A stretch of DNA of 27,826 bases from the NCBI GenBank assembly GCA_016215705.1, contig JACRIR010000114.1, positions 1-27,826 on the forward strand, in the 5' to 3' direction. Origin of the DNA: Candidatus Poribacteria bacterium. GTDB lineage: Bacteria; Abyssobacteria; SURF-5. Shown piece by piece: positions 1 to 27,826 of the stretch; position 1 is the first letter of the stretch; each line of letters starts with the position of its first letter. A program made the position numbers and the translations under genes. A model generated the notes under the pieces. The model did no database searches, had not been told where the DNA came from, and saw only the letters and a program-made list of their open reading frames with translations.

Positions 1-659
1 CGAGATTGTCGAGGGTGGTGCTGCCAGGCTACCCGCATCATATTACGCAGCGCGGGGTGAGGTCGATGCGGATATTCCGCTCGAAGAAGGACCGCGAGGA
101 ATATTTGCGGCTGCTGTCGGAACAGGGTAAACGCTTCGGCGTAAGCTTCGTGGCCTATTGCCTCATGACAAATCACGTCCATTTGATCGCGGTTCCGGAG
201 GAATCCGACAGTTTGGCGCGTGGGATTGGAGAAGCGCATCGACTTTACACGCGGTCGGTAAACTTCAAGCAGGACGTACGAGGGTATCTGCTTCAGGGAC
301 GCTTTTATTCGTGTCCGCTCGATAATCGCCACTTGGTGGCGGCAATCCGATATGTCGAGCGCAATCCCGTGAGGGCGCAGATGGTTGAGCACGCATGGGA
401 TTATCCGTGGTCGAGCGCGGCATTTCGGGTGGGTTTGCGGACGCAGGACGCGCTTGTGAAAGAGACCGATCCATTCGAGTTGGGCCTCGACTGGAGGGCG
501 CTGCTTCAGAGTGATCCGGAAGAAATGAATCTGTTAAAGGAGAGGTTGCGGACAGGCCGTCCCTGCGGAGACGCTGATTTTGTGGAGAAGGCGGAGGAGT
601 TGACAGGCCGCTGGCTGAAACCCCGGCACGCCGGCCGCCCGAAAAAGAAGAAGAAATAG
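1..659 (+). CDS. REP-associated Y1 transposase, copy 1 (5'-truncated by window edge)
   Basis: Single-strand DNA transposase of the TnpA_REP (RAYT, IS200-like) family. The HUH metal-binding motif is visible as HVH in 'MTNHVHLIAVP', and the likely catalytic tyrosine lies in 'RYVERNPVRA'; the C-terminus is a lysine tail. Compared with the intact second copy, only the ATG and part of codon 2 are missing, so the true start lies a few bases before the window and the reading frame resumes at base 3. The two proteins differ at about six residues (for example FVAY/FMAY, EESD/EEAD, RAQM/RAKM). Such proteins are known to recognise and cut hairpin-containing REP sequences. The TAG stop falls inside a 26-nt repeat that forms the end of the element. 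Family call is firm; activity is inferred only from the intact motifs. Confidence 0.93.
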   Translation, partial: RLSRVVLPGYPHHITQRGVRSMRIFRSKKDREEYLRLLSEQGKRFGVSFVAYCLMTNHVHLIAVPEESDSLARGIGEAHRLYTRSVNFKQDVRGYLLQGRFYSCPLDNRHLVAAIRYVERNPVRAQMVEHAWDYPWSSAAFRVGLRTQDALVKETDPFELGLDWRALLQSDPEEMNLLKERLRTGRPCGDADFVEKAEELTGRWLKPRHAGRPKKKKK

Positions 660-679
660 GTATTATGTCCCCGGAATAA
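654..679 (+). repeat. Right terminal repeat of RAYT copy 1
   Basis: The 26 bases are identical to 2407-2432 and are the exact reverse complement of 1687-1712. The core reads GGTATTATGTCCCCGGAA. It contains the transposase stop codon (TAG, 657-659). Confidence 0.92.
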
Positions 680-764
680 GCCAGTGAGATGAAGCAAAGA
701 AACATCCATTTCTTGGATTTTCGGACGTATTGGGCAAGGCGTGAGGATTATGACGGATAGCGGG

Positions 765-1703
765 ATGAAACACCCGGTTCTCGTGATTCTTTCGTTTTCT
801 ATCCTCATGGGCATTTCATGCGGACCACGTGACAATTCGTCAGGGAAGACAAGTGGACTTCCACTACAAGCGTCAAGTCCTTCGCGTGACGCAACCGCCG
901 AAAACATGCGCATTGTCAATTTCCCCGATGTATCCGGCCAACCCACAGGCATGCTTTATATCCGCGACATTGGCTCCACAGATGATGAGGCGTGGCAGAG
1001 ACTTGGTTATGCTATGGGGGAAGTACCTGTTCCAGCCAACAAGGAACTCCAACTTCAGATTGAAACAGGCCCATGGGAGGTGGTAGACCTATCGCTCCTT
1101 GATAATCTCAGACCGGACGATTTGCAGGGAATTGTCCTCTTCAACACAAGAACCACCGATGACGACCTCATGCACATGGAACGGCTAACTTCGCTTTCGG
1201 CGTTAGACCTCAGGCTGACCCAGGTTACCGCCGCGGGCCTTCCGCGTTTGAGAAAAATCACATCTCTCAAGATTCTGCGTCTCGGTAGTGGTGTCACCGA
1301 CACTGGATTGCCCCATATAAAGGTGCTTTCTGCTCTAGAATCACTGGAACTGGAACATTGTCGTATTACAGATACAGGGATTCGCCAAGTATGCGATCTT
1401 TCATCACTCAGAGCGCTTAGCTTTTCGTATACACAAATTGGAGATGATGGCGTCGCAAATGTCGCATGCTTCGGATTCCTCCAAGCGTTGAACATGGAAG
1501 GAACGGCGATCACAGATAGGGGTCTCAGTAGTCTTAAGAATCTCGCGTCTCTTCAGACGCTCAACCTCCACCTTACTAAGATAACAGACCAAGGGCTTCC
1601 TCATCTCAGAACAATTCATTGTCTACAAAAGCTAAACTTAAGCGATATAAGCGATACACAAATTAGCGATGTAGGGCTTGTTCGATTTATTCCGGGGACA
1701 TAA
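765..1703 (+). CDS. Leucine-rich-repeat lipoprotein, 3' end replaced by mobile element
   Basis: The N-terminus beginning MKHPVLVILSF is followed by a hydrophobic stretch ending in a cysteine (MGISC), a plausible though imperfect lipobox, so an exported lipoprotein is inferred. From about residue 120 onward there are seven or more leucine-rich repeats of about 24 residues with a recurring 'ITDxGLxxLxxLxxLxxLxL' pattern. Such repeats normally bind proteins; the partner is unknown. I chose ATG 765 because it gives the cleanest signal peptide; GTG 741 and ATG 750 are in frame and possible. The last codons (FIPGT and the TAA stop) are not native: they are read from the left terminal repeat of the following RAYT element. 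The final LRR unit is therefore cut short, and no remainder of it is seen beyond the element. Confidence 0.82.
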   Translation: MKHPVLVILSFSILMGISCGPRDNSSGKTSGLPLQASSPSRDATAENMRIVNFPDVSGQPTGMLYIRDIGSTDDEAWQRLGYAMGEVPVPANKELQLQIETGPWEVVDLSLLDNLRPDDLQGIVLFNTRTTDDDLMHMERLTSLSALDLRLTQVTAAGLPRLRKITSLKILRLGSGVTDTGLPHIKVLSALESLELEHCRITDTGIRQVCDLSSLRALSFSYTQIGDDGVANVACFGFLQALNMEGTAITDRGLSSLKNLASLQTLNLHLTKITDQGLPHLRTIHCLQKLNLSDISDTQISDVGLVRFIPGT

Positions 1704-1712
1704 TACCTATTT
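1687..1712 (+). repeat. Left terminal inverted repeat of RAYT copy 2
   Basis: The core is TTATTCCGGGGACATAAT. It is an exact reverse complement of 2407-2432 and of 654-679. It overlaps the last codons and stop of the LRR gene. Confidence 0.92.
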
Positions 1713-1714
1713 TC

Positions 1715-1743
1715 TTGACAAATGGGGGCTCAGATGATAAGAT
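1715..1743 (+). promoter_or_regulatory. Promoter of RAYT copy 2 (leaderless start likely)
   Basis: TTGACA at 1715-1720, a 17-nt spacer, then TAAGAT at 1738-1743. The ATG at 1750 is only six bases after the -10 box, where transcription would begin, and no Shine-Dalgarno sequence precedes it. The mRNA is probably leaderless, which would fit low-level transposase expression. This is inference from spacing only. Confidence 0.6.
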
Positions 1744-1749
1744 TTGGGC

Positions 1750-2412
1750 ATGGCGAGATTGTCGAGGGTGGTGCTGCCAGGCTACCCGCATCATATTACG
1801 CAGCGCGGGGTGAGGTCGATGCGGATATTCCGCTCGAAGAAGGACCGCGAGGAATATTTGCGGCTGCTGTCGGAACAGGGCAAACGGTTCGGCGTAAGCT
1901 TCATGGCCTATTGCCTCATGACAAATCACGTCCATTTGATCGCGGTTCCGGAGGAAGCCGACAGTTTGGCGCGTGGGATTGGAGAGGCCCATCGACTTTA
2001 CACTCGGTCGGTAAACTTCAAGCAGGACGTACGAGGGTATCTGCTTCAGGGACGCTTTTATTCGTGTCCGCTCGATAATCGCCACTTGGTGGCGGCAATT
2101 CGATATGTCGAGCGCAATCCCGTGAGGGCGAAGATGGTTGAGCACGCATGGGATTATCCGTGGTCGAGCGCGGCATTTCGGGTGGGTTTACGGACGCAGG
2201 ACGCGCTCGTGAAAGAGACCGATCCATTGGAGTTGGGCCTCGAGTGGAGGGCGCTGCTTCAGAGTGATCCGGAAGAAATGGATCTGTTAAAGGAGAGGTT
2301 GCGGACAGGCCGTCCCTGCGGAGACGCCGATTTTGTGGAGAAGGCGGAGGAGTTGACAGGCCGCTGGCTGAAACCCCGGCACGCCGGCCGCCCGAAAAAG
2401 AAGAAGAAATAG
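1750..2412 (+). CDS. REP-associated Y1 transposase, copy 2 (intact)
   Basis: Full-length 220-residue transposase beginning MARLSRVVLPGYPHH. It carries the conserved N-terminal 'PHHITQRG' strand, the HUH motif (HVH in 'MTNHVHLIAVP', near residue 60) and the likely nucleophile tyrosine in 'YVERNPVRA' (near residue 118), followed by 'PWSS', also typical of TnpA_REP proteins. In the family the tyrosine cuts single-stranded DNA at hairpins and forms a 5'-phosphotyrosine link. I start at ATG 1750, not the in-frame TTG 1744, because the -10 box sits directly upstream. All key residues are present, so the enzyme may be active. The stop codon lies inside the right terminal repeat, so gene and element end are coupled. 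Confidence 0.95.
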   Translation: MARLSRVVLPGYPHHITQRGVRSMRIFRSKKDREEYLRLLSEQGKRFGVSFMAYCLMTNHVHLIAVPEEADSLARGIGEAHRLYTRSVNFKQDVRGYLLQGRFYSCPLDNRHLVAAIRYVERNPVRAKMVEHAWDYPWSSAAFRVGLRTQDALVKETDPLELGLEWRALLQSDPEEMDLLKERLRTGRPCGDADFVEKAEELTGRWLKPRHAGRPKKKKK

Positions 2413-2432
2413 GTATTATGTCCCCGGAATAA
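2407..2432 (+). repeat. Right terminal inverted repeat of RAYT copy 2
   Basis: Identical to 654-679. With the next few bases it forms a hairpin: GTATTAT (2413-2419) pairs with ATAATAC (2429-2435) around a 9-nt loop. At the other two ends only a 4-bp version of this stem is possible, so part of the stem comes from flanking DNA. Confidence 0.9.
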
Positions 2433-2544
2433 TACTGCTTTTCTTGCAGCAATATACACGATTTTCCATTTCGGCGGCGACTATATTGTGAAGCGACCGG
2501 TGGGCGCGTCCGAAGACCTTAAGGGACAACACCAGGGGAGAGCC

Positions 2545-3069
2545 GTGAAACAAGCGGATCCAAGAACGGACGAGGTATTCGTGCGCCTGATGCGCGATCA
2601 CGAGAAGGCGGTGTTCGCGCTGGCACTGGGAAGACTGCGGAACGTTCACGACGCGCAGGACGTGGCTCAGGAGGTGTTCGTTGAGGCATTTCGGAATATT
2701 CACAAGATAAGAGATCCCAAGAAGGCCTTCGCGTGGCTGTTCAAAGCTACGACCTATCGCTGCAAAGATAGGCTTCGAAAAGCATTTCGGCAAGAGAAAA
2801 GGGAGCAGGAATACGCAACAGTCACAGATTCTGCGGTCGCGATGCAATTCGAGGAAAGAAGTGATGACGGCGTGTTTGATGCAATTTCTCTCCTGCAGGA
2901 GGAAAACCGGGTCGTAGTGATGTTGAGGTACTTTGCCGGGCTCTCCTATGTCGAAATATCGAAAATCACGGGGCTCTCCAAGACCAAGATAGATTGGCGA
3001 CTGAGAACCGCAAAGAAAGATTTGAGGAAGAGGCTTACCGAAATGATTGCCAGAGGTGATGGAACATGA
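2545..3069 (+). CDS. ECF-type RNA polymerase sigma factor
   Basis: Sigma-70 family, group 4. The sigma-2 region runs from about 'VFVRLMRDHEKAVFAL' to 'CKDRLRK' and includes the typical 'DAQDVAQEVFVEAFRN' segment. The sigma-4 helix-turn-helix is at 'LSYVEISKITGLSKTKIDWRL'. There is no sigma-3, as expected for ECF factors. It would direct RNA polymerase to a small regulon when released by its anti-sigma partner, the overlapping next gene. I prefer GTG 2545, which has GGGGAG four bases upstream and places the start just before sigma-2; GTG 2488 is in frame but lacks a ribosome site. The region between the mobile element and this gene is short, so the RAYT insertion may have displaced its native promoter. 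Confidence 0.93.
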   Translation: MKQADPRTDEVFVRLMRDHEKAVFALALGRLRNVHDAQDVAQEVFVEAFRNIHKIRDPKKAFAWLFKATTYRCKDRLRKAFRQEKREQEYATVTDSAVAMQFEERSDDGVFDAISLLQEENRVVVMLRYFAGLSYVEISKITGLSKTKIDWRLRTAKKDLRKRLTEMIARGDGT

Positions 3070-5333
3070 AGGCATGCGAAGCTATCCAACTTAATTTGCA
3101 CATGTATGCTGAGGAACAGCTCGCCTCTGAAGAAGCGCGAGAGGTGCAAGAACACGTCGCCATATGCGAGCTTTGCTCCACAGAGTTGGAGGAATACAGA
3201 GAAATGGGGCGCTTCTTGCGAGGCTCCCTCGCAAAAAAGCTGACGGCGCCTCAGTTCGTTGATAGAGTTCTTGATTCTCCCCCCGAACCGATACGGAGGA
3301 TCGGACGACTACAGTTCACCATTCGCTTAGCGGGGGCATCGCTTGCGGTGGTTGCCGCGATGATTCTTCTCGTCGCCGGCGGTTACCTCTACAGCCGCGG
3401 CTTCATAGGCCCCAAACCGGTGGCTGCCAGCCTAACGCATGTTTCACGAACAGGGGGACAATGGAAAAAGAGTGAGAGAAGAATCAGGGGAATGACGGAA
3501 GTCGTCACGGAAGCCCGCGAGCGCCGTTCGCTGAGGCTTAACAACGGAGTAATTGTTGTACTAGACGAGAAGACCCGCCTCGAAATTCAGAGCGAGACCA
3601 GTCTCAAACTTCTAATGGGCGAGGTTTATATAGATACGGCGGGACATAAGGGTATCGCCCTCCGCATAGTAACCGACCATGCCACAACGTACGTAACCGG
3701 CACCAAGCTAGGCGTTTCAACGGGAGCGGATCAAACATCCATTGTAGTCGAAGAAGGCAGAGTCACGGTGGAAAGCGATTGGGGGGACCAGGTGGTCGTG
3801 AATGGAAGCATCTATCGGATCATCGAGAGCATGAAGCCCGAGCCTCCTAAGCCCGTGGACGTTAGTAGTATCTTCCTTTGGGTGAGGGAGCGAGCCTATC
3901 TGGCCGGCATGATGAAGGATTACTATGAGGGAGAAACCGAGACAGCGGCTGGCGAAAGCGATACCGAGGCGCTGAATCGGCTTCTTTATGGGTTGAGTCA
4001 GTCGAGAAACGCAATATCTTCGGGCGATGTTGTGTTTGATATCATAAGGACAGATTATGGTTTTGGCCACGATATTACGGACGAGGAACAGAAACAGTTT
4101 ACTGAAAAAGTGGTAGCCGGTCACATATCTCTCCTTACGCCGGAAGAGGCCCCCGACGAAGAGAGATTTCACAGAATGATTGAGGATGCAAAGAGGCTGT
4201 CTGTGCTGAAAGGAAAGCCCCAGACAAAAGAGTTCAGTCAGCATTGGATTTTCCGCGCACCCGACAAGGCCAGAATGGAATCAACCGATGGGAACAATGT
4301 GTTCCCTTACCCCAATATGGTCATCAGAGGAAATCTGCGTCATGTGCTCTCCAGGAGTACTGTGGAGCAATTTCCTGAGAGAGCGCCAATCCGCAACCAC
4401 CCTGTATTCTACGGAAGAAGCGAGCGCGAGATTTCCGAACTGGTAAACCCGCGCATGGTCGGGATGGAAGAGATTGACGGCGTGACGAGCTATCTAGTTG
4501 AAGCGGACATAACCGGGGACTACGATATGATGAATAACCCCATCGAAAGCCGCATCAGGATGTGGGTGGACCCATCCCGGGGCTATATTGTGCTTAAGAC
4601 GAGGACTTACGCGGGCTTCGAAGAATACCGGTTCGGTTCGTGCGATGAAACAACCGCTGGTTCATTTGAAGAAGTATCGCCGGGAGTCTTCTACCCTAGG
4701 ACATATACTCGCGATCACTATGAGGGCGACATCTTCATGGGCGAAAAAGTGCTCCGGAAAACGTTCGAAACCGTTTGCACGCTGCGCGAGGGCGCATTCA
4801 ACTTGAAAGTGGCCGACGACTCCTTTGCAATTCCTGCTAACTTGCCAGTCGTGATGGTTGATATGTTTGGCCGCACAGTTGTGGATGCGGCTCAGAAGCA
4901 AGCACAGCAGGCAGAGGCCAATGAGCACCTTCGTCAAGTATATGGAGAACTCGATCAAATCAAACGATACGACGATCCAACAGCACCGGGAAGCCGAAAA
5001 CTGGTGTTTCAATTGAGCTCTGACTCGAACGATGTTACAAGTGGGATCAAGAGCGGCAAGGGAGGCCTCCTTTTCGGTCCATTCTTCTACAATGGAGAGC
5101 CGGTAGCGACAACGATCGCGAGAGTAGACCCCAGACTTGCGCCCAACTTTCCCGGTCTGCAAGGCGATATTATCTATACGCTGAACGATGAACCATGGAT
5201 AGTTCGAGGACCGATAGATGTGATGCGGGGGCTCGAAGGCTGCATACCGATTATAAATGCAGGCAAGCCGATAACGGCGGGCATTCGAAGGAACGGAGAA
5301 CTCCTGTATATCATCATGTGGTTTGATTATTGA
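3066..5333 (+). CDS. Membrane anti-sigma factor with zinc finger, FecR-like, lipoprotein-carrier-like and PDZ-like parts
   Basis: The ATG overlaps the sigma gene stop (ATGA), so the two are translationally coupled. In order: a zinc-binding anti-sigma motif H30-x3-C34-x2-C37 (HVAICELC); one membrane helix at about residues 84-108; a FecR-like beta-rich domain at about 125-240 (for example 'VTGTKLGVS', 'VVEEGRVTVES'); a long extracytoplasmic part at about 380-610 with patterns like outer-membrane lipoprotein-sorting (LolA/LolB-fold) proteins ('MWVDPSRGYIVLKTR'); and a C-terminal PDZ-like region at about 670-755 ('LQGDIIYTLNDEPW...GIRRNGEL'). The first three parts are clear; the last two are fold-level guesses. 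The zinc finger should hold the sigma factor at the membrane while the outer domains sense a cell-envelope signal. At 755 residues it is much longer than usual anti-sigma or FecR proteins. Confidence 0.88.
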   Translation: MKACEAIQLNLHMYAEEQLASEEAREVQEHVAICELCSTELEEYREMGRFLRGSLAKKLTAPQFVDRVLDSPPEPIRRIGRLQFTIRLAGASLAVVAAMILLVAGGYLYSRGFIGPKPVAASLTHVSRTGGQWKKSERRIRGMTEVVTEARERRSLRLNNGVIVVLDEKTRLEIQSETSLKLLMGEVYIDTAGHKGIALRIVTDHATTYVTGTKLGVSTGADQTSIVVEEGRVTVESDWGDQVVVNGSIYRIIESMKPEPPKPVDVSSIFLWVRERAYLAGMMKDYYEGETETAAGESDTEALNRLLYGLSQSRNAISSGDVVFDIIRTDYGFGHDITDEEQKQFTEKVVAGHISLLTPEEAPDEERFHRMIEDAKRLSVLKGKPQTKEFSQHWIFRAPDKARMESTDGNNVFPYPNMVIRGNLRHVLSRSTVEQFPERAPIRNHPVFYGRSEREISELVNPRMVGMEEIDGVTSYLVEADITGDYDMMNNPIESRIRMWVDPSRGYIVLKTRTYAGFEEYRFGSCDETTAGSFEEVSPGVFYPRTYTRDHYEGDIFMGEKVLRKTFETVCTLREGAFNLKVADDSFAIPANLPVVMVDMFGRTVVDAAQKQAQQAEANEHLRQVYGELDQIKRYDDPTAPGSRKLVFQLSSDSNDVTSGIKSGKGGLLFGPFFYNGEPVATTIARVDPRLAPNFPGLQGDIIYTLNDEPWIVRGPIDVMRGLEGCIPIINAGKPITAGIRRNGELLYIIMWFDY

Positions 5334-5481
5334 CGCGCCTCCGCGCTCCTTCCAGAGCCGCGTCATGAAGGTATGCACGGATGCCGCGCATATGGCCGGG
5401 AAAGGAAAATCACCGCCATATTGACGTCGTGCCGGTGTGCTCGACAAGATTTCCCATGTCAGCATCGCAGCATCGCTCGCC

Positions 5482-5639
5482 TCAGCGATAGATATCCTTC
5501 CGGTGGCCAATGCGCACCACCCAAATTGCAAGCACATCATCTTGAATTGAATACACGATGAGGAAGACCGACTTCTTGCAAAAGTAGTATTCTTAAGCCC
5601 ATCTTCTACAGTTGAAAAGCTAAAACCTTTTATTTCAAT
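5482..5639 (-). pseudogene. Decayed RelE/ParE-type toxin
   Basis: On the minus strand one frame ends with 'YSIQDDVLAIWVVRIGHRKD' followed by IYR and a stop (5484-5482). This is the characteristic C-terminal strand pair of RelE toxins, which are ribosome-dependent mRNA interferases. Upstream that frame hits a stop near 5595, while a neighbouring frame is open (IEIKGFSFSTVEDGLKN), so at least one frameshift is needed. No start codon, intact N-terminus or antitoxin is visible. I regard it as a remnant of a toxin-antitoxin locus. The C-terminal match is good; the N-terminal part is uncertain. Confidence 0.6.
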
Positions 5640-5905
5640 GACTTATGACACGGCGTCGAGGGCTTGGCACCATCCGTCGTTCAAATTCATCGAATACGTT
5701 CCCAGCAGAGTAGTCGCCGACGAAGTCGGAGTCGATCCCGGCACGTTCTTTCAGGACATTACGCTGCAAGCAGTCGTAGACGCTGCAAACCAGTACGCCA
5801 CCGGCCTGCCGCACGATTTTATCATTGACCGCCTGCTGGTATTGCCGGATTCCTTGAACGCATCATTGTCCGTATGCTTTGTGAGTTCCGTTGATGAGAA
5901 CGCAT
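5640..5905. other. Non-coding stretch without recognisable gene
   Basis: Together with 5334-5481 this gap holds no convincing gene. A 95-codon plus-strand frame (5638-5925) has no ribosome site, no recognisable motif and ends inside a strong promoter. Minus-strand frames are broken. It may be degraded sequence linked to the neighbouring toxin remnant. Confidence 0.45.
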
Positions 5906-5934
5906 TTGACATCTTATGGGCATAGCTTTATACT
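5906..5934 (+). promoter_or_regulatory. Sigma-70-type promoter for the SGNH-like gene
   Basis: TTGACA at 5906-5911, exactly 17 nt, then TATACT at 5929-5934. The start site would be near 5941, giving an untranslated leader of about 110 nt before ATG 6052. Confidence 0.65.
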
Positions 5935-6051
5935 TTAACACTAAAGCATCGCGATCTTCCGCTCCAGGCCCCGTCTATTCCGTCTTCTGCATGCGTGCGG
6001 AAGAGTTTTCCCGGGGCAGGCTTGGCTGTGGATTTCGGGATGTGAGAATGG

Positions 6052-6984
6052 ATGAATGTGTCGGAATCGTATCCAGTGACGAAAGAAGGCATCCCTAAGA
6101 TTGCAGGAATCGTCTGTTGGACGATCTTGGGCCTCGCCATTTCCTCCTTCACCGGGTACTTTTTGGGCGCGCGGTATCAGCCGGAATCCTTCCTCGGGAC
6201 ACCGGATTACTTCTTATCGGTCCTTGATGTGCGGCTCGAAAGATTCGACAGGGCCAAGCCTCCTCGGATAGTAATCCTTGGGGGATCGTATGCGGAATTC
6301 ATGGGCGAAGACGCGGGAGTATATAATCTCAGCATAGCCGCCGGACATCCCCAGGAAGACTACATGATCGTGAAACGGTACTGCGCTCCCGACGATATTG
6401 CGATCCATGTTCTCGCTTTGCGTGATCTCATCGAACTACACCATTCTCCGCGATGGTACGCAGCCAGCACATTCTGGAGGCGCGTTTATCTCTCCCGGCT
6501 CTTTCTTCAAAAACAACTGGGAATAGCGCCCGACCCCAAGTTTCGCAGGTCTCCCAGTCTGTTCGAACTGCAATCGCTGCGTTGCGCTATTGGAGGAAGA
6601 ACAGTACCTTACTTCCGCGGCCTGCTGGACCAGGTGACAAGGTTTGCGGAGGCCGCTTACAAGCGGCCGATCTCCCTTGACTTGCTGAAAAAACTGCGCG
6701 CATGTCATCCGAACATCCTCTTCGTGATTCATCCGACGCTCCCTCTGAGAAGAATCGACGGCAACATGAAACTGGCAAATGAGATCGCCTCGGTTATTGA
6801 TGCCCAAGAAGAAATGAAACAGTTGCTCGAAGCAAGCGATCTCCCCTGCCTTGACCTCTCGAACACTATCCAATTCGATGAGTACGTAGACTTGCTGCAC
6901 GTCATGCCGTCCACGAGCCGGAAATTGCTCAGGACGATCCAAGTGTATATGGCGTCGCAGAATTCTAACTCGATCCACGGTTAG
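6052..6984 (+). CDS. Membrane-anchored SGNH/GDSL-like protein
   Basis: A 310-residue protein with one N-terminal membrane helix (about 17-38: 'IAGIVCWTILGLAISSFTGY') and an outer domain with three SGNH-hydrolase landmarks: a nucleophile block 'VILGGSYAEF' with Ser79, an Asn block 'YNLSIAAG' with Asn92, and a C-terminal Asp280-x-x-His283 ('DLLH'). This resembles membrane SGNH proteins of the DltD/AlgJ/AlgX type, which acylate or deacylate cell-surface polymers. No MBOAT acyltransferase gene is nearby, so the substrate is unknown. Sequence similarity is weak, so the family assignment rests on motif spacing. A strong promoter lies about 110 nt upstream, and the gene appears to be transcribed alone. 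Confidence 0.68.
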   Translation: MNVSESYPVTKEGIPKIAGIVCWTILGLAISSFTGYFLGARYQPESFLGTPDYFLSVLDVRLERFDRAKPPRIVILGGSYAEFMGEDAGVYNLSIAAGHPQEDYMIVKRYCAPDDIAIHVLALRDLIELHHSPRWYAASTFWRRVYLSRLFLQKQLGIAPDPKFRRSPSLFELQSLRCAIGGRTVPYFRGLLDQVTRFAEAAYKRPISLDLLKKLRACHPNILFVIHPTLPLRRIDGNMKLANEIASVIDAQEEMKQLLEASDLPCLDLSNTIQFDEYVDLLHVMPSTSRKLLRTIQVYMASQNSNSIHG

Positions 6985-7216
6985 TAATAACAATCATAAG
7001 GTGAGACTCGCGAATCTGACGCGGAACTCATCGCCCTAGACTTTGGACTCGCTCTTGCAGGAGCGTCTGATCCTACTGCGCGGAGTTAATTGTGAAAGAA
7101 ACTGTTTTTTTATGGCGAAGTCGTTGCGAGTGGAGTAAAGCAATCTCTTTGGTTTTCTCCCCTTTGGGCTTGCTTCTTTCGTTCTTCGCCTCTTGCTCAG
7201 AATGGAGGGCGGACAC

Positions 7217-7597
7217 ATGACCGAGGAAGGACTCCTGCTCGAAGTCCGGCCGTCGTGGTGGAATTTCTTCTGGCATTTGCTCTTCGCCTGGCTGATCGTG
7301 CCGCTAATAATCGCTCTCGTGAAGAGGTCATCGTTGCTTTTCCGAATATATGATGACCGGATCGTCCTCGAAACCGGATTCCTGTCAAAGGACGTGACGG
7401 AGGTCTTCATAGCAGACGTCCGGGCCATTGATCTGAAGCAAACGTTTTTCCAGCGAATCTTCAAGATCGGCGACATAATGATCGGTACGGCCGGCGCTGA
7501 TGGATACGAACAGGTGGCCCGCGGCGTGCCGGACCCGAGAGCCATTAAGGAACTCATCATAAGCCAAAGACGGAAGATGAAAGGGACGAACGACTGA
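7217..7597 (+). CDS. Bacterial PH-domain membrane protein
   Basis: A 126-residue protein. Its single hydrophobic segment at about 14-36 ('FFWHLLFAWLIVPLIIALV') is followed by a bacterial pleckstrin-homology (bPH, YdbS/YdbT-like) domain: 'FRIYDDRIVLETGFLSK', 'EVFIADVRAIDLKQTFFQRI', 'IGDIMIGTAG', 'GVPDPRAIKELI'. This strand order is diagnostic. The family sits at the membrane; its molecular role is unclear. I start at ATG 7217 because GGAGGG ends seven bases upstream; an in-frame TTG at 7193 lacks a ribosome site. About 230 bp upstream is non-coding and shows no clear promoter. Confidence 0.85.
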   Translation: MTEEGLLLEVRPSWWNFFWHLLFAWLIVPLIIALVKRSSLLFRIYDDRIVLETGFLSKDVTEVFIADVRAIDLKQTFFQRIFKIGDIMIGTAGADGYEQVARGVPDPRAIKELIISQRRKMKGTND

Positions 7598-7702
7598 AAG
7601 CATAGCCCACAGCAAGCCGTAAACTGATTGTCGAACCTAAAATGTGCCCTCTGCTTTGGGCTGGAATATGGAATGCTAAATGGAATGATTTCGGGGGACT
7701 GT

Positions 7703-8074
7703 ATGGCTCATAGAATTCTCATCGAGGCTGGCAACGTGAAGGCGGAAGCGGAACTGAACTTGAGCAAAACCGCGGAGCTCGTATGGAATGCGCTGCCCGT
7801 TGAATCCATCGCGAACACGTGGGGCGATGAAATCTATTTTGACTTACCCATAAGAACGGGGATCGAGAACGGGGTCGAAATCGTCGAGGTGGGGGATTTG
7901 GGATATTGGCCGCAGGGTCCATCTTTTTGCATTTTCTTTGGTCCGACACCGGTGAGCAAGGGAAACGAGATTCGTCCAGCCAGCGCCGTCAATCTAATTG
8001 GCAGGGTTTTAGGAGACGCGAAGTTGTTCAAGAAAGTGTCCGACGGCCAGAAGGTGAAAATATCACCGCTATAG
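7703..8074 (+). CDS. Cyclophilin-like protein, TM1367 type
   Basis: A 123-residue protein matching the whole length of the small bacterial and archaeal cyclophilin-fold family whose structural type is Thermotoga TM1367. Typical stretches are 'IEAGNVKAEAELN', 'VWNALPVESIANTWGDEIYF', 'VEVGDLGYWPQGPSFCIFFG' and 'GPTPVSKGNEIRPASAVN'. The fold resembles peptidyl-prolyl isomerases, but whether this family has that activity is not established. I choose ATG 7703 (MAHRILIEAG), preceded by a G-rich ribosome site, since homologues begin here; the upstream in-frame extension to 7628 is not conserved-looking. It lies 105 bp after the PH gene and may be co-transcribed with it. Confidence 0.9.
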   Translation: MAHRILIEAGNVKAEAELNLSKTAELVWNALPVESIANTWGDEIYFDLPIRTGIENGVEIVEVGDLGYWPQGPSFCIFFGPTPVSKGNEIRPASAVNLIGRVLGDAKLFKKVSDGQKVKISPL

Positions 8075-8156
8075 AGCAGGTTCGGGTTCATTTTGTTTTG
8101 GATTTTGGACAGGACTGCGCTCATCCGGGTTCGCTTACGGTTTCAGAACGCATGTC

Positions 8157-8186
8157 TTGCTTTGAGGCAAGTTACTTGTGTATAAT
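8157..8186 (+). promoter_or_regulatory. Probable promoter of exported-protein gene
   Basis: A perfect TATAAT at 8181-8186 is preceded by TTGCTT at 8157-8162 with an 18-nt spacer. Start of transcription would be near 8193, about 36 nt before ATG 8229. Confidence 0.5.
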
Positions 8187-8228
8187 CGTTTCTAGATGGT
8201 TTTCACGTGTCTCTTCTTGGAAATATAT

Positions 8229-8957
8229 ATGCGAAAGATAATCTGTCTTTGTCTATTGGCTCTAGTAACGACGAGTTTATTTTCAATCCCCGCTTTTTGT
8301 CAACAGCACAAGGCCGATGAGCCTGACTCAGAATATGTGGATAAGGAAACAGAAGGTGAGACGAAAGCGGAGAGTGGCGGCCTCCTCGATTTTCTGCCGT
8401 TTGTCGGCGGAGAGCCAAAGAAAGTCGAGCCGGAGAAATTGACTCCTTCGCCGCTCCCTAAAGAAAGCAAGCCTGTGCTTTCAGCAAGGAAGATGCAGGA
8501 GCTTCAGGAAGTTGCCGACAAATGGCTGACAACGTCGGAATACACGGAACCGATGCTGAGGCGAAACGGGAACCGCGAATACTACAGGGACTACATTGTG
8601 TTCGCCACTGAATACAAGGCAGAAGTCCTGCGCGGTGATAAAGATGAAAGACCATTTGTCGGCAACATCTACGTGAAGGGCGACTACTTCTTCACAAAGG
8701 CGCATCCCTCTGCGGCAGATGCTGAGTCGGACTTCAGCTTCGACTACCAGCCCCGAGAGTTCAGGGTTGTTTTCGAGCGTCTGGAGAGATGGGACTACTC
8801 GGACAAGCTCGATGAGAAGCCGTTTGTTTTTACGGAACGATGGGAGTTTCGCAAGCTCCAGACAAAGTCTGTCGTTGGGCTTCCGGAGAGCGCGCCGGCT
8901 TCCACTTCAGGCACGTCAGAAAAAAAGACCGATTCACCAAAGCCCTCTAACGAGTGA
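8229..8957 (+). CDS. Exported protein of unknown function
   Basis: A 242-residue protein starting with a signal peptide (MRKIICLCLLALVTTSLFS, probable cut after AFC). After it come an acidic, lysine-rich low-complexity linker (about 30-85) and a compact domain (about 85-215) with many aromatic and charged residues ('EYYRDYIVFATEYKAEVLRG', 'GNIYVKGDYFFTKA', 'REFRVVFERLERWDYSDK'). The tail is serine- and threonine-rich. I do not recognise the family. ATG 8229 is chosen because it opens the signal peptide and sits downstream of the TATAAT box; an in-frame ATG at 8196 would add residues before the signal. It is probably periplasmic. Confidence 0.75.
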   Translation: MRKIICLCLLALVTTSLFSIPAFCQQHKADEPDSEYVDKETEGETKAESGGLLDFLPFVGGEPKKVEPEKLTPSPLPKESKPVLSARKMQELQEVADKWLTTSEYTEPMLRRNGNREYYRDYIVFATEYKAEVLRGDKDERPFVGNIYVKGDYFFTKAHPSAADAESDFSFDYQPREFRVVFERLERWDYSDKLDEKPFVFTERWEFRKLQTKSVVGLPESAPASTSGTSEKKTDSPKPSNE

Positions 8958-9010
8958 GCCGTTCACCTTTCCGGCGCCATTCCCAACTCAATGTGCCCAA
9001 GGGGCGCTCT

Positions 9011-9034
9011 TGGTTGTGGCTGCACCGCGCTGTG
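9011..9034 (+). repeat. Dispersed GGTTGYGGCT repeat, isolated copy
   Basis: The 24 bases match the reverse complement of the tandem units at 20954-21014 at about 21 of 24 positions (TGGTTG-GGCT--CCGCGCTGTG). It lies 48 nt before the sugar isomerase start. In better copies the middle is a small hairpin (GCGGC-TAC-GCCGC). Confidence 0.55.
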
Positions 9035-9081
9035 CTACTCTGCTATCCTTGACAGGAATCGTGAATTATCATAGGTGAGCC

Positions 9082-10002
9082 ATGTTTGCAGTGTCCACGT
9101 GCTGGAAATCGTCTGCCGCGAAGTGCGGCGACGATATCATAAAACCTATAATCGAAGTCGGCGTCAGAGCGATCGAGATCGAATACCGAATAACCGAAAA
9201 CATTTTCCGCCAAATGCTTCCTGCGCTCAAACGCGGCGAGTTGATCGCGCTGAGTGTGCACAATTTCCTGCCGCTCTCCGGAGAGTATCCACGCGGTCAT
9301 GCTAACGGCGATGCTTTCCTGTTGTCTTCACCTGAAAAGGAAGAGCGCGAGCTGGCAGTCAAGTACACACTGCGAACGCTCGAGTATGCGCACGAAGTCG
9401 GCGCCCGCGTGGTTGTTCTCCATATGGGCGCGACCGACATGGATGACGGCTTTGGCAGACTGAAAGAAGCGTACAAAAAAGGCAGGCCCGACGATTCAAC
9501 GGTCCGTGACTCTGTCCGTTCGCTTACGATAGAGCGCAAGAAAGCGGGGAAGAAGCATCTTGACTCCGCGCTCTTCAGCCTTGACAAACTCTGGCGGCCC
9601 GCCGAGCGACTCGGCTTGAAACTGGGCGTCGAGAATCGCTACTATCTGAAGGAAGTGCCGAACTTCTATGATCTGGGTGTGATCTTTGAAAGGTTCAAGG
9701 AAAGCACTGTTGCCTATTGGCACGACGTGGGACATGCGGCGGTGCAAGAGTTCCTTTATGGAATCGGACACGAGCGGCTCTTGTCTCAGTTCGCGCAAAT
9801 GCTTGTGGGAATACATCTTCACGACGCTGAGAACACGCGAGACCACCGAGCCCCTGGAAAAGGGAGAATAGATTTTGAGATGGTTCGAAAATATATCCCG
9901 AAAGGGGCCATTCGCGTATTGGAACTGGCGCCCGATGTGAGCGAGGGCGAACTGAAGGAAGGGATGAGCTTCCTTTCGGAGATTGGCCTGCTCGAGCCAT
10001 AG
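9082..10002 (+). CDS. Sugar phosphate isomerase/epimerase-like TIM-barrel protein
   Basis: A 306-residue protein of the AP-endonuclease-2/xylose-isomerase-like TIM-barrel superfamily. Barrel strands and metal-site residues are visible in order: 'AIEIEYR' (Glu), 'ALSVHNF' (His), 'VVVLHMG' (His), 'LGVENRYY' (Glu), 'AYWHDVGHA' (Asp/His), 'VGIHLHDAENTRDHRAPGKG' (His, Asp) and 'IRVLELAPD' (Glu). The family isomerises sugars or inositols, or repairs DNA; the 'HLHD' segment followed by 'GKGRIDF' is usual in the sugar-isomerase branch. The substrate cannot be told. AGGTGAG just before ATG 9082 is a good ribosome site. Neighbours give no pathway clue. Confidence 0.87.
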   Translation: MFAVSTCWKSSAAKCGDDIIKPIIEVGVRAIEIEYRITENIFRQMLPALKRGELIALSVHNFLPLSGEYPRGHANGDAFLLSSPEKEERELAVKYTLRTLEYAHEVGARVVVLHMGATDMDDGFGRLKEAYKKGRPDDSTVRDSVRSLTIERKKAGKKHLDSALFSLDKLWRPAERLGLKLGVENRYYLKEVPNFYDLGVIFERFKESTVAYWHDVGHAAVQEFLYGIGHERLLSQFAQMLVGIHLHDAENTRDHRAPGKGRIDFEMVRKYIPKGAIRVLELAPDVSEGELKEGMSFLSEIGLLEP

Positions 10003-10007
10003 ACGGC

Positions 10008-10037
10008 TTGATTTTTTGAAGCATACCTCGCTATAAT
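10008..10037 (+). promoter_or_regulatory. Promoter of the membrane-protein gene
   Basis: TTGATT at 10008-10013, 18 nt, then a perfect TATAAT at 10032-10037. Transcription would start near 10044. That rules out the ATG at 10038 as translation start and supports ATG 10125. Confidence 0.6.
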
Positions 10038-10124
10038 ATGCGCCCGAAAGGTTCTGATGCCGTTGCACGGCCATGGTTAACGGGGTGGCGAAGGCAGGCT
10101 GTATGCCCACGAAGTCTTAGTGTG

Positions 10125-10475
10125 ATGACAGAAAACTCAAGAAGATTCTTCCTGATAACGTGCCTTTTGCTTTGTTTTGTATTGGCGGCCGTGCTTGTGA
10201 CTTTCAGTTTCACCGCTTCGTTGTTGCATGTGCTTTTCGCGCCCTATCAGTTTTTTCTCATAGGAATCTGCATTGGCGCGCTCGCGATGGCGGCCCTCGG
10301 CCTGATTATTGACCGTGCCGAATGGATACACTATCGTCTCTATATGATGGCGGTGATGTTGAGCGTTTTCCTGTTCGTGGTAACGAACTCGGTCATTTTC
10401 AGACTGCTTGGAGGCGAGCAATTCATTCGTAGGTTGGTGAGAATATTCTGGATGGTCTTTGACTCCAACGGATAA
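10125..10475 (+). CDS. Small integral membrane protein, unknown function
   Basis: A 116-residue protein with three or possibly four hydrophobic helices: 'FFLITCLLLCFVLAAVLVTF' near the N-terminus, a long 'FLIGICIGALAMAALGLII' stretch in the middle, and 'MMAVMLSVFLFVVTNSVIF'. A charged 'DRAEWIHYR' loop joins the second and third. No known family is recognised. The frame is open 29 codons further upstream, but the promoter position excludes that start. It is followed 65 bp later by the first TPR lipoprotein gene, which has its own strong ribosome site and may be on the same transcript. Confidence 0.68.
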   Translation: MTENSRRFFLITCLLLCFVLAAVLVTFSFTASLLHVLFAPYQFFLIGICIGALAMAALGLIIDRAEWIHYRLYMMAVMLSVFLFVVTNSVIFRLLGGEQFIRRLVRIFWMVFDSNG

Positions 10476-10540
10476 TGTTCCGCCGGAGCCGGGTTTTTTG
10501 AGATGACAGTATAGGGGCGTTCCTTAACAAGGAGGAAACG

Positions 10541-11449
10541 ATGGCGAAGGGTTTTCGTGCAATCCCGATTCTCGGATTGGCGGTTTCGTTAGTCCTGCTG
10601 AGCGGTTGCGGGGATTCCAATTTGAAAAAAGCCAGGAAGTTCCAAGAGCAAAAGGACTACGCTCAGGCGATTCAATACTATAAACAAGCTCTGGAAAAGA
10701 ATCCCGACAATCAGTCGGCCAGATACGGCCTTATTGAAACGTACGCTCTGCAACTCGTGAGCAGACCACCGCAAGAAGTCACCCCTCAGTTGGTTGAGGA
10801 GGCCATGGTCGAGCTTCGTCCCATCGCTCAACCTCTTATGACCGACCCCAACGTCAAGCGCTATATGTCCCTCATATACCAGATGTTGGCGAAAAGATAC
10901 GCGGAAACGGGGCGCGATGACAAAGCGGCTGAGGCGTGGACTGTTGTCACCGAAATGGAGCCTTCGTTCGCGGAAGCCCATTACAATCTCGGTATCGCTC
11001 TCTCGAAGACCGGACGCTACGAAGAGGCGATTTCTCGCTTCGAGAAGGCTATCAGCCTGAATCCCTATTTCGTGAAAGGATACTATGCGATAGGGAATGC
11101 GCTCTTGCATCTTAACCGAAACGAAGAGGCCGTGAAACAGTACTTGAAGGCGCTGGAACTCAACCCTGAGGACCCAAGCACCCACCATAATCTCGGCGTC
11201 GCCTATTCTCGCACGGGCGATAACAAGAAAGCAGTCGAAGAGTACAAGAAAACGTTGGAAATCGAGCCCAACTACTATCTTGCTTATCGCAGTCTCCGTG
11301 ACGCATACAATGAGATGAATGAAACGAAAAAGGCGAAAGAAGCCGACAAGAAGTACAAGGAAATGAGCGAAGCGCTCATGCAGGCCCAGAGGGCGGCTGC
11401 GCAGCAACAGGCGCAGGGTCAAACGCCGCCGGATGTTGCGAAAAAGTGA
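10541..11449 (+). CDS. TPR-repeat lipoprotein (first of two)
   Basis: A 302-residue protein with a lipoprotein signal peptide ending in a clear lipobox (LLSGC, Cys near residue 23), so it should be anchored in a membrane facing the periplasm. After it come at least five tetratricopeptide repeats, for example 'AQAIQYYKQALEKNPDN', 'AEAHYNLGIALSKTGRYEEA', 'VKGYYAIGNALLHLNRNEEA' and 'PSTHHNLGVAYSRTGDNKKA'. These form a superhelical scaffold for protein-protein contact. The tail is rich in Q and A. The ribosome site AAGGAGG is ideal for ATG 10541. A second TPR lipoprotein follows two genes later, suggesting a two-part envelope scaffold; partners are unknown. Confidence 0.9.
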   Translation: MAKGFRAIPILGLAVSLVLLSGCGDSNLKKARKFQEQKDYAQAIQYYKQALEKNPDNQSARYGLIETYALQLVSRPPQEVTPQLVEEAMVELRPIAQPLMTDPNVKRYMSLIYQMLAKRYAETGRDDKAAEAWTVVTEMEPSFAEAHYNLGIALSKTGRYEEAISRFEKAISLNPYFVKGYYAIGNALLHLNRNEEAVKQYLKALELNPEDPSTHHNLGVAYSRTGDNKKAVEEYKKTLEIEPNYYLAYRSLRDAYNEMNETKKAKEADKKYKEMSEALMQAQRAAAQQQAQGQTPPDVAKK

Positions 11450-11506
11450 ATCCCGGCTCCATGCGGGAAATTCCGTGCGGTTGCACTTTGTGGAAAAGGC
11501 ACGTCC

Positions 11507-11866
11507 TTGAAAATCAAGCTCAACATAGAACAAGTCGAAGACATCAGGCGCGAGCTCAAAGAGACCGACCGGAAAGATTTCGACACGAGCGATATCCCTC
11601 AGGTGTTTCGGATGCTCCAGTACTGGGCGCAATGCGTAGGCGGCGGTGAGGCAAAAATCAAGTCCGTCACAGAACTGCCCGGCGGTTTTCTGTGCAGGGT
11701 CAATGAGAAATTCCATGATATCATGAAGGGATACTTGAAGGAGGTACGGTCGCGACGCTTCTCCGAAGACATGAAGGAGAGGAAGAAACAGTCCGTCATC
11801 AATAAATACGAGCGGCTCATAAAGGAAGCGGAAGAGAAGAAAAACCAGCCCAAAGAGGCTGAATGA
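11507..11866 (+). CDS. Small charged protein of unknown function
   Basis: A 119-residue protein between the two TPR lipoprotein genes, with small gaps on each side (57 and 50 bp), so probably in the same operon. It starts at TTG (11507) with GGAAAAGG about nine bases upstream; no ATG start is available in frame before the conserved-looking part. The N-terminal half is a mixed domain ('IEQVEDIRRELKETDRKDF', 'QVFRMLQYWAQCVGGGEAKI'), and the C-terminal third is a highly charged, probably helical or coiled-coil tail rich in K and E. It has no signal peptide, so it is probably cytoplasmic. I do not recognise a family. Confidence 0.7.
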   Translation: MKIKLNIEQVEDIRRELKETDRKDFDTSDIPQVFRMLQYWAQCVGGGEAKIKSVTELPGGFLCRVNEKFHDIMKGYLKEVRSRRFSEDMKERKKQSVINKYERLIKEAEEKKNQPKEAE

Positions 11867-11916
11867 TTTTGTCTTTATAGCTCAAAAGCGATTCACTCGC
11901 GAAAGGAAATGAGAGA

Positions 11917-12990
11917 ATGAGAATTGCCGCCAAATGGGTATCACTGGTTGTCTGTTTAGTGTTGCTCGCAGGCTGTGCCTCAAAAGAGCCCCCTATCTAT
12001 AAGCTCATCAGCCTTTACCAGCAACAAAAGTACGACGAGGCGATAGCGCTGGCTGAAAAGCTTACAGCGAAGAACCCGGATGACTCGCAAGCCTACAGGT
12101 TCCTTGTCAGGTCCGCGCTTGCCAAGAACGAGCTCGAGAAATACCAGCAAAAGTACCGGGAACGCATACAACAGAAACCCGGCGTTGCGGGGTACCACTT
12201 CGCCCTGGGCTACGTCGAAACCCAGCTAAAGAACATCGATGCCGCCATCGCGGAGTTGCAAAAAGCCCTCGAAATCAATCCCAACATCGAATACGCGCAC
12301 TACGTGCTTGGTTGGATACATATCAATACCGAGCACCCCGGCGCCGATCCCGAGAAGGGACTTGCGGAATGGGCTAAAGAAGAACAATTGAATCCTAAAT
12401 CGCTCGGCGCTCTCCAGGTATACGCCGACAGGGCCAACTATTACCTGCGAGCCGGCAATGCCGACGCGGCGGAAAAAGACTATGAAAAAATAACGCTCCA
12501 CGCCTTCGCGCAGGCGGACATAACCGGCGCGCAAAACGTGATATCCCGAATCCAGGAGCTTCGCGACGAACTTGCGAAGGCCGAAGCCGAGGTCAAGAAC
12601 GATCCTAAGAATCCTGAGTCCCACTTCAAGCTCGGCATGCTCCAGTACAATAACGGCAGGCTGAAGGACGCGATTGAAACCTGGCTCAAAACGGTCGATC
12701 TGGACCCCGACAACGCAGAGTTGCGAAACTATCTGGGCAAGGCCCTCCTTGAAGATAAACAGTACGGGGATGCCGCAAAGCAATTGCAGGAGGCCGTCAA
12801 ACTTGATTCCAAGATGGTGATGGCATACTACAATCTTGCTGTGGCCGAAGACTTTTTCGGGCAACCCAAGAAGGCGCTCGAACATTACAAGAAGTATATC
12901 GAGCTCAACCCGGCGGCGCCCAAGCTGGACGCGATCAAAGAAAGGATAGCGACGCTCGAGCAAGAAGCCGCGCCGAAGAAGAAAAGCTGA
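11917..12990 (+). CDS. TPR-repeat lipoprotein (second of two)
   Basis: A 357-residue protein with a signal peptide and lipobox (LLAGC, Cys20), then two blocks of tetratricopeptide repeats separated by a coiled stretch (about 190-235, 'VISRIQELRDELAKAEAEV'). Repeats include 'QKYDEAIALAEKLTAKNPDD', 'KNIDAAIAELQKALEINPN', 'ESHFKLGMLQYNNGRLKDA', 'AELRNYLGKALLEDKQYGDA' and 'MVMAYYNLAVAEDFFGQPKK'. It is built like the 10541 gene but is not a close copy, so ancient duplication or parallel recruitment is possible. A ribosome site (AAAGGA) precedes ATG 11917. The gene ends 12 bp from the convergent zinc-ribbon gene, and no hairpin terminator is seen between them. Confidence 0.9.
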   Translation: MRIAAKWVSLVVCLVLLAGCASKEPPIYKLISLYQQQKYDEAIALAEKLTAKNPDDSQAYRFLVRSALAKNELEKYQQKYRERIQQKPGVAGYHFALGYVETQLKNIDAAIAELQKALEINPNIEYAHYVLGWIHINTEHPGADPEKGLAEWAKEEQLNPKSLGALQVYADRANYYLRAGNADAAEKDYEKITLHAFAQADITGAQNVISRIQELRDELAKAEAEVKNDPKNPESHFKLGMLQYNNGRLKDAIETWLKTVDLDPDNAELRNYLGKALLEDKQYGDAAKQLQEAVKLDSKMVMAYYNLAVAEDFFGQPKKALEHYKKYIELNPAAPKLDAIKERIATLEQEAAPKKKS

Positions 12991-13001
12991 AGAGCCAGCA
13001 T

Positions 13002-13322
13002 CTATATTATGTTTTTCAACTGGTTGTAGTAAGGTAGAATCACAACGAAGACCATGTAGTACATCAGCCACAAGATGGCAGCCGTATAGCCGATCGTGAC
13101 GATGGAAACTACGGCTTTTTGCCGGTTTGTGAACTTGGGGCTTTTCCACAGCAAGGGCAGACCGAATATCGCCAGCACCAGGAATATCATCAGAAGAACG
13201 AAAATGGGCTCGTGATACCACTTTCCGTTTGTGGCGGCCAATTCGGGAGGAAGCTCAGCGCCACAGTGATGACAGAATCGGGCGCCGGCGGCCAGTTTTC
13301 GCTTACAAGCAGGGCATCTCAT
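13002..13322 (-). CDS. Zinc-ribbon membrane protein
   Basis: A 106-residue protein. It begins with a zinc ribbon made of two CxxC knuckles, C3-x2-C6 ('MRCPACKRKL') and C17-x2-C20 ('RFCHHCGAEL'), then two membrane helices ('FVLLMIFLVLAIFGLPLLW' and 'IGYTAAILWLMYYMVFVVI'). Such small zinc-ribbon membrane proteins are common and mostly uncharacterised. GGGGAG lies about ten bases before the ATG on the minus strand. It is convergent with the TPR lipoprotein gene and divergent from the glycosyltransferase gene, with about 155 bp between the two starts. Confidence 0.85.
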   Translation of the reverse strand: MRCPACKRKLAAGARFCHHCGAELPPELAATNGKWYHEPIFVLLMIFLVLAIFGLPLLWKSPKFTNRQKAVVSIVTIGYTAAILWLMYYMVFVVILPYYNQLKNII

Positions 13323-13477
13323 ACAATATGGCTCCCCTCAGTCAAATGAATGCTGCCCGAACATCTGTCTTGATGCTATCACTGGCGCTCCCGTGTGTCA
13401 AACGCGACAACCGCAGACCCGGCCCGAACCGGGCATTGACTTCGGGAATGCCTGACAAACAGGATTGAGCCGACGTG

Positions 13478-14158
13478 ATGAAACTCTCTGTTGTCATGCC
13501 TGTCTTCAACGAAGCGCAGACGATCGATCTGATCCTTGATCGGGTAGCCTCGATCGACATGGACAAGGAAGTGATCATCGTTGATGATTTCTCCAATGAT
13601 GGGACTCGCGAAATCCTTAAGAAAAAGTACGCCGACCGCTACAAACTGCTCTATCATGAGCGAAACATGGGCAAAGGAGCGGCGCTCGCGACAGGTTTCA
13701 GACACGTGACCGGCGAAGTCGTTGTGATCCAGGACGCCGACCTCGAGTATGACCCCTCAGAATATCAAAGACTTGTAGCGCCAATCGAGCGAGGAGAGGC
13801 TGATGTGGTCTACGGATCGAGGTTCCTCGGTGGTCCGCACCGTGTCCTCTTCTTCTGGCACTTCGTTGGCAACAGAATGCTGACGCTCTTCTCGAATGCG
13901 CTCAACAATATAAACCTCTCCGACATGGAGACCTGTTACAAGGCATTCCGCGCCGACATCCTGAAGGACTTGAAATTCAGTTCCAAACGATTCGGATTTG
14001 AGCCGGAGTTTACCGCAAAAGTCGCACGGAAGAGGCTGCGCATCTATGAAGTGCCCATATCCTACTATGGCCGCACATACGAAGAGGGCAAGAAGATAAC
14101 ATGGAGAGACGGCATCGTCGCGGTCTATTGCATTTTGAGATACAGGTTTTTTGATTGA
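13478..14158 (+). CDS. Family 2 glycosyltransferase, polyprenyl-phosphate sugar transferase type
   Basis: A GT-A fold glycosyltransferase of 226 residues. Signature stretches are '[18 protein letters not shown]', the nucleotide-binding '[12 protein letters not shown]', '[12 protein letters not shown]', the metal-binding DxD in '[11 protein letters not shown]', and 'VYGSRFLGG'. The order and '[10 protein letters not shown]' near residue 150 are typical of dolichol/undecaprenyl-phosphate mannosyl- or glucosyltransferases (DPM1-like). It should move a sugar from a nucleotide donor to a polyprenyl phosphate at the inner membrane face. It lacks C-terminal membrane helices, as in the short DPM1 type. 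GTG 13475 directly precedes ATG 13478; I take the ATG. A large palindrome lies just after the stop. Confidence 0.9.
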
Positions 14159-14173
14159 GCATTTAATGTGCGA

Positions 14174-14218
14174 ATCCATTGTGGGGACACCATGCCGCAT
14201 GCTGTCCCCACAATGGAT
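14174..14218. repeat. Palindrome with GGGGACA core (intergenic)
   Basis: Perfect 16-nt arms, ATCCATTGTGGGGACA (14174-14189) and its reverse complement (14203-14218), surround a 13-nt centre. It starts 15 bp after the glycosyltransferase stop. It could slow or end transcription, but there is no T-run, so it does not look like a standard terminator. Confidence 0.85.
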
Positions 14219-14288
14219 GGAGACCCGCTTCGTTCAACTAGGTAGCACCGTCGCCGCAGTCATAAGTCCTGCAAACACACGAATTTAT

Positions 14289-14317
14289 TTGACAAAATCA
14301 TGTGGCTGGGATATAAT
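14289..14317 (+). promoter_or_regulatory. Consensus sigma-70 promoter
   Basis: Perfect TTGACA (14289-14294), exactly 17 nt, perfect TATAAT (14312-14317). It drives the lipoprotein gene with a leader of about 50 nt. Confidence 0.88.
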
Positions 14318-14375
14318 TTCTTAAAAGCGACTGATTCCTCAATATACTGGAAGCCAGGGAGATGAGGGGGGTCAA

Positions 14376-14879
14376 ATGAGAAGAGCGTTGTTTGTTCTTA
14401 TAACTGTTGTCGTCTTTTTGCCGGGTTGTGTGACTGCGCCGCCTGCCGCCTCTGTGGCCAGCGCGGCGACTCCCAAAGTCATTGGGCCGGAGTCGGGATA
14501 CACCGGCACGGGGATGCCGGGTGCGCATGAGTGGATCGACGACGACGCGCGCACCGCGTTGTGGCTTCGCAGAAACCTTCCGGAACGCTGGTCCGAAGTT
14601 CCATTCCCGCTTATCGAGTTCTTCAGGTACAACATCCATAATGACCGGCAGCAGTTCAGCCCCTTTGAATGGGAGTATTATTTCGCCAATATGAGGGACC
14701 CATATCTTCAGGTTCGCATGTTTAGTCTCGAATCGCGCGACCGCAACCGCGTCAAACGCAATGAAGTCATAGCGAAGGAAGCTGCTGAAAAGGCCTCCGA
14801 AGAGGTGGCGGTTACAGAAGACGTTTCCCTCATGTCCGACCAGGCTGTTCAGGAAAAGTTGGAGGTTGTTTATCCGTAA
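14376..14879 (+). CDS. Lipoprotein of unknown function
   Basis: A 167-residue protein with a short signal peptide and lipobox (FLPGC, Cys18), so a membrane-anchored lipoprotein. It then has an Ala/Pro-rich spacer and a domain with 'PGAHEWIDDDARTALWLRR' and 'EVPFPLIEFFRYNIHNDRQQ', ending in an acidic helical tail. I know no family. It is a self-contained unit: consensus promoter at 14289-14317, G-rich ribosome site (GAGGGGG) before ATG 14376, and strong terminator at 14904-14939. A perfect promoter suggests high, constitutive expression, perhaps of a structural envelope lipoprotein. Confidence 0.82.
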   Translation: MRRALFVLITVVVFLPGCVTAPPAASVASAATPKVIGPESGYTGTGMPGAHEWIDDDARTALWLRRNLPERWSEVPFPLIEFFRYNIHNDRQQFSPFEWEYYFANMRDPYLQVRMFSLESRDRNRVKRNEVIAKEAAEKASEEVAVTEDVSLMSDQAVQEKLEVVYP

Positions 14880-14903
14880 GACGAGACCGTGAAAGTTACC
14901 GGC

Positions 14904-14939
14904 AAGGCGGGAAGGGTGATTCCTTCCCGCCTTTTTTTT
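14904..14939 (+). terminator. Rho-independent terminator
   Basis: A perfect 12-bp stem, AAGGCGGGAAGG (14904-14915) with CCTTCCCGCCTT (14922-14933), a 6-nt loop GTGATT, and a run of T through 14939. It starts 24 bp after the lipoprotein stop. Confidence 0.95.
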
Positions 14940-14966
14940 GGACGGGACTGGAATATCATATATAAT
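14938..14966 (+). promoter_or_regulatory. Promoter of the cyclase operon (leaderless start likely)
   Basis: Perfect TATAAT at 14961-14966, preceded by TTGGAC at 14938-14943 with a 17-nt spacer. The ATG at 14972 coincides with the expected transcription start, and no ribosome site is present, so the mRNA is probably leaderless. Confidence 0.5.
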
Positions 14967-14971
14967 AAAGC

Positions 14972-17761
14972 ATGCCTAAACTCTCTGAAGACAAGAGAAA
15001 CAGACTGATAGAAATCAGCGCTGCTGTGCTGATAAGCGTCGCATTCTATCTCCTTTCTCTTACCTCGCCGTTTCAACGCCTTGAGCTTCTTTCTCTCGAC
15101 GCGCGGTTCAATCTGCGGCCTCCGCTCATGACCAATCCTGACATAGCCACGATAGATATTGATGATCGTGCCCTCAAGGATGAAGGCAGATGGCAAGATT
15201 GGACTCGCGACAAGCACGCTCGCATCGTCGATACCATCCGTCAAGGGAGTGGCGCGCTTATAGGTTTCGATATCTATTTTTCTGAAGAGAGTGAAAAAAT
15301 AATCCGGCCGAAGGATATCGCTCACGCGAGCACGCTCGAAGAGGCGAAGGCCGCCTTTCGCGACTATGACGCCGAGTTGGCCGAATCAATCAGGAAAGCG
15401 GGCAATGTCTATCTTGGCGCTACGTTCGTGCTGGCGGAGCAGGAAAAAGAACAAGGAAGCAAAAAAGACCGGCCGGACTTGCAGCCGATCGATTTCAGCG
15501 GCGCTGCCCCTATGTGGAAGAGTCTCGATGGCCTGATACAAAAAGGACAGTGTATCCGACTTGAAGGTGAAAGCGCAGGGTCAATATTACAGGCGCGCGC
15601 TCCGCAAGCTGTTCCGATTCCCCGGCTAATCGATGCCGCGCGCGGCGCGGGTTTTGCTCAGATAGTCCGTGAGGCGGATGGGCTCGTCCGCATGTATCCG
15701 ACTTTCATACGATGCGATAAACCTTCAGGGACCGGCGACGACGCCATACATCTCTTTCCGTCTATGGCGCTTGCCATGACGTGCGATTATCTGCAGGTGC
15801 CCCTGAAGAACCTGAAGCTGAAACCCGGCGAGTATCTTGAGATTCCCAATGCCCACATGCCTGATGGTCAGAAGCGGACATTGCGCATTCCCGTTAACGA
15901 GAGGGGCGAGATGATCATCAATTGGGCCGGCGACTACAAGGAAACATTCCGCCATTTTCCGTATTCGTCCGTCATCCGGCTTTCCGAGCAGCGCAATTTA
16001 GCGAGAATAAAAGAATTTCTTGCCGCGCAGGAACCGTCTCTTTTCGAGAGGCCCGCCGAGTTGATCGCCGCCGCGAGCAATGCCTTTCCGGGCATGCATG
16101 ATTCATCTATGTACGTCGCGTGTCTTTACGGCGCTCACTGGTATGAGACCCTTATCGAAAGTGAACAAGCCGTCGAGTTTGGGCCCAAAGTTTTCGGACG
16201 GTTCTTCGGCCTCGCGCCGGAGGATGCGCCGGATCTGTATGATTCTCAGAAGGACGTCTACGAGAATGTTCGATTGAATCACGCCGCGCTTGAACTGCTT
16301 TCGAAAACGCCTGGCATGTCGATGTCGGAAGCGGTTTCCAAACTCGGCGGCCCCGAAGAAGCATCGAGGAATGCTTATTTGGTCACTCGGCAATTGGTGC
16401 TGGGCGGGCAGGATATTGCTCCGGAAAGGCCCCTGTTTTTCCTTCCGCCTGTCGTCGTCGACGGAAAACATCTTACTTTCGACAGCTTGCGGGGTGGCGT
16501 ATTCTTCTATGGACTGACTGCGGCGGGCACTCATGACCTCAATCCGATGCCGTTCAGCGCGCGCTATCCCATGGTCGGCGCAATCGCGAACGTGTTCAAT
16601 ACGATTGTTACCGATCAGTTCATAACGCCATTGAAAAAATTCTGGCGGCTCCCCCTCTTTTTGGCGATAGGGCTTATCGCCGGATATATCTTGTCGTCGC
16701 GCGCGACTGTTCGGGGGTCGGTATTCACCCTTTTGTTCCTGATCGGATACCTTCTCTTCGCGCATGAGGTCTTCGTGGTAAGAAGGGTATGGATTGACGT
16801 CGTGGGTCCGGCCGGCATTGTTATTCTCTCTGATGTCGCAATCGTGTGGTATAAGTTCAGCACGGCGGAGAAGAAGAGAAAATTTATCAGGGAAGCCTTC
16901 GAGCACTACATGAATCCAAAGGTCGTTGACCAGATAGCCGGCAATCCTGAAATGCTTGAACTCGGAGGCAAGGAGATGGTGCTGACGGCCCTTTTCTCCG
17001 ATGTCGCAGGGTTTACGACAATATCAGAACAACTTACTGCTCACCAGCTCGTAGAGCTGCTCAACGAGTATCTCACCGCCATGACCGACATCGTCCTCAA
17101 ATACGACGGTCTGCTCGACAAATATGAGGGCGATGCCATCATGGCTGTGTTTGGGGCGCCGATCCATTATCCAGACCACGCTGCAAGGTCATGCTTTGTC
17201 GCCCTCGAGATGCAAGAGCAATTGAAGAGTATGCGCGAGAAATGGAAAGCGGAAGGCAAGCCTGAGCTTCATGCGCGAGTCGGCATGAACACGGGCACGA
17301 TGGTCGTCGGAAACATGGGATCTCGCATTCGCTTCGATTACACCGTCATGGGCGACTCCGTCAACCTCGCGTCGCGCCTGGAAGGTGTCAATAAGCAGTA
17401 TTCCACGAACATCATGATCAGTGAGTTTACGCTCGAGCACTGCAAGTCGGATGTGATCGTGCGCGAGGTAGACCTTATTCGCGTGAAAGGCAAAGCCAAA
17501 CCCGTGAGAATCTACGAGGTTCTGGCGCGAGCGAATGACAGCCTTGCGGATACGATGAAGTTGGTTATCGAACACTATTCCGCCGGGCTTGAGGCTTATC
17601 GGGCGAAGAAATGGCAGGAAGGAATAGCCGCCTTCCAGCAAGTGCTCGAGATCAGGCCGGGTGACGGCCCTTCGCTCACCCACTTGAAGCGATGCAACGA
17701 GTATTTAAAGGCGCCGCCGCCTGACGACTGGGACGGCGTGTATGTCATGACGACGAAGTGA
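14972..17761 (+). CDS. CHASE2-domain class III adenylate/guanylate cyclase
   Basis: A 929-residue membrane receptor cyclase. After an N-terminal helix comes a long extracytoplasmic CHASE2 sensor ('LDARFNLRPP', 'IATIDIDDRALKDEGRW'), then three membrane helices at about 553-630, then a cytoplasmic class III cyclase domain at about 670-855. Metal-binding aspartates are Asp677 ('LFSDVAGFT') and Asp721 ('YEGDAIMAVFGAP'); purine-binding candidates are Lys717 and Thr791 ('YTVMGDSVNLA'), pointing to ATP; transition-state residues are Asn798 and Arg802 ('VNLASRLEG'). All are present, so it should make cAMP. The C-terminus (about 870-915) resembles one TPR-like pair. The CHASE2 part has an extra helical insert at about 370-470. 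The ligand is unknown. Four bases separate it from the Dtd gene. Confidence 0.94.
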   Translation: MPKLSEDKRNRLIEISAAVLISVAFYLLSLTSPFQRLELLSLDARFNLRPPLMTNPDIATIDIDDRALKDEGRWQDWTRDKHARIVDTIRQGSGALIGFDIYFSEESEKIIRPKDIAHASTLEEAKAAFRDYDAELAESIRKAGNVYLGATFVLAEQEKEQGSKKDRPDLQPIDFSGAAPMWKSLDGLIQKGQCIRLEGESAGSILQARAPQAVPIPRLIDAARGAGFAQIVREADGLVRMYPTFIRCDKPSGTGDDAIHLFPSMALAMTCDYLQVPLKNLKLKPGEYLEIPNAHMPDGQKRTLRIPVNERGEMIINWAGDYKETFRHFPYSSVIRLSEQRNLARIKEFLAAQEPSLFERPAELIAAASNAFPGMHDSSMYVACLYGAHWYETLIESEQAVEFGPKVFGRFFGLAPEDAPDLYDSQKDVYENVRLNHAALELLSKTPGMSMSEAVSKLGGPEEASRNAYLVTRQLVLGGQDIAPERPLFFLPPVVVDGKHLTFDSLRGGVFFYGLTAAGTHDLNPMPFSARYPMVGAIANVFNTIVTDQFITPLKKFWRLPLFLAIGLIAGYILSSRATVRGSVFTLLFLIGYLLFAHEVFVVRRVWIDVVGPAGIVILSDVAIVWYKFSTAEKKRKFIREAFEHYMNPKVVDQIAGNPEMLELGGKEMVLTALFSDVAGFTTISEQLTAHQLVELLNEYLTAMTDIVLKYDGLLDKYEGDAIMAVFGAPIHYPDHAARSCFVALEMQEQLKSMREKWKAEGKPELHARVGMNTGTMVVGNMGSRIRFDYTVMGDSVNLASRLEGVNKQYSTNIMISEFTLEHCKSDVIVREVDLIRVKGKAKPVRIYEVLARANDSLADTMKLVIEHYSAGLEAYRAKKWQEGIAAFQQVLEIRPGDGPSLTHLKRCNEYLKAPPPDDWDGVYVMTTK

Positions 17762-17765
17762 ACAA

Positions 17766-18212
17766 ATGCGAGCGGTAATTCAACGAGTCAAACGCGCGAG
17801 TGTCACAGTCGACGGCCAAACCGTGAGCGAGATCGGCGCCGGCATGCTTGTCCTCCTCGGAGTCGGCAAAGATGATTCTGAAAACGACTCGCGCTACATT
17901 GCCGAGAAGCTCTCTTTTCTGAGAATCTTCGAGGACTCAGAGCGAAAGATGAATCTCTCGGTGCAGGACATAAAAGGGTCGGTGCTCGTGGTCTCGCAGT
18001 TCACGCTGTTTGCCGATTGTCGCAAGGGAAGGCGACCCTCCTTTATCGGCGCGGGCGATCCGGAGGCGGCGCAGCGGTTGTACAAGGAAGTCGTCGATCA
18101 TCTGAAGCAAACCGGCGTTCCGACCGCAGAGGGAATATTTCAGGCCTCGATGCAAGTGGAACTCGTTAATGATGGGCCGGTCACCATTCTGTTGGACAGC
18201 AAGAAGGGATAA
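17766..18212 (+). CDS. dtd: D-aminoacyl-tRNA deacylase
   Basis: A 148-residue protein, the standard length for bacterial Dtd. It removes D-amino acids (and glycine from tRNA-Ala) mistakenly attached to tRNA, in the cytoplasm, as a homodimer. Family signatures are the N-terminal 'MRAVIQRVKRASVTV', the catalytic 'SQFTLFAD' (Ser77-Gln-Phe-Thr80) and the C-terminal cross-subunit motif 'NDGPVT' (residues 135-140, the usual NxGPVT). All are intact. It begins four bases after the cyclase stop and ends 12 bp before the mannosidase gene, so the three are probably on one transcript, though a functional link is not obvious. Confidence 0.97.
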   Translation: MRAVIQRVKRASVTVDGQTVSEIGAGMLVLLGVGKDDSENDSRYIAEKLSFLRIFEDSERKMNLSVQDIKGSVLVVSQFTLFADCRKGRRPSFIGAGDPEAAQRLYKEVVDHLKQTGVPTAEGIFQASMQVELVNDGPVTILLDSKKG

Positions 18213-18224
18213 CAACTGAATCTG

Positions 18225-20927
18225 ATGAATACGCACAAATATAGACGTCTTGATACCCCCTTTGAAGTCGTCCACTTCATGAACCATTCCCATATTGACC
18301 ACACGTGGTGGGACTCACCTGAAGCCTGCAAGAGACGCAACGACGAGATCATCAATGGCGTGCTCGACGCTTGCGCCTCCAACCCGCAATTCAAGTTTTC
18401 ATATGAAACGACTGCGGCGCTTATGGACTATCTGACAAGGTATCCGCAAAGGAATGCGGAAATAAGAAAACTGCTTGATACACGCCGCCTCGATATCGGC
18501 GGTCTTTTCGCATCGGCCAATGTCGACGCCTGTTCGGAAGAAACCATCGCTCGCAATTTCTATTTCGGCAAAAGATGGCTTGAAAAGACATTCGGATATT
18601 CTCCCGGGATCGCGAAGGAATATGACACGCCCGGCCATGCTCTTCAGACGCCTCAACTTGTGAGGAGCGCGGGAATGGATGTATTCGTGATTTCGCGCGG
18701 ACCACGGGGATGCTTCTATTGGGTGGGACCGGACGGCGCCGAAATACTCACGTGCAGCATACCATATAATTGGTCGTACTGGCGAAAACTCGGGGTAAGC
18801 TTCGAGGAGACAGAAAGGCGACTGCCGGACGAGCTTCAAAAGGGAGCGGCAAGTTATCATGGCGCGAATCTCCTTGTTCCCGACGGCGACGACATGACAG
18901 TGCCGAATCTGCGACTTGTCGAAATCGTCAATCGCTGGAACGAGGCCTATGACCGGCCAAAACTGGTACTATCCACGCTCGATGAATTCGCTGATTCGAT
19001 TCGACCGCTGAAATTACCGCGTCGTTCAGGTGACATGCCCAACTTGTGGGTGGGAATCCATTCGCTGCAGATTGAGGCGACACGCGACAGCAAGCTGGTT
19101 CAAAACATGTTACCTATTGCCGAGGCGCTGCATGTTCTGTTCTCCATCTCTAAGAACGACTTCGGAACGTATCCGGCAGAGGAGATAGACTCTTGCTGGA
19201 TGCGCGCTCTTCTTGTGGCCGACCACAATTGGGGGGGTAGAGATAAGGCGCGGCACGGTCCCGAGGGAGACGAATATAAACAGGGTCTCGCTGCGGCTGC
19301 CCTGCGCGATTGCAGGAGGCTGGTCGAACGCGCATTTGACGGACTGTCAAACGCGCTTATGGGGAAGGAAGCGCCGACGGATATGCCGGTGCTCGTTTTC
19401 AATCCGGTCGCTTGGGAGAGGACTGATGTTGCCTCCGTCGAGGTGAAATGCGGAGTTCCCGGACTGGGAGCGATTGAGGTCGTTAATCACAAGAATGAGC
19501 CCGTGCCGTTCGGGATTGCTGTTCTCGAAAAGCACCGTGATGACACAATCAAGCGCGCACGCGCGGCATTCCTGTGCTGCGACCTGCCGTCATTGGGATA
19601 CTCGACGTATTACATAAAACCGGTAGTAGAGAGTGCATCCGCCAGTTCTGTACTCGCCGATTCACCCGCACATGGTGACGGACAATCTCTGGACGTAGGG
19701 GCACGGCGCGCCGTGCCCCTACAACAGAATATCGAATCTGTCAAGAACGAGACGAATGTCCCACAATCCATTGATGTAGGGGCGCAGCATGCTTCGTCCT
19801 CCAATGGAGCCATCGAAAACCAATTCTACCGCATCGAATTCTCCGAAGACGGCAGTTGCATCAAGAGTCTTTACGACAAAGAGCTTGGCCTCGAATTGGC
19901 CGGAAAGTTCAAGACGTCGCTCGGACCGTTCGAGTTTGAGTTCGGAATGTTCGAATTGTTTGGTATCGGTCTCAAACTGACCGTGCCCGACCAAAGTTTC
20001 TTCGAGAATCCTGAGAACGAAGGCACAGGCGAATCCGTCGGACCGACCGGCGAGGTTTGGCGAGCTTCAGATTATCCGGCGACCATCAATGTTGAGAACA
20101 ACGGCAGCCTGTCGAAATCGATTATTGCGGAGGGCGGATTCGTCAACTCGAAGCGTCGCCAGAAAGTTGCGCTCTACGAGGGGTTGAAACGGATCGATTT
20201 GCATCTCGAACTCGATTGGGGCGGAAAGCCGGATACAACCGTCTATCTGCAAATGCCTAACACGCTGATGAATGGCCGGAAGTTTATCGACGTGCCGTTT
20301 GCGGTCCATCGCGACGGCAACGAACTAATGGACTTCTGGATTGACGAATCGCTTCCCGTCAAGTTCAAGTTACGCGGCATGCAGGATTGGGTTTGTTTCG
20401 AAGACGGTGGCCATGGCCTCGCCATCGCAACCCGCTGGCCGATGATTGACTTCACCCTGGTTCCCGCGTTTCCTCTGGTGTGGACAAACAACGACAGCGG
20501 ATTCTTCTTTGGCGAGCGATACCTGCAAAAAGGCAAACACGTCTTCTCCTTCAGTCTCACGTCCTACAAAGGCAATTGGCTGGAGAACGGAATCCACCGA
20601 TGGGGAAAGCAATGGCCGAAACCGCTGTTGAGTTACATCTGCCAAACCGAGCCAATCGAGTCTGCGCGCTCATATCTATCGGTCGACGCGAAGAACATTA
20701 TCATCTCTGCTCTGAAAAAAGCTCATGACGAGGATGCAATCGTCGTCCGTCTGTACGAAATCGCCGGAAAAAAGACCGATGCGCGCTTGCACACCTCGTT
20801 CCCCCTAAAACGCGCCACTCTCACAAACCTCATTGAAACCGCTTCGCGGAATCTCATTCTTCGACAAGGTTTCCTCAACCTCTCCTTCAATCCTTTCGAA
20901 GTCAAGACTGTGAAACTGTATCCGTAA
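18225..20927 (+). CDS. GH38 family alpha-mannosidase with palindrome-encoded linker
   Basis: A 900-residue glycoside hydrolase of family 38. The zinc-binding motif is 'HSHIDHTWWD' (His21, His23, Asp25), and the likely nucleophile is Asp134 in 'YDTPGHALQTPQL'. A helical mid region with 'RDKARHGPEGDEYKQG' precedes the beta-sandwich domains, which begin about residue 530 with 'ENQFYRIEFSEDGSCIKSL'. It cleaves alpha-mannosides; no signal peptide is present, so it is probably cytoplasmic. Unusually, residues of about 465-530, joining 'YSTYYIKPVVE' to the sandwich, are low in conservation-like features and are coded partly by two palindromes (19695-19722, 19767-19808). They read through in frame and probably form a flexible loop. 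No signal for an alternative start is seen at ATG 18225. Confidence 0.93.
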   Translation: MNTHKYRRLDTPFEVVHFMNHSHIDHTWWDSPEACKRRNDEIINGVLDACASNPQFKFSYETTAALMDYLTRYPQRNAEIRKLLDTRRLDIGGLFASANVDACSEETIARNFYFGKRWLEKTFGYSPGIAKEYDTPGHALQTPQLVRSAGMDVFVISRGPRGCFYWVGPDGAEILTCSIPYNWSYWRKLGVSFEETERRLPDELQKGAASYHGANLLVPDGDDMTVPNLRLVEIVNRWNEAYDRPKLVLSTLDEFADSIRPLKLPRRSGDMPNLWVGIHSLQIEATRDSKLVQNMLPIAEALHVLFSISKNDFGTYPAEEIDSCWMRALLVADHNWGGRDKARHGPEGDEYKQGLAAAALRDCRRLVERAFDGLSNALMGKEAPTDMPVLVFNPVAWERTDVASVEVKCGVPGLGAIEVVNHKNEPVPFGIAVLEKHRDDTIKRARAAFLCCDLPSLGYSTYYIKPVVESASASSVLADSPAHGDGQSLDVGARRAVPLQQNIESVKNETNVPQSIDVGAQHASSSNGAIENQFYRIEFSEDGSCIKSLYDKELGLELAGKFKTSLGPFEFEFGMFELFGIGLKLTVPDQSFFENPENEGTGESVGPTGEVWRASDYPATINVENNGSLSKSIIAEGGFVNSKRRQKVALYEGLKRIDLHLELDWGGKPDTTVYLQMPNTLMNGRKFIDVPFAVHRDGNELMDFWIDESLPVKFKLRGMQDWVCFEDGGHGLAIATRWPMIDFTLVPAFPLVWTNNDSGFFFGERYLQKGKHVFSFSLTSYKGNWLENGIHRWGKQWPKPLLSYICQTEPIESARSYLSVDAKNIIISALKKAHDEDAIVVRLYEIAGKKTDARLHTSFPLKRATLTNLIETASRNLILRQGFLNLSFNPFEVKTVKLYP
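19695..19722. repeat. Perfect 28-nt palindrome inside the GH38 coding region
   Basis: Arms GTAGGGGCACGGCG (19695-19708) and its exact reverse complement (19709-19722), with no spacer. In the gene it codes for about 'VGARRAVPL' (residues 491-500) without breaking the frame. Its outer GTAGGGGC matches intergenic members at 21121-21146 and 23371-23395. Confidence 0.93.
19767..19808. repeat. Degenerate palindrome inside the GH38 coding region
   Basis: Arms TCCATTG (19767-19773) and CAATGGA (19802-19808) enclose GTAGGGGCGCAGCATGC followed by a degraded return arm. Its outer part resembles the 14174-14218 palindrome (ATCCATTG) and its inner part the GTAGGGGC family. It codes in frame for about 'IDVGAQHASSSNG'. 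Confidence 0.65.
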
Positions 20928-20953
20928 ACCGCAAACTTATGGCCGTGGAGTTC

Positions 20954-21014
20954 ACAGCGCGGCGTAGCCGCAACCAGACAGCACACAGCGTGGCATAATC
21001 GCAACCAGACAGCA
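20954..21014 (+). repeat. Two tandem 31-nt units
   Basis: Units at 20954-20983 and 20985-21014 share ACAGCG-GGC-TA--CGCAACC and then AGACAGCA. The first holds a small hairpin (GCGGC-TAC-GCCGC read on the other strand). They adjoin the composite repeat at 21001-21160. Confidence 0.75.
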
Positions 21015-21160
21015 TATGTCGGGCGCGATGAATCGCGTCCCTACAGCGTTGTTTTGCTCATGCCTCGCGAAAATCGGGGACACGATGCGGCATCGTGTCC
21101 CCGATTTTCTTCATTCATGTCTGTAGGGGCGCAATTCATTGCGCCCGTGTGAGTTTCATA
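21001..21160 (-). repeat. Composite repeat, copy I (inverted relative to copy II)
   Basis: Read on the minus strand it has the same module order as 23358-23462: ATGAAA-TCAC, then the GGGCGCAAT/ATTGCGCCC hairpin (21127-21146), CTACAGACATGAAT, then TGTAGGGACGCGATTCATCG, then GCTGTCTGGTTG. The last 45 bases (21001-21045) match copy II at about 41 positions. Unlike copy II it contains an extra block of roughly 60 bases with the 41-nt palindrome at 21069-21109. Confidence 0.85.
21069..21109. repeat. Perfect 41-nt palindrome with GGGGACA core
   Basis: 20-nt arms (GAAAATCGGGGACACGATGC and its exact reverse complement) around a single central G at 21089. It sits inside composite repeat copy I and is absent from copy II. 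No coding role. Confidence 0.95.
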
Positions 21161-21212
21161 CGGTGTGTCATGAGAATCGCGACAGGAATTCAAGATTTCG
21201 AACGTGAGTAGT

Positions 21213-21240
21213 ACAGGGCGGCAAAACTGCAACCAAACAG
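21213..21240 (+). repeat. Degenerate third copy of the 31-nt unit
   Basis: ACAGGGCGGCAAAACTGCAA followed by CCAAACAG resembles the tandem units at 20954-21014, with several substitutions. It ends eight bases before the phosphoesterase stop codon. The region 20928-21247 holds only repeats. Confidence 0.5.
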
Positions 21241-21247
21241 AGGCAGA

Positions 21248-21730
21248 TCACAAATCCACCAGTTGTGCGCGCATGGTTACGATGTCGAGGATAGCAATCG
21301 TGCTCTTGCCTTCGAGCCAGCCGCCGCATTCGCCCGGGTTAATCACGAGAGGATGGGATTCCCGGATTTCGGCGCGATGGGTGTGGCCATAGATGACTAC
21401 GTCGTATGAGCCGCGGCTCGCCAATGTCTCGGCTATCTCGGGATAGTGGGTGATCGCAAGCATCTTTCCCTCTATCTCAAGTTGGTGGATGCCTTCATAT
21501 AGTTTGCCGAATCCCTCGAATTGCTTGACCAGCCCGAACTTCTCGCCGTCGTTGTTGCCGAAGACGCCGACAAGTTTGCACTGAAGCCGCCGGAATTCGC
21601 GCGCCGTGAAGGGCGCGATGTAGTCGCCGGCATGAAGCACAAGTCCCACACCACGCTCGTTGAAAAGGTCAACTGCTTTCTTGAGCGTGTGCATGTTGTC
21701 GTGAGTGTCTGAGATGACGCCGATAAGCAT
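21248..21730 (-). CDS. YfcE/MJ0936-type metallophosphoesterase
   Basis: A 160-residue calcineurin-like phosphoesterase. All five metal-site blocks are present in order: 'ISDTHDN' (Asp8, His10), 'HAGDY' (Asp36), 'FGNNDG' (Asn60), 'AITHYP' (His) and 'YGHTHRAE' (His, His). The length fits the small YfcE/MJ0936 family, which hydrolyses phosphodiesters with two metal ions, usually Mn. The physiological substrate is uncertain. I choose ATG 21730 because AGGAGG lies five bases upstream on the minus strand; the GTG at 21736 would overlap the ribosome site. The gene is one of two minus-strand genes enclosed by inverted composite repeats. Its upstream 340 bp carries another large inverted repeat. Confidence 0.94.
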   Translation of the reverse strand: MLIGVISDTHDNMHTLKKAVDLFNERGVGLVLHAGDYIAPFTAREFRRLQCKLVGVFGNNDGEKFGLVKQFEGFGKLYEGIHQLEIEGKMLAITHYPEIAETLASRGSYDVVIYGHTHRAEIRESHPLVINPGECGGWLEGKSTIAILDIVTMRAQLVDL

Positions 21731-21849
21731 TGTCACCTCCTACCAACGGAGACGAAAGACAAAAGAGGAAAGACGAAACAGAAAGACAAAAGGATTCTAC
21801 CACAAAGGCACGAAGACACAAAGGGGAAGACCCTCTTGGGACATGAATG

Positions 21850-22005
21850 TCACGAATCGCGGAAGCGCGAGACAAATCGCGCGAATATATACTCGTGAGT
21901 GCCATCCCCGCGAATAGCCTGCCCTTGATACCTAATCAAGTTGGGAACAGGCTCTGATCGGGGCGGGAATGAAAAGAAGGAAATTTTAGTTCGTGCGATT
22001 CGTGA
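21850..22005. repeat. Nested inverted-repeat element of about 156 bp
   Basis: The outer arms TCACGAATCGC (21850-21860) and GCGATTCGTGA (21995-22005) are perfect. Inside are CCCCG (21906-21910) with CGGGG (21959-21963), AGCCTG (21916-21921) with CAGGCT (21948-21953), and CTTGAT (21924-21929) with ATCAAG (21935-21940). This could be a non-autonomous mobile element or a structured RNA. Otherwise 21737-22079 holds no gene; a simple GACAAAAGGA-type purine-rich stretch and an ACCACAAAGGCACGAAGACA motif lie at 21760-21830. Confidence 0.6.
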
Positions 22006-22079
22006 TCCAACTCTTTTTCTTCTTCTCTTCCTTGTTTTTTCTTCTCTTTTGGGATTGTTGCGGCTATGCCGGCTGTGGT

Positions 22080-22817
22080 TCAGGAATCCATATCGTACCA
22101 AATCTGTTCCAGTAATTTCCAGTGGTCTTCCGTGATTGACGAGAGGTTCTCGTATTCGCCCAGCAATTGCTGAATCCATTTTAGGAAACGCGTGTTGGCG
22201 GCCAGGAAGGGTCTTGCGCCCGATTCGCGGAGCCACTGACTTACAGTGTGCTCAGTGCCCGGACACCATGAACTAGCGCCTTGGAAAATTGGGGACACGA
22301 TGCCGTCCCGCCAGCGGCGGGATGTCCCCAATTTTCCGGGTTGCGCGCACAAAGGCTGCCTGAAGAACCACTGGCGTCTGTTTGCGATTGTGACGCAGCC
22401 GAGGGGATGTAAGCGACACATGCCCGGCCTGTCGGCGTAAATCGTGCAGAGGCGTTTGCCGTCACGTGGTGGCGCGAGGAATTCGCAGACATTCTTACCT
22501 CGTTCCTTCTTCTGAAATTTGAGAGTGGCAATTGGCACGACATCGTTTGCAGGCAGCCCGAACACCTCGAAAAGGTCGGCGATGGGCGCAAATCCAAACA
22601 CCTTCTTGAAGGACTCGCGCTTTATTCCTATTGTGCCACGGGCTCTAAGTTCTGCGGTTGAAAGGCCGGTGGCCCTGCGGAGGCGGAGGATATCGTAGGG
22701 GCTGAGGATAATTCGGTACTCGCTGCAGCAGCGCCCGCAGGCTTCGCACTCGAACCGGAAGGAGGACCCTCGGCGCAGGAAAGTAATCTCATCATCTTTT
22801 CGTATTAGGTTTGTCAT
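22080..22817 (-). CDS. YkgJ-like cysteine-cluster protein with palindrome-encoded insert
   Basis: A 245-residue protein with the family-defining C24-x2-C27-x2-C30-C31 ('FECEACGRCC') and further conserved cysteines in 'NVCEFL', 'LCTIYADRPGMCRLHPLG', 'PLC' and 'SSWCPG'. The family (UPF0153/YkgJ) is thought to bind zinc or an iron-sulfur cluster; its reaction is unknown. Between the last two cysteine motifs, residues 'GKLGTSRRWRDGIVSPIF' are coded exactly by a 55-nt palindrome (22283-22337), so this stretch is probably a late insertion that kept the frame. A TATAAT-type promoter lies upstream on the minus strand. It is on the opposite strand to all genes outside the flanking inverted repeats. 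Confidence 0.88.
   Translation of the reverse strand: MTNLIRKDDEITFLRRGSSFRFECEACGRCCSEYRIILSPYDILRLRRATGLSTAELRARGTIGIKRESFKKVFGFAPIADLFEVFGLPANDVVPIATLKFQKKERGKNVCEFLAPPRDGKRLCTIYADRPGMCRLHPLGCVTIANRRQWFFRQPLCAQPGKLGTSRRWRDGIVSPIFQGASSWCPGTEHTVSQWLRESGARPFLAANTRFLKWIQQLLGEYENLSSITEDHWKLLEQIWYDMDS
22283..22337. repeat. 55-nt palindrome inside the YkgJ-like coding region
   Basis: Perfect 15-nt arms, GGAAAATTGGGGACA (22283-22297) and its reverse complement (22323-22337). The centre holds a second hairpin, TCCCGCC-AGC-GGCGGGA (22306-22322). It shares GGGGACACGATGC with the 41-nt palindrome at 21069-21109. It is translated in frame. Confidence 0.93.
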
Positions 22818-22843
22818 TTGAACAAATAGCGCTCCTTCGGCAG

Positions 22844-22873
22844 ATTATATACGATAGGAGCGCAAAGTGTCGA
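22844..22873 (-). promoter_or_regulatory. Promoter of the YkgJ-like gene
   Basis: Read on the minus strand: TCGACA (22873-22868), 18 nt, then a perfect TATAAT (22849-22844). Transcription would start near 22837, about 20 bases before the ATG at 22817. Confidence 0.6.
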
Positions 22874-22977
22874 TTTCTTCTGCGGTTCGGATTCTATTGT
22901 TTCGGAACGCGGTGGCCTGAAATCCTCAATCGGTTGTCTCAAAACCGTGCACACCTTGGCCTTTTCTCGCTTTCCAC

Positions 22978-23111
22978 TCTAGTGTAGTGTCTCTAACGCT
23001 TCTTTACATTGATCTTCGGGGACAGTCCCGATTCTACGGCGCAAAGCGCCCGTAAATCTGGGACGGTCCCCTTCGCAGCGCTTCAAGTTATTTCTGAGAC
23101 ACTACACTAGA
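22978..23111. mobile_element. MITE-like element, 134 bp, with 16-bp perfect terminal inverted repeats
   Basis: The ends TCTAGTGTAGTGTCTC (22978-22993) and its exact reverse complement (23096-23111) are perfect. Inside, GGGGAC (23018-23023) and GTCCCC (23066-23071) bound a long imperfect palindrome through 'GATTCTACGGCGC' and 'GCGCCCGTAAATC'. There is no coding capacity. CAC flanks both sides (22975-22977 and 23112-23114), a possible 3-bp target duplication. It is probably moved by a transposase encoded elsewhere. Confidence 0.8.
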
Positions 23112-23244
23112 CACTTTAGCTCACTCTGGACACTCCCCACTTTTCCGGGCTCGTTCTCGCGTTCAGTTCCCGTTTCCCCTTTTAACTTTTTCCCCTTTTC
23201 CCCCGGCGTAAGCCCTTATGTGGTTCGCGTTCCCATCTTCTTCA

Positions 23245-23273
23245 TTGACATTTTGTGCAATGGTCGCTATATT
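23245..23273 (+). promoter_or_regulatory. Promoter for the acyl-CoA synthetase operon
   Basis: TTGACA (23245-23250), 17 nt, TATATT (23268-23273). The transcript would carry an untranslated leader of about 220 nt that includes the whole composite repeat copy II. Apart from this, 23112-23357 shows no feature. Confidence 0.6.
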
Positions 23274-23357
23274 TGTCAGAGTATCTAATCGGCGTTGATC
23301 AGCATTGCTCACTATCAGTTTCCTGAATTTCTGTCGTGATTTCGTGCGACATCTTGC

Positions 23358-23462
23358 ATGAAAGTCACCAGGGCGCAATGAATTGCGCCCCTACAGACAT
23401 GAATCGAGAAATCCTGTAGGGACGCGATTCATCGCGCCCGACACGTGCTGTTTGGTTGTGGC
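23358..23462 (+). repeat. Composite repeat, copy II
   Basis: Plus-strand order: ATGAAAGTCAC, hairpin GGGCGCAAT/ATTGCGCCC (23371-23390), CTACAGACATGAAT, then TGTAGGGACGCGATTCATCG (from 23415), then GCTGTTTGGTTGTGGC to 23462. It is an inverted copy of 21001-21160 but lacks the 41-nt palindrome block. It ends 39 bp before the acyl-CoA synthetase start. Confidence 0.85.
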
Positions 23463-23501
23463 TAGGTCGCGCCGCGGTTCCCTTTCTTTGCCAGATATTT
23501 C

Positions 23502-25607
23502 ATGCTCGATCATATATTCCGTCCCAAATCCGTTGCCGTGATAGGCGCTTCGCGCGAGAAGGGCAAGGTTGGATATAACGTCCTGAACAATCTTGTCAAG
23601 CACAAGTTTCCCGGCAAGATTTATCCGATCAATCCCGGCGCGAAGACCATACTCGGCAAGAAATGCTTTCAGTCGGTGCTCGATGTTCCGGGCGCCATAG
23701 ACATGGCTGTGTTCGCCATTCCCGCGCGGTTCGTCGTGGATGCGTTCGACCACTGCGGACAGAAGAAGATTCCTTCGGCGGTCGTTATATCCGCAGGATT
23801 CAAAGAGAGCGGCCGCACGGGCGCCGAACTCGAGACGCAGCTTGGCGAGAAGGTCAAACAGTACGGAATCCGCGTTGTCGGCCCGAACTGTCTCGGCGTG
23901 ATCGACACTTTCTCGAAATTGAACGCCTCGTTCGCCGCCGGTATGCCGGCGAAAGGCAACATCGGTTTCTTTTCGCAATCCGGCGCGCTCGGGACCGCGA
24001 TCCTCGATTGGTCACTCGGAGAAGGGATCGGATTCTCAAAATTCGTGAGCCTCGGCAACAAGCTCGATGTCGACGAAAGCGACCTGTTGCAGGCGATGGG
24101 TGAGGACGACAAGACCGAAGTCATCCTCGGCTATATCGAAAGCGTCAAGGATGGCATCAAGTTCCTCGAGGTCGCGCGGTCGGTGACAAGCAAGAAGCCG
24201 GTGATTATGATCAAGTCGGGCGGCACGGAAGCGGGCGCGCGGGCCGCCTCGTCACATACAGGCGCGCTTGCCGGCTCCGAGAAGGCCTTCTCCGCCGCAT
24301 TTGCTCAAACCGGCATAATCCGTGTGACTGCTATCGAGGACTTGTTCGATTATGCGCGCGCATTTTCCTCGAAGCGGTATCCGAAAGGAAACCGAATGGC
24401 GATTGTGACGAACGCCGGCGGACCCGCCATTATCGCTTCCGATGCCGTAGAGCATTCGACACTCCGAATGGCCGGATTCGAGAAGACGACAATCGAAACC
24501 CTGCGCTGCGCTCTGCCTCCGAGCGCTAACTTGTATAATCCGGTGGACTTGATCGGAGATGCGAAGGACGACCGTTACACTGCCGCGCTGAACGCCGTTT
24601 TCGGCGATCCCAACGTGGACGCGGCGTTTGTCATCTTTACGCCGCAGGCGATGAGCGAACCCGATAAGGTCGCCCGCGCGATCACGCAATGCAGCGCCGG
24701 CCACAAGTCGGTTCTCTCCGTGTTCATGGGTGGTCCGACCGTGAAGGACGGCATCGAAATCCTCTCCCGCGCCTCAATCGCCAACTACTACTATCCCGAG
24801 CGCGCGGTCGCGGCGATGGAGGCAATGGTTCGGTTTCAGGACTGGCGTAAGCGCCCGTCTCCGGAGTACAAGAAGTTTGAGGTTCAGAAGGAACAGGTTC
24901 AAAGCATGCTTGCGGAAGCGCTCGAGAGGAATCAGACGGAGATCGGAGAGTACCACGCGCGAGAAATCATTTCTGCATACGGATTCAAGGTGCCAGGCAG
25001 CGTGATCGCGAACAATGCCGCCGACGCCGAGTTTATCGCCGAAAAAATCGGATATCCGGTCGTCATGAAAATAGCTTCTCCTGATATCCTCCATAAGTCC
25101 GATATCGGCGGCGTGCGCGTGGGCGTCAGGACGCGCGAGGAAGTCCGCGAGGCGTTTGTCGAAATGCGTGCGCGCGCCCGGCGATTCTTCCCCGGGGCCG
25201 AAGTATGGGGAGTTTCCGTCCAGGAAATGCTGCAGGGAGGCAAAGAGGTCATACTTGGAATGGTGCGCGACAGGCAATTCGGGCCCGTCATTATGTTCGG
25301 ACTTGGTGGCATCTACGTCGAGGTTTTGAAGGACGTCTCGTTCCGCATCGCTCCTCTGAGCGTCGAGGACGCTCGACAGTTGATCCGCGGAATTCGCTCG
25401 CTGCCGCTGCTGCAAGGCGCCCGGGGAGAAAAGCCGATTCACATTGAGGGCATTGTCGAGTCACTGCTTCGGCTGTCGCAGCTCGTGACCGACTTTCCCG
25501 AGATATTCGAGATAGACATCAACCCGCTGAAGGTGTTTCCCGAGGGCCGTGAGCCTGTTGCGCTCGACGCGCGACTCACACTGAAAAGGAATGAGGTGAA
25601 GCCATGA
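23502..25607 (+). CDS. ADP-forming acyl-CoA synthetase (acetate-CoA ligase type)
   Basis: A 701-residue fused-subunit enzyme. In order: a CoA-binding Rossmann domain ('FRPKSVAVIGASREKGKVGY', about 5-130), a succinyl-CoA-ligase-like flavodoxin domain ('GNIGFFSQSGALGTAILDW') with the phosphorylated histidine His252 in 'SSHTGALAGS', and a C-terminal ATP-grasp domain (about 480-700; 'YPVVMKIASPDILHKSDIGG', 'FEIDINPLKVF'). It interconverts acyl-CoA, ADP and phosphate with acid, CoA and ATP; in fermenting microbes it makes ATP from acetyl-CoA. Acid specificity cannot be read. No ribosome site is seen before ATG 23502. Its stop overlaps the next start (ATGA), so the two are coupled. All catalytic parts are intact. 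Confidence 0.94.
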   Translation: MLDHIFRPKSVAVIGASREKGKVGYNVLNNLVKHKFPGKIYPINPGAKTILGKKCFQSVLDVPGAIDMAVFAIPARFVVDAFDHCGQKKIPSAVVISAGFKESGRTGAELETQLGEKVKQYGIRVVGPNCLGVIDTFSKLNASFAAGMPAKGNIGFFSQSGALGTAILDWSLGEGIGFSKFVSLGNKLDVDESDLLQAMGEDDKTEVILGYIESVKDGIKFLEVARSVTSKKPVIMIKSGGTEAGARAASSHTGALAGSEKAFSAAFAQTGIIRVTAIEDLFDYARAFSSKRYPKGNRMAIVTNAGGPAIIASDAVEHSTLRMAGFEKTTIETLRCALPPSANLYNPVDLIGDAKDDRYTAALNAVFGDPNVDAAFVIFTPQAMSEPDKVARAITQCSAGHKSVLSVFMGGPTVKDGIEILSRASIANYYYPERAVAAMEAMVRFQDWRKRPSPEYKKFEVQKEQVQSMLAEALERNQTEIGEYHAREIISAYGFKVPGSVIANNAADAEFIAEKIGYPVVMKIASPDILHKSDIGGVRVGVRTREEVREAFVEMRARARRFFPGAEVWGVSVQEMLQGGKEVILGMVRDRQFGPVIMFGLGGIYVEVLKDVSFRIAPLSVEDARQLIRGIRSLPLLQGARGEKPIHIEGIVESLLRLSQLVTDFPEIFEIDINPLKVFPEGREPVALDARLTLKRNEVKP

Positions 25608-26671
25608 TAGCGCTCTTTGTCGATTCGCTATCCGAATACTCAGGAAAAAACACCGTTTGCCTGTGCGTAGGCATCAAGCTCCGGGGCATGAAGAAATCCG
25701 TCGGCTTCTTCAAGCCGCTCGGCGTGTTCCCGACGCACGTCGGCGGCGTACTAACGGATGAAGATATGGCGTTCTACAAAGAAGCGCTCCATTTGGACGA
25801 GGCCCCCGATGAGCTTTGCCCCGTTGTGCTTACCCACGAGTTGCTCTCCGACCTCCTCGGCGGAAAGCCGGCAGGCGCATACGCCGAAAAAACGAAGGAC
25901 GCCTTTAAGAAGGTCTCCGGCGGAAAAGACGTCACCATCATAGTAGGCATCGGCCATTTCAGAAGTGGAACAATGATCTCGCTTTCCGAAGCGGATTTCA
26001 TGAAGGAGACAGGGGGCAAGATTCTCTTAACCGACAGCGTCGTTTACGTCAACCGGACCGTAGATTGTCTGCTCGAGGCGAAGCAGGAGTTTGGCGAAAA
26101 CCTCGCCGGCGTCATATTCAACCGGGTCGAGGCAAAGAAGAAGCGGTTTATCGAAACCGTCATGACGCCGTACCTGGCGTCAAAAGGCATCGACGTGTTC
26201 GGAGTGATACCGGAGGACCCAAAACTAGCCGCTGTAACCGTCCGCCAGATTCTCCACTCGCTCAACGGCAGGCTCTTGTGCTGCGAGGACAAACTGGATG
26301 GAATCGTAGAGCGGTTCGCGATCGGCGCAATGAATGTCGATGCCGCGCTCAGGCAGTTCGTTAGGGTTCGTGAAAAAGCGGTTATTACCGGCGGCGACCG
26401 TTCCGATATCATGCTGGCGGCCCTGGAGACCTCGACCAAGTGCCTCGTGCTTACCGGGAATCTCTACCCCAACGACGTCGTGCTCTCGCGCGCCCAGCAA
26501 GCCGGTGTTCCTGTCATACTTGTATCTCATGACACGTCCGAGACGGTGGAACGATTTGAGGCCATGATGGGCCGCTTGAGCATTCGGGACACGAGCAAGG
26601 TGGATTACGCCGTCGGCGTAATGAGCAGTTACATAAACTATGACGCGTTGTTCCGCAAGCTGGGACTTTGA
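25604..26671 (+). CDS. P-loop/DRTGG-domain protein (phosphotransacetylase N-terminal type)
   Basis: A 355-residue protein like the N-terminal part of long phosphate acetyltransferases but without the catalytic PTA domain. The first part (about 1-200) is a BioD/CobB-like P-loop fold with an atypical Walker A ('SLSEYSGKNTVCLCVG'); 'VGFFKPLG' and 'GVIFNRVE' are typical later strands. The second part (about 210-330) is a DRTGG domain ('FAIGAMNVDAALRQF', 'KAVITGGDRSDIMLAALETS', 'LTGNLYPNDVVLSRA'). In long phosphotransacetylases this region is regulatory. Overlap with the acyl-CoA synthetase gene suggests it regulates that enzyme or senses the acyl-CoA or nucleotide state. That role is inferred from context. 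Confidence 0.9.
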   Translation: MIALFVDSLSEYSGKNTVCLCVGIKLRGMKKSVGFFKPLGVFPTHVGGVLTDEDMAFYKEALHLDEAPDELCPVVLTHELLSDLLGGKPAGAYAEKTKDAFKKVSGGKDVTIIVGIGHFRSGTMISLSEADFMKETGGKILLTDSVVYVNRTVDCLLEAKQEFGENLAGVIFNRVEAKKKRFIETVMTPYLASKGIDVFGVIPEDPKLAAVTVRQILHSLNGRLLCCEDKLDGIVERFAIGAMNVDAALRQFVRVREKAVITGGDRSDIMLAALETSTKCLVLTGNLYPNDVVLSRAQQAGVPVILVSHDTSETVERFEAMMGRLSIRDTSKVDYAVGVMSSYINYDALFRKLGL

Positions 26672-26707
26672 ATCTGCACACTGCTCCGGGCCGGGAGGAT
26701 AAGAATC

Positions 26708-27616
26708 GTGTCTTTTGATGTTGTGGGCGTTGGGATCGCATGCTCGGATTTTAACGCCAGCGTCACGAGTATTCCAAAGATTGACGAGAACGTCCTGATA
26801 CTCGATTACCGTAAACAGATGGGCGGCACTGTCTCGACCGCGCTCGCCACGCTTCAACGCCTCGGAATGAAGACGAAGTATATGGGCATGCTCGGTGACG
26901 ACGAAAATGGTAGATTTGTTGTCGAGGGCATGAAGGCCGAAGGCATAGACGTCGGCTCCGTGCGATTTGCCGTAGGAGAGAGTTCACCTTTCAGTTTTGT
27001 CATGGTCGACGGCATGACACGGAAACGCTCGATAGCTTTCTATCCCGGCTGTGCGTTCACAGTTTCCGCCGATTGCCTCGACAATGGCGCGATTCAATCC
27101 GCGCGACTCTTGCACGTCGATAGCCCAACCCCCGCTGTATTCGCCGCATGTCACGTGGCGAAACAGGCGGGTGTAACCATATCGCTCGACGCCAATGCGC
27201 CGTTTCCGGGCCTCGAAGAGCTCCTTCACTTGAGCAATATCTTTATCACATCGAGCGATGTCGTTTATCGAATCTGCGATAGAAATGATCCTGTCGAGGC
27301 GGGCAAAGCATTGATGGCTGAATACAAGCTCGACCTCGTGGTCGTCACCCTGGGCGTGGAAGGAAGCATTGCTTTGACTCCGACCCTGACTGCCACGGCG
27401 CCGGGATTCAACGTTGAGGTGGTGGATACTACCGGCGCGGGTGACGTGTTCCACGGCGCTTACCTTTACGGCTATCTCAACGGGTGGGACACGGAACACA
27501 CTCTTCGTTTCTCCAATGCCGCCGGCGCCATGATGTGCGCCACACAGAGTGGCTGGGCAGGCATTCCAACGCTAAAACAGATTGAGGATTTCTTGCAAGA
27601 ACGCGCTGGAGAATAG
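26708..27616 (+). CDS. PfkB-family sugar kinase
   Basis: A 302-residue ribokinase-family kinase. The N-terminal substrate pocket shows 'GGTVSTALATLQRLG' (the GG motif) and 'GDDENGRFV'; the C-terminal signature 'VVDTTGAGDVFHGAYLYG' contains the catalytic base Asp246 and the anion hole GAGD. It phosphorylates a sugar, nucleoside or similar alcohol with ATP; the substrate cannot be assigned. GTG 26708 has an excellent ribosome site (GGGAGGA) about nine bases upstream, and homologues start near this 'FDVVGVGIACSD' strand. A gap of 36 bp after the DRTGG gene suggests the same operon. Its link with acyl-CoA metabolism is unclear. Confidence 0.93.
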   Translation: MSFDVVGVGIACSDFNASVTSIPKIDENVLILDYRKQMGGTVSTALATLQRLGMKTKYMGMLGDDENGRFVVEGMKAEGIDVGSVRFAVGESSPFSFVMVDGMTRKRSIAFYPGCAFTVSADCLDNGAIQSARLLHVDSPTPAVFAACHVAKQAGVTISLDANAPFPGLEELLHLSNIFITSSDVVYRICDRNDPVEAGKALMAEYKLDLVVVTLGVEGSIALTPTLTATAPGFNVEVVDTTGAGDVFHGAYLYGYLNGWDTEHTLRFSNAAGAMMCATQSGWAGIPTLKQIEDFLQERAGE

Positions 27617-27681
27617 ATGGGTGAGTGGCATAATTTGGTTACCTGAAGCGAAGACGGGGAAAAGGCAAAACTGAAAAATTG

Positions 27682-27809
27682 AACCGCAAAGGCGCAAAGA
27701 GCGCAAAGTGAAGCCGGAAGACGGCAAAACCATTTCTTATCTACAAAATCAGTGTATTTCGTGCTTCCTGTCTCCTCCCCTCCTTTGCGACCTTTGCGTC
27801 TCTGCGGTT
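27682..27809. repeat. Imperfect inverted repeat, 27-nt arms
   Basis: The left arm 27682-27708 begins AACCGCAAAGGCGCAAAG; the right arm 27783-27809 ends TTTGCGTCTCTGCGGTT. They pair at about 23 of 27 positions and enclose 74 bp of non-coding DNA. This GCAAAG/CTTTGC-rich pattern looks like a MITE-type or REP-type element. The related-looking ACCACAAAGGCACGAAGACA at 21790-21810 has no partner arm. Confidence 0.65.
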
Positions 27810-27826
27810 AGCGCTTTTTCTTTTTC

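Follow-up and report, generated by a model that had tools for sequence, protein, structure and literature searches.

In-frame copies of a probable mobile double-foot REP palindrome in the inter-domain linker of a GH38 alpha-mannosidase-like gene

In the window analysed here, the whole stretch of 27,826 nucleotides on contig JACRIR010000114.1 of a Candidatus Poribacteria bacterium, a GH38 alpha-mannosidase-like gene contains two palindromes between its domains (Table 1). These are most probably (about 85%) copies of a mobile double-foot REP that have been tolerated in a flexible linker. A sequence-only reading of the window had described a perfect 28-nt palindrome and a degenerate one in frame in this gene, and both were confirmed. 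The encoded protein carries the Pfam domains GH38N (PF01074), GH38C (PF07748) and GH38C2 (PF17677).

Table 1. Positions in the window of the host gene, its linker and the repeats within the linker.
Feature	Position	Strand	Remarks
GH38 alpha-mannosidase-like gene, insertion host	18225..20927	+	open ORF, 900 aa
Inter-domain linker	19635..19811	+	residues about 471-529; from codon alignment with orthologues L049 and L050 and from pLDDT
Palindrome 1 (PAL1), double-foot REP (assigned by anatomy) GTAGGGGCACGGCGCGCCGTGCCCCTAC	19695..19722	.	in-frame peptide VGARRAVPLQ
Palindrome 2, decayed	19766..19808	.	outer arms TCCATTG (19767-19773) and CAATGGA (19802-19808) enclosing GTAGGGGCGCAGCATGCT (begins 19776); reads as SIDVGAQHASSSNG
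Flank motif TGTCCnRYAAT, here TGTCCCACAAT	19757..19767	+	common to intergenic palindromes; 5' of palindrome 2

The same reading predicted that homologues would show a gap at residues about 465-530. Two same-family GH38 orthologues, from two genomes and 56-71% identical in their best pieces, bear this out: alignment with both ends at residue 471-472 and restarts at 526-527, with only 7-8 residues in between. By codon alignment, counted by eye, the linker has 60 residues here as against 13-14 in both orthologues. The palindromes thus occupy a stretch without counterpart in the relatives, and by this comparison it is an insertion. The divergence of the orthologues is too great for the exact junctions to be placed, so that one compound event and two separate ones both fit. 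In an AF2 model (14 sequences; mean pLDDT 76), residues 470-526 have pLDDT values of 23-34 and are flanked by strands at 458-468 and 529-531; as modelled, the linker is a disordered loop between two structured domains.

Repeats can give false joins, and the 28-mer of PAL1 has more than 35 copies in this genome. Misassembly at the repeat might therefore have joined two pieces and left an in-frame palindrome that is an artefact of the metagenome. This is very improbable: the frame is open throughout, both halves of the gene lie contiguous and in the right order in one orthologue of each of the two same-family genomes, and further conserved genes in independent genomes contain the repeat in frame, as described below.

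PAL1 is a perfect palindrome of 28 nt, with arms of 14 nt and a loop of 0. The longest arm obtained by chance was 10 nt in 60 Markov-1 simulated windows and 9 nt when the gene was shuffled synonymously 300 times; PAL1 is not a product of chance. Its folding energy as single-stranded DNA is -15.2 kcal/mol (z -4.8). Palindrome 2 forms a hairpin no stronger than those of shuffles (z 0.25) and is recognisable by sequence, not by folding. Intact or near-intact relatives of it are present in the same genome (C238:14305 and C161:5380), and on the latter contig the GTAGGGGCGCAGCATGCT core follows a copy of the first palindrome at a distance of only 22 nt. The motif TGTCCnRYAAT, which was found in 10 of 92 genomic palindrome flanks and in 3 of 5668 background pieces, lies 5' of palindrome 2, and this suggests that at least the insert carrying palindrome 2 was longer than the palindrome alone.

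Both palindromes had been assigned to families also seen between genes. For GTAGGGGC the assignment holds, and the family is by no means confined to this gene: the genome contains 53 GTAGGGGC...GCCCCTAC palindromes on many contigs, most of them the identical 28-mer, and a reversed-pattern control gave 0. For ATCCATTG it is weak, since in the sequence examined the outer arms of palindrome 2 have a single further occurrence, on the GGGGACA-type palindrome at 14174; of the flanks that palindromes share, TGTCCnRYAAT is the informative one. Palindromes of the GGGGACA type are located in the window at 14174-14218, 21069-21109 and 22283-22337, and the terminal repeats of the RAYTs in the window are their probable relatives. 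Canonical single-foot REPs (GTAGGGGCGCAATTCATTGCGCCC) are also present, at 21123-21146 and on the minus strand near 23390, and this family occurs in several other loci of the same genome.

The surroundings of 52 palindromes were examined; the GH38 gene apart, these palindromes lie between genes, in short ORFs that lack support or in what are probably leaders. Copies within genes are rare in this genome, the GH38 case being the only convincing one. Many GTAGGGGC palindromes are central in two multicopy element families of about 110 bp (types A and B; e.g. L012 and L009). Membership of PAL1 in either type was tested and rejected. The idea that the RAYTs in the window have the GTAGGGGC repeat at their termini was likewise rejected, as those RAYTs are flanked by TATTATGTCCCCGGAATA. 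The window had no match in Rfam, and a literature search for the GTAGGGGC sequence returned only primers and unrelated matches.

The palindromes might instead be functional in the gene, either as an mRNA hairpin that slows translation between the domains or through a useful linker peptide. The hairpin of PAL1 is very stable and the palindrome is still perfect, in keeping with such a role. However, palindrome 2 has decayed and lost any folding beyond that of shuffles, the GH38 orthologues do without palindromes, the repeat has unrelated genes among its hosts and lies for the most part outside genes, and the model shows the peptide as disordered. A function is thus quite unlikely, and the insertion is probably tolerated rather than useful.

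The exact 28-mer was found in at least 109 stretches from more than 10 phyla in an exact-match scan with one genome per species. The matches listed include Planctomycetota, Nitrospirae, Deltaproteobacteria, Betaproteobacteria, Acidobacteria and Anaerolineae, further Patescibacteria, Omnitrophica, Latescibacterota, Spirochaetaceae and Fibrobacter, and others; the named isolates among them are Aquaspirillum serpens and Pelovirga terrestris. In other phyla the flanks of the 28-mer are mostly unique sequence. Host genes, counted by Pfam support and not by annotation, contain the 28-mer or its variants in frame and encode DNA polymerase I (L157), RecO (L149), a histidine phosphatase (L106), PMT-type glycosyltransferases (L105 and L111), a CoA-enzyme activase with two in-frame palindromes (L146) and an Fe-S reductase (L101, 5135-7222) with four in-frame sites, three of them intact palindromes and one a remnant. 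Many long ORFs with a palindrome near the start (e.g. L099 and L148) were excluded, since they are probably leaders that are not translated.

Some of these hosts have orthologues close enough for the change in length to be read. In the DNA polymerase I gene a palindrome of 28 nt corresponds to a net gain of 15 nt relative to a 75%-identical orthologue, and in the Fe-S reductase palindromes of 29 nt correspond to net gains of 21 and 18 nt. At these three sites, about 8-13 native bases were lost with the insertion, immediately or subsequently, and the frame was thereby restored. In addition, the palindromes of host genes lie in phase 0 (VGA..) in 12 of 13 cases, or in 7 of 8 genes (p 0.035), a preference that is suggestive only.

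Three related planctomycetes carry the Fe-S reductase (L101, L274 and L275). A 91%-identical orthologue of the L101 gene has one site empty and a different palindrome at two further sites, at the same codon; L275 bears an unrelated CCCCCTTTAATAAAGGGGG palindrome at one site. Since the type of palindrome differs at the same codon between such close orthologues, it may tentatively be proposed that double-foot REPs in host genes are still being exchanged, the arrival of one replacing a few native bases and its type later being swapped, and that the enzyme loop would serve as a reusable landing site. This is possible, if rather less likely than its alternatives taken together.

A candidate transposase was found through genomes in which the 28-mer lies within a Y1 transposase gene (Aquaspirillum, Electronema and Electrothrix). 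Of the 47 other genomes with the 28-mer among the matches listed, 38 have a relative detected by a profile built from these transposases. Across 386 diverse genomes, sampled at up to a few per family and so not fully independent, palindrome and transposase occurred together in 52, the palindrome only in 26, the transposase only in 43 and neither in 265 (odds ratio 12.3, p 1.8e-19). A strict palindrome lies in frame between the HUH motif and the catalytic Tyr in 27 of 58 transposase loci, and most of the remaining loci have an apparently decayed palindrome between the two. In other genomes palindromes also flank tnpA, and several loci have both inner and flanking copies; in the six loci of this kind, the inner and flanking palindromes match in type more closely than under any of the 719 other pairings (1/720 permutations). 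The transposase alignment (A2) shows the motifs MPNH[FVIL]H, WQ and Y...NNP. By anatomy, the palindromes and the associated transposase fit double-foot REPs and TnpA-REP of subclass 2.4.

A TnpA of this type was not found in the 92% complete assembly of the window's genome (G000) at E<=1e-10 or 1e-15; a sister genome (G002) has one, and G001 has two. The expected transposase may have been lost, may be absent from the assembly or may have been replaced by another RAYT. Three RAYTs are present in this genome, none of the subclass 2.4 type and two of them flanked by different repeats. The latter are two near-identical Y1 transposase genes in the window (6-659 and 1744-2412), of the GGGGWSAS TIR type and with inverted TATTATGTCCCCGGAATA adjoining; the intervening 1 kb or so includes a leucine-rich-repeat-like ORF. 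The third (L086, 56-1030; G000:C225) has a DnaA-like C-terminal domain, as described for subclass 2.1 TnpA.

These circumstances invite the proposal that the two TIR-type RAYTs of the window moved the GTAGGGGC palindromes, which would have ridden within elements bounded by TGTCC...AAT. TGTCCnRYAAT resembles the TGTCCCCGGAAT repeat beside these RAYTs and recurs adjoining palindromes, and the palindrome-centred elements of about 110 bp exist in multiple copies in this genome, from which the subclass 2.4 TnpA could not be recovered. The proposal is nevertheless doubtful, as the palindrome goes with the other TnpA type when genomes are compared, its flanks are unique in most other phyla, and most palindromes in this genome are without TGTCCnRYAAT.

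Under the preferred reading, that of a tolerated mobile REP, the GH38 palindromes would derive from a small non-autonomous element that is thought to be moved as a single-stranded hairpin by a TnpA-REP of the subclass 2.4 type. Copies would usually settle between genes, and two would have come to rest in the long flexible linker of GH38, with a portion of a larger element of the intergenic type accompanying the second. The repeat carries TAG in one of its three phases and its length is not divisible by three, from which we infer that selection spared only those variants in which the net length preserved the frame. A plain 28-nt insertion would shift the frame, and the need for an extra change counts against this reading. 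The peptide VGARRAVPLQ...VGAQHASSS, presumably translated, would lie within the disordered loop; most likely it is neutral.

A mobile palindrome that is identical over 28 nt in more than 10 phyla can thus become protein-coding sequence, and such insertions are a source of new linker peptides. Annotation calls for some caution, as VGARRAVPLx is the signature of a repeat and not a protein motif. Further, cases with close relatives make the frame-keeping of insertions directly testable.

Among known systems, the nearest is that of the double-foot REPs associated with subclass 2.4 TnpA, with GTAG at one end and CTAC at the other (Quentin et al., 2018; PMC6006769). These REPs are long palindromes with 5' GT[AG]G and 3' C[TC]AC ends, as is PAL1 (GTAG...CTAC), and the transposases associated with the palindrome have the subclass motifs NH[IFV]H, WQ and Y..NNP. 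REPs flanking tnpA and inserted in frame within it were described in that work, which cites insertions into other genes from others. A palindrome inside tnpA is thus already published and not new; the same arrangement, flanking and in frame within tnpA, was found here in other genomes, and in both studies the palindrome is scattered over many phyla. The present case differs in that a copy lies in a host enzyme gene and in that the same assembly yielded no cognate tnpA, a gene that is expected though not defining. Single-strand cleavage and transfer by cognate TnpA have been demonstrated in vitro for other REP groups (PMC8266576).

Intragenic GTAG REPs are similarly short and lie in frame in genes, sometimes twice per gene; repair genes are among their hosts, and linkers have been suggested as tolerant sites (Di Nocera et al., 2013; PMC3733652). 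Members of that superfamily are mainly intergenic, dispersed and multicopy, as are the 53 copies in this genome, but their GTAG, at one end of a stem-loop, stays unpaired, whereas here it pairs with CTAC. The palindrome is also central in multicopy elements of about 110 bp, in the manner of MITEs or BIME-like intergenic mosaics; PAL1, however, lies in neither of these elements, and only palindrome 2 has a related flank motif.

The sequence-only reading had likened the GH38 palindromes to Rickettsia palindromic elements. The analogy stands, as these too are palindromic repeats inserted into protein genes whose frame they leave intact, but membership of the family does not. The rickettsial units have a CGTC tag at one end and no known transposase (discussed in Di Nocera et al., 2013; PMC3733652), whereas the ends here are GTAG and CTAC, CGTC is absent, the anatomy is that of a double-foot REP and no relation in sequence was seen. 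This type of insertion is known in outline, and the GH38 gene is a clear new case of it.
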